From: Phycisphaerales bacterium
GTDB taxonomy: Bacteria > Planctomycetota > Phycisphaerae > Phycisphaerales > UBA1924
Assembly: GCA_035627955.1 (NCBI GenBank)
Contig: DASPKU010000014.1
Coordinates: 1-64,000, forward strand
DNA: 64,000 nt
Direction: 5' to 3'
Shown: piece by piece, positions 1 to 64,000 of the stretch
Layout: the number at the start of each line of letters is the position of its first letter
Position numbering within the stretch: the stretch's first letter is position 1
Translations under genes and position numbers: made by a program
Notes under the pieces: generated by a model
Database searches by the model: none
The model's input: the letters and a program-made list of their open reading frames with translations, nothing else
Told to the model about the DNA's origin: nothing

Positions 1-6043
<6,043 letters not shown>

Positions 6044-6279
6044 GAGCGGCTACGTCCTTTGATTGTTCGAAAACCCACCCAGCCCTAACACATGATGAGA
6101 CACAGGTGATAGAGGGACCGGGTTAATGCCTCATGAAACGGCAGTGCATCGGGCGCTATGCGGGCTTTGTCCGCCTGTGCACCGGGTGTGGACAGCGGTG
6201 AACCGTGAGCGCGCGCAGACGCGGCAGCCCGCGCGCAGACCCATGTGTCAGCCAGACTTACGCCCTCAAGAAAGCGTCC
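6044..6279. other. Intergenic region upstream of the poly-HAMP kinase
   Basis: This 236-bp stretch lies between the kinase start at 6043 and the stop of the dockerin-tailed gene at 6280, both on the minus strand. It must hold the kinase leader and probably its promoter. The 60 bp next to the start are less GC-rich than the rest. I see no clear -35/-10 pair, operator or terminator. Confidence 0.5.
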
Positions 6280-7530
6280 TCAGCAGGGGTTGCCGCCCAG
6301 CACCCGGAAGAACGCCTCGATGTCCTGGTCGGTGCCAGTGTCCCCGTCGCCGTTGAAGTCGGCACCGCCCGACCAGCAGGTCGGGCAGCAGCTGCCACCC
6401 AAACACGCAAAGAACGCTTCGATGTCCTGATCGGTGCCCGAGTCCCCGTCGCCGTTGAAGTCTTGAGGCCCGCACACCGGCCCGTTCTCGCAGAATGAAG
6501 CCCCCGTCAACCGCAGGATGTACCAGGTGTTGTCGTTGACGACGAAGCTCTCCCACTGGGCCAGCGGGTTCGCGGCCCCGGGGCCGTCTGCCAGTCGCTC
6601 GCCCGAGGCCGTGTCGCCCCAGAGGTTCTGCCCACTGGCGTCCTGCGGGCGGCAGGAGCTGGGGGTCACCGCGATGTAGTACTCGCCGTTCCCCAGGGCC
6701 GCGACGACGCTCGAGGTAATCCGAGACTGGACGCTCTCAACAATGTCATCATTGAGGGTGACGCCGCGCCCGTTTGCGTCGAACAGGTAGAGCTGGGTGT
6801 CCATCTGCAGCGACAGAAAGGTGTCGGCTGAGAAGTTCGCGGCGTCGGTGATGCAGATCTTGTAGATGTCGATGTCCTCGCGGTACTGGGTATAGCCGCG
6901 GATCTCAGTGAGGGCGCCGCTCCCGCGCAGGTCCGTCGCCGCGGTCGCGATTGAATGGCCAGCATCGCCGGCGCAGTAGCTTTCGTAGGCCACGCCCGCC
7001 GGCGGCTCTATCCCGTCGCCGCTGCCCCATTGGAACACGATCTGCCCGCCGCCCTGGTTCCCCTCGGCGTCGGGGATCACGTTCCAGTCGGTATCGAGGA
7101 AGTACGAGTTGAACGGCGTGGCCACCACGTAGTAAGTGCCCGCCGGGAGCGGGCCGTCGCGCCCATCGCCGACCGTGCCGCCATTGGAATAGGAGCGCAC
7201 GGGTGTGCTGGAGCCGAATGACATCGCCGAGTTGTGGCCGGCGCCGTCATCGTCGTCGTTGAAGAGGCGCCTGCCCGTGCTGTCGTAGATGGCGATCTCC
7301 GAGTCGAAGCCGCCGAAGTTCTCCGTGTAAATGTCGAGGTAGGTGGGAGCGCAGCGGCTGACCTCGGGGACGGTGAAGCTGAACCAGGCCAGCGTGCCGC
7401 TGCTTACGCCGTAGGACCAGGAGGTCGTCGGGGCCGCGGAGATGTCGCCGAGCTCGATGGGGACGGGCTGGGCGTAGGCGGCAGATGCGAGGGCGAGGGC
7501 GAGACCGGCAACGACGGTGGGCGTACGCAT
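6280..7530 (-). CDS. Exported PPC-like protein with GC-type dockerin-like tail
   Basis: This 416-residue protein has a clear Sec signal peptide (residues 1-20, ending SAAYA-QP). Two beta-sandwich segments follow that resemble pre-peptidase C-terminal (PPC) domains, with phrases such as DSEIAIYDSTGRRLFNDDDD and TQLYLFDANGRGVTLNDD. The last 60 residues are a duplicated acidic loop, [18 protein letters not shown] and [18 protein letters not shown], with a CCPTC cluster between them and Cys as the final residue. GGGAGG lies just upstream of the ATG at 7530. The tail is the same module found on five other proteins in this window and on the next gene. The role is probably cell-surface or secreted; the ligand is unknown. 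No catalytic motif is seen. Confidence 0.85.
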   Translation of the reverse strand: MRTPTVVAGLALALASAAYAQPVPIELGDISAAPTTSWSYGVSSGTLAWFSFTVPEVSRCAPTYLDIYTENFGGFDSEIAIYDSTGRRLFNDDDDGAGHNSAMSFGSSTPVRSYSNGGTVGDGRDGPLPAGTYYVVATPFNSYFLDTDWNVIPDAEGNQGGGQIVFQWGSGDGIEPPAGVAYESYCAGDAGHSIATAATDLRGSGALTEIRGYTQYREDIDIYKICITDAANFSADTFLSLQMDTQLYLFDANGRGVTLNDDIVESVQSRITSSVVAALGNGEYYIAVTPSSCRPQDASGQNLWGDTASGERLADGPGAANPLAQWESFVVNDNTWYILRLTGASFCENGPVCGPQDFNGDGDSGTDQDIEAFFACLGGSCCPTCWSGGADFNGDGDTGTDQDIEAFFRVLGGNPC

Positions 7531-7646
7531 GGGGACCTCCCGTTGGCGTCTGCCGCCCGCGCCGGACCAGCAGCGGGGCAGCTGGGGTCAGCATACCGGC
7601 AAGAGGCCTCATGCCAAAGGGAAAGTGCAGGCTTGGCAAAAAGCGG

Positions 7647-7697
7647 CACAGCCGCGAGAACGCGGCTGTGTCACTCCCTGACGGTCGTGGTTCCTAC
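7647..7697. repeat. Intergenic hairpin plus 'ccctgacggtcgtggttcc' repeat
   Basis: A perfect 10-bp stem with a 4-nt loop (7647-7656 and 7661-7670) is followed by a segment that recurs, with changes, at 23217-23238. Both copies lie directly next to the stop codon of a minus-strand gene. It may act as a transcript end or be an interspersed repeat; it has no T-tract. Confidence 0.6.
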
Positions 7698-10600
7698 TCA
7701 GCAGGGGCCGCCGCCCAGGACGCGGAAGAAGCTCTCGATGTCCTGATCCGTTCCCGCATCGCCATCGGCGTTGAAGTCGGCCCCGCCGCTGTAGCAGGTG
7801 GGGCAGCAGTGGCCGCCAATGCAGGCGAAGAAGGCCTCGATGTCCTGATCGGTGCCCGAGTCCCCGTCGCCGTTGAAGTCGGAGGTGCCGCACAGCTGGG
7901 TGGAACCCGAGCCCACCGTCACGCACGCGGAGAACTCCGAAGTGTCGCCCGTGGACAGACGGGTCGCGGTGCCGGTGACGTACTGGCCCGCGCTCTGGGT
8001 GAGGGCGAGACGGGCGCTGAAGGCCGCGGTGCCGGAGGTATCCGTCGTGATGATTTCAGCGCCCAGGAACCGCTGCCCCTCGCCATAGCCGGTCTCGTCG
8101 CAGGCGTCGTTGCCAAAGAACTCGACGCGGAACTGCTCGCTCGGGTGAGAGTTGAGCGTGCCGGAAACAAGGATGAATGAACCATCCGAGGTGGCGCTGG
8201 CGACATCGGGGAAGTTCTGGAGCTCGTTGGGGCCGGTGTCGCCGTCGCCCGAATCATTGGGCGTGTGGCCGTAGACCGCGCCGAAGATGGGGTCGACGAC
8301 GGCGAGGAGGTCGATGCCAAGGAGGCCGTTGTTGTAGATCGAGTTGCCCGAGACGGTGATGGAGCCCGCGCCGATCACGACGCCGGTGCGCTCGCTGTTG
8401 ACGACGAGGTTGGCGTCGCCGTCCTCGAGCCCACCGAAGAGGGCGCGGTTGGGCGTGCTGCCGTCGACGTAGTTGGGGTAGGCCTTGAACCCTTCAAGGC
8501 AGGGGTACTGCGTGGTGCGGGTCACGTCCGTGCCGATGGTGTTGCCGGTGATCACCACGTTGTCGGAGCTCCCCGAGAGGTAGATTCCGGTGCCGTAAAC
8601 GCGGTTGGCGTAGTGGTTCGTGCCCTGCACGCGGATGCCCGCGACGGTGTTGTTGCGGACCTGGGCGCTCATGGCTCCGGTGATGCCGATGCCCGTAGTC
8701 GCCACACCACGCGCGAGAGTGACGCCGTCCTCCGCGAGGGCCACAGTGTTGTTCTCGACGATGGTGCCGGTGGAGGCGCCGATGTTGATGTAGGTCCCTT
8801 GCGGGAACCCCTCGCTGCTGCGACGACCCACACTGTTCACGACGTTCCGCTCGGCCACCGTCGGGCCGCCGATCAGGGTGTTCACGGCCCCGCCGCGGAC
8901 GAGCACGCCGTTGAAGCCGCCGTTGATGATGTTGCTCTGAACCCGGTTGTTGGAGCCGCCGTTGATCTCCAGGCCGCTGTTGTGGCCGCCGAGTTTGTTT
9001 CCGTGCCCGGGCTCGCCGATCACGGTGTTGCTGGCGCCGTCCAGGATAATGTTGTGCACCAGGCCGCCCAAGAAGATGCAGTCGACGACCTTGCAGTTGT
9101 CGCCGTAAATCTGGATGGCCCGCCCACACATGCCCGCCCCGTTCAAGTTGCGGACCTCGCAGTTGTTGCCGTGGATGTAGAGCGCGGCGGTGTTCTCGGC
9201 CTGCCAGCCGAAGAAGCCCACGTCCGGCCCGCTCGGATCGGTGTCGCCGTACGCCGCCGTCTGGCTGGCGCCGTCGATGATGGTCCCATCGTCGGTCAGG
9301 ATGAACGGGTAGAAGTCCACGATGATCTGGGCGCGCCCACCCTGCGGCCCCATGGGGTACGTCCAGAACATGGGGTCACAGGCGAAGTTGATCGTCTGCC
9401 CGCCCGGCGTGTTGTTGGCCGCGGCCACGGCCTCGCGCATGCTGACCTCCCCGTCGGGTCCGGGCAGATCGGCGACCTGCTGGAAACCGCCGAAGTCCAC
9501 GTGGTCGCCGGTCATAGTCACGGTGATGGTCTCACCACCGGTCTGGGTCTGTTCCTGGTTGGCGATGAAGAACTGGCCGTCGGTGGTGTAGGACATGCCC
9601 CACACGCTGCCGATGCGGATGAGGTACTGCTGCCCGGCCACGGCCTGGAAGTCAACGCGCGGCTCGCCGTTGCACGAGGGGTTGTCATCGTTCTGGGCGA
9701 TGGGGTTGCCGGTGGGGCACTCATTGGGGAACAGCGCGATGAATGCGTTCATGTCTGCCCGCCCGCAGGTCGTGATGTACGCGGGGCCCGAGGCGGTCGC
9801 GGTCCAGCGGAACCACACGTCCTTGCCGCAGTAGTTGTGCGGGTCGCTCGCGACGACGCTGTCGGTGGCGGAGGCGTTGTGGTAGTTGAACCAGCCGGGC
9901 CCGCTGATGGATGTCGCGGTGGTGCACTCGTCGTTAGTGACCTGGGGTGTGAAAACCCACTTGAGCACGCCCGCGCCGCCAACGGTGTTCTCAGGGCTGC
10001 CGAGCCGCAACTTGTAGGTCTGACCGGCGGTCACGTTGAAGATGAGCTGGCTGGCGAGACCGTTGTTGCAGTCCCAGCCGATGTTGTTGTTGCAGTCGAT
10101 GTACTGGGCGGCGGGGTCGCAGGCGTTCGCGCCGAACACCGCGAGCACGGTGTCGACCTGCGTCGCGGGGTCGCAGGTGTTGACGGTCATGGTGCCGTTG
10201 GCGTTGGGCGAGAAGCTGTACCAGAGGTCGCGCCCCATCATCTCGCAGCCCTGAGGATCGGCCAGCGAGCTTGTCGCGGCGCTGGTGTTGAAGCTGAGCT
10301 GCCCGCTGCCGGTGAGGGCGAGCGCGAACTGGCAGGAGTCGTTGGTCGCGGGCGGGTTGTTGTAGAACAGGTTGAAGCTGCCGAGCACGCCGCTCCACGT
10401 GCCGGCGCCATGGCCCACGCGGAGGAGGTACTGGCTGCCGGCATTAGCCTGGAAGGAGATGGACGCGCCGAAGGTGCAGTTTCCGCGGGTGCTGCACTCG
10501 AGCGAGGGGCCGCCGCAGGCGGTGTGCACGGCGATCACGGCCGGGCTGTTGCTGCCACAGGTGGTGAAGATGACCTCGCCGCTCTGGGGCGCGGTCCACC

Positions 10601-10799
10601 GGAACCACACGTCTCGCTTGATCCAGCAGTTGGCCATGTCCTCCTGCTCGGGGCCGGCGCTGCGGGTGTCGTAGTTGAAGGAGCCGGTGCCGGTGATGGC
10701 CGGCGCGGTGTTGCAGTTGTCGCTGCCCTGGCCCATGGCCGCACTGCCGAGCAAGGCTGCCGAGACCGCCACCAACACCCGCTGCAAGGCCGTGCGCAT
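7698..10799 (-). CDS. Exported multi-domain beta-helix protein with dockerin-like tail
   Basis: This is 1033 residues from the ATG at 10799, which has AGGAGAGG upstream and opens the signal peptide MRTALQRVLVAVSAALLGSA. An in-frame upstream start at 10856 would bury that signal and is rejected. About residues 25-430 hold three repeats of a PPC-like module, each beginning ND.C..A.. and containing D[VL]W[FY].[WF]... and Q.Y.[LI]R.G. About residues 440-880 look like a right-handed parallel beta-helix, with repeating N-rich turns such as NRVQSNIINGG and NVVITGNTIGTD. The C-terminus is the duplicated acidic dockerin-like tail with CCPTC and a terminal Cys. It is probably an outer-surface or secreted carbohydrate-binding or adhesin-like protein. 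No lyase catalytic residues can be assigned by eye. Confidence 0.85.
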   Translation of the reverse strand: MRTALQRVLVAVSAALLGSAAMGQGSDNCNTAPAITGTGSFNYDTRSAGPEQEDMANCWIKRDVWFRWTAPQSGEVIFTTCGSNSPAVIAVHTACGGPSLECSTRGNCTFGASISFQANAGSQYLLRVGHGAGTWSGVLGSFNLFYNNPPATNDSCQFALALTGSGQLSFNTSAATSSLADPQGCEMMGRDLWYSFSPNANGTMTVNTCDPATQVDTVLAVFGANACDPAAQYIDCNNNIGWDCNNGLASQLIFNVTAGQTYKLRLGSPENTVGGAGVLKWVFTPQVTNDECTTATSISGPGWFNYHNASATDSVVASDPHNYCGKDVWFRWTATASGPAYITTCGRADMNAFIALFPNECPTGNPIAQNDDNPSCNGEPRVDFQAVAGQQYLIRIGSVWGMSYTTDGQFFIANQEQTQTGGETITVTMTGDHVDFGGFQQVADLPGPDGEVSMREAVAAANNTPGGQTINFACDPMFWTYPMGPQGGRAQIIVDFYPFILTDDGTIIDGASQTAAYGDTDPSGPDVGFFGWQAENTAALYIHGNNCEVRNLNGAGMCGRAIQIYGDNCKVVDCIFLGGLVHNIILDGASNTVIGEPGHGNKLGGHNSGLEINGGSNNRVQSNIINGGFNGVLVRGGAVNTLIGGPTVAERNVVNSVGRRSSEGFPQGTYINIGASTGTIVENNTVALAEDGVTLARGVATTGIGITGAMSAQVRNNTVAGIRVQGTNHYANRVYGTGIYLSGSSDNVVITGNTIGTDVTRTTQYPCLEGFKAYPNYVDGSTPNRALFGGLEDGDANLVVNSERTGVVIGAGSITVSGNSIYNNGLLGIDLLAVVDPIFGAVYGHTPNDSGDGDTGPNELQNFPDVASATSDGSFILVSGTLNSHPSEQFRVEFFGNDACDETGYGEGQRFLGAEIITTDTSGTAAFSARLALTQSAGQYVTGTATRLSTGDTSEFSACVTVGSGSTQLCGTSDFNGDGDSGTDQDIEAFFACIGGHCCPTCYSGGADFNADGDAGTDQDIESFFRVLGGGPC

Positions 10800-11077
10800 G
10801 GGAACCTCTCCTGAAGACGCGTCTGGAAGAGTACTGCCGCCGTCAAACACCCCCACTCCTCATGCGGCACCCGGGTTGAGTGCGCCTCAGAATGAGCAGG
10901 GGCTCATGACGGCACACTCGTCCGCAACCACTCCTGTGGGGGGAGCGTTCGGGGGAGGCCTGCTCGACCGCCATTGGTGATCCGGACGCGCGAAGTCCAT
11001 GGCGCGCTGACCAACTGTGCACCGGCGTGGCGCATGGAAACCAGCGTCGGCAGGGGTGCGACGCCGGGACTCTCGCC
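10800..11077. other. Divergent intergenic region, 278 bp
   Basis: This separates the minus-strand beta-helix gene from the plus-strand prepilin-like gene, so promoters for both should lie here. AGGAGAGG at its left end is the ribosome binding site of the minus gene. Upstream of 11078 I see only weak Shine-Dalgarno complementarity. I find no convincing -10/-35 pairs, repeats or RNA genes. Confidence 0.4.
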
Positions 11078-11928
11078 ATGCACGCCCGCCGCGCCTTCAC
11101 GCTCATCGAGCTGCTCGTGGTCATCGCCATCATCGCCCTGCTGATCGGGATCCTGCTGCCCGGCCTGGGTCAGGCCAGGGAGGCGGGGCGGGCGGTCAAG
11201 TGCATGTCCAACCTGTCGCAGATCGTCAAGTCTGCGAACACCTACGCGCTCGATTACAAGGAGCAGATCTGGTACGGCTACGACTGGTCGCACGCTGCCT
11301 ACGAGCTCGACTGGGAGCTCAAGTACGGGCGCGGGCTGCTCTACCAGTACACGCGGAACGTTGCGGAGATCTCCGAGTGCCCCAACCGCAAGCGGCGTGG
11401 GGCGACCCCGGAGCTGGCCCGCCCTGGCGCTCGTGGTGGGAAACCCCCGACGACAAGCTCGAGTTCGACTACACCATGTTCGGCCGCTTCCACGGCCTGC
11501 GCCTGGGCACCAACCCGAAGGTGGCCGCACTCACCACGCCCCAGACCTACGCCGTCGACACTCCCCCACCGCCGACGCTGCCAGGGACGACCACTGCCCT
11601 CACGATGCTCAGCGGTGTGCCCCTCTATATGGAGGAGTCGATTTACTTCTTCAACCAGTACGTGCGCGACGGCTGGTTCGGCAGCAGCGACCAGCCCGCC
11701 ATGAATCACACCAAGAGTGCCTTCGCCGCGTACGTCGAGGGGCACGTGGAGCCGCTCAACCTCTCCCGCGGCGGCCAGATGAAGGTCCGAGAAGCGGCGG
11801 ATACGGACTGCTGGGACTTTTACACGCTCAGCAAGGGACGATGGATCCGCGTGGAGCCGACGAACACGAGCAACTCGACGAACTGGCGCGAGCGGCCGTT
11901 TGGTTGGATTAACGACCCGCGCCCGTGA
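11078..11928 (+). pseudogene. Type II pseudopilin/prepilin-like protein, apparent frameshift
   Basis: The start [20 protein letters not shown] is a class III prepilin leader: a short basic segment, then [13 protein letters not shown] with cleavage expected before F and the conserved Glu at +5. This frame stays good until about residue 107 (ECPNRKR) near 11400, then becomes GC-skewed nonsense. The frame one base back carries a normal-looking C-terminal half from there ([18 protein letters not shown] onward) to the stop at 11926-11928. The shift falls at a run 'cgtggggcg' around 11395-11406. Joined, the product is about 283 residues, like planctomycete DUF1559/pseudopilin-type proteins. It may be a one-base sequence error, a true pseudogene or a programmed -1 shift. 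The first two cannot be separated without reads. Confidence 0.75.
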
Positions 11929-12067
11929 CCTTCTGAGCGACTGCGCCCCCCGCTGTGTGAACAGAGTCTCACGACTCGTTCGGTCTTGCCAAGCGCGTGG
12001 AACCCGGCAAAATGCTCGCCGGTCGTCCCTGGTGATGTGCGCACGTCCTCGCAGGAGATTCTTTCAC

Positions 12068-12340
12068 GTGCACGAATCACACGCGCCCCGCATCCGTCCA
12101 TCACAGGTTCACGCACGCGTCACGCCGCAGCTGTTGACGACACTTTTCCCGCGCCGCGCCTTCCCCGAGCTGCCCGAGTGCACGCACCTGAACCCGCAGT
12201 CGAGCAACGTGCACCGGGTGCGCACGATGATCGGGATATTGAGCGATGAGGAGCTGCGGGCGCTCGCCACGGCCGTGGGGATGCACTGCGCGGGGGTGCC
12301 GACTTCGACGTTGTATATGGGGCTGATGGACCTGACGTAA
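12068..12340 (+). CDS. Small hypothetical protein, 90 residues
   Basis: This is a possible gene from the GTG at 12068 (VHESHAPRIRPSQVHARVT) to a TAA at 12338-12340. AGGAG lies about 10 nt upstream. The C-terminal half has more protein-like composition (MIGILSDEELRALATAVGMH). No family is recognised. It lies between the prepilin-like gene and a cluster of palindromes next to dnaB, and its stop is only a few bases before the first palindrome. It could also be non-coding, because the N-terminal half is rich in Arg, His and Pro as in GC-rich random frames. Confidence 0.4.
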   Translation: MHESHAPRIRPSQVHARVTPQLLTTLFPRRAFPELPECTHLNPQSSNVHRVRTMIGILSDEELRALATAVGMHCAGVPTSTLYMGLMDLT

Positions 12341-12344
12341 AGCG

Positions 12345-12458
12345 CCGATCGCGCGAGCGATCGGGCCCGGCTCTCGCGGGCACGAAAGGCGATGGTCAGA
12401 ATCGATCGCTTGCGCGATCGGCTCTTTGACACGACTGATCGATCGCTTGCGCGAGCGG
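12345..12458. repeat. Three copies of a GATCGC..GCGATC palindrome
   Basis: Three palindromic elements with core cgatcgcNNgcgcgatcg lie at 12345-12364, 12403-12420 and 12440-12458, in the gap between a small ORF and the stop codon of dnaB. The same element recurs at 31658-31676, 31712-31731 and 34196-34215, always outside genes. It behaves like a REP-type interspersed palindrome and could form stable hairpins at the 3' end of the dnaB transcript. Confidence 0.75.
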
Positions 12459-12462
12459 CGCT

Positions 12463-14214
12463 TTAGAGACCTTCTTCTTCCTCGAACACAGGGCGCTGGT
12501 CCGAGCCGCCGCCGTCGCGGTGGTTCTCCGCGGGGCCGGTCTTGGGGCGTGCGCCGAACGCGCTGCTTGGGCGCGGGGCGGCGGGCGCGGGCGGGGGGTC
12601 GGCGTCGAATGGCGGCGGGGTGAACGCCTGGGTCCAGGGCTTGGCCTCGATCGCGCCCTTGCCGGGGCCGGCGGGGAACTTGGCCGCGGCCTGTGAGGGG
12701 GACGAGTAGCCCACATCGTCGAAGGGGTACCCGCCCGGCGGCTGGCTGTGCTGGTCGAGGTTCTTGAAGCGGGTGGTCTTGCTGTCCCACATGAGCTTCA
12801 CGATGTCGGTCGGGCCGTTTCGCTGCTTGGCGACGATGATCTCCGCCACGCCGACCTTGTCGGGGTTCTCGATCTTCCACTGCTCGTCCTGCACGTGGTA
12901 GTAGTCCTCACGGTGCAGCAGCAGGATCACGTCGGCGTCCTGCTCGATGGAGCCCGACTCGCGGAGGTCGGCCATGCGCGGGCGGTTGCCCTCGCGCTGC
13001 TCGCTCGCGCGGTTGAGCTGCGCGAGGCAGATAACCGGCACGTTCAGCTCGCGGGCGAGGGCCTTGACGCCGCGTGAGATGGTCGACACTTCCACCTGCC
13101 GGCTCTCGCGGGCCGCGCCGGGCGCGGTCATCAGCTGGAGGTAGTCGATCATGATGACCTTGACGCCATACTGGGCCACCATGCGGCGGGCCCGTGCACG
13201 CAGCGTCAGCACCGTCATGCTCGGCATGTCGTCGATGTAGATCGGCGCGTGCTTGAGGTCGTCCGCGGCCTGTCCCAGGCGGTCGAGGTCGGCCTTGCTG
13301 ATGGAGTGACCGCCGCGCAGGTGCTGGCTGCTCACGCCCGACCGCGCGGAGATGAGACGCTGCACGATGGCGTTCTTGGACATCTCCAGGCTGAAGAACC
13401 CGACCGGCACGGAGTTGGTGGGCGGGGCGCCAAGGACGGCGGTGCCGCCCATGGCGATCTGCTCGGCGAGGTTCAGCGAGAACGCGGTCTTGCCCATCGA
13501 GGGACGGGCGGCCAGGATAATCAGCTCGCCGGGCTGGAAGCCGCGGAGCAGGTCGTCGAGGTCGGTGTAGCCGCTCTTGACGCCGGTCATTGGCCAGCCG
13601 TCGCGCTCGGCCACCATGATGCGGTCGATCTCGATCTGCAGCAGGTCGGCCAGCGACTGCGGGTCGGCGGTCGATGACTCCTGCGCGATCTCGAACACCG
13701 CCATCTCGGCCTTGTCCAGCACCTCGCGGGCGCCCTCGGGCCCGAGCTCGCCGACGTGGTAGGCGTCGTAGAGGATCTGCCCCGCGGCGTCGATGAGGCG
13801 GCGGAGCTTGGCCTTCTCGGCAACGATGCGTGCGAAGTGCGGGGCGTTCACCGCCGTGGGCACGCAGTTGGCGAGCTCGACGAGGTAATCGGCGCCGCCG
13901 ACCTGATCGAGCACGTTGCGGTCGCGGAGCAGGTCCACGATCTGCACGAGGTCGCCGGTGTTGCGCTGGTCGTAGACGTCGAGCACCGCCTTATAGATCT
14001 CGGCGTGCTGCACCTTGTAGAAGTCGCCTGCCCCCTTGATCAGGCTGATCACGTCGGGGATGACGCCCGGGTCGAGGATGATCGACCCCAGCAGCGACAT
14101 CTCGGCCTCAAGGGCCTGGGGCGGCTGGCGGTCGAACAGGTCCTTCACCGAGACCTGCTCGAGGCGGTTGAAGTTGCGGCGGGAGCGGCCGTTGGTTGGG
14201 GCGGTGGCGTCCAT
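12463..14214 (-). CDS. dnaB: Replicative DNA helicase DnaB
   Basis: This 583-residue protein matches the hexameric replicative helicase. The N-terminal domain (about residues 30-150) starts PQALEAEMSLLGSIILDP, which is typical of DnaB. The C-terminal RecA-like domain has Walker A ARPSMGKTAFSLN (about residue 235), Walker B VIMIDYLQLM, and the conserved SGSIEQDADVILLLHRE and EIIVAKQRNGPT motifs. The frame stays open upstream of 14214, but that extension lies in the leader of the divergent sigma gene and has no DnaB similarity. MDATAPTNGRSRRNFNRLEQ is therefore taken as the start. The C-terminal 90 residues or so are a Pro/Ala-rich tail beyond the usual end, ending in a run of Glu; this is longer than in E. 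coli DnaB (471 residues). It unwinds DNA at the replication fork. Confidence 0.96.
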   Translation of the reverse strand: MDATAPTNGRSRRNFNRLEQVSVKDLFDRQPPQALEAEMSLLGSIILDPGVIPDVISLIKGAGDFYKVQHAEIYKAVLDVYDQRNTGDLVQIVDLLRDRNVLDQVGGADYLVELANCVPTAVNAPHFARIVAEKAKLRRLIDAAGQILYDAYHVGELGPEGAREVLDKAEMAVFEIAQESSTADPQSLADLLQIEIDRIMVAERDGWPMTGVKSGYTDLDDLLRGFQPGELIILAARPSMGKTAFSLNLAEQIAMGGTAVLGAPPTNSVPVGFFSLEMSKNAIVQRLISARSGVSSQHLRGGHSISKADLDRLGQAADDLKHAPIYIDDMPSMTVLTLRARARRMVAQYGVKVIMIDYLQLMTAPGAARESRQVEVSTISRGVKALARELNVPVICLAQLNRASEQREGNRPRMADLRESGSIEQDADVILLLHREDYYHVQDEQWKIENPDKVGVAEIIVAKQRNGPTDIVKLMWDSKTTRFKNLDQHSQPPGGYPFDDVGYSSPSQAAAKFPAGPGKGAIEAKPWTQAFTPPPFDADPPPAPAAPRPSSAFGARPKTGPAENHRDGGGSDQRPVFEEEEGL

Positions 14215-14465
14215 GCGGGGGGCCCAGTCTGCCGGGGTGCCGCCCTTCCCTGGCGGTTCTACCAGCTGATTGCAGACTATCCACCGGCTGTCCGGAATGG
14301 AACGCAACTTCCCGGACGCTCGCCCGAACCATCGTCGACGCCGCAACTTAGAACTTGCACCGCGCCGGGGGGATTCACAGCCGGAATTCGTGAGGTCTCG
14401 TGTACACTTCTTCCGCATGATCCCCCGGCATGGGGTGCTTTGTCGACATCTGCCTTGACCGCTGC

Positions 14466-15065
14466 ATGCCCGACACCCCGACATTCCCGGGCCCGTCACC
14501 ACACACGTCCCGCGGCGACGTGACGGTCCTGCTGTCGCGCGCCCAGAAAGGCGACCGCAAGGCCACGGAAGAGCTGTTCCCGGTGGTGTACGGCGAGCTG
14601 CGGGACCTCGCCGAGCGGTTTCTGGCCGGGGAGCGGCGGAACCACACCCTCCAGCCGACCGCGCTGGTGAACGAGGCGTACCTGCGGCTGGTGGGGCCCG
14701 AGGCGTCCTGGGAGAGCCGGGCGCACTTCTTCGGTGCGGCGGCGACGGCGATCCGGCGGATCCTGACCGACCACGCCCGCACCCGCGACCGGCTCAAGCG
14801 CGGCGGGGGCAAGAAGGCCGTACCGCTGGAGAACGTGGATGTTGCCGCGGACGACGAGCAGCATGACCTGATCGGCCTTGACGAGGCGCTGACCGCGCTG
14901 GCCAAACTCGACGAGCAGAAGTCGCGGGTGGTGGAACTGCGGTTCTTCGGCGGGCTGTCGATCGAGCAGACGGCGACCGTGCTCGGGGTGTCGCCGAGCA
15001 CGGTGGTGCGGGACTGGCAGTTCGCCAAGGTGTGGCTGCACCGCGAGCTGACGAAGGACGACTGA
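14466..15065 (+). CDS. ECF-type RNA polymerase sigma factor
   Basis: This 199-residue protein starts at MPDTPTF. Region 2 is visible in LLSRAQKGDRKATEELFPVV and LVNEAYLRLVG, and region 4 in VVELRFFGGLSIEQTATVLG, followed by the recognition-helix segment VSPSTVVRDWQFAKVWLHRE. The phrases HTLQPTALVNEAYLRL and RAHFFGAAATAIRRILTDHAR are characteristic of the planctomycete/verrucomicrobial ECF subfamily. No anti-sigma factor is adjacent. Instead a Ser/Thr kinase gene starts 3 bp after its stop, so the pair is almost certainly co-transcribed, and the kinase probably controls this sigma factor (inference from this ECF group, where kinases replace anti-sigma factors). It is divergent from dnaB, with about 250 bp between them. 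Confidence 0.93.
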   Translation: MPDTPTFPGPSPHTSRGDVTVLLSRAQKGDRKATEELFPVVYGELRDLAERFLAGERRNHTLQPTALVNEAYLRLVGPEASWESRAHFFGAAATAIRRILTDHARTRDRLKRGGGKKAVPLENVDVAADDEQHDLIGLDEALTALAKLDEQKSRVVELRFFGGLSIEQTATVLGVSPSTVVRDWQFAKVWLHRELTKDD

Positions 15066-15068
15066 GCC

Positions 15069-17549
15069 ATGGACTCCACGCGGCTCAAGCGCGCCGAGCA
15101 GGTGTACTTCGAGGTCGCGGGCCTGCCGGCGGATCAGCGCCCGGGCGCGGTGGCGCGGGCGTGCGGGTCGGATACAGAGCTGCGAGCGGAGGTCGAATCG
15201 CTGCTCGCGCACGCCGGCGCCGCCGAGGAGTTCCTCGAAGAGCCGGCGCTGGGCACCGACTTCCGCCTGCTGGGCACCCTCGACGCCAGCCCCGACGCCA
15301 TGGCCGGCAAGGTCGTCGGGCAGTTCCGCATCGACGAGCGGATCGCTTCCGGCGGCATGGGCACGGTCTACCGCGGCCTGCGGGCCGACGCCGAGTTCGA
15401 GCAGCAGGTCGCCATCAAGCTCGTCAAGCGCGGCATGGACAGCGAGGAGATCGTCCGCCGCTTCCGCGCTGAACGTCGCACCCTCGCGGCCCTTGACCAC
15501 CCCAACATCGCGCGCCTGATCGACGGCGGCATGACACCCGACGGGCAGCCGTACCTGGTCATGGAGTTTGTGCCGGGGCTGCCGATCGACGAGTACTGCG
15601 ATCAGCGCTCGCTGAACACGCACGAGCGGCTGGAGCTGTTCCTGAAGGTGTGCGACGCGGTGCGGTACGCGCACCAGAACCTGGTGGTGCACCGCGACCT
15701 CAAACCCGGCAACATCCTCGTGACCGAGGAGCGCGTGCCCAAGCTGCTGGACTTCGGCATCGCCAAGGTGCTCAACCAGGGCTCACCCGCGGACGTGACG
15801 ACTGTTGAGGAGCGGCGGCTGACCCCCGAGTACGCCAGCCCCGAGCAGGTCGCGGGGCAGACCATCACCACCAGCAGTGACGTCTACTCGCTGGGGGTCA
15901 TCCTGTACGAACTGCTGACCGGGCATAGGCCCTACGTCTTCCGCTCCCGCACCACCGCCGAAGTCGAGCGCATCGTCTGCGAGCAGGACCCGCCCGCGCC
16001 CAGCACCGCGGTCCTCAAAGTGCAGACCCGCCTCAGCACGGGCGGTGCCCCCGAGCGGCAGATCACCCCCGAGGCCGTGAGCCAGGTGCGTGAGGGCTCG
16101 CCCGACCGCCTGCGCCGGCGGCTCAAGGGCGATCTGGACAACATCGTGATGATGGCGCTGCGGAAGGATCCGGCACGCCGCTACGCCTCGGTGGAGCAGC
16201 TGGCCCTGGACATCCGCCGCTACCTGGCCGACCTGCCGGTTTCGGCCCGGCGGGAGACTCCGGGGTACCTTGTCGGCAAGTTCGTGAAGCGCAACGCGTG
16301 GGGCGTGAGCGTGGGCGCGGCGGCGGCGGTGGTCGCGGTAGCGGCGTTCTTCTTCATCCGTCACCAGCGCGACGAGGCCTATGCCGCCCGCGATCAGGCC
16401 GAGCGCATCGCCGACTTCATGCAGCAGGTGCTGGGCGCGGTCGATGCGGGCAACGCCAATGCCCTCTCGGCCGACGTCAAAGTCACCGACATCCTTGAAT
16501 CCGCATCCTCCCGCTCGCTCGCCGCATTCCAGGGCAACCCGCGCATCCTCGCGGCGGTGCAGAGCACCATCGGGCGGGCGTACCTGGGCCTCGGGAAGTA
16601 CGAGAAGGCCGAGCACCACATCCGCTACGGAATGAACCTGCGGGAGCAGCACCTCCCCGAGGGCCACCACGACATCGCCGAGAGCAAAATCGACCTTGCC
16701 CACTTCTACTACATCAAGGACGACTACGGCAGGGCCGAGGAACTGCTGCGGCAGGCGCTGGCGACTCACGAACGGCTCCGCGGTGAGGACAACCAGGACA
16801 CCGCCCGCGTATGGAACGACCTCGGGGCCGTGCTGCGTGCTCAGGGCAAAGTCGAGGACGCCGAGCAGGCGCACCGGCGTGCCCTCCAGATACGCGAGCG
16901 CCTCGCCGAGACCGACCCGGGCGCCCGCGAGGCGGTAGCGGAGAGCTACAACAACCTCTCGGCGGTCCTCGCCGCCCGTAACGACCTGGAAGGCGCGATC
17001 AGCATGATGCAGCGGGCACTGGCGCTGCGGCGCGAGCTGCTGCCGGCGGACCACCCGATGGTCGCCCAGGCCCGCGGCAATCTGGCGGTCATGATGGCCA
17101 AGAAGGGGCGGGCCCAGGGCGATCAGGCGCTGCTGCGGCAGGGCATCGCCCTGATGGAAGAGAACAACGCCGTCGAAGAGCGGGTGCTGGGCGGGACGCA
17201 CCCGCAGTTCGCCCGCTCTATCGCCACACTCGCGGCCATGCACGCCGCCGCCGGGGACATCCCAAAGGCCGAGCAGCAGATGAGGCGCGCGGTTGATATC
17301 CGCAAGCTGAAGGTGGAACCCGGCGAGGTCGACGTGTGGATGATGCAGTACCAGCTGGCGAGCCTGCTCACGCGTCAGAAGAAGTACGAGGAGGCCGAGC
17401 CGCTGTACATCGAGGCGCTCACCAACCTCAGCGAGACCCTACCGGCCGCGCAGGAGGTGCGGGCCCTGGTCACGCAGGAACTGCGGATCCTGTACGAGCG
17501 CACGAACCGCCCCGAAAAGGCCGCGGCCCTGAAGCCCATGGGCGGCTGA
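15069..17549 (+). CDS. Membrane Ser/Thr protein kinase with TPR sensor region
   Basis: This is 826 residues. A Hanks-type kinase domain (about 84-390) shows the glycine loop IASGGMGTVYRG, the ATP-binding Lys in VAIKLVKRG, the catalytic loop VVHRDLKPGNIL (Asp near 210), DFG in LLDFGIAKVL, and the activation segment end TPEYASPEQ. The first 80 residues have the short helical N-terminus seen in kinases paired with ECF factors. One membrane helix (about 409-431, rich in Ala/Val and ending FFFIRH) is followed by at least seven TPR-type repeats (about 465-826) such as RVWNDLGAVLRAQGKVEDAE. This places the TPR part outside the cytoplasm as a likely sensing or scaffold region. It starts 3 bp after the sigma gene and should regulate it. 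Confidence 0.95.
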   Translation: MDSTRLKRAEQVYFEVAGLPADQRPGAVARACGSDTELRAEVESLLAHAGAAEEFLEEPALGTDFRLLGTLDASPDAMAGKVVGQFRIDERIASGGMGTVYRGLRADAEFEQQVAIKLVKRGMDSEEIVRRFRAERRTLAALDHPNIARLIDGGMTPDGQPYLVMEFVPGLPIDEYCDQRSLNTHERLELFLKVCDAVRYAHQNLVVHRDLKPGNILVTEERVPKLLDFGIAKVLNQGSPADVTTVEERRLTPEYASPEQVAGQTITTSSDVYSLGVILYELLTGHRPYVFRSRTTAEVERIVCEQDPPAPSTAVLKVQTRLSTGGAPERQITPEAVSQVREGSPDRLRRRLKGDLDNIVMMALRKDPARRYASVEQLALDIRRYLADLPVSARRETPGYLVGKFVKRNAWGVSVGAAAAVVAVAAFFFIRHQRDEAYAARDQAERIADFMQQVLGAVDAGNANALSADVKVTDILESASSRSLAAFQGNPRILAAVQSTIGRAYLGLGKYEKAEHHIRYGMNLREQHLPEGHHDIAESKIDLAHFYYIKDDYGRAEELLRQALATHERLRGEDNQDTARVWNDLGAVLRAQGKVEDAEQAHRRALQIRERLAETDPGAREAVAESYNNLSAVLAARNDLEGAISMMQRALALRRELLPADHPMVAQARGNLAVMMAKKGRAQGDQALLRQGIALMEENNAVEERVLGGTHPQFARSIATLAAMHAAAGDIPKAEQQMRRAVDIRKLKVEPGEVDVWMMQYQLASLLTRQKKYEEAEPLYIEALTNLSETLPAAQEVRALVTQELRILYERTNRPEKAAALKPMGG

Positions 17550-17587
17550 ACAGGGCCCCCCAAGCCGCATCTATATAGATTGAGTGG

Positions 17588-18832
17588 TCAGACCGGCGAC
17601 TTCAGCTCTCGCGGCCCCAGGGTCTGGATGGTCACTTTTCCCAGCCGCCTGGTCGCAAGATAACCATTGAGCTGATCAAGAGTTACGGCATCGATCTGGC
17701 GGGCCAGCTCCTCCAGGGAGCGGGGCCTGCCCAGCTTCCGCTGGTCCGAGGCCAGGGCCACCGCCCGGGACCCCGTCGACTCCCCACTGAACACCAGGCC
17801 CGACTTCATCCCCACCTTGGCGCGCTTGAACTCGTCGGGCGTCACCGCTCCCGCGCCCTCGTTGAGGCGGTTGAGCTCGCCAACGAGTACATCGAGCGAC
17901 TCCTGAGCGCGCTCGGGCGTGGTGCCGACGTACGCGGTGACCACGCCGTAGTCGCGGTCCGCGCGGTACCCGGCCGAGACCGAGTAGCACAGCCCGCGCT
18001 TCTCGCGCACCTCACTGAAGAGCCGGCCCGACATCCCGCCCGAGAGAACACTCACTGCGAGGCGCTCAAGGACGCACTCGGGCGCCGGCTCGGGGGGTGC
18101 ATCGTGGGCGAGGATGATCTGCACCTGGTTGCTCTCGTCCGTCTCATGGGCATACCCGCGAGTGGGCGGCGATGTTGGCCTGGGCTCCTCGGTGTTGCCC
18201 GACCAGCCGTTGAGCAGGTCATTGAGGGCCCGCTCGATGGCATCTGGATCGACCGCACCCGCGGCCGCGAAGATGGCGCGACCGGGCTTGGCGAGGCTGC
18301 TCCAGCCATCTGCTAAGTCCTCACGGGACAGGGAGTTCAGGCCTTCCTCGGTGCCCATCCCGCTGCGATTGAACGGGGCCGCGTGGTGGCGCGAGCGGGC
18401 CAGGAGCATCGCGCGCTCCTGCGGATCATCCTTGAGTGACGCGAGCGACTGGAGCGCGAGGTCGCGGCAGGGCTCCACCGCGTCTTCATCCATGCGAGGC
18501 CTCAGCACCATGTCCACGATCAGCGGGAGCGTGTCGAGGAAGCGCTCGCCGAGCATGGTCGAGCCCACACGCATCGTGTAGGTGCCCAGCTCGGTCGCGC
18601 GGCTGGCGCCGAGGCGGTCCGCGGCGTCAGCGTGCTCGCGGCTGGAGCGCGGGCCAGCGCCGCGGAGCAGGAGCTCGGCCCACATGGTGGAGAGCCCCTC
18701 CTTGTCGGCCGGGTCGTACGCCGACCCGGCGGGGAGGAGCCAGCACATCGCGGCGGAACGGACGCCGCTCATCGGCTCGACGATGAGGGGCATGCCACAG
18801 CGGAGCGTGCGAGTGGTGATCGTGGTTGTCAT
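17588..18832 (-). CDS. M16-family peptidase-like protein lacking the zinc motif
   Basis: This 414-residue protein has the two-lobed M16B (insulinase-like) fold signature. The first lobe runs from MTTTITTRTLRCGMPLIVE. The second lobe contains GGMSGRLFSEVREKRGLCYS, the conserved Arg/Tyr-containing segment. At the place where active M16 enzymes carry HxxEH, this protein has GLSTMWAELLLRGAGPRSSRE, so both His ligands are missing. It should therefore be a non-catalytic partner, like the alpha-type subunits of heterodimeric processing peptidases. No catalytic M16 gene lies next to it in this window. The start at 18832 is preferred; an upstream in-frame start at 18868 adds only 12 unlikely residues. 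Confidence 0.85.
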   Translation of the reverse strand: MTTTITTRTLRCGMPLIVEPMSGVRSAAMCWLLPAGSAYDPADKEGLSTMWAELLLRGAGPRSSREHADAADRLGASRATELGTYTMRVGSTMLGERFLDTLPLIVDMVLRPRMDEDAVEPCRDLALQSLASLKDDPQERAMLLARSRHHAAPFNRSGMGTEEGLNSLSREDLADGWSSLAKPGRAIFAAAGAVDPDAIERALNDLLNGWSGNTEEPRPTSPPTRGYAHETDESNQVQIILAHDAPPEPAPECVLERLAVSVLSGGMSGRLFSEVREKRGLCYSVSAGYRADRDYGVVTAYVGTTPERAQESLDVLVGELNRLNEGAGAVTPDEFKRAKVGMKSGLVFSGESTGSRAVALASDQRKLGRPRSLEELARQIDAVTLDQLNGYLATRRLGKVTIQTLGPRELKSPV

Positions 18833-19299
18833 GGCGGGCAGTTTAGGGACATGCGCCGAGGCTTGCATGGGCGGAAACCCCTGTTTTTGCCGAGTGAAAC
18901 TGGGGTGCGGAGGTCGCGTGGATTAAGCCGGGTGATGTGGAGGATGTGAGCATGGCTCACGCGCGGGCTGCGTGGGCGCGCGGCTGATCGACCGCGCGAT
19001 GATGGTCCAGCATCCGGCATCGACGCGCGCTGCGCGATGCTTGAGACGCGGCGCGCAGAGGTTGGAACGGTTCCAATCGCGCCTCGGATGCGCTCGCGCC
19101 GCTCATCGGAGCGCTTCAAGAAGGGTCGAAGAGGTCATCGCGCGAGAATTCCGCGCGCCTCGCGCCACTTTCTCCACATTTTTTCTGTTCGCTCAAGCAC
19201 AACACCCCGCGCTTCCGATAATCTGTCTACATCCGGAGAATCGCGCGAGCGATGCTGTGGTGCTCACTCGACGGATTCTCGCATTCGAAGGAGTCGGAC
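18833..19299. other. Gene-free region with an operator-like palindrome
   Basis: This 467-bp region separates the minus-strand M16 gene and the plus-strand 24-residue peptide gene. It holds a perfect 15-bp odd palindrome, TTGGAACGGTTCCAA, at 19062-19076, the size and symmetry of a LacI/GntR-type operator. An AT-rich stretch around 19165-19230 contains GATAAT (19217-19222), a plausible -10 for the peptide gene. No convincing coding frame is seen. Confidence 0.45.
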
Positions 19300-19374
19300 A
19301 TGGCTAAGAAGGCTGCCAAGAAGAAGGCGAAGAAGAAGGCGTCCAAGAAGGCTTCCAAGAAGAAGGCCCGATGA
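19300..19374 (+). CDS. 24-residue Lys/Ala-rich basic peptide
   Basis: A very short ORF encodes only Met, Ala, Lys, Ser and Arg: it starts MAKKAAKKKAKKKASKK and ends KKKAR. AAGGAG lies six bases before the ATG, and a strong intrinsic terminator lies 70 bp after the stop, so it looks like a complete small transcription unit. The composition matches the C-terminal tails of bacterial histone H1-like proteins; the DUF1801 protein at 34637 in this window ends in a similar tail. It would bind nucleic acids by charge (inference). It could instead be the remnant tail of a larger gene, but the ribosome binding site and terminator argue against that. Confidence 0.6.
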   Translation: MAKKAAKKKAKKKASKKASKKKAR

Positions 19375-19445
19375 CGCGAGGGCGTCGCAGGTCGACGCCC
19401 TGAAAACGCCTGTTTTCGAGGCGAAAAATCGAAAACTCGACGAAC

Positions 19446-19475
19446 AAGGGGCCGCAAGGCCCCTTGCTCGTTTTT
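19446..19475 (+). terminator. Rho-independent terminator after the Lys/Ala-rich peptide
   Basis: A perfect 8-bp stem AAGGGGCC/GGCCCCTT with a GCAA tetraloop (19446-19465) is followed by TGCTCGTTTTT. It ends the short transcript carrying the 24-residue peptide. Confidence 0.85.
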
Positions 19476-19562
19476 GGCCGCGCACCGAGCCCGCGCGGGC
19501 TCCGAGACGCTCGTCTTGGTCGCCGAGTGCCGCCCTCGCCCATCGCCTCCAACAATCCATTG

Positions 19563-20159
19563 ATGACCACCACCGAGACCCACGCCGCGCTGCGACGGCT
19601 CCACCGGTTCTACGAAGGCGTGCTCAACATCGACGAGCGCTTCGAGCGGACCAACTTCGTCATCGACCCGGCGACGAGGCGCCCGGTGTTCCCCGCCAGC
19701 CCGGGGGTGCTCGAGGCCGAGCAGCTGACCATCCACATCCCCGAGGATGAGCCGGGGGCGCTGCACGCGGCCGGCGCGCCTGTGGAGCTCGACCCGCTCC
19801 GCGATCCCGCGTGCGACCGGTATCTCTTCTACTTCGGCAAGCCGCGCTGGAGCCGCTTCGCCGCGCTCAACCTCGAGCACATCAAGAGCGTCGACCTGGT
19901 GGTGGACGCGGACGAGCTGGTGAGGAACCCGCTCGCCGGCGCCGAGCCGGCCCTCTGCCGCTGGGCCAACCAACACCCCGACCTGCTCGTAAGTGCTTGC
20001 CAGAAAAGAGCTAATGTTACCCCAACAAAACCCCGACTTGTCGGAGTTGATCCCTACGGCCTCGACATCCGCGCCGAGTTCGGGCCCGTACGAGTTGAGT
20101 TCGACGAGCTGCACGAGGACGAGGCGTCGTGGCGCCGCACGCTCGAGGTGTTCGCGTGA
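19563..20159 (+). CDS. Possible PPOX/HugZ-like protein
   Basis: This 198-residue protein starts MTTTETHAALRRLHRFYEGV. The middle part (RYLFYFGKPRWSRFAALNLEH and VDLVVDADELVRNPL) and the end (LVGVDPYGLDIRAEFGPVRVEF) resemble the split-barrel plus C-terminal segment of pyridoxamine-phosphate-oxidase-like proteins of the HugZ/DUF2470 group. No heme- or FMN-binding residue can be named with confidence, so the function is left open. The stop overlaps the GTG start of the amidohydrolase gene by 3 bp (GTGA), so the two are translationally coupled. Codons for residues around 140-165 (19985-20050) are unusually A/T-ending compared with the rest of the gene. Confidence 0.55.
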   Translation: MTTTETHAALRRLHRFYEGVLNIDERFERTNFVIDPATRRPVFPASPGVLEAEQLTIHIPEDEPGALHAAGAPVELDPLRDPACDRYLFYFGKPRWSRFAALNLEHIKSVDLVVDADELVRNPLAGAEPALCRWANQHPDLLVSACQKRANVTPTKPRLVGVDPYGLDIRAEFGPVRVEFDELHEDEASWRRTLEVFA

Positions 20160-21472
20160 GCGCGCGCCCGACGAACCTCCGCGAGGCCCACGCCCACCTC
20201 CCATGGCACGCTCGCGCACTCTCGATGGTCCGGCTCGACGCCTGCACGAGCGCTGGCGAATGCCTGGACCTGCTCGCTGCGCGGGCGGCGACACTCGCGC
20301 CCGACGAATGGCTGATGGCGGTTGCCGCACGTGTGCAGGCGTGGGAGGAGGGTGCGTGGCCACCCTTGGCCGCGCTCAACAAGGCGAGCGGCGGTCACCC
20401 GTGCGTGGTGATGTCCTTCGACCTTCACAGCGCGATGGCGAACACCAAGGCGCTCGATCTCTCGGGCGTGCTCCAATCAACGCCCGCCGGCGGCGTGGTG
20501 TGCACGGACAATCGCGGTCAACCCTCGGGCGTGCTGCTCGAAGCTGCGGCCCAGCGCGCCTTCCAGTCCGCGCCGGAGCCGACGAGGGAGCAGTGGCGTG
20601 GGTTGCTCCCGTTCGCACTACAGGACCTTGCCAGGCATGGGTTTACGGAAGTGCACGACCTGCTCGCCCCGGCATGGCTGGGGCCGATGCTCGCGGCCAT
20701 TGACCGTCGCGGAGAACTGCCGCTCAGTGTGCGGCTGTTCGTTCCATACGCGGAGCTTGGCCGCGCACTGGCCGAGCGCAGCGGGTGGACCACGGACCGC
20801 GTGTCGCTCGCTGGCGCCAAGCTCTTCGCAGACGGAACGCTCAACAGCCGCACCGCCCACGTGCTCACGCCCTGCGCGGACCCTCTCCCAGATCACCCCC
20901 ACGGCACCATTATCACTGATACTGCAACCCTCCAGCGCGCCATCGAGGAAACCGCTCGCCTGGGGATGCAGCTCGCCGTGCACGCCATCGGCGATGCCGC
21001 CGTGCGGAGCGTGCTCGATGCCGCGGAGGGCGCGCTGTCAGCACTCCGTTCGTATGTGAGACACGGGCGCCTCGGGCACGAGCGCGCCAGGGCAGGCCAC
21101 GTCCGCATCGAGCACTGCGAACTGATCGACGAAGCCGACGTGCCCCGCTTCGCGCAGCTTGGCGTCACCGCCAGCGTGCAGCCCTGCCACTTACTGGCCG
21201 ATATCGAGGCTCTTAGGCGCTACTTCCCGCACCGGCTCCAACGTGTGCTGCCGCTCCGCGAGCTGATCGATGCCGGCCTGGAGCCCGGACGCACGCTCAT
21301 CTTCGGCAGCGACGTCCCCGTCGTGCGGCCCGACCCGGAGGACAGCATCCATGCCGCGGTCTACCGGCGACGCGAGGGCATGGGCGAGGGAGAGGCCATC
21401 GCCCCCGCGCATGCGATCACCGAGGCAGAGGCATGGGCCTGCTTCCGCCCCGCGTACCCACTCACTTCTTGA
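20156..21472 (+). CDS. Amidohydrolase family 3 (YtcJ-like) metal-dependent hydrolase
   Basis: From the GTG at 20156 the product has 438 residues. Metal-site features are visible in family order: HAH at residues 12-14, the Lys in SLAGAKLFADGTLNSRT, His in LAVHAIGDAAV, His in GHVRIEHCELID, and Asp in IFGSDVPVV. Family 3 enzymes usually have 60 or more residues before the HxH motif, forming a beta-sandwich. Here the HxH lies almost at the start, so the protein is N-terminally short. The GTG overlaps the preceding stop by 3 bp (GTGA), which supports this start. The substrate is unknown; members hydrolyse C-N bonds in diverse amides. It ends 11 bp inside the convergent small membrane-protein gene. 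Confidence 0.85.
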   Translation: MSARPTNLREAHAHLPWHARALSMVRLDACTSAGECLDLLAARAATLAPDEWLMAVAARVQAWEEGAWPPLAALNKASGGHPCVVMSFDLHSAMANTKALDLSGVLQSTPAGGVVCTDNRGQPSGVLLEAAAQRAFQSAPEPTREQWRGLLPFALQDLARHGFTEVHDLLAPAWLGPMLAAIDRRGELPLSVRLFVPYAELGRALAERSGWTTDRVSLAGAKLFADGTLNSRTAHVLTPCADPLPDHPHGTIITDTATLQRAIEETARLGMQLAVHAIGDAAVRSVLDAAEGALSALRSYVRHGRLGHERARAGHVRIEHCELIDEADVPRFAQLGVTASVQPCHLLADIEALRRYFPHRLQRVLPLRELIDAGLEPGRTLIFGSDVPVVRPDPEDSIHAAVYRRREGMGEGEAIAPAHAITEAEAWACFRPAYPLTS

Positions 21473-21707
21473 ACATCAGCACCAGCCCTACCACCACGAT
21501 CGCCATCACGATGGCGATCGCGACCTTGGGCTCCAGGAAGAAGATCCGCCATTGGCGCGGCACGCGCGACGCCATCTGGAGGTTGTGCAGCGTCTCTTCG
21601 CGGTCGTGCTTGCGCTTGTCGGACTTGGCCAGCGCCTGCCCGAGCCGCTCGTAGGGGTCGCCCTTGCGGCCGCTGTGCTTCTCGTAAAACCTGGGATCGA
21701 CGACCAT
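21462..21707 (-). CDS. Small C-terminally anchored membrane protein
   Basis: This is 81 residues from MVVDPRFYEKHSGRKGDPYE. The first 55 residues are highly charged (KSDKRKHDREETLHNLQMA), followed by one hydrophobic helix near the C-terminus (VAIAIVMAIVVVGLVLMF) ending in KK. GGGGG precedes the ATG by five bases. An earlier ATG at 21722 gives five more residues. The 3' end overlaps the convergent amidohydrolase gene by 11 bp. The family is not recognised. It is likely an inner-membrane tail-anchored protein with its N-terminus in the cytoplasm. Confidence 0.6.
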   Translation of the reverse strand: MVVDPRFYEKHSGRKGDPYERLGQALAKSDKRKHDREETLHNLQMASRVPRQWRIFFLEPKVAIAIVMAIVVVGLVLMFKK

Positions 21708-21829
21708 GAGTCCCCCTTCCATGCCCGAATGGGCCGACCCGGGCAGACTACCAGCCCGGTGGGGGGCGATCCATCATCTATAATGGATGGGCGGGACCAC
21801 CTCCACCGCTTCGACCGGGAGTGTTCGGC

Positions 21830-22798
21830 ATGCGTCAGGACATCAGGTACAACAACATCATCGATTCCGACGAGGCACGCCTGGCGCAGGAGGCGGCGGA
21901 CCGGGCGCCCGAGACTCCCGCGGCCGAAATCGGCGCGGACCAGTTCTACATCACACAGAACTACCACCTCTACACGCGCGAGGATCACGACGTGTGGCGC
22001 GACCTCTTCGACCGGCGCTGGACGGTGCTGGAGAAGCAGGTCAGCAAGATCTTCATCGACGGCATGAAGATCCTTCGGCTCTCGCGCGACCGCCTGCCGC
22101 TGCTGGATGACCTCGTGCTCGACCGCGACATCGAGATCGCCGGCGGGGTGAAGGTTGCCAAGGGCACGAAGCTCGAGGGCGTGAACAGGTTCCTCAGAGC
22201 GCAGAGCCGCTGGGCGAGCTACGGCGTGCCCGGGTACCTGCCGGCCAAGGCGTTCTTCGCGTGCCTGGCGCAGCGCGAGTTCCCCACCACCGTGCTCATC
22301 CGCCCGCGCGAGGTGATGGACTACCTGCCCGAACCCGACATTTTCCACGACGTCTTCGGGCACGTGCCGCTGCACACCCTCGAGGTGTTCGCGGACTTCC
22401 TGCAGACCTACGGGCAGGCTGCGCTGGAGTGCGAGGACGAGGTGCACGTCAAGCGCCTCGGCCGGCTCTTCTGGTTCACCGTCGAGTTCGGGCTGATCCG
22501 CGAGAACGGCGAGGTCAAGCTCTACGGCAGCGGCCTGGTCTCCTCGCATGGCGAGGCCGAGTACGCCCTCAAGGGTCAGTGGGAGAAGAAGGGCCAGACC
22601 GCGCCCGACTGCCTCGAGCGGCCGGTGGCCGAGTGGCGGCCCTTTGACCTCGAGCGCATCTGCAACACCGACTTCGAGATCCACCACTACCAGCCGATCT
22701 ACTACGTGCTGGAGAGCTTCGAGCAGCTGCGTGACGCGATGAACAGGTACGCGGAGCAGGTGCTGGGCCACCGCCCGGTGCTGGCGGGGGCGCGGTAA
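21830..22798 (+). CDS. phhA: Phenylalanine-4-hydroxylase
   Basis: This 322-residue aromatic amino acid hydroxylase has its iron ligands visible as His173 and His178 in DIFHDVFGHVPL and Glu219 in LFWFTVEFGLI. RPREVMDYLPEPDIFHDVFG and the downstream LYGSGLVSSHGEAEYAL are hallmark segments. It converts phenylalanine to tyrosine with tetrahydrobiopterin and O2 and acts in the cytoplasm. The length fits single-domain bacterial enzymes with a modest N-terminal extension. The ATG at 21830 follows GGGAG by eight bases; a GTG at 21821 in the same frame is the alternative. It is followed after 3 bp by a small DNA-binding-like gene, probably in the same transcript. Confidence 0.95.
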   Translation: MRQDIRYNNIIDSDEARLAQEAADRAPETPAAEIGADQFYITQNYHLYTREDHDVWRDLFDRRWTVLEKQVSKIFIDGMKILRLSRDRLPLLDDLVLDRDIEIAGGVKVAKGTKLEGVNRFLRAQSRWASYGVPGYLPAKAFFACLAQREFPTTVLIRPREVMDYLPEPDIFHDVFGHVPLHTLEVFADFLQTYGQAALECEDEVHVKRLGRLFWFTVEFGLIRENGEVKLYGSGLVSSHGEAEYALKGQWEKKGQTAPDCLERPVAEWRPFDLERICNTDFEIHHYQPIYYVLESFEQLRDAMNRYAEQVLGHRPVLAGAR

Positions 22799-22801
22799 CC
22801 G

Positions 22802-23125
22802 ATGCGGCCCAGGCGCGATTCGTTCCCACCCACTTCTCGCGACGGCGGGGGCGCACGCCCCGGCGCCGATGACCGCATCGGCGGTCAGCCCGAGGCGCAG
22901 GGCTGGACCAAGGCCGAGTTGCTGGAGGCGTGCGACCTCTCACCCAAGTCGTTCGACACGCTGCGCAAGGCCGCGCGCGTCCGCGGCCCCTCGCACGGCG
23001 GCCTCAACTGGGTCTTCTCGCGGGCCGATGTCGAGGCGCTGATCCACCGCGCCGAGAGCGGGAAGTTCACCGAGATGGGCCCCACCGCCGCAGCCGCGTG
23101 GAAGAAGCTGCTCAACGGCGAATAG
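22802..23125 (+). CDS. Small helix-turn-helix-like protein
   Basis: This is 107 residues, starting 3 bp after phhA. The first 35 residues are Arg/Gly/Asp-rich and probably disordered. The segment WTKAELLEACDLSPKSFDTL reads like a winged-helix or MerR-type helix-turn-helix, followed by WVFSRADVEALIHRA, which resembles the strand-helix that ends such excisionase-like domains. It may regulate phhA or act independently (inference from adjacency only). The family cannot be named with confidence. Its stop is followed by the inverted-repeat region that separates it from the convergent phosphoesterase gene. Confidence 0.6.
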   Translation: MRPRRDSFPPTSRDGGGARPGADDRIGGQPEAQGWTKAELLEACDLSPKSFDTLRKAARVRGPSHGGLNWVFSRADVEALIHRAESGKFTEMGPTAAAAWKKLLNGE

Positions 23126-23237
23126 GAGCCCCGACCGTCAGGAAGGGGACAGCCGCGCCTCCCGGCTGTGCTGTCTTTCCCTAAGGTGGCGCGCACGCGG
23201 CGAGGCGCCGCGTATCGCTCCCTTACGGTCGCGGTTC
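23126..23237. repeat. Inverted-repeat region between convergent genes
   Basis: The outer arms GACCGTCAGGAAGG (from 23133) and CCCTTACGGTC (to 23230) are near-complementary. Inner hairpins lie at about 23150-23168 (CAGCCG/CGGCTG) and 23190-23212 (GCGGCG/CGCCGC). The right end matches the repeat at 7672-7697. It could serve as a bidirectional transcript end or RNA fold. No ORF is seen. Confidence 0.6.
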
Positions 23238-24437
23238 TTACACACACCGCAGGGTGATATGGATGATCTCCGCCGGAGCGCTCAGCCGGATCGGGTACCA
23301 GTGGCCCACGCCGTTACTGACCACCAGGGCCGCGTTGTCGTGCTCGGGCTTGCGGTAGAGCCCCGTCCAGTAGCGGTACATCAGCGGCCCAAAGCCGATG
23401 TTCTCGTTCGCCATCAGCTGCCCGCCGTGCGTGTGGCCGCTGAGCGTGAGCGGGAGGCCCTGCCGCGCCGCCTCATCGAACGCGTGCGGGTGGTGGGCGA
23501 GCAGGATCGGGAACGCGCCCGGCTGCACCTTGCGGGCAATGTCGGCGACCGACTCACTGATCTGGTCGTCGCTGCGGCGCCACGGGAGGCCCAGGACCTG
23601 CACATCGCGACCATTGATGCGGATGGCCGCGGACTCATTGACCAGCAGCGGCGTCCGCTCCTTCGTGCGGCGGATGAACTCCTGGCCGTTCTCAATGAGG
23701 TCGTGGTTGCCCACGCACATGAGTGTCGCGTGCCGCGGCTGCATGGCCGTGACGGCGTCGAGGGCTGCGGGTAAATCGGCCAGCCGGTTGTTGATGAGGT
23801 CGCCGGGCAGCAGGATCAGGTCGGGGGCGAGCTGGTTGGTGGCTTCGACGATCTTGCGGAGCAGGCGATCGTCGGTGAACGTGCCGACGTGCACATCGGA
23901 AACGTGGGCGATCGTCAGGCCATCAAGCTCGCGCGGCAGCGACGCGATCTCAATGGTCATCGGCCGGACGCGGAAGTGCTGGAGCCGGGCCCGCGAGTAG
24001 CCGGTGAGCGCGAGTGTCGCCAGCGGCGGCGCGGCCACCGCCGCAGTAATGAAGCCGCGACGCGTGAGCGGCGGCAGCGCACCGGCCTGTTCCGGCTCCG
24101 CCGTTTGAGTCCTATCGCTCCTATGAGTCCTATGGCTCCTATACGCCTTCACCACCCTCCGCACCGCGTGCCACGGCACCATCACCACGATCAGCACCGG
24201 CAGGATCAGCAGGTGCCACAGGTAGACCGTGGTCATAATGAGCGTGGGCGGGTGCGGCATGGCCGCGCCCATCAGGCGCGAGGCGAAGATCCAGCCGATC
24301 ATGCCCAGCTGCACGCCCATGAACACCGCGACCGCCACGCGCAGCCACACGCGCCCGGCACGCCGGGCCAGGTAGTCGGCCCGCCACCACCAGAGAATGT
24401 CGGCCGCGAGGATGGCGAAGAGGATGAACCGGAACAT
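23238..24437 (-). CDS. Membrane-anchored metallophosphoesterase (YaeI-like)
   Basis: This is 399 residues. The first 100 or so hold three hydrophobic helices. A basic linker, RRGFITAAVAAPPLATLALT, then resembles a Tat-type or anchor segment. The calcineurin-like domain (about 145-399) has all dimetal motifs: HVSDVHVGTF, LLPGDLINN, CVGNHDLI, LAHHPHAF and SGHTHGGQLM. This arrangement is like YaeI-type phosphodiesterases that act on lipid or nucleotide phosphates at the membrane; the substrate here is unknown. The start at 24437 has a poor Shine-Dalgarno sequence. The stop lies next to a conserved palindromic repeat region shared with the convergent gene. Confidence 0.88.
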   Translation of the reverse strand: MFRFILFAILAADILWWWRADYLARRAGRVWLRVAVAVFMGVQLGMIGWIFASRLMGAAMPHPPTLIMTTVYLWHLLILPVLIVVMVPWHAVRRVVKAYRSHRTHRSDRTQTAEPEQAGALPPLTRRGFITAAVAAPPLATLALTGYSRARLQHFRVRPMTIEIASLPRELDGLTIAHVSDVHVGTFTDDRLLRKIVEATNQLAPDLILLPGDLINNRLADLPAALDAVTAMQPRHATLMCVGNHDLIENGQEFIRRTKERTPLLVNESAAIRINGRDVQVLGLPWRRSDDQISESVADIARKVQPGAFPILLAHHPHAFDEAARQGLPLTLSGHTHGGQLMANENIGFGPLMYRYWTGLYRKPEHDNAALVVSNGVGHWYPIRLSAPAEIIHITLRCV

Positions 24438-24471
24438 CAGGGAAGAACGCTAGCGCGGGTCGCCGCGCGGC

Positions 24472-25815
24472 TCACGCCCGCTCGCCCTGGGACTTCGCCT
24501 TGGCGGAGCTGAGGGAGACACCGGTGCGGCGGGCCGGCATCGGCGATGGCGGGGGGGTGCCAACGGGCTCACCGCGGTACATCGCCTCGTAGGCAGCCAC
24601 GGTGCGGTCCTGGTCCAGTAGCTCAAGGGCCCAGCGGCGGCCCGCCGCGCCCATGGCGGCACGGCGCGCCGGGTCTGCGAGCAGGCTCGCGATCGCCAGT
24701 CGCAACTCACCCTCATCATCGGTGGGCTGGGGGTTCAGCGAGTTCTCCACGATCACCGCCCCGCCGCTCGCGTGTAGCTCGGGCCAGATGTTCACGCCCT
24801 TGGCGGTGATGATCGGCGTACCGGCGGCGAGTGACTCGACCAGCGACAGCCCGAAGTTCTCGTGGATGGACGGCTGCACGTACACATCGGCCGCCTGGTA
24901 CAGCGAGATCTTTTCGACGCCCCCCACCATGCCTAGCAGGTGCAGGTTGTCCCCCAGCCCAAGCTCCTTCGCCCGGGCGCGGAGCACATCGGCGTAGTCC
25001 GCGGGGTCGGCGGGACCGGCGAAGATGAGCTGCAACGCCTGCCCGTTCTGCTTGAGCGTGGCCGCGGCCCGCAGGACGCGCTCCAGGCCCTTCACCTTGT
25101 TGAGGCGGGAAATGCACAGCAGCTTCGCGCCGGGCAGGTTTAGCTGCGGGAACTGGGCGCGGGCAAGCTCTGGCCCGGGCAGCGCCCGAAAGGGCGACAT
25201 GTCCACCAGCAGCGGCACCACGGCTGCCCTCCCGCGCGGGAACAGCTTTGAAGACTGCTCCGCCTCCCCCTGCGCCGTGCAGTGCACCGCGATCGCGTTC
25301 TCGAGCAGCGAGCGGCTGAACAAACGGTGGTAGATCTTCTTGCGGGCGGCGTGCTCGTTCATGCACCAGTCGTCGAGCATGCCGTGGGCGGTGAGCACGT
25401 ACGGCACGCCCACCTTGCGGGCGATGCGTGCGAGCTGGAGGTTGGGGCTGGCCCAGGGGCCGTGCAGGTGCAGGACGTCCGCGCGCTCGATCACCGCACG
25501 CGCGGCCTCGCGACCGGCACGAGGCACGTAGTGCGTGGGGAAGTCAGGCCCCAGCTTGTAGCCCTTGTGCCCCTTGAGCTCGCGTCGCAGGTCGCGCACC
25601 GGGATGTGCACGCACGCCGGCGTGCCCCTGGCCGCCAACTCCCACGCGTCGCCGCCCCGCGGCACCTTCCATGCAGCATCGACGTCGTCGTCCTCGCCGG
25701 TGAGCAGCACCAGCTCGTGCCCCCGCTCGGTCATCCCGGTGCACAGGTCGAGCACGGCCCGCGTGACACCGCCGCCCTTGAGGTCGATGGACTTGAGGAA
25801 GTGGACGATCCGCAC
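24472..25815 (-). CDS. Glycosyltransferase family 4
   Basis: This is 447 residues from the GTG at 25815 (VRIVHFLKSIDLKGGGVTRA), where the Rossmann-like GT-B fold begins. The N-terminal domain binds an acceptor (DVLHLHGPWASPN, PYVLTAHGMLDDW). The C-terminal donor domain shows LLCISRLNKVKGLERVLRA and the E-x7-E motif in PSIHENFGLSLVESLAAGTP. The frame is open 19 codons further up to another GTG (25872), but those residues do not look like part of the fold. It probably adds a sugar to an exopolysaccharide or glycolipid in the cytoplasm. No polysaccharide cluster is adjacent. Confidence 0.88.
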   Translation of the reverse strand: MRIVHFLKSIDLKGGGVTRAVLDLCTGMTERGHELVLLTGEDDDVDAAWKVPRGGDAWELAARGTPACVHIPVRDLRRELKGHKGYKLGPDFPTHYVPRAGREAARAVIERADVLHLHGPWASPNLQLARIARKVGVPYVLTAHGMLDDWCMNEHAARKKIYHRLFSRSLLENAIAVHCTAQGEAEQSSKLFPRGRAAVVPLLVDMSPFRALPGPELARAQFPQLNLPGAKLLCISRLNKVKGLERVLRAAATLKQNGQALQLIFAGPADPADYADVLRARAKELGLGDNLHLLGMVGGVEKISLYQAADVYVQPSIHENFGLSLVESLAAGTPIITAKGVNIWPELHASGGAVIVENSLNPQPTDDEGELRLAIASLLADPARRAAMGAAGRRWALELLDQDRTVAAYEAMYRGEPVGTPPPSPMPARRTGVSLSSAKAKSQGERA

Positions 25816-25922
25816 AGGTTGAGGATAGGTGAAGCCCGGGTTGCAGGCCCCTTTACCGCGTGGGGGGTTCACCTTAAGTACGAGCCCTCAGGCGGGCGGT
25901 TCGCAAGCTGCACCGGGTGAGC

Positions 25923-26918
25923 TCAGCAGCCGCCGCCGCCCAGGACTCGGAAGAATGCCTCGATGTCCTGGTCTGTGCCGAAGTCGCCGTCCCCGTTGAA
26001 GTCGCTCCCCTGGCAGAAGCAGGTGCAGCAGCAGTTCCCGCCCAGGCACGCGAAGAAGGCTTCGATGTCCTGATCGGTCCCCGAGTCACCATCGCCGTTG
26101 AAGTCCTGCGGCCCGCACAGGTTTCCGGAGCACGAGGGAGCGACGCGGCTGCCCTCGAGCACGAACGGCAGCTCGAACGCTCGCCCCTCCTGAACACCGG
26201 CAACATACCCCTCGCGCCCCTCGAACCACGAGCGGGGGCTGGCCTGCTGGCCGTCGAGCGCGCTGTACTGGCGGGCATTGTGCCCCTCCACCGCACTGCG
26301 CGGCGACACCAGCGGCACGTGCATGTTCTGCCCGCTCGTGAGGGCCGGCGTGACGAAGGAGAACTCGATCCAGTACGTGCCCGACGCAAGCTGCGGCAGG
26401 CCGCTGACATCGACCACGTACTCGTGCACTGGTCGGTTCGTCGAGGTGCTGGTGACGCTCTGCCGGTGGCAGATGAGTGCACCCGCCGTGACCGGCACCG
26501 TGATCGACTGCGCCAGCATGGGAGCCGGCAACGGATCCGGGTGCGGCAGCGGCGAGTTCGCGTTGAACGGCGGCGCACTCCACAGGTTCACCTTCACGGC
26601 CGTGACTGCCGGCACCGACGTGAAGTTGCGGAACGCGTAGAGCTTCAGGCTCGTGGGGACCCACGTCTCCCCGCAGGCGACGGTGAAGTCATCCGCGAGC
26701 GCATTGTCGAACGCCGCGGCCGCGCCGACACCCGTCGTGGAAAAGATGAAGGTCTGCCCCGGCATGGTGAACCCGTCGCAGTTGCTGATCGGCAACCCCG
26801 CAATAGTGCCCGTGCCGCCCGTCGGGTTGGTCACGATTGGGCCGTTGTCCCACAGCACCTCCTGAGCGTGCGCAGCGAACGGAAGAGCAGCCAAGGCAAG
26901 CATCGCAACACACTTCAT
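25923..26918 (-). CDS. Exported beta-sandwich protein with dockerin-like tail
   Basis: This is 331 residues from the ATG at 26918, which follows GGAGGTGTGT. The signal peptide is MKCVAMLALAALPFAAHA-QE. The body (about 20-265) is one Gly/Asn/Thr-rich beta-rich region with IVTNPTGGTGTIAG and AFDNALADDFTVACGETW, resembling planctomycete exported beta-sandwich domains of unknown function. The tail repeats [18 protein letters not shown] and [18 protein letters not shown] with CCCTC between and a final Cys. An in-frame start at 26966 would run back into the S1 terminator and is rejected. Confidence 0.82.
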   Translation of the reverse strand: MKCVAMLALAALPFAAHAQEVLWDNGPIVTNPTGGTGTIAGLPISNCDGFTMPGQTFIFSTTGVGAAAAFDNALADDFTVACGETWVPTSLKLYAFRNFTSVPAVTAVKVNLWSAPPFNANSPLPHPDPLPAPMLAQSITVPVTAGALICHRQSVTSTSTNRPVHEYVVDVSGLPQLASGTYWIEFSFVTPALTSGQNMHVPLVSPRSAVEGHNARQYSALDGQQASPRSWFEGREGYVAGVQEGRAFELPFVLEGSRVAPSCSGNLCGPQDFNGDGDSGTDQDIEAFFACLGGNCCCTCFCQGSDFNGDGDFGTDQDIEAFFRVLGGGGC

Positions 26919-26968
26919 ACACACCTCCGGGGCATCCACTGTAACCGCGGCTGCACAAGGGTCCAACG

Positions 26969-26998
26969 AAAAACCACCGGGTCGGCCCGGTGGTTTTT
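26969..26998 (-). terminator. Intrinsic terminator downstream of rpsA
   Basis: A 13-bp stem, AAAAACCACCGGG against CCCGGTGGTTTTT with a TCGG loop, is T-rich on both sides and so works in either direction. On the minus strand it ends the S1 transcript, 67 bp after its stop, and separates it from the dockerin-tailed gene. Confidence 0.9.
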
Positions 26999-27064
26999 AC
27001 TCCGAAGTCGATACCCCTCACTGCGTTCGGGGCTCGTTGCGAACGCCGCTGGCTGCCCCAGCGA

Positions 27065-28468
27065 TCAGGCGATACCGCCCTTGAACTTCATCTGGCGGTT
27101 CTGCTCGCGCAGGCGGCGCAGGGCGGGCGTCTCCTTGAGGATCTCCTCGGCGGAGCGGCCCATGGGCTCCTTCTTGCCCTTCTTGCCGCCGCCCGGGCCC
27201 CCACCGCCGCCGCCGATGCTGAGTTCGGGCAGCGGCTTGAGCGCCTTCATCGAGAGCGAGATGCGCCGGTTCTGCGGGTCGATCTTGAGCACCTTGCAGC
27301 GCACGATCTCGTCGGCCTTCACCACCTCGTTCACGTTGCCCACGCGCCGGTGGTCCAGCTCGCTGATGTGCACGAGCCCCTCGACGCCCGGCCCCAGCTC
27401 GACGAACGCGCCGAACTCCATGATCTTGGTCACCTTGCCCGTGACCTCCGCGCCCTCGGTGATCGCGTTCACCGCAGTAGCGAAGGGGTCGCTCTGGGTC
27501 TGCTTCATGCCCAGGGAAATGCGGTTGTTCTCCCAGTCGAGCTTCAGGATCCGCACCGTGACCTTCTGACCTTCCTTCAGGTACTTGGCAACGGCCTTCT
27601 GGCCGAAGCCGATGCGGTCGTAGGTCAGGTCGCTGATGTGCACCAGGCCGTCGACGCCGCCGATGTCGACGAACGCGCCGAACTCCATGATCTTGCGGAC
27701 CACGCCCTCGACGGTCTGGCCCTCGGCCAGGCTGCCCTTGAGCTTCTCCGCGTTCTGCTGACGCTCGGCGTCGATGATGTCGCGGCGCGAGAGCACGATG
27801 TTGCCCTTGCCCATCCGCTCCACGCGGGACACCGCCGCCTTCATCTTCTCGCCAACGTAGATCGACAGATCGGGCACGCGCTCGCCCACCTGGCCCGCGG
27901 GCATGAACGCCCGATGGCCGGCGACCTCGAGCTCGAGCCCCGCCTGCTTGCCGTCCTTGCCGCTCACCACGCCCGTCACGCGGGCCTCGATCACCTGCCC
28001 AACCTCGAGCATCTCCCAGTCGGCCTTCTGCACCGAGCCTGGGCGCGAGCACAGGAAGATGCCCTCGCTGGCCTCGAACTTGTCGATGACCACCTCGAGC
28101 TGCTGATCCTTCTGCGGCATCTGGTCCTCTGGGAACTGGATCCGCGGGACGATGCCCAGCTCCTTGGGGCCGAACTCCACGAAGATATCGGTCGGGCCGA
28201 CCGTTACGACCTTGCCCGTGCGGTGCTCGCGCCCGGCCTGCACCACGCGCGGCCCCCTGATCCCGGCGGGCCGGCCACCGACGGGCGCCGCGGCGGGGGC
28301 GGCCTTGGCGGCCTCCTCGCGTTGATGCTTCGCGGCCGCGTCCATCGCCTCCATCTGCTTCATCGCGGCGTCGATCTCCGCGTTCATCTCGGCGGTGATG
28401 CCGGGGCCCTCCGTCGCGGGGCTGGTAGCGGAGGTGTTGGGAGCCTGGGAATCAGGATGGAGGTTCAT
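27065..28468 (-). CDS. rpsA: 30S ribosomal protein S1 (four S1 domains)
   Basis: This is 467 residues with a disordered Ala/Glu-rich first 85 residues, then four S1 OB-fold domains (about 90-160, 175-245, 260-335 and 345-420). The last two show the textbook pattern GVVRKIMEFGAFVDI...GLVHISDL and GKVTKIMEFGAFVEL...GLVHISEL. A Gly/Lys-rich linker and a basic C-terminal helix follow. E. coli S1 has six domains; four-domain forms occur widely. It brings mRNA to the small subunit. The ATG at 28468 is taken as the start; a TTG at 28498 in frame adds ten residues. The intrinsic terminator at 26969-26998 ends its transcript. Confidence 0.92.
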   Translation of the reverse strand: MNLHPDSQAPNTSATSPATEGPGITAEMNAEIDAAMKQMEAMDAAAKHQREEAAKAAPAAAPVGGRPAGIRGPRVVQAGREHRTGKVVTVGPTDIFVEFGPKELGIVPRIQFPEDQMPQKDQQLEVVIDKFEASEGIFLCSRPGSVQKADWEMLEVGQVIEARVTGVVSGKDGKQAGLELEVAGHRAFMPAGQVGERVPDLSIYVGEKMKAAVSRVERMGKGNIVLSRRDIIDAERQQNAEKLKGSLAEGQTVEGVVRKIMEFGAFVDIGGVDGLVHISDLTYDRIGFGQKAVAKYLKEGQKVTVRILKLDWENNRISLGMKQTQSDPFATAVNAITEGAEVTGKVTKIMEFGAFVELGPGVEGLVHISELDHRRVGNVNEVVKADEIVRCKVLKIDPQNRRISLSMKALKPLPELSIGGGGGGPGGGKKGKKEPMGRSAEEILKETPALRRLREQNRQMKFKGGIA

Positions 28469-28653
28469 GGTGCTCTTCACGGGAACGAGGTCGGCCAAAA
28501 TTGTTGGGGACCCCGGCGGGCCAAGACCTTCCTTCGCGCCGGGGAAGGAGAGTGTACACCCGCCACCCGGGCGGACCCACCCTTTGAGCCGGTGTTCAGT
28601 CCTCGGGACGGGGGAGATTCGGGTGCAGGTTGGTGGTTACTCACCAAAGGATT

Positions 28654-29517
28654 TCAGCGTGGCACGCCCGCGGCAAGGGCTTGCAGGCGGGGAGCAGCCT
28701 CTTCAAGGTGCGCTCCGAGCCGCCGCCGCATCACTGTCAGGGCCTCTGTTGACTCATCAATAAGGATGAACCCCCGCCCGTGCCTCGCCGCGGCCTCGCC
28801 GGTCGTACCGCTGCCCGCGAACGGGTCCAGCACCGTGTCGCCGGGATTCGTGTGCACCTTGATGATTCGCTCCAGAATCGCCAGCGGCTTCTGCGTCGGG
28901 TACCCCGTCTTCTCGCGGCTGTTGGTGGGCACGATTGTCTGCCACCACACGTCCGTCGGCGTCTTGCCGCGCTCGCGCTTCTCGGGCGTGACTAGCTTGG
29001 GGGCCATGTACGGCAGGCGGTCCATGGCATTGAAGTTGAATGTGTAGCTCGACGGGTCCATCGCGTACCACAGGATCGTGTCGTGCTTGCAGGGCCAGCG
29101 CGTCTTCGGCCGCCCGCCATAGTCGTACGCCCAGATGATCTCGTTCATGAACCGGTCGCGTCCGAGCATGCGGTCGAGCTCGACTTTCACATAGTGCACC
29201 TCGCGGAAGTCCAGGTGCACGAACAACGACCCCGTCGGCGTCATGCAGCGAACGCTCGCCTCGATCCGCGGCATCAGGAAGTCAAGGTAATCCTCGAAGT
29301 TGTCGCCGTAGGTGGGGCTGGGCAGTGGCTTGACCTTGTATCGCCGCCCGTGGAACCCGGCGGAACGGTTGCCGTCATCGCTGGCAGTCCCGGTCATGCG
29401 CCGGCGCTTCTGCGTAGCCCCAGTGTTGAAGGGCGGGTCCATGTAGACCAGCGCGGCGCACGCAGCAGGCAGCGTGGGCAGGGCCGCGAGGCTGTCGGCG
29501 TGGATCAGGCGGTTCAC
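28654..29517 (-). CDS. Orphan site-specific DNA methyltransferase, beta-class order
   Basis: This is 287 residues from the GTG at 29517 (VNRLIHADSLAALP). The catalytic motif DPPFNTG occurs near residue 27 and the AdoMet-binding motif DPFAGSGTTGEAA near residue 240. Catalytic before AdoMet is the order of beta-class N6-adenine or N4-cytosine enzymes. The segment between them holds the target recognition region. DPPF fits adenine-N6 methylation, by family knowledge. No restriction endonuclease is adjacent, so it is an orphan, perhaps with an epigenetic or replication-timing role. In-frame start codons upstream to 29592 exist, but they lie in the leader of the divergent small gene. It ends 185 bp before rpsA on the same strand. 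Confidence 0.87.
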   Translation of the reverse strand: MNRLIHADSLAALPTLPAACAALVYMDPPFNTGATQKRRRMTGTASDDGNRSAGFHGRRYKVKPLPSPTYGDNFEDYLDFLMPRIEASVRCMTPTGSLFVHLDFREVHYVKVELDRMLGRDRFMNEIIWAYDYGGRPKTRWPCKHDTILWYAMDPSSYTFNFNAMDRLPYMAPKLVTPEKRERGKTPTDVWWQTIVPTNSREKTGYPTQKPLAILERIIKVHTNPGDTVLDPFAGSGTTGEAAARHGRGFILIDESTEALTVMRRRLGAHLEEAAPRLQALAAGVPR

Positions 29518-29585
29518 AGGCCAGAGATTAGCTGAACCGGCGGGAAAGGCGCAAAGGTGCTTCGGGCGGCCGGTATGCTGTTGCC

Positions 29586-29954
29586 ATGCCACTGTTCACC
29601 ATCGTCATCCGGAACCGGGAGGGCTCGCCCATCGAGGGCGAAGCCAGCGGACCAACGGTTGACCACGCGATCAAGCTGGCCCAGAAGATGGGGCACGATG
29701 TGGACGAGGAGGCCACCCGCAAGCTGGCCGCGGAGGGCATGAACACCGCAGGGAAGGCGGCGTCGGTGGTTGGCTTCCTGATTGCCCTGCCCGCAGTGCT
29801 GTTCCCCTACTGCGCCCTCGCGTCCATCGTGCTCGGGGTGATGGGCGTCGAAGCAAGCAAGGGCCGGCGCGGCTGGCCGGCGGTGGCCGCGGGCGTCATC
29901 CTCGGTGGTCTGGGCATGCTTGTGCGGTTACGGGGAAGCGGGTTCCTGGATTGA
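29586..29954 (+). CDS. Small two-helix membrane protein
   Basis: This is 122 residues. The first 60 ([20 protein letters not shown]) form a soluble alpha/beta-like part. Two hydrophobic helices follow (about 58-85, [20 protein letters not shown], and 97-113, [16 protein letters not shown]) and a short end. It is divergent from the methyltransferase, with 68 bp between starts. Its 3' end overlaps the end of the convergent collagen-repeat gene by 27 bp. The family is not recognised; DUF4190-like membrane proteins have a similar helix pair. Confidence 0.6.
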
Positions 29955-31583
29955 CGCGGTGTCCGCGCGCGGGCGGGTCAAGCGCGTATCGATACGCCGG
30001 AACGCGGGCTCGCCCCCGTGCAGCTCGGGCGAGAGGTACCGGCCCTTGAACGCCTTGTCCTCCTCGACTGGCGCGCCGTGTGTGCGGACAAACGCGTCGT
30101 TGCGGACGCCGGTCACGGACCACGAGACCTTCTGGTTCGGCCCACCACCCGCGATGCGGAAGCGGTTGTTGGCCACCTCGTGAGATACGTGCAGCCTCGG
30201 TGCGGGCGAACCGATCGCTGTGAGCTGGTACGTCACATCACGGTTGATCGCGTCGAAGTACGCGGGCAGCTCCACCTCGGCCTCGCCGCTGGCGTCCAGC
30301 GTTGCATTCCCGCGATAGACCAGCAGCGGCTCTGGTCCTTCCGCCGAGTAGTGCATCAACACCTTGTTCGCCGGGTCGAGCGGGTGATCAATCACGAAGC
30401 TCTTGGTCCCCGTCGCGCCCGTGCGCCCCTCGCTGAACACGCCATAGCCCTGCGGGCTGGCCGAGGCGCCGTACACGCCGAACACCTGCCCGGAGCTGGC
30501 CAGGGCCGTGCCGTAAAGACCGGTTGCACCCGGTGAGCTGCTGAGCACCGCGCCCCACACGCCGATGGTCGCCCCCCTCGCGGCGTCATTCCCGCCGTAC
30601 ACACCCGCCGAGTCGTCCGTGGTGCTGTGCACCGCGCCGAGCACACCGGTGGTCGCACCGCTGGTCGCCGACGCTTCGCCCGCGATACCCGTCCCCACCG
30701 AGCTATTCGTCAGGCCAAAGACGCCGTAGGAATCGCCGCTGGTGGCCGATGCAAGGCCGTAGACGCCGCGCCCAGTAGTGCTGGCTGATTCACCCTGCAC
30801 GCCGTACGCCTGGCCCGACGTGGCGTTGTTGTAGCCCACCGCGCCGACGCCGCTGGTGCTGCTGCTCTGCCCCCACACCCCGAAGGAGCCGCCGCTGGTG
30901 GCGGTGGCGACGAAGTACCCGGCCCGTGCCGTTGTCGAGACGTGCAGCGGGAACTGCGGCGCCTGCGTGCCGATGCCAACAAGATTCACGGCCGAGTACT
31001 GCTGAGTGTTTGCAACGGTCCACGACGAGTTGCCCGCGGGGCCCGGCGGCCCTTGGAGCCCCTGCGGTCCTTGCGGACCCGCCGCGCCCTGAGGCCCCTG
31101 CGGACCCGTCGCCCCCTGCGGGCCCTGCGGACCCGTGAGCCCCATCGGCCCCGTCGCGCCCTGCGGCCCCTGCGGGCCGGGCGGACCCTGCTGCCCGGCC
31201 GGCGCGTTCAGCGCGTACAGCGCGTACGGCGTCGGCGTGATCAGCTGACGCGGCAGCATCGTGTGGTACACCCCGGTTCCGGGTGGCGAGCGGACCTCAA
31301 CCTGCAGCCATCGCGCCTGCCCGTTGAACACCCCGGGCCCAAAGTCCATCGCGCACGTAAACCGGTTTTCAACCACGCTCACTTCGTTGAGTGCAACCGT
31401 GGACCCCACCTGCGTGCCCGCGATGCTGCTGTCCCACAGCGTGAACCGCAGGTCCGCGACGTACGTCCGCAGCTGCTGGTCGATCCGCAGCTCGCCCTGA
31501 TAGGTGAACGCGGTGCCCGCGGGCGTCTGCGAGAGCGCAGCGGTGGCCAGGGCAAGGGCGATAGCACAGGCAAAGCGGCGCAT
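29928..31583 (-). CDS. Exported protein with collagen-like and beta-solenoid repeats
   Basis: This is 551 residues from the ATG at 31583, preceded by GGAGG. The signal peptide is [18 protein letters not shown]. About 20-125 form a beta-rich domain. A collagen stretch follows (about 126-185) with some nineteen Gly-X-Y triplets, such as [18 protein letters not shown]. From about 210 to 410 it is a repetitive solenoid with SG..YGVYG-type units (for example [15 protein letters not shown]). The end (from [20 protein letters not shown] to [17 protein letters not shown]) is a domain common at the C-terminus of planctomycete exported fibre-like proteins. It has no dockerin-like tail. It is probably a surface fibre. 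Confidence 0.8.
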
Positions 31584-31654
31584 GACAAGCCTCCAGGCCC
31601 GCGTGGGCGGGTAGAGGCTTATCGGGCCGGGCAACGAGCGCCTTGAGCCCAAAA

Positions 31655-31736
31655 GAGCCGATCGCGCGAGCGATCGAGACCTGTCTTTTCTAAGGGGAGG
31701 CGAACCAGACGCCGATCGCTCGCGCGATCGGCTCTC
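31655..31736. repeat. Inverted pair of GATCGC palindromes
   Basis: Two copies of the palindrome (31658-31676 and 31712-31731) are inverted relative to each other. With their flanks GAGCC and GGCTC they make 22-bp arms around a 35-bp spacer. They lie between the collagen-repeat gene's upstream region and the stop of the minus-strand dockerin-tailed gene at 31738. They may act as a transcript end or a mobile palindrome pair. Confidence 0.7.
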
Positions 31737-31737
31737 T

Positions 31738-33207
31738 TCAGCACGCCGCCCCGCCCAGCACGCGGAAAAACGCCTCGATGTCCTGGTCCGTGGCGGTGTC
31801 ACCGTCGGCGTTGAAGTCCGCGTCGCCGCACGTCGCGCAGCAGTGGCCGCCGATGCACGCGAAGAACGTTTCAATGTCCTGATCCGTCCCGACATTCCCG
31901 TCGCCGTTGAAGTCCGCGGTCCAGCAGGGGTTCGCCCCACCGGCCACCACCTCCAGCACCACCGCTGTCGGCGTCACGCTCGTCTGCAATGCCCGCCCGC
32001 CGGGCAGTTGCGGCGCCGACAGACTGCTGAACCCGCCGCTGATCACCGGGCTGCTGGCCGTGAGCAGCGTGATCGTGTCGCCCGCCCGCAGCGCATTCCC
32101 GTTCAGCACCTCGATCGTCAGCGACCCGGCCAGCTCACACTCGAATGCAGAAGCCGCCGCACGGAACCACCGCTCCACAAACCGCGGCGACGCCGCCGCG
32201 TCGATGACCAGTTCCAATGCCGTGTTGGTGTACAGTCCGAAGGACTCGAACCCGCCCGTCGGCCCCACCGAGCCCTGCTCCAGCCGCAGCACGCCCTGGT
32301 CCATGCGGTAGAACCGCCCACTCAGCATACCGCCCGCCCCGACCTCCACACGCCCCTGCTCGGCAACCGACATCTCCGGCGAGATCGGGTGCGCCTCGCC
32401 CCCTCCCCCGAGCCTCATGACGCCGGTCACGCGCGCGACCGCCGCCGTGGTGCCCTCGCCCTCGATCAGCAGCGAGCCCTGGGCGTCTGTGCCCGTACCA
32501 GGCACGATCACAGCTCCATTGAAAAAGTGCGTCTGGCTCCCCGGCAGCAGCAGCGGGCCAAGCTCACCCTGCACGCGCCCGCCGTCCATCACGAACGAAC
32601 CCCCGACCATCAGCAGCTCGGCCGTGATCAGCCCGGCCTCCACCCGCAGCGTGCCGTTGACCGTCACCGAGCGCGAGCTGATGGCGCCCGTCGACGCCAC
32701 CACGAGGGTCGAACCCGCGCCAACGGACACAAACCCAGCGCCGTCCCCCTGCTTGCCGAGCGTGCCCGCGAGCAGCAGCTGCCCGCCGTTGCCGGCGGTG
32801 CCGCCGCGATCGAACTCGGCGGAGGCGAGCACGTGGATCACACCGCCGTTGGCGTTGGCCCGCCCGTGCACGACGCCGTTGTTCACCCGTACCGTTCCCA
32901 GCGTGCAGGTGATCGTCTGCGTTGTCAGCTCCGTCTCGCTGAGCTCGAGGGCGACCGCGCCCGCGCCGACGATGAGGTCCGCGATCGTGCGGTTGGCATC
33001 AACGGTCACCGTGTAGGTCGCGGGCAGGTCGAACACGGCCGTATCGCTCGCCAGTGGCGGGTGCCCACCCTCCCAGTTGCTGCCCTCGCCGAACGAACCA
33101 CCCGCGGGGTTGATCCATCGGACAAGGTCCGCCCGCGCGCTGGCGGAGAGAGCGCAGGCGATCACCACCGAGAGCGGCGCGAGTGACGTTGAGCGGAAAT
33201 AGGCCAT
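31738..33207 (-). CDS. Exported beta-helix-like protein with dockerin-like tail
   Basis: This is 489 residues from the ATG at 33207. The signal peptide is [20 protein letters not shown]...ARA. The N-terminal motif [18 protein letters not shown] with [16 protein letters not shown] is common at the start of planctomycete autotransporter-like beta-helix proteins. Regularly spaced beta strands follow ([38 protein letters not shown]). The tail has [18 protein letters not shown] and [18 protein letters not shown] with CCATC between and a final AAC. Its first-loop residues differ slightly from the other copies. An in-frame start at 33987 would cross the divergent DUF642-like gene and is rejected. 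Confidence 0.82.
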
Positions 33208-33495
33208 GAGTGTGCAGATTACATCGGCGCGACCCGGGGTCTCAACTGCAAGCAATCCCACCCGACCCTCCGGCGCGCCGCCGTGGGTACTGATGGGCTT
33301 GCCCAGCTTCACACACGGGCCCGCCGGGAACTGAGATAGCCCCGGCTCGGCGTGCACCTGAAACAACCCGGCACGCCTCGCACCGATTTTTCTTATCGCC
33401 CGTCTGAGCGCCAAACAAGTCGCGCAGATTCCCCGCAACCCCTTGAATTCCCGGCTCTCACGGTTATTTTCCTGCCCCTGGAGGAGAGCATCACC

Positions 33496-34116
33496 ATGCG
33501 ATTGATTGCGGCTGTGTGTCTGTGCGTGTGCGCCGCGGGTTCCGCCAGCGCATCCATCATCAACGGCGGTTTCGAGCTGCCCGGGACCGGGTTCCAATCC
33601 GTCAGCCCCGGCCAGACCTTCGGCGGCTGGACCTGCGCCGGCCCCAACGGCATTGAGTTCGTGCACGCCACGCCCAACGCGCAGCTGCCCGGCCTCGAGT
33701 TCTCCGCCTACGAGGGAAGCTACTGGATCGACCTCACCGGCGTCGGTGCCCCCAGCGGCATCTACCAGGACGTCACCACCGCGGCGAACACCCTCTATGA
33801 GGTGACCTTCGCCATGGCGGGCAACGTGTGGTCCGGGCCGCAGGTAATGAACCTCAACGTGCTCTGGAACGACGCCCTTGCGGGCAGCTTCTCCCACAGC
33901 ACGGCCGGTCGCAGCGGGGCCGATATGGGCTGGACGCTCCACAGCGTCACGGTCCTGGGCACGGGGCTGGATCGGCTGCGTTTTCAAGGGCTGAGCGGCG
34001 CGGCCGCGGCGGGCGTGGCCATCGATGCGGTGTCAATCCGCGTGGTGCCCGCTCCGGCAGGGGTGGCTGGACTGGCGATGGGGTGCCTGATGGCGAGCCG
34101 TCGCCGGCGCGCCTGA
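33496..34116 (+). CDS. DUF642-like exported protein with PEP-CTERM-like signal
   Basis: This is 206 residues from the ATG at 33496, preceded by GAGGAGA. The signal peptide MRLIAAVCLCVCAAGSASAS leads into INGGFELPGTGF and, further on, WIDLTGVGAPSGIYQDV, features of the DUF642/choice-of-anchor galactose-binding-like fold. It ends VPAPAGVAGLAMGCLMASRRRRA: a short Pro-containing motif, a hydrophobic helix and an Arg cluster. This is the tripartite layout of PEP-CTERM sorting signals, with VPAP in place of VPEP. It is likely processed by an exosortase and displayed at the surface. No exosortase is in this window. Confidence 0.78.
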   Translation: MRLIAAVCLCVCAAGSASASIINGGFELPGTGFQSVSPGQTFGGWTCAGPNGIEFVHATPNAQLPGLEFSAYEGSYWIDLTGVGAPSGIYQDVTTAANTLYEVTFAMAGNVWSGPQVMNLNVLWNDALAGSFSHSTAGRSGADMGWTLHSVTVLGTGLDRLRFQGLSGAAAAGVAIDAVSIRVVPAPAGVAGLAMGCLMASRRRRA

Positions 34117-34141
34117 TCTCACGACAGAACATTGGGGACAC

Positions 34142-34215
34142 AAGGCCGCGGGCTTCCGTTCCGCGGCCTTGTTCACTTCACGACGCGCCGGGTGACGATC
34201 GCTCGCGCGATCGGC
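34142..34215. terminator. Hairpin after the PEP-CTERM gene, plus a palindrome copy
   Basis: A 10-bp stem AAGGCCGCGG/CCGCGGCCTT (34142-34151 and 34161-34170) lies 25 bp after the stop of the plus-strand gene and 48 bp beyond the stop of the minus-strand small gene at 34219. It is a bidirectional terminator-like hairpin but has no strong T-run. It is followed by the palindrome copy at 34196-34215 (core GATCGCTCGCGCGATC). Confidence 0.7.
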
Positions 34216-34218
34216 TCG

Positions 34219-34506
34219 TTAGTCGCCCTTGCGCTTGGACCTCAGCTGCCGGTCCTTGCGGTGCATGTCGTGGGCGTGGCTGGGCTCCACGCGCGAGCCG
34301 CCGCGCGGCGCACCGCCCTGGTTAGCCCCCTCGGGCCCGCCCTTGGCGTCCTGGCGCGGCCCCTGCAACGCGCTGCCCCGCCCGGGGCGTCCCGCCTCGG
34401 GAATCCCGCCCTCGATCGCCCGCCCCCCGCTGCCGCCGATGCGGGTGACCTTGTCGTTGGTGATGCGTGCGTTGGAGTTTGCTCCGGGTGCCTTGCGACC
34501 GGCCAT
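34219..34506 (-). CDS. Small basic, glycine-rich hypothetical protein
   Basis: This is 95 residues from MAGRKAPGANSNARITNDKV. AGGAG lies eight bases upstream of the ATG at 34506. The protein is rich in Gly, Arg, Lys, Gln and Asp, ends RKDRQLRSKRKGD, and is probably mostly disordered. No family is recognised. It is divergent from the DUF1801 gene, with 130 bp between starts. The charge suggests nucleic acid or ribosome contact, but this is only an inference. Confidence 0.55.
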   Translation of the reverse strand: MAGRKAPGANSNARITNDKVTRIGGSGGRAIEGGIPEAGRPGRGSALQGPRQDAKGGPEGANQGGAPRGGSRVEPSHAHDMHRKDRQLRSKRKGD

Positions 34507-34636
34507 GGTCTGTGCTCCTTGATGGTGGTGTGCAGATGGACCGTACCGCCGGGGTGGTTGGGGGCGCGTGAAAGGCGGATTGCGGGCGGCTCGAACTGCC
34601 ATTCGCATTGACGATTCCCGCCGGTAGACTGCCCGC

Positions 34637-35191
34637 ATGCCCGACAAAGCCACCACGGTCAAGGAGTACCTCGCGACGCTCTCCCCCGATGAGAGGGCCT
34701 CGGTCGAGGCGGTGCGGAAGACCATCCTCGACAACCTCGACAAGGAGTACAGCGAGGGCATCCAGTACGGCATGATCGGCTACTGCGTGCCGCACTCGGT
34801 CTACCCGGCCGGCTACCACTGCGACCCGAGGCAGCCGCTGCCCTTCGCCGGCATCGCCGCGCGAAAGGGCTACGTCTCGCTCTACCTCAACTGCGTGTAC
34901 GGCAACGAGGGCGAGCGCGAGAAGTTCGTGGAGGACTGGAAGAAGACCGGCAAGAAGCTGGACATGGGCAAGTCCTGCATCCGCTTCAAAAAGCTCGACG
35001 ACATCCCGCTCGAGGTCGTGGGCCGGGCGGTGAAGCGGCTGCCGGCGAAGAAGTACATCGCCGACTACGAGGCCGCCCTCGCCGCAATGGGCAAGCCGCG
35101 CGGACCCGCGAAGGCGGACAAGCCTGCGGCCAAGAAGGCTGCCACGAAGGTGGTCAAGAAAACGGCGAAGAAGGCCGCGAAGAAGGGCTGA
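34637..35191 (+). CDS. DUF1801-type protein with histone H1-like Lys/Ala tail
   Basis: This is 184 residues. Residues 1-145 fit the YdhG/DUF1801 fold: TVKEYLATLSPDERASVEAV near the start, GMIGYCVPHSVYPAGYH, YVSLYLNCVYGN and SCIRFKKLDDIPLEVVG. The last 35 residues are a Lys/Ala/Pro tail (KADKPAAKKAATKVVKKTAK...) like eukaryotic linker histone tails and the 24-residue peptide at 19300. DUF1801 proteins are often small stress or iron-linked proteins; no precise function is known. The tail would give DNA or RNA binding (inference). Confidence 0.82.
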   Translation: MPDKATTVKEYLATLSPDERASVEAVRKTILDNLDKEYSEGIQYGMIGYCVPHSVYPAGYHCDPRQPLPFAGIAARKGYVSLYLNCVYGNEGEREKFVEDWKKTGKKLDMGKSCIRFKKLDDIPLEVVGRAVKRLPAKKYIADYEAALAAMGKPRGPAKADKPAAKKAATKVVKKTAKKAAKKG

Positions 35192-35230
35192 TCGAGGCAC
35201 GCCGGCGGGGTGTGGTCCGGAGTGCAGCCC

Positions 35231-35827
35231 ATGCGATGGATGCTCAGGAGCTGGCGGGTGTGGGTGGCGGTCGCGTTCGTCGTGATCCCACTGCTGACGG
35301 CGGTGCTGTGCGAGTATTCCGCTGGAAGAGTGCTCCTTGCGAAGTGGGGACTCGTGTCCTCCATCGCCCCACGTGGACGAGTCTGGTTTTTCTGGGGCAC
35401 CGGCGAGATCCAGGACTCGAAGCTGCAGATCTACGACGCCTGGACCACCAGCATCATTGTGACTCACCACGAAGATGGCACCGCCACCGTGCAGCAGGTG
35501 TTCAATGGCACTGGACCGCGTTCGTCGCGCTGGCATCGACCCGTCGCCTACATCACGAAGCCGACCGATCCCTGGGCGAGCCTCACACCCGCCGACATCC
35601 AGCAGATCGTGAGTCCTCGACCTCCGACCTTCGGGGGCGGGCTCTCCATTTCTTTCTCGATGGCGTGGGTGTGCGTGGCGTCACTCGTTCCCTCGGCATG
35701 GCTCTTTCGGAGTGCGTGGCGTAAACGTCCCCGCTCCGGTTGCCGCGCTTGTGGTTATTCCCGCACGGGGCTTTCAAATGGCGCGGCGTGCCCCGAGTGT
35801 GGAGCGGGCGCGGCGGCGACTGCGTAG
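35231..35827 (+). CDS. Membrane protein with C-terminal zinc ribbon
   Basis: This is 198 residues from the ATG at 35231. One N-terminal helix (WRVWVAVAFVVIPLLTAVL) is followed by a soluble middle domain (about 30-135) and a second helix (SFSMAWVCVASLVPSAWLF). The last 35 residues hold two Cys pairs, CRACGYSRTGL and CPECG, forming a zinc ribbon. The same layout (helix, middle, helix, CxxCGYD...CPxCG) appears at 52775-53500 and as a fragment at 56528-56671. Such C-terminal ribbons are frequent in Planctomycetes; the function is unknown. The frame is open 21 bp upstream to a GTG. Confidence 0.7.
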   Translation: MRWMLRSWRVWVAVAFVVIPLLTAVLCEYSAGRVLLAKWGLVSSIAPRGRVWFFWGTGEIQDSKLQIYDAWTTSIIVTHHEDGTATVQQVFNGTGPRSSRWHRPVAYITKPTDPWASLTPADIQQIVSPRPPTFGGGLSISFSMAWVCVASLVPSAWLFRSAWRKRPRSGCRACGYSRTGLSNGAACPECGAGAAATA

Positions 35828-35834
35828 TCGCGTA

Positions 35835-35921
35835 TGCAGCCATTCAGGCTGCGAGCCATGTCGCGTCGGCTACCGTGGGCATTGCCCACGGCTACTCAAC
35901 GCCAGCCTTTCAGGCTGAAGA
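35835..35921. repeat. Palindrome-rich intergenic segment
   Basis: Two copies of CAGCC[AT]TTCAGGCTG (starting about 35837 and 35908) flank an 8-bp hairpin CCGTGGGC-ATT-GCCCACGG (35873-35891). The segment separates convergent genes ending at 35827 and 35951. It has no T-tract. It looks like an interspersed repeat rather than a terminator. Confidence 0.6.
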
Positions 35922-35950
35922 AGCCTCGGGGCCCTTGCGCGGAGCGGCCT

Positions 35951-36643
35951 TCACCGCCTGCGACGACCCGCAGCCAGCGCCCCCAGCCCCGCGAGGGCAA
36001 GCACCCCCGGCGCCGGCACGATTGTCAGGTTGAAGTTGTCAACCCCGAACGTCGCACCATTCCGCATGCTCGCCCCCGAGCCGCCGTTCGCGGAGTAGAA
36101 CCCGAACTGGATCGGCGCTCCCGCGCTCGAGAAGTCAAGGTTGTTCGGCGCCCCGGGCACCAGCGGTTGGAAGCTCGCCTGCGTGAACGTGCCGGAGAAC
36201 GTGCTCCAGCCGTTGCCCGCGATGGCCGCGCTGGGCGAGGTCACGGCGAAGTAGAAGTCGCCGTTCTGCACGCACACCAGCCCCAGCGCCACCGCGTTCA
36301 CCAGCGGCGCCTGGAAGCACGCCGCGTCGAACGACACGCTCACGCTGGTGATCGCGCCCGCGCCCGACGGCATCCACACCGCCCCGCTCCTCAGGTGGGC
36401 GAACGCGATGCTGACCCCCGAGGGCACGATTTGCCAGTTGTGCACCCCGAAGCGGTACCCGCCGGGGTTGCCGCCCGTCGCCTGCGCGAGGCCGGTCCCT
36501 TGAGCATCGCCCATGGGCGTGGTGTCGTGCACCTTGGTCAGCGACCAGTCCGCGTCGGCCATGGTGGGGTCGAAGACGGTCAAGTTGGCGTGAGCGGCCG
36601 AGGCCGCGGCCAGCGCGCCGGCAAGCGCAATCGTGTAACGCAT
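35951..36643 (-). CDS. Exported protein with PEP-CTERM-like sorting signal
   Basis: This is 230 residues. The signal peptide MRYTIALAGALAAASAAHA is cleaved before NLTVFD. The body is a beta-rich domain with ITSVSVSFDAACFQAPL and WSTFSGTFTQASFQPLV, similar to exported planctomycete proteins of unknown function. It ends IVPAPGVLALAGLGALAAGRRRR, the same VPAP-helix-Arg layout as the DUF642-like protein. GAGAGGAAG lies upstream of the ATG. Surface display by an exosortase-type system is inferred. Confidence 0.75.
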   Translation of the reverse strand: MRYTIALAGALAAASAAHANLTVFDPTMADADWSLTKVHDTTPMGDAQGTGLAQATGGNPGGYRFGVHNWQIVPSGVSIAFAHLRSGAVWMPSGAGAITSVSVSFDAACFQAPLVNAVALGLVCVQNGDFYFAVTSPSAAIAGNGWSTFSGTFTQASFQPLVPGAPNNLDFSSAGAPIQFGFYSANGGSGASMRNGATFGVDNFNLTIVPAPGVLALAGLGALAAGRRRR

Positions 36644-36760
36644 GTCTCTCTCTTCCTCTCGCCCGGCGTGAGCCGCGGCAGGGGAAGATAGCAGCCGAAG
36701 GGCAGGCCTCTGACACGTTCTGTAGAGGACATCGAGGCCATAGAAGACCTACACGTCCGC

Positions 36761-38143
36761 TCAGGTTCCGCCAAGGCCCAGTTCGCTCGGCGTGTTCAGC
36801 CCGAACCGCCCCGTCACCCGCAGCAGGTTCAGGTAGAACAGCTTCTGGTTGAACCGCTCGTTGCTCAGCTGCAGCTGCGCGCTCAGCAGCTGGTCCTGCG
36901 CAGTGAGCTGGTCGAGGTTGCTCGCGTTGCCAACCCGGTATTGCGCCACGGCCAGGTCGTACGCCCGCTGCGCCGCGGTGACGCTGATCTCCAGCTCCCG
37001 CAGCTTGCTCGTAGAGGTGATGAAGTCCTCGTACGCGAGCGTTACGTCCTCGTGGATCTGGCGGGCGAGTCGGTCCTGCTGCATCACGCTCTGCCGCAGG
37101 CCCGACAGCGCATCGCGGACGTCCTGGTAGGTCTGCGCGGCGTCAAACACCGGCTGCAGCAGCGACGCCGTGAGCGACCACGGGTTGCCGCTGCCCGCGC
37201 TCGAGTAGAGCAGGAAGGACGTGTTGAGGTTCACGCTCGGGTAGTACTGGGCGTATGCGCCCTTGACGCCAATGGACGCCACCTCCACCGACCTGCGGGC
37301 CGCGGCCAGATCCAGCCGATGATCCACCGCGTCCTGCTCGAACTCGATGGCGGGCCTGGGCGATGTGGGCGGGGCGAACTGGTCCGCGAGCGGGTTGTCG
37401 ATGTAATCGAGCCCCAGCAGGAACGCGAGCGTGGTGCGTGCCTGGCGGGCGTTGCTCTGGGCCTGCATCAGCGACACGCGCGTGGAGGACTCGTCGGCCT
37501 GCGCCTGAGCCAGGTCCAGCGGACGGGCGATGCCCAAGCGCGTGCGGGCCTCCACGTCGCGCAGCTGCTCGGCCCGCAGCGCGAGCGAGTTCTGCAGCAC
37601 CCGCACCTGCTCCTCGGCGGTGAGCACCTGGTAGAAGCTGTTCGCGACCCCCAGCAGCACCGTCTGCTGGAGGTCCAAAAGGTCGAGGCGCGAAACCTCA
37701 CTCAGCACCCGCGCCTGCTCGAGGTTGCGGATCGACCGCAGGTTGAACACTTGGATGGACCCGCCGACGCTCGCGCTGGTGGAGTTGCGCGCTGTCGAGC
37801 CGTTGACGTTGAGGTTGTGCGAGGCTGACGCCGACACGCTTGGAAGGAACACGTTGGCAGCGCGGGCGCGGGCGATGAGCGACTGGAGGTACTGCTCCCC
37901 GCGGATCGAGAGTTGCTCGTCGTTCTGGTTGGCGAGGTAGAGGGCGTGCTGGAGGGTGAGGGGCTGCTCGGTGCTCGGGGCCTCCACCCGCTCGCGCGGG
38001 GCGTGCTCGTCGAGGACGGCGCGGTAGGTGTCGACCTCGGCGCGTTGGTTGACGGTGCAGCCGGCGAGCAAGCCGAGCATCAGCACCGGGGCGATGAACC
38101 ACCGAGATGAGGACATCTCGGTGGCACGGATCGGTTTACTCAT
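36761..38143 (-). CDS. TolC-family outer membrane efflux lipoprotein
   Basis: This is 460 residues. It starts at 38143, inside the end of the permease gene, an 8-bp overlap (ATGAGTAA) that implies coupled translation. The lipobox LAGC (Cys29) follows a hydrophobic stretch VLMLGLL. Two TolC-type halves follow, each with long amphipathic helices (for example LQQTVLLGVANSFYQVLTAE and HEDVTLAYEDFITSTSKLRE). The N-terminal segment ATEMSSSRW is encoded by a palindromic repeat, so Met10 within the repeat is a possible alternative start giving a standard signal peptide. It should form the outer-membrane channel for the MacAB-type pump encoded upstream. Confidence 0.9.
   Translation of the reverse strand: MSKPIRATEMSSSRWFIAPVLMLGLLAGCTVNQRAEVDTYRAVLDEHAPRERVEAPSTEQPLTLQHALYLANQNDEQLSIRGEQYLQSLIARARAANVFLPSVSASASHNLNVNGSTARNSTSASVGGSIQVFNLRSIRNLEQARVLSEVSRLDLLDLQQTVLLGVANSFYQVLTAEEQVRVLQNSLALRAEQLRDVEARTRLGIARPLDLAQAQADESSTRVSLMQAQSNARQARTTLAFLLGLDYIDNPLADQFAPPTSPRPAIEFEQDAVDHRLDLAAARRSVEVASIGVKGAYAQYYPSVNLNTSFLLYSSAGSGNPWSLTASLLQPVFDAAQTYQDVRDALSGLRQSVMQQDRLARQIHEDVTLAYEDFITSTSKLRELEISVTAAQRAYDLAVAQYRVGNASNLDQLTAQDQLLSAQLQLSNERFNQKLFYLNLLRVTGRFGLNTPSELGLGGT
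38099..38124. repeat. CCACCGAGATG palindrome inside the TolC-like gene start
   Basis: Arms of 11 bp (38099-38109 and 38114-38124) enclose the loop AGGA. Read in the TolC-like gene's frame the palindrome gives TEMSSSRW. Copies lie at 42737-42762 (lptE) and 63713-63738 (intergenic), plus a degenerate one at 56469-56494. Confidence 0.85.
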
Positions 38144-39344
38144 GACGCAGGGCCTCGATGGGGTCCAGCTTGGCGGCCCGCCACGCAGGGTAGAAGCCGA
38201 AGAACACGCCCACGGCCGCGGAAAAACTGAGGGCCAGGATAATGCTGAAGGGCTCCACCAGCGACTGGAAGTCGGGCAGCAGCATCGGCAGCAGGCGCGC
38301 CCCGCCCACGCCCATCGCCACACCCAGCAGCCCGCCGATGCCCGACATCAGCAGCGACTCGAGCAGGAACTGGCTGAGGATGTCCTTGTTCTTGGCCCCG
38401 ATCGCCTTACGCACGCCAATCTCGCGGGTGCGCTCGGTCACCGTTACCAGCATGATGTTCATGATCCCGATGCCGCCCACCAGCAGCGAGATCCCAGCGA
38501 TACCCCCCAGCAGCACTGTGAACGTCCGGCTCATCGCGTTGGCCTCTTCCAGCATCGCGGCCTGGTTGCGGATGTCGATCGTGTCGGGCATACCCGGCTG
38601 CACGCGGTGACGTTTGCGGATCAGCGACGCGATATCCTCCTGCACCTTCGCGAGGTCCCCGCCCTCCTCCGCCTGGATCGCGATCTCCCGCAGCCGGTCC
38701 TGCCCCAGCACCTGCTTCATCGCCGTGGTGTGCGGGATGATGATCTGGTCGTCGGGGTTGAACCACCCCTGGTCGCCCTTGCTCTTCATCACGCCGATCA
38801 CGCGGAAGTTGATGCCGTTGATCTTGATGACCTTGTCGATGGGGTCGATGTCGCCGAACAGGTTGGTGGCCGTGACGGGCCCGATCACCGCCACCCGCGC
38901 CATGCGATCGGCGTCCAGGTCGGTGAACTTCTGCCCCTTCTCGATCTTGAAGTCGCGCAGCGTGAAGTACGTCAGGGTCGTCCCGACCAGGCTGCTCCGC
39001 GTGTTCTTGTTCAGGTACTTGATCTGCCCGCTGCCCCCCACCACCGGGGCGATCGCGTGCACGCCCTCCACCCCCAGCAGCGCCTCCGCGTCCTCCAGCG
39101 TGAGGTTCTGCTGCGTGCCCGACATCACGCCCATGCTGCCGCGCTGCCCGGGGCGGACGATCAGGAGGTTCGTGCCCATGGCCGACATGCGGTCCATGAT
39201 GCTCTTCTTGGCCCCCGCGCCAATGGCGAGCATGGAGATCACCGCGCCAACGCCGATGATGATGCCCAGCATCGCCAGCACGCTCCGCAGCTTGTTGGCC
39301 GCGAGGCTCTTGAGGGCCACCTTCACGATCATCCACAGCATCAT
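38136..39344 (-). CDS. MacB/FtsX-type ABC transporter permease
   Basis: This is 402 residues with the standard layout: one N-terminal helix (KLRSVLAMLGIIIGVGAVIS), a large periplasmic domain (about 50-270), and three C-terminal helices with GISLLVGGIGIMNIMLVTV and the cytosolic loop TERTREIGVRKAIGAK, a hallmark of MacB/LolC-type permeases. It ends DPIEALRHE. GAGGAGG lies ten bases upstream of the ATG at 39344, which overlaps the ATPase stop (ATGA). MacB-type proteins use mechanotransmission to drive export of substrates delivered in the periplasm. The substrate is unknown. Confidence 0.93.
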   Translation of the reverse strand: MMLWMIVKVALKSLAANKLRSVLAMLGIIIGVGAVISMLAIGAGAKKSIMDRMSAMGTNLLIVRPGQRGSMGVMSGTQQNLTLEDAEALLGVEGVHAIAPVVGGSGQIKYLNKNTRSSLVGTTLTYFTLRDFKIEKGQKFTDLDADRMARVAVIGPVTATNLFGDIDPIDKVIKINGINFRVIGVMKSKGDQGWFNPDDQIIIPHTTAMKQVLGQDRLREIAIQAEEGGDLAKVQEDIASLIRKRHRVQPGMPDTIDIRNQAAMLEEANAMSRTFTVLLGGIAGISLLVGGIGIMNIMLVTVTERTREIGVRKAIGAKNKDILSQFLLESLLMSGIGGLLGVAMGVGGARLLPMLLPDFQSLVEPFSIILALSFSAAVGVFFGFYPAWRAAKLDPIEALRHE

Positions 39345-40045
39345 GGCAGGGCGACCTCCTCGTGAAGGGTCCCCGCCACGGTTTCCGGCGGCATCGTGAT
39401 CTGCCCGTCCTTGATGTAGATCTCCCGCTGGCAGTGGCGAGCGACGCCCAGGTCGTGCGTCACGATGATCACCGTGTGCCCGCGGGCGTTGACCGACTTG
39501 AACAGGTTCAGAATCTCCTCGCCCGTCCGCGAGTCGAGCGCCCCGGTCGGCTCGTCGCACAGCAGGATCGCCGGGTCGCTCACGATCGCCCGCGCGATCG
39601 CCACCCTCTGCCGCTGACCGCCCGAGAGCTGGTTGGGCTCGTGATGCGTGCGGTCTGCCAGCCCCACAACCTTCAAAGCCTCGTGCGCCCGCTCCTTCGC
39701 ATCGTGCCGGGCCGCGTAGTGCAGCGGCAGCTCCACGTTCTCCAGCGCCGTCATCCGCGGCAGCAGGTTGAACGTCTGGAACACGAAGCCGATCCGCTTG
39801 TTCCTGATCTCCGCCAGCTTGTCGCTCGACAGCTTCGACGTGTCCTGCCCCTCCAGCAGGTACGTGCCCGAGTCCGGCCGCTCCAGGCACCCCAGCACAT
39901 TCATCAGCGTCGACTTGCCCGAGCCCGACGGTCCGCGGATCGCCACCATCTCACCGGCGTTGATCGTCAGCGACACGCCGTTGAGCGCCCGCACGACGTT
40001 GTCACCGAGGCGGTACGTGCGGACGAGGTCGCGACCGACGATCAT
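39341..40045 (-). CDS. ABC transporter ATP-binding protein (MacB/LolD type)
   Basis: This is 234 residues. Walker A is GPSGSGKST, the Q-loop FVFQTFNLLPRMT, the signature LSGGQRQRVAIARAI, Walker B AILLCDEPTGALD, and the switch His in VTHD. The sequence around these is that of the MacB/LolD group. It starts 4 bp inside the MacA-like gene (ATGA) and ends 4 bp inside the permease gene. It powers the permease on the cytoplasmic side. In E. coli MacB the ATPase and permease are fused; here they are separate genes, as in Lol-type systems. Confidence 0.95.
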   Translation of the reverse strand: MIVGRDLVRTYRLGDNVVRALNGVSLTINAGEMVAIRGPSGSGKSTLMNVLGCLERPDSGTYLLEGQDTSKLSSDKLAEIRNKRIGFVFQTFNLLPRMTALENVELPLHYAARHDAKERAHEALKVVGLADRTHHEPNQLSGGQRQRVAIARAIVSDPAILLCDEPTGALDSRTGEEILNLFKSVNARGHTVIIVTHDLGVARHCQREIYIKDGQITMPPETVAGTLHEEVALP

Positions 40046-41412
40046 CGCCGCCCCCCACCGCCGCCGCGACCACCACCACCGGGGAAGCCCATGCCGGGCA
40101 TGCCCATGCCGCGCGGCCGGTTCTGCTGGTCCGCGCGCCAGCGGCTCATCTCATCCCCGGCGCGGTACTGGATCTTCTGACCTTCCTTCAGCCCCTCCAG
40201 CACCTCGTACTTCTCGCCGTCGTTCAGCCCCACCTTCACCGGTACGTCCGTGGTGCTGCCGTCCTCGTTGACGACCGTCACGACCTGCTGCCGCTCCTTC
40301 CGCTGCACCGCGGCCATGGGGATCGTCAGCACATCGGCCTTCTGAGCCGCGATGATCTGCACGTTGCCCGTCATCTCCGGCTTGAGCAGCTTCTTGTTCG
40401 GACCCTCGACCTCGATCTTCACCTCAAACGTCACGACGTTGTTCGTGCTCACGCCCTTGGTGGCGATGCGCACCACCTTGCCCTCGAACTTCTTGCCGGG
40501 GTACGCGTCCAGCGTGATGTCCACATCCTGCCCGACTTCCACCTGCCCGATGTCCGATTCGTCAACCGCCGCGAGGATGAACACCCGCGAGAGGTCCGAC
40601 AGAATCATGATCGACGTGCCGCCGCCGACGTTGGTGGTGGCCGACGCGATCATCGCGCCCGTCTGCGTCGTTAGCGACGCCACCACTCCGTCGATCGGTG
40701 CGGTCACCGTGGTGTACCCGAGCAGCGTCTTCGCGAGGTCCAGCGCGATCTGCGCGTCCGTAACCTGGGCTTCGGCGAGCTTGACATCCTCGCGCCGCAC
40801 CTCGAGGGCCAGCTCCGAGGTCTTGATCTCCTGGAGCTGCACCTTGGCGTTCTCCAGCTCCGCCGCCGCTGAGGCGGCCGCGGTCATGGCCGCGTCATAG
40901 TCCTCCTGCGAACCCAGGTTCTCCGCCAGCAGCTGCCGCCGCCGCTCCGCCCGGTCCGCGGCCTCCTTGGCCCGCACCTGCGCCGACGCCAAGGCCGCGT
41001 TCGCCCGGTCGCGCGAGGTCACCACCTCCTGCTCCGCGATCACCAGGTTCTGCTTCGCCTGGGCCAGGCGCGCCTGCACGATGGTCAGGCTCACCTCGCG
41101 CTGCGACACCGTGCGCTGCTGCTCCGTCGGGTCCAGCTGCAGCAGCAGGTCGCCCTTCTTGACCTCCTGGCTGATATCGAAGGGCAGCTTGACCACCTGC
41201 CCGCCCGCGCGCGCCTTGATCTCAACATCGAGGTTCGACACCACCCGCCCGGTGCTGGGCACGGCCTGGAAGATGTTGCCGCGGGCCACCGTCGCGGTCT
41301 GCATGGCGGGCTGCTCGGCCGCGCTGTCGTTATCGCGGGTCTTGTTCCAATAGAACCAGCCACCCCCGCCGAGAGCGAGGAGAACCACCAGGATGAGGAG
41401 TGCTTTCTTCAT
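40042..41412 (-). CDS. MacA-type periplasmic adaptor (membrane fusion) protein
   Basis: This is 456 residues. The N-terminal helix MKKALLILVVLLALGGGGWF anchors it. The barrel and lipoyl halves (VPSTGRVVSNLDVEIKARAG and TAPIDGVVASLTTQTGAM) flank a long coiled-coil hairpin (about 100-215). Beta-barrel segments follow, and a Gly/Met/Arg-rich end (PRGMGMPGMGFPGGGG) that is unusual. It bridges the inner-membrane ABC pump to the TolC-like channel. First gene of the four-gene operon: adaptor, ATPase, permease, channel, all overlapping by 4 to 8 bp. The leader lies in a 258-bp region divergent from the bamD-like gene. Confidence 0.92.
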   Translation of the reverse strand: MKKALLILVVLLALGGGGWFYWNKTRDNDSAAEQPAMQTATVARGNIFQAVPSTGRVVSNLDVEIKARAGGQVVKLPFDISQEVKKGDLLLQLDPTEQQRTVSQREVSLTIVQARLAQAKQNLVIAEQEVVTSRDRANAALASAQVRAKEAADRAERRRQLLAENLGSQEDYDAAMTAAASAAAELENAKVQLQEIKTSELALEVRREDVKLAEAQVTDAQIALDLAKTLLGYTTVTAPIDGVVASLTTQTGAMIASATTNVGGGTSIMILSDLSRVFILAAVDESDIGQVEVGQDVDITLDAYPGKKFEGKVVRIATKGVSTNNVVTFEVKIEVEGPNKKLLKPEMTGNVQIIAAQKADVLTIPMAAVQRKERQQVVTVVNEDGSTTDVPVKVGLNDGEKYEVLEGLKEGQKIQYRAGDEMSRWRADQQNRPRGMGMPGMGFPGGGGRGGGGGRR

Positions 41413-41670
41413 GTGGAGCGATCGTGCAAACGTCGTGACAGAACAAGATCAGAGACTCGAACAGGGCCTAGGAAGGGATGAACGTGACCGGCCCGGGGTC
41501 ATTGCAGAACGGATCGTGAACAGCGGCAGGGGGTTCGCCGGCCCGGGTGAATCCGATTCCACCGGCTCACCCTCCGACCTCTCATTGGATGATACCGGCG
41601 GCGGGTTCCCGTCGGGCATCGCCCCCAGCCCTCAGGCACCGACGCGGGACGCCCGATAGACTCGCTCCCT
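41413..41670. other. Divergent promoter region between exporter operon and bamD-like gene
   Basis: This 258-bp gap separates the starts of two outward-facing transcription units. The part near 41420-41480 is less GC-rich. No clear promoter hexamers, repeats or palindromes are seen by eye. Confidence 0.4.
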
Positions 41671-42687
41671 ATGAGATGGACTTCATGCCTGCTCGCGTTC
41701 GCCCTGGCCGGCATGGCCCACGGCCAGAACGCGCAGAATCCGCAGACCGGCGCGACCACGCAGCCCGCCCGCCCCGTCGAGGTGACGCCCGTCGTGATCG
41801 CCGAGACGGACCCCGACCGCGCCCTGATGGCCGAGGTCCGCCGCCACATCGCCAGCGAGCAGTTCGACGAGGCCTACGAGAAGGTCAACGCCTGGATTGA
41901 GGAGAACGAAACCTCCGACAGCCCCGCGCTCCCCGAGGCCTACGTCCTCCGCGCCACCGCCCAGATCGCCCGCCACAACGAGTTCAAGGCCCTCTTCGAC
42001 ACCGAGGAGGTCGCCCGCAACCACCCCTACAGCGACGCCTTCCCCACCGCCCTCGAGCGCGAGTTGGAAGTCGCCAACAAGTACCTCAACGGCCTCAAGC
42101 GCAAGATCTGGGGCCTGCGGATCGAGTCCGGCGTGGACATCGCGGAAGAGATCATTGTCCGGATCAACGAGCGCCTCCCCGGCAGCAGGCTCGCCGAGCA
42201 GGCCCTCATGGATCTCGCCGACTACTACTACCGCGAGCGCGACCTCAAGATGGCCGCGACCGCCTACGAGTGCTTCGTGATCCTCTTCCCCAAGAGCGAG
42301 ATGCGGCAGAAGGCCATGGAGCGGCGCATCTACGCCACCATCGCCCAGTTCAAGGGCCCCAAGTACGACGCCTCCGGACTCATCGAGGCCCAGTACCAGA
42401 TCAAGGCGTACCAGGAGCTGTACCCGCGCGAGGCTCATGACGCCGGCCTCTCCGACGCCCTCATCGTTCGCCTCGACGAGTCCGCCGCGGCCCAGATGCT
42501 CACTGTCGCCAACTGGTACATGAAGCGCGGCGACGATCCCTCCGCACGCCTCACCCTCACCCGCCTCGTGCAGAAGCACCCCGCGACCGCCGCCGCGGCC
42601 GAGGGGCTCAAGACCATGCAGGACAAGGGCTGGGTCAAGACCGAGGCGCGGGTGGACGTGATCGTGGACGAGACGGCCAAGAAGTAA
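41671..42687 (+). CDS. BamD/YfiO-like outer membrane assembly protein
   Basis: This is 338 residues with the signal peptide MRWTSCLLAFALAGMAHG and no Cys at the cleavage site, so it is not a lipoprotein, unlike E. coli BamD. The mature part is TPR-like throughout, with phrases typical of BamD relatives: NEFKALFDTEEVARNHPYSD, LAEQALMDLADYYYRERDLK and VILFPKSEMRQKAMERRIYA. The N-terminal 25 residues after the signal are Gln/Thr/Pro-rich. It lies directly upstream of lptE (12-bp gap), so both may belong to outer-membrane biogenesis. The exact role in the Bam machine is inferred from similarity and context. Confidence 0.75.
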   Translation: MRWTSCLLAFALAGMAHGQNAQNPQTGATTQPARPVEVTPVVIAETDPDRALMAEVRRHIASEQFDEAYEKVNAWIEENETSDSPALPEAYVLRATAQIARHNEFKALFDTEEVARNHPYSDAFPTALERELEVANKYLNGLKRKIWGLRIESGVDIAEEIIVRINERLPGSRLAEQALMDLADYYYRERDLKMAATAYECFVILFPKSEMRQKAMERRIYATIAQFKGPKYDASGLIEAQYQIKAYQELYPREAHDAGLSDALIVRLDESAAAQMLTVANWYMKRGDDPSARLTLTRLVQKHPATAAAAEGLKTMQDKGWVKTEARVDVIVDETAKK

Positions 42688-42699
42688 GGACAGCGCTCG

Positions 42700-43263
42700 A
42701 TGACTGAGCCGAACGTGCGAGTACCGGAGAAGAAAACCACCGAGATGAACTCATCTCGGTGGCACGTGCTGCTGCTCGCACTGCTACTGCTCACCGGTTG
42801 CTCCTCCAACCCATCCAAGGGCTACTCGTTCGCCTCCACCTACCCCGAGGGCGTGCGCACCGTCACCATCCCCGTGTTCGACAACCGCACCTACTACCCC
42901 GGCCTGGAGGTCCAGCTCACCGAAGCAGTCATCAAGCAGGTGCAGGCCAGCAGCGGCCTCAAGGTGGTCTCGGCCGCGAACGCCGACTCCCGCCTGATCG
43001 CCACCATCACTGATGCCCAGCTCCGCCGCCTCACCCTGGACAAGACCACGGGGCTGGTGCAGGAGCAGGCGTTCCAGCTGACCATCGACTTCGAGTGGCG
43101 CGACGCCCGCTCGGGCAAGGTCCTGATGTCGCGCAAGAACTTCGCCGCCACCGACACTTTCGTGCCCGCCCGCCCCACGGGCGAACGGATCGAGACGGCC
43201 CAGCACGGCGCCATCCAGCGGCTTGCCCGGGATGTGGTGGCCGAAATGCGGGCCAGCTGGTAA
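42700..43263 (+). CDS. lptE: LPS-assembly lipoprotein LptE
   Basis: This is 187 residues. The lipobox LTGC (Cys34) follows LLLALLLL. The family core is clear: GYSFASTYPEGVRTVTIPVF, DNRTYYPGLEVQLTEAVIKQ and the end IQRLARDVVAEMRASW. It forms a plug complex with LptD that inserts lipopolysaccharide into the outer membrane, implying a true LPS-bearing envelope. AAGGA lies nine bases before the ATG at 42700. The n-region is unusually long because the codons for TEMNSSRW are a palindromic repeat. Met16 in the repeat would also give a good lipoprotein signal (MNSSRWHVLLL). The lptD gene is not in the window. Confidence 0.9.
   Translation: MTEPNVRVPEKKTTEMNSSRWHVLLLALLLLTGCSSNPSKGYSFASTYPEGVRTVTIPVFDNRTYYPGLEVQLTEAVIKQVQASSGLKVVSAANADSRLIATITDAQLRRLTLDKTTGLVQEQAFQLTIDFEWRDARSGKVLMSRKNFAATDTFVPARPTGERIETAQHGAIQRLARDVVAEMRASW
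42737..42762. repeat. CCACCGAGATG palindrome inside the lptE start
   Basis: Arms of 11 bp (42737-42747 and 42752-42762) surround the loop AACT. The arms are identical to those at 38099-38124 and 63713-63738. In the lptE frame it encodes TTEMNSSRW, the same frame and nearly the same peptide as in the TolC-like gene. Confidence 0.85.
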
Positions 43264-43466
43264 GCCTGCCCGCCCATCCGCGGCGTATAAGAGGTCAATC
43301 GGCCAGCACTCAGCCGGTCCCCGGTCTTCGGCCGCTGCCAAGGGTTTGTGCGGGCAGCGGGCCTACCTTTTCACGGGGGCTGGTGGGTCCGGGTGCATCT
43401 GGCCGGGGATGATGCCGAAAGAACGAGTGGGCCCCCGAACCGGGCCTGTAGAGAGGTTACAACCCC
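43264..43466. other. Leader region of ftsH
   Basis: This 203-bp gap sits between lptE and ftsH. TATAAG at 43285-43290 is a possible -10 box. GAGAGG just upstream of 43467 may be the ribosome binding site. A G/T-rich stretch spans about 43370-43430. No terminator for lptE is seen. Confidence 0.4.
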
Positions 43467-45539
43467 TTGCCGAATCGCATGTTGAGCTTGACCCGCCCCA
43501 TCCACAGCCTGCGGACCCTGATGGCCGAGGGGCCCCGCCAGCGCCGCGGCCCCGAAGGCCCGGGCGGCCCCGGCGGGCCTGGGAACGGGCAGGGTGGCCC
43601 CGGCGACAAGAAGCCCGCCCCCAACCGCGGCCTGTTCGGCATCGTCTCGATGCTGATCTTCTGCGTCCTCATCTTCATGATGTTCAACTCCCCCGGCCAT
43701 GGGGAGAAGATCACCTTCGACGACTTCCGCACCATGTGGAACAACGGTCAGATCAACAGCGTCGTCCTGCGCGACGACGCCGTGATCGCCAAGCGGGTCG
43801 CGGGCCCGGACTCCAACGCCGAGACCACTGTCACCATCCCCCTCAACGCCCGCACCGGCGAGAAGGCCTTCGACCTCGTCAACGAGATCACCAAGGGCGA
43901 CTTCAAGACCGAGCCCAGCGCCCAGTGGGTGCAGCTGCTCATCCTCTTCGCCCCCGCCGTGCTGCTCCTCATGCTGCTCTGGTACGGCATCAGCCGCGGC
44001 CTGCGCAACGCGGGCGCCGGCGGCGGCATGCTGGGCTCCTTCGGCAAGTCCCGCCACCGCACCATGAACAAGGAGATGACCGGGATCACCTTCGCCGACG
44101 TCGCCGGCATCGACGAGGCCAAGGAAGAGGTCACCGAGATCATCGAGTTCCTCAAGAACCCCAAGAAGTTCACCAAGCTCGGCGGGCGCATCCCCCGCGG
44201 CGTGCTCCTCGTCGGCGAGCCCGGCTGCGGCAAGACGCTGCTCGCTAAGGCCATCGCCGGCGAGGCGGACGTGCCCTTCTTCTCGATCAGCGGCTCGGAC
44301 TTCGTCGAGATGTTCGTGGGCGTGGGCGCCAGCCGGGTGCGCGACCTCTTCAAGCAGGCCAAGGACAGTTCGCCCTGCATCATCTTCCTGGACGAGATCG
44401 ACGCGGTGGGCCGGCGGCGCGGCTCCGGCTTCACCACCGGCGGGCACGACGAGCGTGAGCAGACCCTCAACGCGATCCTTGTCGAGATGGACGGCTTCCA
44501 GGCCGCCGACGGCGTGATCGTGATCGCCGCGACCAACCGCGCCGACGTGCTCGACCCCGCCCTCATCCGCCCCGGCCGCTTCGACCGCCAGGTCACGGTG
44601 CCGCTGCCCGATCTCAAGGGCCGCCTCGAGATCCTGCGCGTGCACGCCAAGAAGGTGAAGCTCTCGCCCTTTGTTGACCTCGAGCGCATCGCCCGCGGCA
44701 CCCCGATGTTCAGCGGCGCCGACCTCGCCGCCATCATCAACGAGGCCGCGATCGCCGCCACCATGGCCAACAAGGAATCGGTCGAGCAGGAGGACCTCGA
44801 GGAGGCCCGCGACAAAGTGAAGTTCGGGCGCGCCAAGAAGAGCCGCATCCGCGAGAAGGACGAGAACAAGCTTGTCGCCTACCACGAGGCGGGTCACGCG
44901 GTGCTCCAGCGCATGCTCCCGGACGCCGACCCGCTGCACAAGGTCACCATCATCGCCCGCGGCGCCGCCGGCGGCGCGACCTTCAGCCTCCCCGAGAAGG
45001 ACCGCATGGGCTACAGCCTAAAGTGGCTGCGGGCCACCATGCAGATCCTCTGCGGCGGGCGCATCGCCGAGCAGAAGGCGATGAACGACACCAGCACCGG
45101 CGCCAGCCAGGACATCATGCAGGTGACCAACATCGCCCGCGCCATGATCCTGGAGTGGGGCATGAGCGATCGGCTCGGCTTCGTCCGCTACGCCCCCGTC
45201 GACACCCGCGAGACCTTCATGCCCGAGAAGGACTACTCGGAGGAGACCGCCAAGCTCATCGACGAGGAGGTCCGCCGCCTCGTCGAGGAGGCCTACGCCG
45301 ATGCCAAGCGCCTGCTCGAAGCCAACTGGGACAAGGTGGTCGTGGTCGCCGAGGCCCTGCTCAAGCACGAGACCCTGAGCAGCGACGACGTGGACCGGTT
45401 GCTCTCCGGCCAGGCCCTCACCCGCCCCACCGTCACCGAGATGCTCAACGCCGCCGCGAAGAAGCGCGGCCTCGAGCCGATCGTGAAGGAGGAGCCGGGG
45501 ACCGACCTCCCGCCGGGGGCGGTGCCGAGCCCTGCCTGA
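43467..45539 (+). CDS. ftsH: ATP-dependent zinc metalloprotease FtsH
   Basis: This is 690 residues from the TTG at 43467; in-frame ATGs at 43479 and 43521 are alternatives. A Pro/Gly-rich cytosolic N-terminus is followed by a membrane helix ([16 protein letters not shown]), a periplasmic part (about 75-150), and a second helix ([19 protein letters not shown]). The AAA domain has Walker A GEPGCGKT (near 250; the common form is GPPGTGKT), Walker [17 protein letters not shown] and the SRH segment [20 protein letters not shown]. The zinc site HEAGH begins at His473, with the third ligand in the following helical part. It degrades membrane and short-lived cytosolic proteins. A strong terminator follows. 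Confidence 0.96.
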
Positions 45540-45564
45540 CGTAGTCCTCAGAGAACGACAATCC

Positions 45565-45596
45565 AAAGCCCAGGGATCATGATCCCTGGGCTTTTT
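45565..45596. terminator. Bidirectional intrinsic terminator between ftsH and manC
   Basis: This is a perfect palindrome with AAAGCCCAGGGATC against GATCCCTGGGCTTT (45565-45594) followed by further T residues on the plus strand. It lies between convergent genes, 25 bp after the ftsH stop and just before the manC stop. Confidence 0.9.
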
Positions 45597-45605
45597 CGTT
45601 GACGC

Positions 45606-46772
45606 TTACTTCAGCTTCCCATCCACCAGCTCATGCAGCGCCTTCAGCTCCTCCGCTTTCGCCCGCGGCATGACCAGCGTCGCGTCCGGCGTGTGCACCA
45701 CGATGAGGTCCTCGCACCCCAGCATCGCCATCGTGTGACCCGCGCTCGTTACCGCGAGGTTGTTCTTCCCGCCCAGCACAATGCTCGTGCCCTCGCCGGT
45801 CGTGCGGTTGCCGGCCTTGTCGCCGGCGACCGTCTCCGCGAAGCTCGGCCAGCTGCCCACATCCAGCCACTTGAGGTCCATCTGCACCGTGCACACGCTG
45901 AAGCGTGATTCCTGCCCCTTGCTCTCGGCCTTCTGGAACTCGCGAGCCGCCGGCTCCATCACCGCGTAGTCCACGCTGATCTTGGGCAGCGTCGGGTACA
46001 CCTCCGCCAGCACGCCCTTGGCCTTCTTCGTGCCCCACGCGCCCTGGATCTTCATCAGCCCCTCATGGCTCTCGGGCTTGAACCTCTCCAGCGCCTCCAG
46101 GAACGTCGCGGCCTTCCACACAAACATGCCGCTGTTCCACCCGAAGTCACCCGACTGCACGTACACCTGCGCCCGCGCCGCGTCCGGCTTCTCCACGAAC
46201 CGCGCCACCTGGTACGCGTGCTCCTTGCTGCCGTCGACGCCCGGGTTCTTGCCCTGCTTGCGGTCGCGCACCGGCGACCCGCGCTCGACGTACCCAAAGC
46301 CAGTCGCCGGGTACGTCGGCTTGATCGAAAACGTCACGAACCGGCGCGGGTCGTTCTCAACCAGCCGGAACCCAAGGTCCATCCGCTCGCGGAACGTCTC
46401 CTCCGGCTCGATCACGTGATCGCCCGTCAGAACCGCGAAGATCGCCTCCGGGTCCTCCTTCGCGAGCACCGCGGCCGCGAACCCCACCGCGTTCACCGTG
46501 TCGCGCGCCGCAGGCTCACCCAGGATCTGCTCATCGCTGTAGTCACGCAGCTGCCCGCGGATGATCCCGCGGTACTGCTCCGCCGTGCAGATGTACCGCT
46601 GCTCGGGCTCGATCAGCCCCTCCAGCCGCCGGTCCGCCAGCTCCAGCAGCGAGCGCGGCTTGGTGTCCCCCGGGCGCTGGATGAACTGGATCAGCTGCTT
46701 GGGCTTGTCCTTGCGGCTCATTGGCCACAGGCGTGTCCCCGCCCCCCCCGCCATGATCATCGCGTAACGCAT
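45606..46772 (-). CDS. manC: Mannose-1-phosphate guanylyltransferase
   Basis: This is 388 residues, single-domain. The N-terminal signature is MIMAGGAGTRLWPMSRKDKP, with the pyrophosphorylase motif GGAGTRLWPMSR. Also visible are FAVLTGDHVIEP, FGYVERGSP, the FVEKPD segment (catalytic Lys), FGWNSGMFVWKA, and the C-terminal SVDYAVMEPA and WLDVGSWPSFAE. The length matches the short form without the isomerase cupin domain. It makes GDP-mannose for polysaccharide or glycolipid synthesis. It is convergent with ftsH and 46 bp downstream of ruvA on the same strand. Confidence 0.93.
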   Translation of the reverse strand: MRYAMIMAGGAGTRLWPMSRKDKPKQLIQFIQRPGDTKPRSLLELADRRLEGLIEPEQRYICTAEQYRGIIRGQLRDYSDEQILGEPAARDTVNAVGFAAAVLAKEDPEAIFAVLTGDHVIEPEETFRERMDLGFRLVENDPRRFVTFSIKPTYPATGFGYVERGSPVRDRKQGKNPGVDGSKEHAYQVARFVEKPDAARAQVYVQSGDFGWNSGMFVWKAATFLEALERFKPESHEGLMKIQGAWGTKKAKGVLAEVYPTLPKISVDYAVMEPAAREFQKAESKGQESRFSVCTVQMDLKWLDVGSWPSFAETVAGDKAGNRTTGEGTSIVLGGKNNLAVTSAGHTMAMLGCEDLIVVHTPDATLVMPRAKAEELKALHELVDGKLK

Positions 46773-46818
46773 GTGCCGTTCAGGATAGCGGAACCCGCCG
46801 GACGTTAGCGGGCGCGAC

Positions 46819-47481
46819 CTAGCTGGACCTCGCCCCGAAAACCGCCTCGATCACGCTGGTCGCGCTCCCCAGCTGCCGCCCCTCGCGCCTGGCCCGGGAC
46901 GTCGCCTTGCTCACCATCGCCTCCGCGTCCGTCCGCGCCTCGCCCAGCGCGATCAGCGCCTCGACCGCCTCCTCGATGATCGGGTCCGCCTGTCCGGGGG
47001 TGGGCTTGCCCTCCGCCGCGGCGTTCAGGTCCTGGATCTCCGTCTCGGTCAGGAACGCGTCCACCTTCCCGTGCAGCTCGGCGATGATCGTCTCGGCCAT
47101 CCGCTTGCCGATCTCCGGAAGCTTGGTCAGGGCCTTGGCGTCCTTGGCGACGATCGCCCGCGCGATGGCCGCGGGCTCCAAGGCCATCGCCCGCAGAGCT
47201 TTCTTGTTCCCGATCCCCTTCACCGTCGTGAACAGCTCGAAAAAGTCCCGCTCCGGCGCCCCCTGGAACCCGATCAGCCGCGGGATAAAGCTCGTCCCCT
47301 GCCCCTGGCTCTCCAGGTACTCGAAGGTCGTAAGCGTCACCGGCTTCCCGACTTGCGCCCTCAGCCGCTCGGCCAGAAACGCCGGCGCAAGCACCTCGTA
47401 CGCAAACGGCGACCCCGCCGGCGCGATGCGAAGCCCAAGCCCATCCACGTGTTCCAGCGTCCCCGTAATCCGGCAGATCAT
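46819..47481 (-). CDS. ruvA: Holliday junction branch migration protein RuvA
   Basis: This is 220 residues. It starts MICRITGTLEHVDGLGLRIA, the OB-fold domain. Two helix-hairpin-helix motifs follow, including FELFTTVKGIGNKKALRAM and LTKLPEIGKRMAETIIAEL. The C-terminal domain (EEAVEALIALGEARTDAEAM) contacts RuvB. The tetramer binds four-way junctions. RuvB and RuvC are not in this window. The end of the gene is 46 bp before the start of manC. The frame continues open upstream, but 47481 is the standard RuvA start. Confidence 0.9.
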   Translation of the reverse strand: MICRITGTLEHVDGLGLRIAPAGSPFAYEVLAPAFLAERLRAQVGKPVTLTTFEYLESQGQGTSFIPRLIGFQGAPERDFFELFTTVKGIGNKKALRAMALEPAAIARAIVAKDAKALTKLPEIGKRMAETIIAELHGKVDAFLTETEIQDLNAAAEGKPTPGQADPIIEEAVEALIALGEARTDAEAMVSKATSRARREGRQLGSATSVIEAVFGARSS

Positions 47482-47560
47482 GGCCGCAGGGTAGCAGAAG
47501 CAGAACACGATCATGCACGGGCCACGCAGGCCCCGGCCGATACAGGGGAAGGAGGCCCGT

Positions 47561-49141
47561 TTGGACCTGATGACCCCCGCTGCGCCCACCCCCACTGCCA
47601 CCCACGACCGCACCCTCAGCGAGCAGTCGCTCTGGCGTCGCCCCATCCTCATCGGCACCGCCGCCACCCTGCCGCTGCTGTGGGACCAGATCACCGCCCT
47701 CGGCATCACCCCCGTCGGCTACCTCTTCACCGACCACCCCGACCTCCGCGAGGATTCCGTCCGCAGCCTCGGCACACTCGACTCACTCCCCACGCTTCAG
47801 GCCATTGACCCCTTCTCGGTCGCCATCGTCAGCCTGCCCGCCAACGAGGGCGCCGTGATCCTCAAGGTCCGCTCCATCCTTCGCGCCTGCGGTATCGTTG
47901 AGCGTTTCGTGCCCACCCTTGGCGACATGCTCGCCTCCCCCACCGCCTCCAAGGCCAACGCCGGCGACATCGACCTCGTCGAGCTCATCGGCCGCACCCC
48001 CTACGGCATCGACCGGCGGGCCGTGGAACGCGTGCTCGCGGGCAAACGCGTGCTCGTCACCGGCTCCGGCGGCTCCATCGGCAGCGAGCTCTGCCGCATC
48101 GCCTGCACCTTCCGGCCCGAGATGATCATCATGATGGAGCGTTCCGAGAACGCCCTCTTCGAGATCGACCGTCAGATCGGGCGCCGCTTCCCCGAGGTCA
48201 AGCGCAAGGCCATCCTCCACGACGTCGTCGACGCGGAGCAGACCCTGCGGCACCTGGTCGCCCTGAAACCCCACGCCATCTTCCACGCCGCGGCCCACAA
48301 GCACGTGCCGCTCATGGAGGACCACCCCTCCCACGCCGTCACGAACAACCTCTTCGGCACCAAGAGCATCGCCGACGCCGCCCTCGCCGTCGGGGCCGAG
48401 CGCTTCGTGATGATCTCCTCCGACAAGGCTGTGAACCCCACCAGCGTGATGGGCGCGACCAAGCGCCTCGCCGAGATGTACGTGCAGCACCTGGGCGTGC
48501 AGTCCCACGGCTCAACCCGCGCCGGCCGCCCCGGCACTTCCTTCAGCATGGTCCGCTTCGGCAACGTCCTGGGCTCGGCCTGCTCTGTCCTGCCGATCTG
48601 GAGCAACCAGCTCGCCGAGGGCGGCCCGATAACCGTCACCGACCCGCGCATGACGCGGTACTTCATGACCATCAACGAGGCGGCCACCCTCGTGATCCAG
48701 GCCTCCGCAATCGAGCCGCAGGGCGCTCAGGCACCCTCCATCTACGTGCTCGACATGGGCAGCCCCATCAAGATTGCGGACCTCGCCCGCCGCTTTGTGC
48801 ACCTCAGCGGCTACCAGCCCCGCCTCCCCGACCACCCGCCCGCCGATGACACCGGGCGCAGCGCCATCGACATCATCTTCACCGGCGCCCGCCCCGGCGA
48901 GAAGCTGCACGAGGAGCTCAGCTACGGCTCCGAAGCCCTCCTGCCCACCCCCTACCCCGGCATCATGGCCCTGGCCTCGAGCGTGGGGGCCGACTTCGAC
49001 GTCACGACCATGATCGCCGAGTTCTCGGGCATGCGGAGCCATGTGGACAAGGCGTCGGTGCTCTCGGCCATCCGGCGGCACGTGCCCGAAATGGCACCTG
49101 AATCGCCCCAAGGCGGTGATTCTCGGACCAAGGCCGCCTGA
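47561..49141 (+). CDS. CapD/FlaA1-type nucleotide-sugar dehydratase/epimerase, soluble form
   Basis: This is 526 residues from the TTG at 47561, chosen because AAGGAGG lies five bases upstream; the ATG at 47570 (MTPAAPTPTAT) is the alternative. The first 170 residues form a Rossmann-like domain without membrane helices, though CapD/WbpM relatives usually start with four. The SDR core begins VLVTGSGGSIGSELCRIA (cofactor loop TGxxGxxG), then FHAAAHKHVPLMED and the active-site segment SSDKAVNPTSVMGATKR, where a Met occupies the usual Tyr position as in FlaA1/PglF-type dehydratases. The end PGEKLHEELSYGSEALLPT is family-typical. It likely makes UDP-4-keto sugars for surface polysaccharide. Confidence 0.9.
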   Translation: MDLMTPAAPTPTATHDRTLSEQSLWRRPILIGTAATLPLLWDQITALGITPVGYLFTDHPDLREDSVRSLGTLDSLPTLQAIDPFSVAIVSLPANEGAVILKVRSILRACGIVERFVPTLGDMLASPTASKANAGDIDLVELIGRTPYGIDRRAVERVLAGKRVLVTGSGGSIGSELCRIACTFRPEMIIMMERSENALFEIDRQIGRRFPEVKRKAILHDVVDAEQTLRHLVALKPHAIFHAAAHKHVPLMEDHPSHAVTNNLFGTKSIADAALAVGAERFVMISSDKAVNPTSVMGATKRLAEMYVQHLGVQSHGSTRAGRPGTSFSMVRFGNVLGSACSVLPIWSNQLAEGGPITVTDPRMTRYFMTINEAATLVIQASAIEPQGAQAPSIYVLDMGSPIKIADLARRFVHLSGYQPRLPDHPPADDTGRSAIDIIFTGARPGEKLHEELSYGSEALLPTPYPGIMALASSVGADFDVTTMIAEFSGMRSHVDKASVLSAIRRHVPEMAPESPQGGDSRTKAA

Positions 49142-49216
49142 CCGCGCCTTCTCCCCCAGGTTCGGGTCCTGGGCGGCAGACTGCCCTTCGCGCGTTCCTT
49201 ATACTTGTCCTTGGCC

Positions 49217-49510
49217 ATGACCGACCGAGCACGGCTGCTTCAGGACACTCTCGCCGCCCGCGACAAGGCGGCCGCGCTCCTCGGCGCGCTTCTGGAGTCC
49301 AAGAAGACCATCGAGTCCACCCCCTCGCCCAAGGGCGACCTGTACAAGCGGGTGACCGGCGCCAGCAGCCTGGACAACGCCATCGCCGAAACCCGCCGCT
49401 CCATCGACGCGTACGAGCGGCTCATCGCGCAGCTGGAGAAGGGGTACGAAGGACCCGCCGAGGTCATCACCCGCCCCGGGCAGCTCGCGACCGGAGCCGC
49501 CAGGGCATGA
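49217..49510 (+). CDS. Small coiled-coil hypothetical protein
   Basis: This is 97 residues from MTDRARLLQDTLAARDKAAA. It is almost all alpha-helical, with a helical hairpin (about 1-45) and a Gly/Pro-containing break followed by a second helix (SSLDNAIAETRRSIDAYERL). A TTG 12 bp upstream is an alternative start. It lies 7 bp before dut on the same strand and probably shares its transcript. No family is recognised. Confidence 0.6.
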   Translation: MTDRARLLQDTLAARDKAAALLGALLESKKTIESTPSPKGDLYKRVTGASSLDNAIAETRRSIDAYERLIAQLEKGYEGPAEVITRPGQLATGAARA

Positions 49511-49517
49511 CCCCCAC

Positions 49518-50021
49518 ATGACGACCGACACCATCGAAATCAAGCTCCCGGCCCCTTCCGTCGCGGCCGGGTCGGTCCCGCTTCGGATCAAGCGCCTCGA
49601 CCCCCGGGCCGTGCTGCCCCGCTACCAGACCGTCGGCGCCGCGGGCATGGACCTCTCGGCCTGCCTGCCCGAGGCCATCGCCTCGATCACCATCGAGCCC
49701 CGCCAGATCGTCAAGGTGCCGCTGGGCTTCGCCATGGCGGTGCCGCTGGGGTACGAGGCCCAGATCCGCGCCCGCTCGGGCCTCTCCTCCACCCACGGCC
49801 TCACGCCGGTGAACTCACCGGGCACCATCGACAGCGACTACCGCGGCGAGGTCATCGTCCCCCTGATCAACCACGGTCGCGAGCCCTTCGCCATCACCCA
49901 CGGCATGCGCATCGCCCAGATGGTGATCGCCCCCGTCGTGCAGGTGGGCGTGGTCGAGGTGAACGAACTGGACGAGACGGTCCGCGGCAGCGGTGGGTTT
50001 GGGTCCACGGGCAAGCACTGA
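49518..50021 (+). CDS. dut: dUTP diphosphatase
   Basis: This is 167 residues, trimeric-type dUTPase. All five motifs are present: AAGMDLSA, RARSGLSS, NSPGTIDSDYRGE (catalytic Asp in the uracil-binding motif), RIAQMVIAP and the C-terminal GSGGFGSTG. The sequence has an N-terminal extension of about 20 residues relative to short bacterial enzymes. It removes dUTP and supplies dUMP for thymidylate synthesis, cytoplasmic. It starts 7 bp after the small coiled-coil gene. Confidence 0.95.
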   Translation: MTTDTIEIKLPAPSVAAGSVPLRIKRLDPRAVLPRYQTVGAAGMDLSACLPEAIASITIEPRQIVKVPLGFAMAVPLGYEAQIRARSGLSSTHGLTPVNSPGTIDSDYRGEVIVPLINHGREPFAITHGMRIAQMVIAPVVQVGVVEVNELDETVRGSGGFGSTGKH

Positions 50022-50023
50022 CG

Positions 50024-50539
50024 CTAGATCAGCGGACCATATCGCTCCAAGAGATCAGCGCCTGTTTCAACCTCATCGGTCGCAAGAAACTCGACAGCTC
50101 GGAAGCACTCTCCGAGCTGCTCACCCGTTTCGCCATTCGCGACCACGAACCGTCCCTTTTCGGTGTAGAGAACCACGACGGACGTTGTGATCCGGCGCAA
50201 ACCAAACCTCGACGTCACTTCGTGGGCGATCAGCCGATAGGGGAGCCGCTCCTCGCTGGGAGGGAACCATGCTCTCCCCTCCTGAACTACCACACGCGAG
50301 ACCCTAAACCAGTATCGGCAGTACCAAAGCAGCAGCAGTCCGGCACCCGCGGTCAGCTTGGTCGTGAGGTCGATGGTGCTGAAACGCCTTGCGGTGGGGT
50401 CGAGCAGAATGACCACGAGGCCAGCGATGAACAATGCACTGCAGGCCACCAACTGCACGAAGTACTGGCCCGCATGCGTTCGGCTGAGAACGACAGTTCC
50501 ATCGGGCCGCTGTTCAATACGCGGAGGGTGGTGAGACAT
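50024..50539 (-). CDS. Two-helix membrane protein of unknown function
   Basis: This is 171 residues from MSHHPPRIEQRPDGTVVLSR. Two hydrophobic helices (about 28-50, FVQLVACSALFIAGLVVILL, and 63-82, LTAGAGLLLLWYCRYW) are followed by a soluble beta-rich C-terminal domain (about 85-171, with VVVLYTEKGRFVVANGE and FRAVEFLATDEVETGADLLE). It is less GC-rich than its neighbours. The stop is 3 bp from the end of the convergent dut gene. Its family is not recognised, but the layout resembles PH-like membrane proteins. Confidence 0.65.
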   Translation of the reverse strand: MSHHPPRIEQRPDGTVVLSRTHAGQYFVQLVACSALFIAGLVVILLDPTARRFSTIDLTTKLTAGAGLLLLWYCRYWFRVSRVVVQEGRAWFPPSEERLPYRLIAHEVTSRFGLRRITTSVVVLYTEKGRFVVANGETGEQLGECFRAVEFLATDEVETGADLLERYGPLI

Positions 50540-50663
50540 CGGGCTGACGCGATGGCGCAGCTGAAACGGTCCTGAATCCACACGAGTCGCAATCGAGAGA
50601 TTGAGGTTCTGACCGCTGCCCACGCGACTGCTCACATCAAAGGCGAAGATACAGGGACTATGG

Positions 50664-51971
50664 TTGTCCCCCTTGTCCAGACCCTCCGTGCGATCGAATG
50701 CTGATTTTCAGAGCGTACCACAGGCTGGTGCACGCCTCTGGTGGGTCTCTATCGCCCACTGCGTCGTCGACTTCTTCTCGTACATCATCATCCCGCTGGT
50801 GACCGTCCTGCAGCTCAGCGCTTACTTCACGCCGAAGGAAGACGCGCTCCTGCTCGGGCTTGGCTCCATCGCCAGCGGCGTCATCCAGCCCCTCACCGCC
50901 CTGTGGAGCGACAAGCACGACACCCGCTGGCTGGGCACCGCCGGGGCCGCGGTCGCCGCCATCGCCATGACCCTCATCGGCTACGTCGATGAGTTCTGGA
51001 TGCTGCTCGTGCTCCAGGGCATCGGCTCGGCGGGCGTGGGCGCGTTCCACCCTGTCGCCGCCGCGGCCGTGGGGCACCTCTCCGGCGCCCGTCGCGCTCG
51101 CGGCGTCGCGATGTTCTACTCCGCGGGCATGCTCGGCGCGATCGGGGCTGGGTTCATCATGCCCCAGTTCGTCACGCACCTGGGCCTCAAGAACGTCGCA
51201 TGGCTCATGATCCCCGGCCTGCTCACGTGCATCGGCCTGGCGTGGGCGATCCACGGGGTGCCGCACCGGCACGCCACCGCGCGCGATGAGCACCGCGCGC
51301 TCCCCGCCGATGTCCGCCGCCGCCGCTGGGTCGACATCGGCCTGCTCTACGCCAGCAACGTCGTGCGCTTCGTCGTCAACATGATGCTGGTGCAGCTGCT
51401 CATCCGCTGGAGCGAGGCCCGCGTGCTCGCCGACCACGCGGCCGGGGCCCTCACCCCCGATCTCCGGCACGAGGCCAGCGAGATCAATGGCCCGCTCCAG
51501 GCGGCCATGTCCATCGGCATGCTCATCGCCGGCGTGGTCGTCGGCCTCATCGTGAAGCCCCGCATGGAAAAGCCGCTGCTGGTGTGGATGCCCGCCGCCG
51601 GGGCCGCGTGCATCGCCGCGTTCCCGTTCGTCACCAGCCTCGATGGCCCGCTGGGCGGCGTGCCAATGGCCTTCGTGTTCTCCGTCCTGGGCGGCATCGG
51701 CTACGCCGGCGTCGTTCCCATCACCATCTCGATGGCCCAGCGGCTGCTCCCCCACCGCACCAGCCTGGCCAGCGGCCTGATGATGGGCGGGGCGTGGGCG
51801 ATCGCCGCGATCGGCCCTGCCCTCGCCCAGCAGCTCTACCTGCGGGCGGGGCTGACCTGGAGCTTCGTCGCGGTCGGGGCTGTTCTGCTGGTCGCGGTGG
51901 TGCTGGGCGCGGGGGTGCGGCACCCGGACGCTCCCTCCAGCACCGGTCGGGAGACCGGTGCCACCCGTTGA
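50664..51971 (+). CDS. MFS transporter, fosmidomycin-resistance (Fsr) type
   Basis: This is up to 435 residues from a TTG at 50664; a GTG at 50688 is the other in-frame choice, and the start is not certain. Ten to twelve membrane helices are visible. Segments such as HCVVDFFSYIIIPLVTVLQL, GIGSAGVGAFHPVAAAAVGH and FGSIASGV-like helices match the Fsr branch of the major facilitator superfamily. It probably exports a small molecule by proton antiport; the substrate is unknown. The N-terminal residues NADFQSVPQAG before the first helix come from a segment unlike the surrounding GC-rich sequence. Confidence 0.88.
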   Translation: MSPLSRPSVRSNADFQSVPQAGARLWWVSIAHCVVDFFSYIIIPLVTVLQLSAYFTPKEDALLLGLGSIASGVIQPLTALWSDKHDTRWLGTAGAAVAAIAMTLIGYVDEFWMLLVLQGIGSAGVGAFHPVAAAAVGHLSGARRARGVAMFYSAGMLGAIGAGFIMPQFVTHLGLKNVAWLMIPGLLTCIGLAWAIHGVPHRHATARDEHRALPADVRRRRWVDIGLLYASNVVRFVVNMMLVQLLIRWSEARVLADHAAGALTPDLRHEASEINGPLQAAMSIGMLIAGVVVGLIVKPRMEKPLLVWMPAAGAACIAAFPFVTSLDGPLGGVPMAFVFSVLGGIGYAGVVPITISMAQRLLPHRTSLASGLMMGGAWAIAAIGPALAQQLYLRAGLTWSFVAVGAVLLVAVVLGAGVRHPDAPSSTGRETGATR

Positions 51972-52032
51972 CTGCCGGGACAGCCGCCTATACTCACCCC
52001 TGCCTCCGGCCGATAGGTCTGGAGGGCTGAGC

Positions 52033-52106
52033 GGGCTCGTAGCTCAGTTGGCTAGAGCGCACCCCTGATAAGGGTGAGGTCGTTGGTTCGACTCCAATCG
52101 GGCCCA
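52033..52106 (+). tRNA. tRNA-Ile (anticodon GAT)
   Basis: A 74-nt cloverleaf: acceptor GGGCTCG/CGGGCCC with G-T pairing, D-arm with AGCTCAGTTGGCTAGAGC, anticodon stem CACCC/GGGTG with loop CTGATAA giving anticodon GAT, and T-arm GTTGG-TTCGACT-CCAAT. The discriminator base is A. CCA is not encoded. It stands alone rather than inside an rRNA operon and is followed by an intrinsic terminator. Confidence 0.97.
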
Positions 52107-52118
52107 TTCCCATGACAA

Positions 52119-52152
52119 AGGCCGGGCAGCTTGCCCGGCCTGCGTTGTTTTT
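52119..52152 (+). terminator. Intrinsic terminator of the tRNA-Ile gene
   Basis: A 10-bp stem AGGCCGGGCA/TTGCCCGGCCT (52119-52141) is followed by GCGTTGTTTTT, 13 bp after the tRNA. Confidence 0.88.
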
Positions 52153-52207
52153 GCACCCTGTTCGATCCAGCGGTAGGCGGCGGTCACCCCTCCCCGCGCT
52201 CCCAGAA

Positions 52208-52396
52208 CTAGCTGCCCCCGCCGCGCCCAAGGGCCTGCTCCACGTCCTTGGCCATCGGGCCCACCCGCTGCACGGTCTCGCGCAGCTTGTCGGGGCTGAC
52301 GCCGTAGCGGTCGCTCCAGCGGCGCAGCTCGTGCTCTTCATTGACGTTGATCCGCTCGCGGTCCTGCCGGCCGCGTTTGCTCAGGTCGTCGCTCAT
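52208..52396 (-). CDS. DUF3606 small protein
   Basis: This is 62 residues from the ATG at 52396, preceded by AAGGAG with seven bases spacing. The core RQDRERINVNEEHELRRWSD followed by GVSPDKLRETVQRVG is the DUF3606 pattern, usually a small stress-type protein of unknown function in Proteobacteria and others. The frame is open upstream into the broken gene at 52400-52685, but the strong ribosome binding site and family length support this start. Confidence 0.85.
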   Translation of the reverse strand: MSDDLSKRGRQDRERINVNEEHELRRWSDRYGVSPDKLRETVQRVGPMAKDVEQALGRGGGS

Positions 52397-52399
52397 GCC

Positions 52400-52685
52400 G
52401 TGCTCCTTTCCGTAACGTGCGATACGCAGGCGGCGTCGTGCCGCCATCGCCCCCGCGCAGTCAGTCAGCCGGTCGAGCAGCTCGCGCCGGTCCGGGCTGT
52501 TCACGCTCAGCCCGTGCACGGTTGCGAGCCCGCTCAGCTCGATATTCGAGAGCGACTGAAGCGTCCTCGCGGTCGGCCCCGCGGCCAACCGCCTGCTCCA
52601 TCACATCGAGCACTTCGCCCGCCCGCTCAAACCCCACCAACCGTGCCAGCGCCTCGCGCGGAGAATGCATGTGACAATCATCCAC
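52400..52685 (-). pseudogene. Small gene with apparent frameshift
   Basis: Two minus-strand frames each look coding for about half of this stretch. The first, from the GTG at 52685 (VDDCHMHSPREALARLVG...), has strongly GC-ending codons up to about 52575. After that the frame one base further has the good codon use, with NIELSGLATVHGLSVNSPD and RRELLDRLTDCAGAMAARRR, and it runs on without a stop into the DUF3606 gene. A single extra base near 52560-52580 would explain this. Joined, the product would be about 90-95 residues. It may be a pseudogene or a sequencing error. No family is recognised. Confidence 0.45.
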
Positions 52686-52774
52686 TCACCGTGTGGAAGG
52701 GGCTGAAATCCCGCGTCAACGGCGGCTGACCGGCTTGCACCGGCTCGGACCAGCTCACCGCGTGTTCTCCCGCC

Positions 52775-53500
52775 TCACGCTGCGCGTCCGCACCCGGGGC
52801 ACGCCGGGCCGGCGCCCAGCCCCGCGCGGTCGTAGCCGCAGCCCGGGCAGCGCTGCATGTGGCGGAGGGCACGGCGTGCGCCCGCCAGCGCAACAGCCCC
52901 AAGCATCAGCACCACTGCACCGATCGCGACGCTGCTGGTAATGAAGGGCCCCCACAGCACATCTGTGGGAAGCCCCGTGCACGCGGGCGATGGGCGCAGC
53001 CACGCGGGCGCGGCCAGCGAGCGCATGACCGGTGTGGACGGCACCGGCGCGGGCGGCGGCGGGGGCTGCGGAGGCGAGGGCAGCAGCGGCGGCAGGTTCG
53101 GTGGTGGCGGAGGCGGCGCGGTCGGCACCCACCCGGTGTCAGCTGCCACGGCGCGGCGCATGGTGCGCAGCGGCCAGCCGTACAGCTCCACCTCGAGTGT
53201 GCACGTGCGCGTGGCTGCGTAGCCGGGACCCTGCCATTGGAAGGCCGCGTACTCCGCTTCCCACCGCCACTCATTGTCGAGGTAGCTCCCCGACGGCATC
53301 GCCGGCCAGCCCGCCGGCCACACCTCTTCGGCCGACGTGGTGGCGCCGATCCGCACGCGCAAACCCGGACCCGCCGCCAGCGTCGGCGCCGGGGCCCACA
53401 GCGCACACCCCCACGCGATCATCCATGTGAGCGACGCGCCCGCAACGAGCGCGAGCACCACGAACACCAGCATCTTCGCCCGTGATGACCGCCGCGCCAT
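52775..53500 (-). CDS. Membrane protein with C-terminal zinc ribbon
   Basis: This is 241 residues. The N-terminal helix MLVFVVLALVAGASLTWMIA is followed by a middle domain (about 45-125) and a Pro-rich linker with runs of PPPPPPNLPPLLP and PPPPPAPVP. A second helix (SVAIGAVVLMLGAVALAG) then leads to a zinc ribbon (CPGCGYDRAGL and CPGCG) near the end. The layout is the same as at 35231-35827. It starts just before the convergent stretch and 34 bp after the ptsH stop on the same strand. Function unknown. Confidence 0.7.
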   Translation of the reverse strand: MARRSSRAKMLVFVVLALVAGASLTWMIAWGCALWAPAPTLAAGPGLRVRIGATTSAEEVWPAGWPAMPSGSYLDNEWRWEAEYAAFQWQGPGYAATRTCTLEVELYGWPLRTMRRAVAADTGWVPTAPPPPPPNLPPLLPSPPQPPPPPAPVPSTPVMRSLAAPAWLRPSPACTGLPTDVLWGPFITSSVAIGAVVLMLGAVALAGARRALRHMQRCPGCGYDRAGLGAGPACPGCGRAA

Positions 53501-53533
53501 CGCCCCAGCCTACCGCGCCGCGCCCGCAACCGG

Positions 53534-53809
53534 TCACTCTTCCTCGAACCCGCCGTCTACCAAGGCCTTGAGGGCGGCGCCCGCCTTTTCCGCCTGCTCG
53601 CCGGTGCAGGTGATCTCCAGCTCGCTGCCCTTGCTCGCGGCCAGCATCATCATCTGCATGATCGACTTGCCGTCGACCTCGGTGTCGCCCTTGCGCACCT
53701 TGACCTCGCAGGGGAAGGTTGTCGCGAGGTCAACGAACGTCATCGCGGGCCGCGCGTGCAGGCCCAGCCGGTTCACGATCATGACCTTGATGGTGCAGGT
53801 GTCCGACAA
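53534..53809 (-). CDS. ptsH: Phosphocarrier HPr (NPr-type)
   Basis: This is 91 residues from a TTG at 53809. The active-site His18 is in RLGLHARPA. A Ser at position 49, in KSIMQMMML, is the regulatory-site equivalent. In the nitrogen-type PTS this protein passes phosphate from EI-Ntr to the PtsN IIA protein encoded just upstream. It starts 22 bp after ptsN. Met10 is an alternative start but would cut into the first beta strand. The end EEE is charged, as in many HPr proteins. Confidence 0.9.
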   Translation of the reverse strand: MSDTCTIKVMIVNRLGLHARPAMTFVDLATTFPCEVKVRKGDTEVDGKSIMQMMMLAASKGSELEITCTGEQAEKAGAALKALVDGGFEEE

Positions 53810-53830
53810 CCGCGGTTCCTTCTCGCCCGC

Positions 53831-54307
53831 TCAACCGGGCAGGTGCTGGCCGTCGGCCTCCTGCAGCAGCGTCCGCACCTCCTGCACGCTGCCCGCCTGC
53901 CGCAGGAAGCGCCGGAAGGTGTCCTTGCTGAGGTTCTTGAAGATGACCTCCATCGCCTGCAGGTGCTCCTCGGGCTTGTCCTCCGGGCTCAGCAGCAGCA
54001 CGATCGAGTACACCGGCTGCTTGTCCAGGGCGTTGAAGTCCACACCCCGGGTCGAGAGCCCGATGGCCGCGGCCATCTTGCTGACCCCGCGGCTCTTGAC
54101 GTGCGGCACCGCCACGCCCCGCCCGAACCCGGTGCTGCCGCGCTTCTCGCGCTCGAGCACCTTGGAGGCCAGCTCGTCGCGGATGGACGCGGGGGCCGAG
54201 CCGCTGCTCACCAGCGCGTCCACCAGCTCCAGGATCACCCCGTCGCGGTCGGTGGCCTTGAGCACGGGGACGATGGCCCCCTCCGCGACGATCTCCGTCA
54301 GCTTCAC
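53831..54307 (-). CDS. ptsN: PTS IIA-like nitrogen regulatory protein PtsN
   Basis: This is 158 residues from a GTG at 54307; the TTG just before it (54310) is equally near the GGAGGAG site. The active-site His69 is in GRGVAVPHVKSRGV, followed by MAAAIGLSTRGVDFNALD. This is a mannitol/fructose-type IIA domain fitting PtsN. It is part of a regulatory phosphorelay with HPr and affects potassium, nitrogen and envelope functions in known bacteria. Order on the strand: hpf, ptsN, ptsH. A Cys/Thr-rich frame continuing upstream comes from an intergenic repeat and is not coding. Confidence 0.9.
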   Translation of the reverse strand: MKLTEIVAEGAIVPVLKATDRDGVILELVDALVSSGSAPASIRDELASKVLEREKRGSTGFGRGVAVPHVKSRGVSKMAAAIGLSTRGVDFNALDKQPVYSIVLLLSPEDKPEEHLQAMEVIFKNLSKDTFRRFLRQAGSVQEVRTLLQEADGQHLPG

Positions 54308-54330
54308 CAAGACGAACTCCTCCGGAAGAA

Positions 54331-54429
54331 AGTGGCAAAGTGGCAAAGTGGCGGAGTGGCAAAGTGAGAAAGCACGCGTCCGAAGCCGCTTGCGCACTCT
54401 GCCACTTTGCCACTCTGCCACTTCGCCAC
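54331..54429. repeat. Imperfect 29-bp inverted repeat of GTGGCAAA units
   Basis: The left arm is a tandem of about four 9-bp units of the type AGTGGCAAA (54331-54366). The right arm is its complement GCCACTTTGCCACTCTGCC and on (54401-54429). It lies between hpf and ptsN. It resembles the smaller GGGCAAA-based inverted repeat at 62636-62688. Confidence 0.7.
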
Positions 54430-54436
54430 TATTGCC

Positions 54437-54745
54437 TCAATGCTTCCCCAGCTTCAGCTTTTCCTTGAAGTCCCGCAGCTGCCGCTCGGCCTTCTCCATC
54501 GCCCGGTCGATGCCCGCGTAAAGGTCCTTGTCGGAGACGTGCGACACGAAGTCCGCGTGCTTCTCCACATCGACCACGAACTCCACCCCGAACTCGTTGG
54601 TGCCGTGCCCGTTGGCCCCCGTCAGCGTCACGTTGATCTGCTGCACCCCGTCAAAGTACTTCGTCAGCCGGTCGACCTTGGTCTCCGCGTACTGCCGGAT
54701 CGCGTCCGTCACTTCCAGGTTCTTCCCGACCACGTTGATCCGCAT
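54437..54745 (-). CDS. hpf: Ribosome hibernation promoting factor (short form)
   Basis: This is 102 residues from MRINVVGKNLEVTDAIRQYA. The S30AE fold is visible: helix 1 VDRLTKYFDG, then INVTLTGANGHGTNEFGVEF, VVDVEKHADFVSHVSDKDL and helix 2 YAGIDRAMEKAERQLRDFKE. AAGGAGG lies nine bases upstream. The length matches the short HPF type that pairs with separate RMF, not the long form. Binding to idle ribosomes is the known role. It sits at the head of a hpf-ptsN-ptsH cluster, as next to rpoN in many Gram-negatives; rpoN itself is not here. Confidence 0.9.
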   Translation of the reverse strand: MRINVVGKNLEVTDAIRQYAETKVDRLTKYFDGVQQINVTLTGANGHGTNEFGVEFVVDVEKHADFVSHVSDKDLYAGIDRAMEKAERQLRDFKEKLKLGKH

Positions 54746-55016
54746 GCTGTAAACCCTCCTTGGACCGGGGCCATCGTAGTAGCAGCCCCGCCACGGGTCC
54801 CCACACCCCGGCGGGCGATGGTAGGGCCCGTCACTCCGCCTGATTCGCAGCACCGAAGCCCGGACAGTGCCACGCTCCGCTCGCTGCGGCAGCACGTAAA
54901 GAGCGGCCACCTGCCGCGATGAACCCGCTCACGGACATCCCGAAGAACCCCTTCCAAACGCAGCGCCCGTCCTGTACGCTGGTGCCCCAAAGGTCCGGGC
55001 TCCAGGGGCACGAGCG

Positions 55017-56462
55017 ATGCACGCGTGGACAGCAGGCATGGTCGGGCTGGTGATTCCGCTCATTGCGAGCGCGCCGGCGGCCGCGCAGTGCGGCTGGGCG
55101 TGGACCATCGGCGCCCCCCTCCCCAGCCCTCGTTCGGGCGCCGCCATGGCCTACGACAGCGGCCGAGGGTGCGCGGTTCTGGTCGGGGGCACCCTCGCCG
55201 ACGGTACCGTCTCCAATGCCACCATCGAGTTCGACGGCGCCGCATGGCAGCTCAAGTCGCCCTCCGGACCCCTGCCGCGGCGCACGGGGCATGCGATGGC
55301 GTACGACTCCACCCGCGGCGTGATCGTCCTCTTCGGCGGCCTCACCGGCGCGCCGCAAGCACCCAGCAGCACCACCTACGAGTTTGACGGCACCACGTGG
55401 CGCGTTGTGCCCACGCCCGCCAGTCCTCCCGCGCGCCGGTGGCACGCCATGACCTATGACCCGCTGCGGCAGGTCGTCGTCATGCACGGGGGCCTCGCTG
55501 CCGATGGACTTGTCGCCGACACCTGGGAATACAACGGCGTCACGTGGACCCAGCGCAGCGCCGGCGGCGCTGGCGCCCGCTGTCAGCACTCCATCGCCTA
55601 CGACCCCAGCCGCCAGAAGGTCATCCTCTTCGGCGGCGCCACCTGGCTCGACCCCGTTCAGTACGGGACCATGACATGGGCGTGGGACGGCACCACGTGG
55701 ACCGAAGTGCCCCCGGGGGCAAGCGGCAATCCGCCCGCCCGCAGCGGCGGAGCCATGGCGTGGTCGCCCGCGGCCCAGCGGCTCGTGCTCACCGGCGGCT
55801 TCGACAGCCTGGGCCCTATCACCACCACGTCGGCGCTAACCCCGCAAGGCTGGAGCACGACTGCGACCACAGGCAACCCGCCCGCCCGCCGCGCCGGCTG
55901 CATGGTCTGGCACGCTGGGCTCGGCCGCTTCGTCGTGGCTGGCGGGTCAGCAGCCTCAGGCGGCCTCCTCACTGAGGCGTGGCTGCTCGCCCCGGGCGTG
56001 GCCTTCACCAGCGGCCCCGGGTCACAGCAGGTGAACGAGGGCCTGTCCGTCACCTTGACCGCCAGCGTCAGCGGCGCCGTGAGCGGGTGGCAGTGGCGCC
56101 GCGACGGCGCGCCCATCAGCAACGACGCCCGCGTCTCCGGCGCCACCTCCAGCAGTCTCCTCATCGACCCCGTCACCGCCGCCGACCAGGGCGTGTACGA
56201 CGTCGTTGCCATGACCGCCTGCGGTCCGCTGCCCAGCCCCGCGGCCGTGCTCACCATCGTCCCCGCCTGCGGAACCTCCGACTACAACGGCGACGGCGAC
56301 ATCGGCACCGACCAGGACATCGAGGCCTTCTTCGCCTGCCTGGGCGGCACCTGCTGCGACACCTGCCACCCCGGGGGCTCAGACTTCAACAACGACGGCG
56401 ACGCCGGCACCGACCAGGACATCGAGAGCTTCTTCCGAGTGCTGGGCGGCAACCCCTGCTGA
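55017..56462 (+). CDS. Kelch-type exported protein with Ig-like domain and dockerin-like tail
   Basis: This is 481 residues. The signal peptide ends near residue 24 (SAPAAAQ). Four to five Kelch-type repeats follow, each like PRRTGHAMAYDSTRGVIVLF then GTTW, forming an incomplete beta-propeller (about 30-330). An immunoglobulin-like domain (about 335-415, with VTLTASVSGAVSGWQWRRDG and SSLLIDPVTAADQGVYDVVA) comes before the tail. The tail is [18 protein letters not shown] and DFNNDGDAGTDQDIESFF with CCDTC and a final NPC. It is followed by a partial palindrome copy at 56469. Confidence 0.85.
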   Translation: MHAWTAGMVGLVIPLIASAPAAAQCGWAWTIGAPLPSPRSGAAMAYDSGRGCAVLVGGTLADGTVSNATIEFDGAAWQLKSPSGPLPRRTGHAMAYDSTRGVIVLFGGLTGAPQAPSSTTYEFDGTTWRVVPTPASPPARRWHAMTYDPLRQVVVMHGGLAADGLVADTWEYNGVTWTQRSAGGAGARCQHSIAYDPSRQKVILFGGATWLDPVQYGTMTWAWDGTTWTEVPPGASGNPPARSGGAMAWSPAAQRLVLTGGFDSLGPITTTSALTPQGWSTTATTGNPPARRAGCMVWHAGLGRFVVAGGSAASGGLLTEAWLLAPGVAFTSGPGSQQVNEGLSVTLTASVSGAVSGWQWRRDGAPISNDARVSGATSSSLLIDPVTAADQGVYDVVAMTACGPLPSPAAVLTIVPACGTSDYNGDGDIGTDQDIEAFFACLGGTCCDTCHPGGSDFNNDGDAGTDQDIESFFRVLGGNPC

Positions 56463-57001
56463 GCCGTGCCACGGAGATGGCGACATCTCGGAGGCTTTCC
56501 TTGCGTGCCATGGCGACGTCCTCGTCGCTATGCCTCCGCGCGGGTGACCGCTCCGCACTCCGGGCACGCCCGCGAAGCACCCGCGAGCCCGCCCCGGTCA
56601 TAACCGCACGGGAGGCAGCGGCCACTGCGCCGCCGCGGCGCTCCAGCCTTTCTGACGCGAGCGCCGCTGCATCACAGGAGCGTACTGCGCATTGGGTATC
56701 GCTGGTGGCAGGGCTCGCCGGTCCTGCGGACGGCACGTCTGCCCGACCCGCCCGGACGCAAGCGTGCGAGGGTGCAACCGTGAAGTTCGAACGCTCTCGC
56801 GTGGGGACGCCGCCGATCGCCGAGCTACTGAGTGCGACGCCGAGAGACCGCGGCCAGAGTGCCTCTCGTAGGCGCGCCCCAAGTGAAGTCTGCGGAATCG
56901 CACGCTACTGTTTCACGTCCGAGAACAAACGCCCACAATACACTCAAAAGATATTTCGATGCACTTGCAACCACCGCCGCCCGCAACAGTAACGTGCGGC
57001 C
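56463..57001. other. Long intergenic region with repeat copy and zinc-ribbon remnant
   Basis: This 539-bp stretch lies between the two plus-strand dockerin-tailed genes. It starts with a degenerate copy of the CCACCGAGATG palindrome (56469-56494, arms with two mismatches). On the minus strand 56528-56671 it holds a zinc-ribbon remnant. The part just before 57001 is AT-richer and may hold the promoter of the SGNH gene. No intact gene is seen. Confidence 0.55.
56528..56671 (-). pseudogene. Zinc-ribbon remnant of a membrane protein gene
   Basis: Reading leftward, an open frame that follows a TGA (56672-56674) encodes RCLPCGYDRGGLAGASRACP then ECGAVTRAEA and a stop at 56528. That is the C-terminal zinc ribbon shared with the genes at 35231 and 52775, with the stop at the usual distance. 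The part upstream of the TGA is not recognisably the rest of the gene in any frame. It is therefore a decayed or truncated copy. The neighbouring frames have no convincing domain. Confidence 0.55.
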
Positions 57002-58606
57002 ATGAAGCACATCCATCTCGTTTTGTCCGGCCTTGCGGCCTGCGTGGCTGCTCGGCCCCTCTCTGCGCAGCCAACCGAGCACGCTAACCTCCACGCCGTC
57101 AAGGACTTGCTTGCGCACTCGCAGACCGGGACCGTCGGGATCGTCATCTACGGCGACTCCCGCAGCGCGTGGGCCCGCCACCGGGTGCCGGGCGGGATCT
57201 TCCGCCAGTGGGACGTGCAGTGGGCGGCCTTGGCGTTCGAGGGCAACCAGAGCAACGTGATGACCGAGGACGGCATCGGGCAGGTGATGCTGGGGCTCCA
57301 GGATGTTCAGCGGAGCTCGACGCCGCCGGGGGCGGTTGTCCCGGGGGCGGGGTGGATGAACCGGTTCCCCAACTCCATCGCGGAGCAATGGGTGCTGCCC
57401 GGGACAGACATGAACCTGTGGACCGGGTTCATGGCGGTGGTGGCCAGCACCTCGGGGGGCTGGATGCATAGCAACGCGCAGGGCGCCCCGGGCGGGACCT
57501 TCTTTCGGGGCGACCCCTCGCAGGGGCGGGCGGTGGAGAGCGTCGAGTACTACGCAATGGCCGACAACACCGGGCGCGCGCTGGGCGTGCGGCTGGGGCT
57601 GGACGTGGGCGGCGATATTTCGTACCCGTGGGCGGCGATGACCGAGTTCGCCCCGCCGCTGGGGGCTTCGGCGACGCCGAGCATCGTGACGCGGGTGATG
57701 CCGACGGCCGTGGCGGGCGCCAACCTCCGCGTGATCATGGCCCACCGCATCGCCGAGTGGCACCAGTACGCGGGGAGGGGCAACCAGTGGATCGGCACCC
57801 GCATCAACTTCGCGGGGGTCGCGGGGGCGGGGCAGGTCGGGTGCGTGCTGGGGGTAATCGCCGTGGGCGGCTGGTCCATCACCGACCACCTGCCCGCCAC
57901 CATCACGACGCCATTCGACAACGCCGACTGGAAGTACGGCGAGGCCGAGACGGCGGAGTGGTACGCGGCCACCATCCGCGCCCCCCGCGTGCTGCTGCGG
58001 TGGGAGGTGGGGGCCAACCCGGCGGCGGGCTTCGCCTACGAGTCGACGATGGAGGACCGCAAGCGGGTGATCCGCCTGGGGGTGCAGCGGAACATCGACG
58101 CCCTGCGGGCGGGCGGGGCGCAGGAGGTGGTGGTCGAGCTCGTGCCGTACTACGGCAGCTTCTTTGACGCGGGCGGGCCCACCTCGCGGGTGGAGCTGAA
58201 CCGGCGGGCCATGCGCGAACTGGCGATCGAGGAGGGCTGGAGCTTCTACGACCAGCTGGGCGTGCTGCAGGCGGGCGGCTACGCCGTCAACGGCGGCGCC
58301 GGCGCATCGCTGCCCGCACCCTGGACCGAGGACGGCGTGCACCAGAGCTTCGAGGGCATGAACCTGCTGCAGGCCCTGGAGTGGCAGGCGATCCAGAGCT
58401 CGCTCCCGCCCTGCCTCACGCAGGACTTCAACGGTGACGGGGACATGGGCACCGATGCCGACATCGAGGCCTTCTTCGCGTGCCTGGGCTGGAGCTGCTG
58501 CCCCGCGTGCCCGCCCGGCGGGGCCGATTACAACCTGGACGGGGACACCGGCACCGATGCAGACATCGAGGCGTTCTTCCGAGTGCTGGGGGGTGGGTGC
58601 AGGTAG
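57002..58606 (+). CDS. SGNH/GDSL-like hydrolase with dockerin-like tail
   Basis: This is 534 residues. The N-terminal MKHIHLVLSGLAACVAARPL is a signal peptide. The block I segment IVIYGDSRSAW carries the nucleophile Ser and the block V segment APWTEDGVHQSFEGMN carries the Asp-x-x-His pair, so the SGNH catalytic set is likely complete (His in DGVH). The residues in between (about 70-400) are larger than in compact SGNH enzymes. The tail is DFNGDGDMGTDADIEAFF and DYNLDGDTGTDADIEAFF with CCPAC between, ending GGGCR, so one Arg follows the last Cys. It may be an esterase or deacetylase on carbohydrate. Confidence 0.78.
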   Translation: MKHIHLVLSGLAACVAARPLSAQPTEHANLHAVKDLLAHSQTGTVGIVIYGDSRSAWARHRVPGGIFRQWDVQWAALAFEGNQSNVMTEDGIGQVMLGLQDVQRSSTPPGAVVPGAGWMNRFPNSIAEQWVLPGTDMNLWTGFMAVVASTSGGWMHSNAQGAPGGTFFRGDPSQGRAVESVEYYAMADNTGRALGVRLGLDVGGDISYPWAAMTEFAPPLGASATPSIVTRVMPTAVAGANLRVIMAHRIAEWHQYAGRGNQWIGTRINFAGVAGAGQVGCVLGVIAVGGWSITDHLPATITTPFDNADWKYGEAETAEWYAATIRAPRVLLRWEVGANPAAGFAYESTMEDRKRVIRLGVQRNIDALRAGGAQEVVVELVPYYGSFFDAGGPTSRVELNRRAMRELAIEEGWSFYDQLGVLQAGGYAVNGGAGASLPAPWTEDGVHQSFEGMNLLQALEWQAIQSSLPPCLTQDFNGDGDMGTDADIEAFFACLGWSCCPACPPGGADYNLDGDTGTDADIEAFFRVLGGGCR

Positions 58607-58984
58607 GTCGCAGCCACGGCCTCCTCGTGAGTTTAGAAGAGCATCTCTCGCGGAGGACGCGGGGGCGCGAAGACAGGCAGGAGGGAGGAGCGGGCGGACC
58701 GTGCGTGGCCCGTCCTATCTCTGTTTGTGATCCTCCTCCGCGCTACCGCGTCCTCCGCGAGAGCCCTTCTCTTCCTCCGCGCCCCCGCGTCCTCCGCGAG
58801 AGACCTTCTTCCCCGCGCCGCCGCGCCACTGCCCCTCACAGGGCATCACTTCAGCTAAACGCCCGCTAAGAACCCAAAGGGAAGGTTCTGCTTTCGCGCT
58901 CAAAGCCACTTGGCGGGCTGAAAGAACCGGTTATTGCCGGTTCAGAAGGCGGCGGTAACTGGCACCGTGCTCTAGGTTTGGGGC
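58607..58984. repeat. Intergenic region with direct and inverted CCTCCGCG repeats
   Basis: Two direct copies of a 37-bp unit TCCTCCGCG...GTCCTCCGCGAGAG lie at 58734-58770 and 58773-58809 (39-bp period). A 26-bp inverted copy of part of the same unit (TCTCTCGCGGAGGACGCGGG) lies at 58644-58669. The rest of the 378 bp shows no gene. Near the right end a mixed hairpin surrounds 58918-58945 (GAACCGG/CCGGTTC). Confidence 0.75.
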
Positions 58985-59836
58985 ATGGAAACGAACCGAA
59001 ACAACAGCGGGCTGGATGCCGGGCTGACGGGGTACAACCCCGGTCGTGACACCGGCGATGACGTGCGCACGGGCCCGATGGATAGCGGGCCTGGACGCGG
59101 GGCTGAAGGTGGCGGGTACGGCGGCGGCAGCCAGCCGGTGCAGGGCGCGAAGCAGTTTGTCCAGAAGGGCAAGCAGGCGGCCCGCGACATCGGGCAGGAG
59201 GTCTCACGCGAGGCCCGCGGCATCGCCCAGGAGCTCGGCCAGGAGTTCAAGGGCACCGCCGGCGAGATGCTCGAGCAGCAGCGCCAGCGCGTGACCGGGC
59301 AGGTGGGCGGCTTCGCCCAGGCCCTGCACCGCGTCAGCGACGAGCTGCGGCAGGATCAGGGTGGAAGCGGCGGGGGCGAGACGGTCGCCCGCGTCACCGA
59401 CCTGATCGCGTCGCGCCTGGACGACGCCGCGAACATGCTCCAGAACAAGGAGCCGCGCGACATCATCCGCAGCGTGGAGAACTTCGCCCGGCGCGAGCCC
59501 GCCCTGTTCCTGGGCGGCTGCCTGCTCGCGGGCGTGGTGATCTCGCGCTTCCTCAAGGCCTCCTCCCGCCACGAGCATGGCTACAGCGGGGGTGATGACT
59601 ACGGGCGCGACAGCTACAGCGGCGGCAGCGACGTCGGCGACGACGTGGGCATCACCTGGCGGGCGCAGGACAAGCTCGCCCAGGACAAGATCGGGAGCTA
59701 CGGGCCGTCGGGCCCCATCGACGTGAACCCGCCCCGCGGGCCGCTGGACAAGAGCGGCCTGGGCGGCAGCGCCACTCCGTTCGACGTGACACCAAAGACC
59801 CCGGAGACGCCTCCGGACCTGCGAGGGGGTGTGTAA
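58985..59836 (+). CDS. Gly/Ser-rich protein with coiled coil and one membrane helix
   Basis: This is 283 residues. The first 50 are Gly/Asp/Ser-rich. A long coiled coil follows (about 55-120, QFVQKGKQAARDIGQEVSRE and LGQEFKGTAGEMLEQQRQRV), then a second helical part (about 135-170), a hydrophobic helix (ALFLGGCLLAGVVISRFL) and a Gly/Asp/Ser/Tyr-rich end. No family is recognised, but such tripartite proteins often precede holin_3_6 and DUF3618 genes. The stop overlaps the next start (TAATG). First gene of a three-gene operon. Confidence 0.65.
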   Translation: METNRNNSGLDAGLTGYNPGRDTGDDVRTGPMDSGPGRGAEGGGYGGGSQPVQGAKQFVQKGKQAARDIGQEVSREARGIAQELGQEFKGTAGEMLEQQRQRVTGQVGGFAQALHRVSDELRQDQGGSGGGETVARVTDLIASRLDDAANMLQNKEPRDIIRSVENFARREPALFLGGCLLAGVVISRFLKASSRHEHGYSGGDDYGRDSYSGGSDVGDDVGITWRAQDKLAQDKIGSYGPSGPIDVNPPRGPLDKSGLGGSATPFDVTPKTPETPPDLRGGV

Positions 59837-60624
59837 TGGCAGACTACGGCAAGGACAACTTCGGCGGCGTTGGCTCCGGCCCCAAGGGCGGCAGCAAGGA
59901 CAACTTTGAGCCCACCCGCGGCGACCGCGTCTACCCCGAGCGCGGCCCCGACATCGGCGCCGGCGCGGGCCAGGAACGGCTGATCGACACCGGCGGGACG
60001 GGCGCGATCGGCAGCAGCGTCGCCGGGACCGGCGCACAGTCGTGCCCGGTTGACTACTCCGGCGGCACGTCCACTATGAACAGCGGGAGCACGGGGACGT
60101 TCGGCGGCAGCACGGCTTACGAGGCCCAGGGCCGCTCCCGCGCCGGCGACACCGATTACGGCGCCGCCCCCTCGCGCACCGGTTTCTCAGGTTCGACTAC
60201 GGGCGTCGGGGGCTACACCCGCCCGCAGTCGATCCCCGCCATGCTCAAGGAGCTGACCACGGGCATGGGCAGCCTCCTCCGCAACGAGGTGGCCCTGGCC
60301 AAGGCCGAGATGCGCGAGAAGGCCTCGGTATTCACCAAGAACGCGGTCTCGGTCGCCGTCGGCGGCGTGATCGCCCTGGCGGGCTCCATCATCCTGCTGC
60401 ACGCCTTCGTGGCGGCGCTCAGCTCGATCTTCGACGCCGCGGACGTGAGCCCTCGCGTCTACAGCTGGCTCAGCCCGCTCATCGTGTCGCTCGTGGTGCT
60501 CGGCGTGGCCGGGCTGCTGATCAAGAAAGGACTCGACCGCATCAAGTGCGCCAGCCTGACCCCCGAGCGCACCGCCCAGTCTCTCAAGGAGACCGGCGAG
60601 TGGGTCAAGGAGAAGGTCTCATGA
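59836..60624 (+). CDS. Phage-holin-3_6-type (DUF1469-like) membrane protein
   Basis: This is 262 residues. Residues 1-125 are Gly/Ser/Thr-rich and probably disordered. The C-terminal half matches holin superfamily III/PF07332: an amphipathic helix (SLLRNEVALAKAEMREKASV) then two membrane helices (VAVGGVIALAGSIILLHAFV and SWLSPLIVSLVVLGVAGLLI) and the end TGEWVKEKVS. Despite the family name these are usually chromosomal genes linked to stress or envelope function. Middle gene; it overlaps the next by 4 bp (ATGA). Confidence 0.82.
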   Translation: MADYGKDNFGGVGSGPKGGSKDNFEPTRGDRVYPERGPDIGAGAGQERLIDTGGTGAIGSSVAGTGAQSCPVDYSGGTSTMNSGSTGTFGGSTAYEAQGRSRAGDTDYGAAPSRTGFSGSTTGVGGYTRPQSIPAMLKELTTGMGSLLRNEVALAKAEMREKASVFTKNAVSVAVGGVIALAGSIILLHAFVAALSSIFDAADVSPRVYSWLSPLIVSLVVLGVAGLLIKKGLDRIKCASLTPERTAQSLKETGEWVKEKVS

Positions 60625-61901
60625 ACAAGGACACCGACACCCGCAACGCGTCCAACTGCAACCGGACCGCGGGGCGTGACACCGACCAGCGTTCCAGCGA
60701 AGAAATCAAGCGGGACATCGACCGCCAGCTGTACGAAATGGACCAGACCGCCAACCAGCTTCAAAGCAAGCTCTCGCTCCACGGCCTCATCGACGAGGTC
60801 AAGGACGTCTTCACCACCCCCGGGCGCCGCGCCCCCGGCCGCATCATGGAGGCCGCGCGTGACAACCCCGTGCCCGCGGCCCTCATCGGGCTGGGCGTGG
60901 TGTGGATGGTCGCCGACCGCCTCAGCGGCAAGGGCCGCCACGAGGGTTACGAGGTCGGGCGCGGGCGCGAGCGCGACTGGCTCAGCCCCGGCGCTGAGTA
61001 CTTCCCCGGACGCTCCGGTGATGTTGATTCCGGCGGCGGCTACGGGCGCGGCGAGGGCGGCGGCCACATCGGACGTGGCGGCGGTCGCGGCATCGGTGAG
61101 CGCGTGGGCGAGATGGGCTCCAATATCAAGGACCGCGCCGGCGGCATGATGGAGAACATGAAGGACAAAGCCGGCGGAGCCTTCGAGTCGGTCAAGGACC
61201 GCATCTCCGGCGTGGGCCACTCCATCGGCAACCTTGGGCACAGCGCCAAGGACAAGGTCTCGCACGTGGGCGAGCGCGTCTCGCACATGAGCACCGCCGC
61301 CCGCGAGAAGATGCACCACTACGGCGAGACGGTCAGCCGTCAGGCCGTGGTCGCCAAGGACAAGACCGTCGACATGTACGAGGAAACGCCCCTCGCCTTC
61401 GGCGCCGCGGCCCTCGCGGTAGGCGTCGTCGGCGGCCTGCTCGTGCCCTCCTCACGCAAGGAGGATGAGCTGCTCGGGCCCATCAGCGACAAGGTCAAGG
61501 ACCGCGCCAAGGACCTGGGCCAACAGGCCTACGAGCAGGGCAAGCAGGTCGCGACCGAGCTGGGCACCAAGCTCAAGGACGAGGTCGGCGGCGAGCAGCC
61601 TATCGGCGAGAAGATCCGCGACGTCGCCCACCGCGTGGTCGACACCACCAAGCAGCACGTCCGCGAATCGGTGCAGCAGCTGAGCAAGGGTCAGACCGGC
61701 CCCGGTAACCAGATCGGCGACCGCAGCGGCGGCGGCGAGTTCGGCGATGCCGGCGGCTCCCCCACCACGCCGGGGCTGGGCATGGGCACTGCCGGCGAGC
61801 TCAAGGGCGGGCTGGGCAACTGCGACCTGCCGGGCCAGACCCCGGGCAGCTTCGGCAAGGGCACCGGCCCCAGCCGCATCGGCGATGAAAACGTCGACTG
61901 A
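60621..61901 (+). CDS. DUF3618 protein, membrane-associated
   Basis: This is 426 residues. The conserved N-terminal DUF3618 segment SSEEIKRDIDRQLYEMDQTA followed by NQLQSKLSLHGLIDEVKDVF comes first. One hydrophobic patch (VPAALIGLGVVWMVAD) and a Gly-rich linker follow. A long Lys/Glu-rich helical repeat region (about 170-360, GSNIKDRAGGMMENMKDKAG) looks like LEA-type 11-residue periodicity, and a second hydrophobic helix is [16 protein letters not shown]. The end is Gly-rich. Stress or membrane curvature function is inferred from context. Third gene of the operon, starting ATGA inside the previous stop. Confidence 0.8.
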   Translation: MNKDTDTRNASNCNRTAGRDTDQRSSEEIKRDIDRQLYEMDQTANQLQSKLSLHGLIDEVKDVFTTPGRRAPGRIMEAARDNPVPAALIGLGVVWMVADRLSGKGRHEGYEVGRGRERDWLSPGAEYFPGRSGDVDSGGGYGRGEGGGHIGRGGGRGIGERVGEMGSNIKDRAGGMMENMKDKAGGAFESVKDRISGVGHSIGNLGHSAKDKVSHVGERVSHMSTAAREKMHHYGETVSRQAVVAKDKTVDMYEETPLAFGAAALAVGVVGGLLVPSSRKEDELLGPISDKVKDRAKDLGQQAYEQGKQVATELGTKLKDEVGGEQPIGEKIRDVAHRVVDTTKQHVRESVQQLSKGQTGPGNQIGDRSGGGEFGDAGGSPTTPGLGMGTAGELKGGLGNCDLPGQTPGSFGKGTGPSRIGDENVD

Positions 61902-61931
61902 GACCCCTGGGGCTTTCAGTCAACGCGCAGC

Positions 61932-61974
61932 GTCACGCCGCACACCCGGTTTACACCAGGTGTTGCGGCGTGAC
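61932..61974. terminator. Hairpin after the three-gene operon
   Basis: An 11-bp stem GTCACGCCGCA/TGCGGCGTGAC (61932-61942, 61964-61974) follows the DUF3618 stop by 30 bp. The inner CACC/GGTG may extend the stem. There is no T-tract, so it may be a Rho-linked or attenuator hairpin. Confidence 0.6.
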
Positions 61975-62064
61975 TGCGTGCGGGGGTTGCTGTCAGATGT
62001 CGTAGCGTGCGACGCCATTGCAGGCTTCTGCACGCGCCCGCCGCTTGCGGTACGCTCCCCCGCC

Positions 62065-62331
62065 ATGGGGTTCTACTTCCGCAAGTCGGTGAACGCGGGG
62101 CCCTTCCGCATCAACTTCAGCCGCTCGGGCGTCGGCTACTCCGTCGGCGGGCGCGGCTTCCGCACCGGCGTCACACCCCGCGGGCGGCGGTACACCTCCA
62201 GCGGCATCCCCGGGACCGGCATGGGCTACCGAACCGGTGGACCCGGGTGCATGGTCATGCTGGTGGGCTCGCTCGCCCTGCTCGCGGTGGTGGGCTTCGC
62301 GGCCGCGCGGCTGCTTAAGGAGACTCTGTGA
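62065..62331 (+). CDS. DUF4236 protein with C-terminal membrane helix
   Basis: This is 88 residues. The N-terminal MGFYFRKSVNAGPFRINFSR and SGVGYSVGGRGFRTGVTPRG are diagnostic of DUF4236. A C-terminal helix CMVMLVGSLALLAVVGFAAA would anchor it. DUF4236 is usually a small N-terminal module in toxin- or repeat-type membrane proteins; its role is unknown. The TGA overlaps the ATG of the next gene by one base (TGATG). Confidence 0.8.
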   Translation: MGFYFRKSVNAGPFRINFSRSGVGYSVGGRGFRTGVTPRGRRYTSSGIPGTGMGYRTGGPGCMVMLVGSLALLAVVGFAAARLLKETL

Positions 62332-62621
62332 TGGTGCGATGGAAGCGTGTGCTGCGGTCGGCCAGCTCCGAGCGGTTCCTGGCCATGCGCGAGGGTCGCG
62401 ACGCCGCGGCCGTGGACCTGCACTACCTCGCCGACGGCACCGTCGCCGGCACGCTCATCCTGCTCGAGGGCTCGGGCCTCACCGAGGAGCACGTCCCCGA
62501 GATTCTCAAGCAGCTCGACGATGACTTCCTCCCCGGCGTCGACCTGGGCAGCGGCTCGGTGATGTTCACCGTGGTGGCGGGCAGGCTGGTGGGGAACTAC
62601 GAAGGAGCCGAGGAAAAATAG
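62331..62621 (+). CDS. Hypothetical protein, coupled to DUF4236
   Basis: This is 96 residues from MVRWKRVLRSASSERFLAMR. AAGGAG lies eight bases before the ATG. A GTG just before it is a second choice. It has alternating strand-helix patterns (VDLHYLADGTVAGTLILLEG, GLTEEHVPEILKQLDDDFLP, GSVMFTVVAGRLVGNYEG) that suggest a small alpha/beta domain. No family is recognised. It shares the TGATG junction with the DUF4236 gene, so the two are co-translated. Confidence 0.7.
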   Translation: MVRWKRVLRSASSERFLAMREGRDAAAVDLHYLADGTVAGTLILLEGSGLTEEHVPEILKQLDDDFLPGVDLGSGSVMFTVVAGRLVGNYEGAEEK

Positions 62622-62635
62622 CAAAGGGCAAACTG

Positions 62636-62688
62636 GCAAAGGGCAAATCGGAGCGCCGATGACGAACGCATTCCGATTTGCCCTTTGC
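62636..62688. repeat. Perfect 17-bp inverted repeat upstream of the GAT gene
   Basis: The arms GCAAAGGGCAAATCGGA (62636-62652) and TCCGATTTGCCCTTTGC (62672-62688) are exact complements with a 19-nt loop. They lie 25 bp before the ATG of the amidotransferase gene. Similar GGCAAA units make the repeat at 54331-54429. Confidence 0.8.
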
Positions 62689-62713
62689 CCCTTTGCACTT
62701 TGGAGATTTGCGC

Positions 62714-63649
62714 ATGTGCCGCTTCGTGCTCTACCAGGGCGTGCCCCTGACTATCGCCTCGCTGGTGACCGAGCCCGCCAACTCGATCATCAACCAGAGC
62801 GTGCACAGCAAGGAGAGCGAGGAGCCGCTCAACGGCGACGGCTTCGGCGTCGCGTGGTGGGCGCCCGACCTCTCGCACAAGCCCGCGGTGTTCCGCTCGG
62901 TGTCGCCGGCGTGGAGCAACATGAACCTGCTGGAGCTCGCCCGCGTCACCCGCAGCGGCACGGTCATGGCCCACGTGCGGGCCGCCACGCGCGGCATCCC
63001 CGTGACCGAGCTCAACTGCCACCCCTTCGCCGCGGGGCCGTACGCCTTCATGCACAACGGCGACGTCGCCCGCTTCGGCGAGATCCGCCGGCGCGTGCTC
63101 GCGGACCTCAGCGACGACTCCTTCCATGCTGTCAAAGGCTCCACCGACAGCGAGCACCTCTTCGGCGTCTTCCTCGATCAGGTCGCCAAGGCCGGCGGCA
63201 CGTGCGTCGGCGCCTCGGGGGGGAAGGTCAAGGCTCACCCCGGCAAGCAGGTGCAGGCCATGGCCGCGGCCCTGGAGCGCACCGTCGAGTACATCACCCG
63301 CCTCTCCAAGCACGCGGTCAACGGCGGTGCCAAGCGCGACGACGCCAAGCCCGAGGAGGACGAGGACTGCTACCTCAACATTGCCGTGAGCGACGGCGAC
63401 CACTCGGTGGCCTGCCGGTACACCACCGCGGATGAGCCCTCATCGCTGTACGTGCACACCGGCCGCCGCTACGTCTGTGAGGGCGGGCTGTGCCGGATGG
63501 TCTCGCCCGAGAAGGGGCACGGGGCGGTGATCGTCTCCAGCGAGCCACTCAGCGATGACCCGGGGTGGCAGAAGATCCCCCGCAATCACATGGTGGTGGT
63601 CAGCCACGAGCGGGAGTGTGAGGTCCGGGAGATGCAGGTGGCTACCTGA
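62714..63649 (+). CDS. Class II glutamine amidotransferase (YafJ/EgtC-like)
   Basis: This is 311 residues from MCRFVLYQGVPLTIASLVTE. Cys2 is the nucleophile after Met removal. The Ntn core shows NGDGFGVAWWAPD, the Arg and Asn/Gly sites in MAHVRAATRG and FMHNGDVARFGEIR, and TDSEHLFGVFL. This matches YafJ/EgtC-type proteins, which split glutamine or gamma-glutamyl groups. The C-terminal 100 residues are beta-rich and include SLYVHTGRRYVCEGGLCRMV. The start is fixed by the Cys2 requirement; an ATG 12 codons upstream would remove it. Its substrate is unknown. Confidence 0.9.
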   Translation: MCRFVLYQGVPLTIASLVTEPANSIINQSVHSKESEEPLNGDGFGVAWWAPDLSHKPAVFRSVSPAWSNMNLLELARVTRSGTVMAHVRAATRGIPVTELNCHPFAAGPYAFMHNGDVARFGEIRRRVLADLSDDSFHAVKGSTDSEHLFGVFLDQVAKAGGTCVGASGGKVKAHPGKQVQAMAAALERTVEYITRLSKHAVNGGAKRDDAKPEEDEDCYLNIAVSDGDHSVACRYTTADEPSSLYVHTGRRYVCEGGLCRMVSPEKGHGAVIVSSEPLSDDPGWQKIPRNHMVVVSHERECEVREMQVAT

Positions 63650-63654
63650 AGGCT

Positions 63655-63763
63655 GGACTGAGCTGGGCTGAGCTGGACTGAGCCGGATTCCTGACCTGAT
63701 TCGCGGTCCCATCCACCGAGATGAGGACATCTCGGTGGCACGATGAAGACATCTCGGTAGCAC
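63655..63763. repeat. Tandem 10-bp unit and 1.5 copies of the CCACCGAGATG palindrome
   Basis: About three 10-bp units of type GGACTGAGCT (63655-63686) follow the amidotransferase stop. Then comes a full copy of the palindrome (arms 63713-63723 and 63728-63738, loop AGGA) and one extra half (63749-63763). This is the only complete copy in a non-coding place in the window. Confidence 0.8.
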
Positions 63764-63802
63764 GTTTGATTGCTGTTCAGGCGGCGGAAGCACACTCGGT
63801 GC

Positions 63803-64000
63803 ATGGCCGACTACTCCACAAAGGGCAGGTCCGAGCGCGAGCCCAGCGGCGCCCACGACAACACCGGCAAGAAGGGCAAGGGCGGCATCCTCAAGCTCTT
63901 CAAGAGCGCCATCACCGCGTTCTTCAAGAACCGGTCGCTCACGCTCGCGGCCTCGCTGTCCTACTACGCCATCTTCTCCGTCGCCCCCATCATCCTCATC
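63803..64000 (+). CDS. YihY/BrkB-family membrane protein, start only
   Basis: The first 66 codons of a gene run off the window. MADYSTKGRSEREPSGAHDN is a charged leader of about 28 residues. It is followed by the typical helix start ILKLFKSAITAFFKNRSLTL and AASLSYYAIFSVAPIILI, which matches the first transmembrane segment of the YihY/BrkB family (formerly ribonuclease BN). The family has about six helices; its function is uncertain. Confidence 0.8.
   Translation, partial: MADYSTKGRSEREPSGAHDNTGKKGKGGILKLFKSAITAFFKNRSLTLAASLSYYAIFSVAPIILI

Follow-up and report, generated by a model that had tools for sequence, protein, structure and literature searches.

The question raised by this locus is whether an open reading frame of only 24 codons, built from five types of amino acid, is a gene in its own right and, if so, what its product does. 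The frame lies in a 64,000-nucleotide stretch of DNA from a Phycisphaerales bacterium, hereafter called the window. Read from the ATG at 19300, it encodes MAKKAAKKKAKKKASKKASKKKAR, a peptide of 13 lysines, seven alanines, two serines, one arginine and one methionine (K/A peptide). An in-frame ATG upstream, at 19252, would give a 40-residue alternative; in relatives, the start that carries a Shine-Dalgarno site is the one at MAKK. The preliminary description saw here a self-contained unit of ribosome site, short frame and terminator, and all three were found in the sequence (Table 1), with synteny, promoter, Shine-Dalgarno site and terminator conserved in relatives.

Table 1. Features of the K/A locus and its syntenic neighbours in the window.
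Feature	Position	Strand	Basis
M16 peptidase, syntenic, divergent	17588..18868	-	Neighbour comparison, domain search
-35-like element CTCAAG	19192..19197	+	Motif in 76/79 orthologous ORFs with at most 2/12 mismatches
-10-like element CCGATA with a spacer of exactly 17; overlaps the GATAAT box	19215..19220	+	Orthologue promoters; same class before fliM in 28/30 relatives
Stable 5' UTR hairpin, arms 19236-19252 and 19264-19280	19236..19280	+	Folding
Shine-Dalgarno site AAGGAG	19288..19293	+	Sequence; such a site in 67/68 complete K/A genes of the multi-species scan
K/A peptide gene, 24 codons plus TGA (19372-19374)	19300..19374	+	Sequence; conserved among relatives
Structured stretch past the stop codon, ahead of the terminator	19379..19436	+	Folding
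Intrinsic terminator, 9-bp stem, T-rich tail	19445..19472	+	Sequence; terminator feature at 59/79 orthologous ORFs
Hypothetical gene c2, syntenic, downstream	19563..20159	+	Matched in 133/150 family genomes
Amidohydrolase (PF07969), syntenic	20129..21472	+	Neighbour comparison, domain search

General searches said little about the locus. Pfam gave no match for the window peptide, Rfam gave none at the locus (a tRNA was its only match in the window), and a sigma70 consensus scan found no promoter. A terminator consensus scan returned two overlapping sites against a shuffle mean of 1.2, a signal that is weak taken alone; terminator-like hairpins within 220 nt past the stop were counted at 59 of the 79 orthologues compared with 15 of 395 shuffles.

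Synteny in related genomes, proposed earlier as a check, bears the gene out: a K/A ORF occupies the same slot in many genera, bounded to one side by an M16 peptidase or by what reads as a dihydrodipicolinate reductase gene, and to the other by c2 followed by the amidohydrolase. The c2 gene was matched once per genome, save in one genome; the window copy has no Pfam match, and the c2 of one relative reached DUF2470 just above the cut-off. When 61 genomes were searched at the DNA level, 54 gave a match, mostly on the K/A codons. The DNA-level pattern MAKK-x-KKK-[A/G], with a gap of 0-9 bases, was positive in 73 of the 150 family genomes, and its reversed control in none of them. Eighty places were fetched from part of the listed rows (G018, which lacks a pattern match, among them); one cluster comprised ORFs that are 13-23 residues long and have an AGGAG-like site directly upstream, and a separate set had at least 42 residues, partly other genes. 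In 60 further c2 regions a K-rich ORF of 12-148 residues precedes c2 in 29; the other 31, a few of them at contig ends, have none, which counts against the main reading. Six loci (L082, L095, L097, L112, L127 and L139) carry the K/A gene where the c2 match is weak or placed too far upstream, and in genus g12 the K/A genes are located away from c2. The resulting orthologue set comprised 79 ORFs at 74 loci, five tandem pairs sharing one promoter each. What these comparisons establish is a single gene whose position, promoter, ribosome site and terminator have been retained across different genera and families within one order of the Planctomycetota, which the record titles identify as Phycisphaerales.

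The promoter proved to be the most uniform part of the locus. The GATAAT box of the preliminary description is real and forms part of the conserved -10 half; what had been missed is that a -35 half is conserved too and that the promoter is of a flagellar type. The LacI-like palindrome reported with it, TTGGAACGGTTCCAA, is present near 19066-19080, but its exact pattern occurs within 400 nt upstream of only one of the 79 ORFs, the window's own. By comparison, CTCAAG-N17-CCGATA precedes 54 of the 79 without mismatch, 18 with one and four with two, and the spacer is 17 in all 76 although 15-19 was permitted. No promoter within two mismatches was found for L072, L073 and L085, the last being cut by a contig end. 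Among Markov-shuffled upstreams, 2.4% reach this threshold of at most two mismatches. Short and long K/A forms have the promoter in common, and in the window the copy at 19192 is the sole site with at most one mismatch.

Beyond the family, the K/A gene was found at 19 of 20 loci fetched from other families of the order, 18 of them matching the motif exactly and one differing at two positions; 16 of the 20 loci were picked for the coincidence of promoter and gene, those of G044, G056 and G048 were not, and that of G189, picked for the motif alone, is the one without a K/A gene. In G189 an identical copy of the promoter motif occurs seven times (L284 and six others), at least five of them near contig ends, and is probably a repeated element. 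A multi-species scan for the exact motif together with ATGGCNAARAAR, the MAKK start, over 84,980 species genomes yielded 85 stretches. Among the 80 matches listed, 78 were K/A genes and two were chance matches (Tateyamaria and Thiocystis); 76 of the 78 came from records titled Phycisphaerae or Planctomycetota. The exact motif is present in 124 of 201 genomes of the order (27 sites counted for the reversed control). Fifty-eight motif loci were taken, of which 54 were readable, giving 14 K/A genes and 40 other sites. The targets identified among the 40 were fliM (two), fliD and cheW (spacer 16), and that a flagellar or chemotaxis gene lies behind only four of the 40 counts against the main reading. 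Among those of the 40 that were tested, five PD40 beta-propeller genes (L231, L235, L288, L293 and L298) were also observed behind the same promoter, the other tested sites giving no clear target. The PD40 proteins, 395-463 residues as read, mostly have a lipoprotein-like start, and their genes possibly belong to the same regulon.

The relation to motility was examined in the 450 nt upstream of fliM, fliD and flagellin genes, allowing at most two mismatches in the 30 loci returned per search, a part of all matches. The promoter occurs before fliM in 28 of 30 relatives and before fliD in 10 of 30, against a shuffle background of 0.7% for each (0.7-1.3% over the three gene sets). Two loci were cut by contig ends, their recheck leaving the result unchanged, and L418 offered just 144 nt of upstream sequence. 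Two observations count against the main reading: the motif precedes none of the 30 flagellin genes, and the fliM of the window genome itself has the -10 half GCCGATAA but lacks a CTCAAG at the matching distance. Control ORFs rarely carry the motif, which makes a housekeeping promoter of general use unlikely: it was found before 0.9% of 576 long ORFs, and the sole case with at most one mismatch was the K/A promoter itself.

A sigma factor of the FliA/WhiG family scored above the cut-off in 145 of the 150 family genomes (236 bits in the window genome). Five genomes have none above it, including, by best E-value, G122, G129, G148 and G154, all of which have a K/A gene. G058, with a K/A gene and a promoter at one mismatch, likewise lacks a FliA above the cut-off, and all these cases count against the main reading. 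Searches for FliM and FliD in G042, G048 and G050 found neither, and searches for flagellin in G042 and G048 found none. All three genomes retain a FliA-type sigma above the cut-off, and G042 (one mismatch) and G048 (two mismatches) retain the K/A gene with its promoter.

The consensus for sigma28/FliA promoters is TAAAG-N15-CCGATAA, with a spacing of about 15. The K/A promoter resembles such promoters in its CCGATA(A) -10 half, in the TCAAG of its -35 half and in being common to fliM; it differs in its spacer of 17, two nucleotides above that consensus, and in that the flagellins lack the motif. As regards the features of a sigma28 regulon, fixed spacing and sharing with fliM were thus seen, sharing with fliD in part and with flagellin not at all. 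Judged from the promoter sequence, the K/A gene is likely to be under FliA control.

The orthologues vary far more in length than in composition, ranging from 12 to about 150 residues. At one end stands MAKKKAKKKKKK, 12 residues long and present in two tandem copies in G159; at the other is a 148-residue form in G116, the longest found before c2. The window peptide had been placed among the shortest H1-like proteins, rightly, and is outdone by the 12-residue tandem form. Tandem pairs of 12-17-residue genes, about 95-104 nt apart, were noted in five genomes of genus g3 (L125, L126, L127, L128 and L151); each copy has its own Shine-Dalgarno site, and they are among the shortest forms. In the fetched family set 54 of the 79 ORFs have at most 25 residues, a proportion inflated by the search pattern. 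The multi-species scan is less biased, and its 68 complete K/A genes divide into 35 of up to 25 residues, six of 26-60 and 27 longer ones, with 12 rows left out (two chance matches, eight running off contig ends and two with K+R of at most 45%). Versions of 102 and 97 residues are encoded by strains ZRK32 and ZRK34, which the scan covered as complete chromosomes. Mapped onto a tree built from 59 c2 proteins, the short or long label requires eight changes (bootstrap 7-9) compared with 19.3 in shuffles, so that the length class is inherited, probably with several switches; the well-supported branches by themselves force one change only.

The 79 ORFs, 3,568 residues in all, hold no D, E, F, W, Y, C or H and consist almost only of K, A, S, T, G and R, an absence partly built in by selecting ORFs on at least 33% lysine or on the MAKK pattern. 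Further features bear on selection at the coding level. The first and second bases of codons 1-3 (M, A, K) are identical in all 75 distinct genes, whereas codon 2 is close to random in its third base (1.71 bits); this conservation cannot be put down to the pattern alone, because the genes found through c2 were chosen by lysine content and lysine near the start and not by ATGGC context. Third codon positions vary and residues are kept, with pN/pS = 0.30 over 42 pairs, which were preselected at 75% or higher peptide identity, lowering pN. Lysine is exchanged for arginine among orthologues.

Hc2 and proteins of the NF038053 type are rich in lysine and alanine and have neither acidic nor aromatic residues, a trait that the 79 K/A ORFs display. 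We know of no short forms among the NF038053-type proteins. The proposal that the window holds a self-contained gene for an H1-like basic peptide draws strong support from the synteny, from the conserved promoter, Shine-Dalgarno site and terminator, and from relatives that reach 148-150 residues; the long ones examined give weak H1-like and HC2 scores below the cut-offs. Against PF07382 (HC2), three of four long orthologues scored 20-26 bits (cut-off 40); against NF038053 all four scored 14-28 bits (cut-off 80; E-values 2e-6 to 0.06), and one scored 19 bits against NF038052 (cut-off 135). Two short peptides, of 23 and 25 residues, gave no score against these models. The long orthologues thus resemble the Burkholderia/Bordetella-type H1-like protein (NF038053) in their K/A-rich repeats, yet lie far below its cut-off.

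Another parallel is offered by HctB/Hc2 of Chlamydia (PF07382, NF038052), another PVC bacterium; this too is a lysine-rich H1-like repeat protein varying in length with repeat number, and it is sigma28-dependent. The K/A genes differ in spanning a twelve-fold length range, down to 12 residues, in lying below the family cut-offs and in that their regulation is deduced from the promoter only. According to the available excerpts of the respective papers, chlamydial Hc2 is 165-237 residues long, as set by repeat number (PMC2848022), a sigma28 knock-down in C. trachomatis significantly lowered only hctB and tsp (PMC10597470), and later ChIP work treats both as sigma28 targets (PMC12282069). A further excerpt counts against the main reading, as nucleoid condensation in Chlamydia persists despite knock-down of hctA and/or hctB (PMC13317200).

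Taken together, these results give good support to the gene as such, to its conservation and to the class of its promoter. The best explanation of the whole, which we hold to be probable if by no means secure, is that the window carries a real, monocistronic gene whose product is a minimal H1/Hc2-like polycation and which belongs to a sigma28-like regulon, in parallel to chlamydial hctB. A FliA/WhiG-type sigma, carried by nearly all these genomes, would read CTCAAG-N17-CCGATA, and the peptide would be made alongside a motility or dispersal programme. It would neutralise and help to compact DNA, possibly RNA, as is thought for HctB under sigma28, and selection would keep its charge but not its length or exact residue order. 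Nucleic-acid compaction, the idea of the preliminary description, is plausible and would be the most reasonable function for the K/A peptide. Plasmid DNA is packaged by oligolysines of at least 16 residues, K8 being less stable, in the excerpt available (PMC4991294). Since the short K/A peptides have only 9 to 14 positive residues each, binding by single copies should be weak and reversible, or else the peptide would have to be abundant.

Composition leaves the ligand unspecified, however, and the polycation may instead act on ribosomes or RNA, on polyphosphate or on an acidic surface of the flagellar apparatus. The promoter class ties the gene to fliM, and K/A stretches also occur on other proteins of these genomes. 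We regard such a target in place of chromosomal DNA as unlikely, given that the closest sequence models, albeit below cut-off, are DNA-binding H1-like proteins and that two genomes lacking FliM, FliD and flagellin still have a K/A gene.

The transcript itself is structured. Over 69 distinct 5' UTRs the median folding z was -1.23, with 32% below -2 (0.09 and 3.9% for 77 upstream control pieces), and the whole predicted window transcript has a z of -3.79, one of 200 shuffles folding equally well or better. The stretch past its stop codon folds alone into hairpins at 19379-19401 and 19407-19423; when the whole transcript is folded the second lies at 19412-19436. In the 53 orthologues whose terminator lies 45 nt or more past the stop (37 short-ORF, 16 long-ORF), the 3' UTRs of short-ORF genes are both longer (median 140 nt compared with 72 nt) and more strongly folded (median z -2.07 with 51% below -2, compared with -0.93 and 19%). 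A small hairpin of the CGGAC..GTCCG or GGGG..CCCC type was also seen to abut the Shine-Dalgarno site at seven loci (L078, L089, L090, L113, L114, L117 and L118), its arms differing yet pairing.

These differences would suit a dual-function RNA, in which the short-ORF transcript is chiefly a structured regulatory RNA with a tiny ORF aboard, and in genus g71 two-sided changes occur at 13 of 84 predicted pairs among six related sequences. The RNAalifold covariation term for the same six sequences is nevertheless about zero. The frame, start context and residues are kept across genera and the UTR sequence is not (an alignment of 37 5' UTRs was too divergent for a consensus fold); a word search of the 3' UTRs returned nothing of note except terminator-like and G+C-rich words, none distinguishable from terminator and G+C-rich stem, and Rfam is silent at the locus. 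We therefore judge a chiefly regulatory transcript to be quite unlikely, and UTR structure could serve as a stability aid or a second function of the polycation gene. A small RNA with no coding role, which the preliminary description would have recognised by a hairpin conserved without its frame, is rejected, the reading frame being conserved, though the RNA too has structure.

A short lysine-rich ORF followed by a terminator, with a dapB-like neighbour (as read) in some genomes, also recalls a lysine-codon leader peptide attenuating that gene or a downstream operon. This is highly improbable: orthologues of 45-148 residues occupy the same slot, lysine is exchanged for arginine, the gene has its own terminator before c2, the dapB-like gene is divergent and the K/A genes of g12 lie away from c2, and the leader was rejected on the orthologue lengths and the exchange. 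Low-complexity ORFs arise easily, but a chance ORF or the decayed tail of a longer gene has a negligible probability here, being contradicted by the pattern control, the same-slot orthologues with conserved promoter, ribosome site and terminator, and the multi-species scan.

The 12- to about 150-residue orthologues of this one gene form a natural series in which to study the charge and length requirements of a nucleic-acid condenser, and the match to the fliM promoter makes it testable whether sigma28 control of an H1-like protein, as in Chlamydia, predates parasitism. A bolder extension, put forward tentatively and with more doubt than belief, is that Planctomycetota and Chlamydiae share an old trait, a lysine-rich condenser of the nucleoid that is controlled by a flagellar-type sigma28 and couples the making of dispersal cells to chromosome packing; in Phycisphaerales the condenser would have repeatedly shrunk to 12-25 residues and been able to outlast flagella together with its sigma factor. 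Were this so, no smaller gene dedicated to chromosome architecture would be known. Annotation limits usually exclude genes of 12-25 codons, and a basic-protein gene conserved across an order can be missed for that reason. No such gene was described among the matches listed from the open literature, searched by title and start of abstract, subscription literature lying mostly outside.

Other K/A-rich proteins were observed in these genomes. Tails or N-terminal extensions of this kind occur, by reading only, on an HU-like protein (L132), a ribosomal protein L24-like protein (L029) and a 461-residue ORF of L021, and also on the DUF1801 protein of the window (34637-35191). The last had been said to carry the same tail as the peptide; its tail is indeed K/A-rich, but the likeness is one of composition only. 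A second K/A family, of 66-76 residues, has MAKK repeats first and a conserved end, RRTVxYSSKGKKLYAVRD..FKDIQQYSRAHA, and was found at L092, L100, L102, L105, L143 and L144, and probably at L080, L138, L140 and L149.
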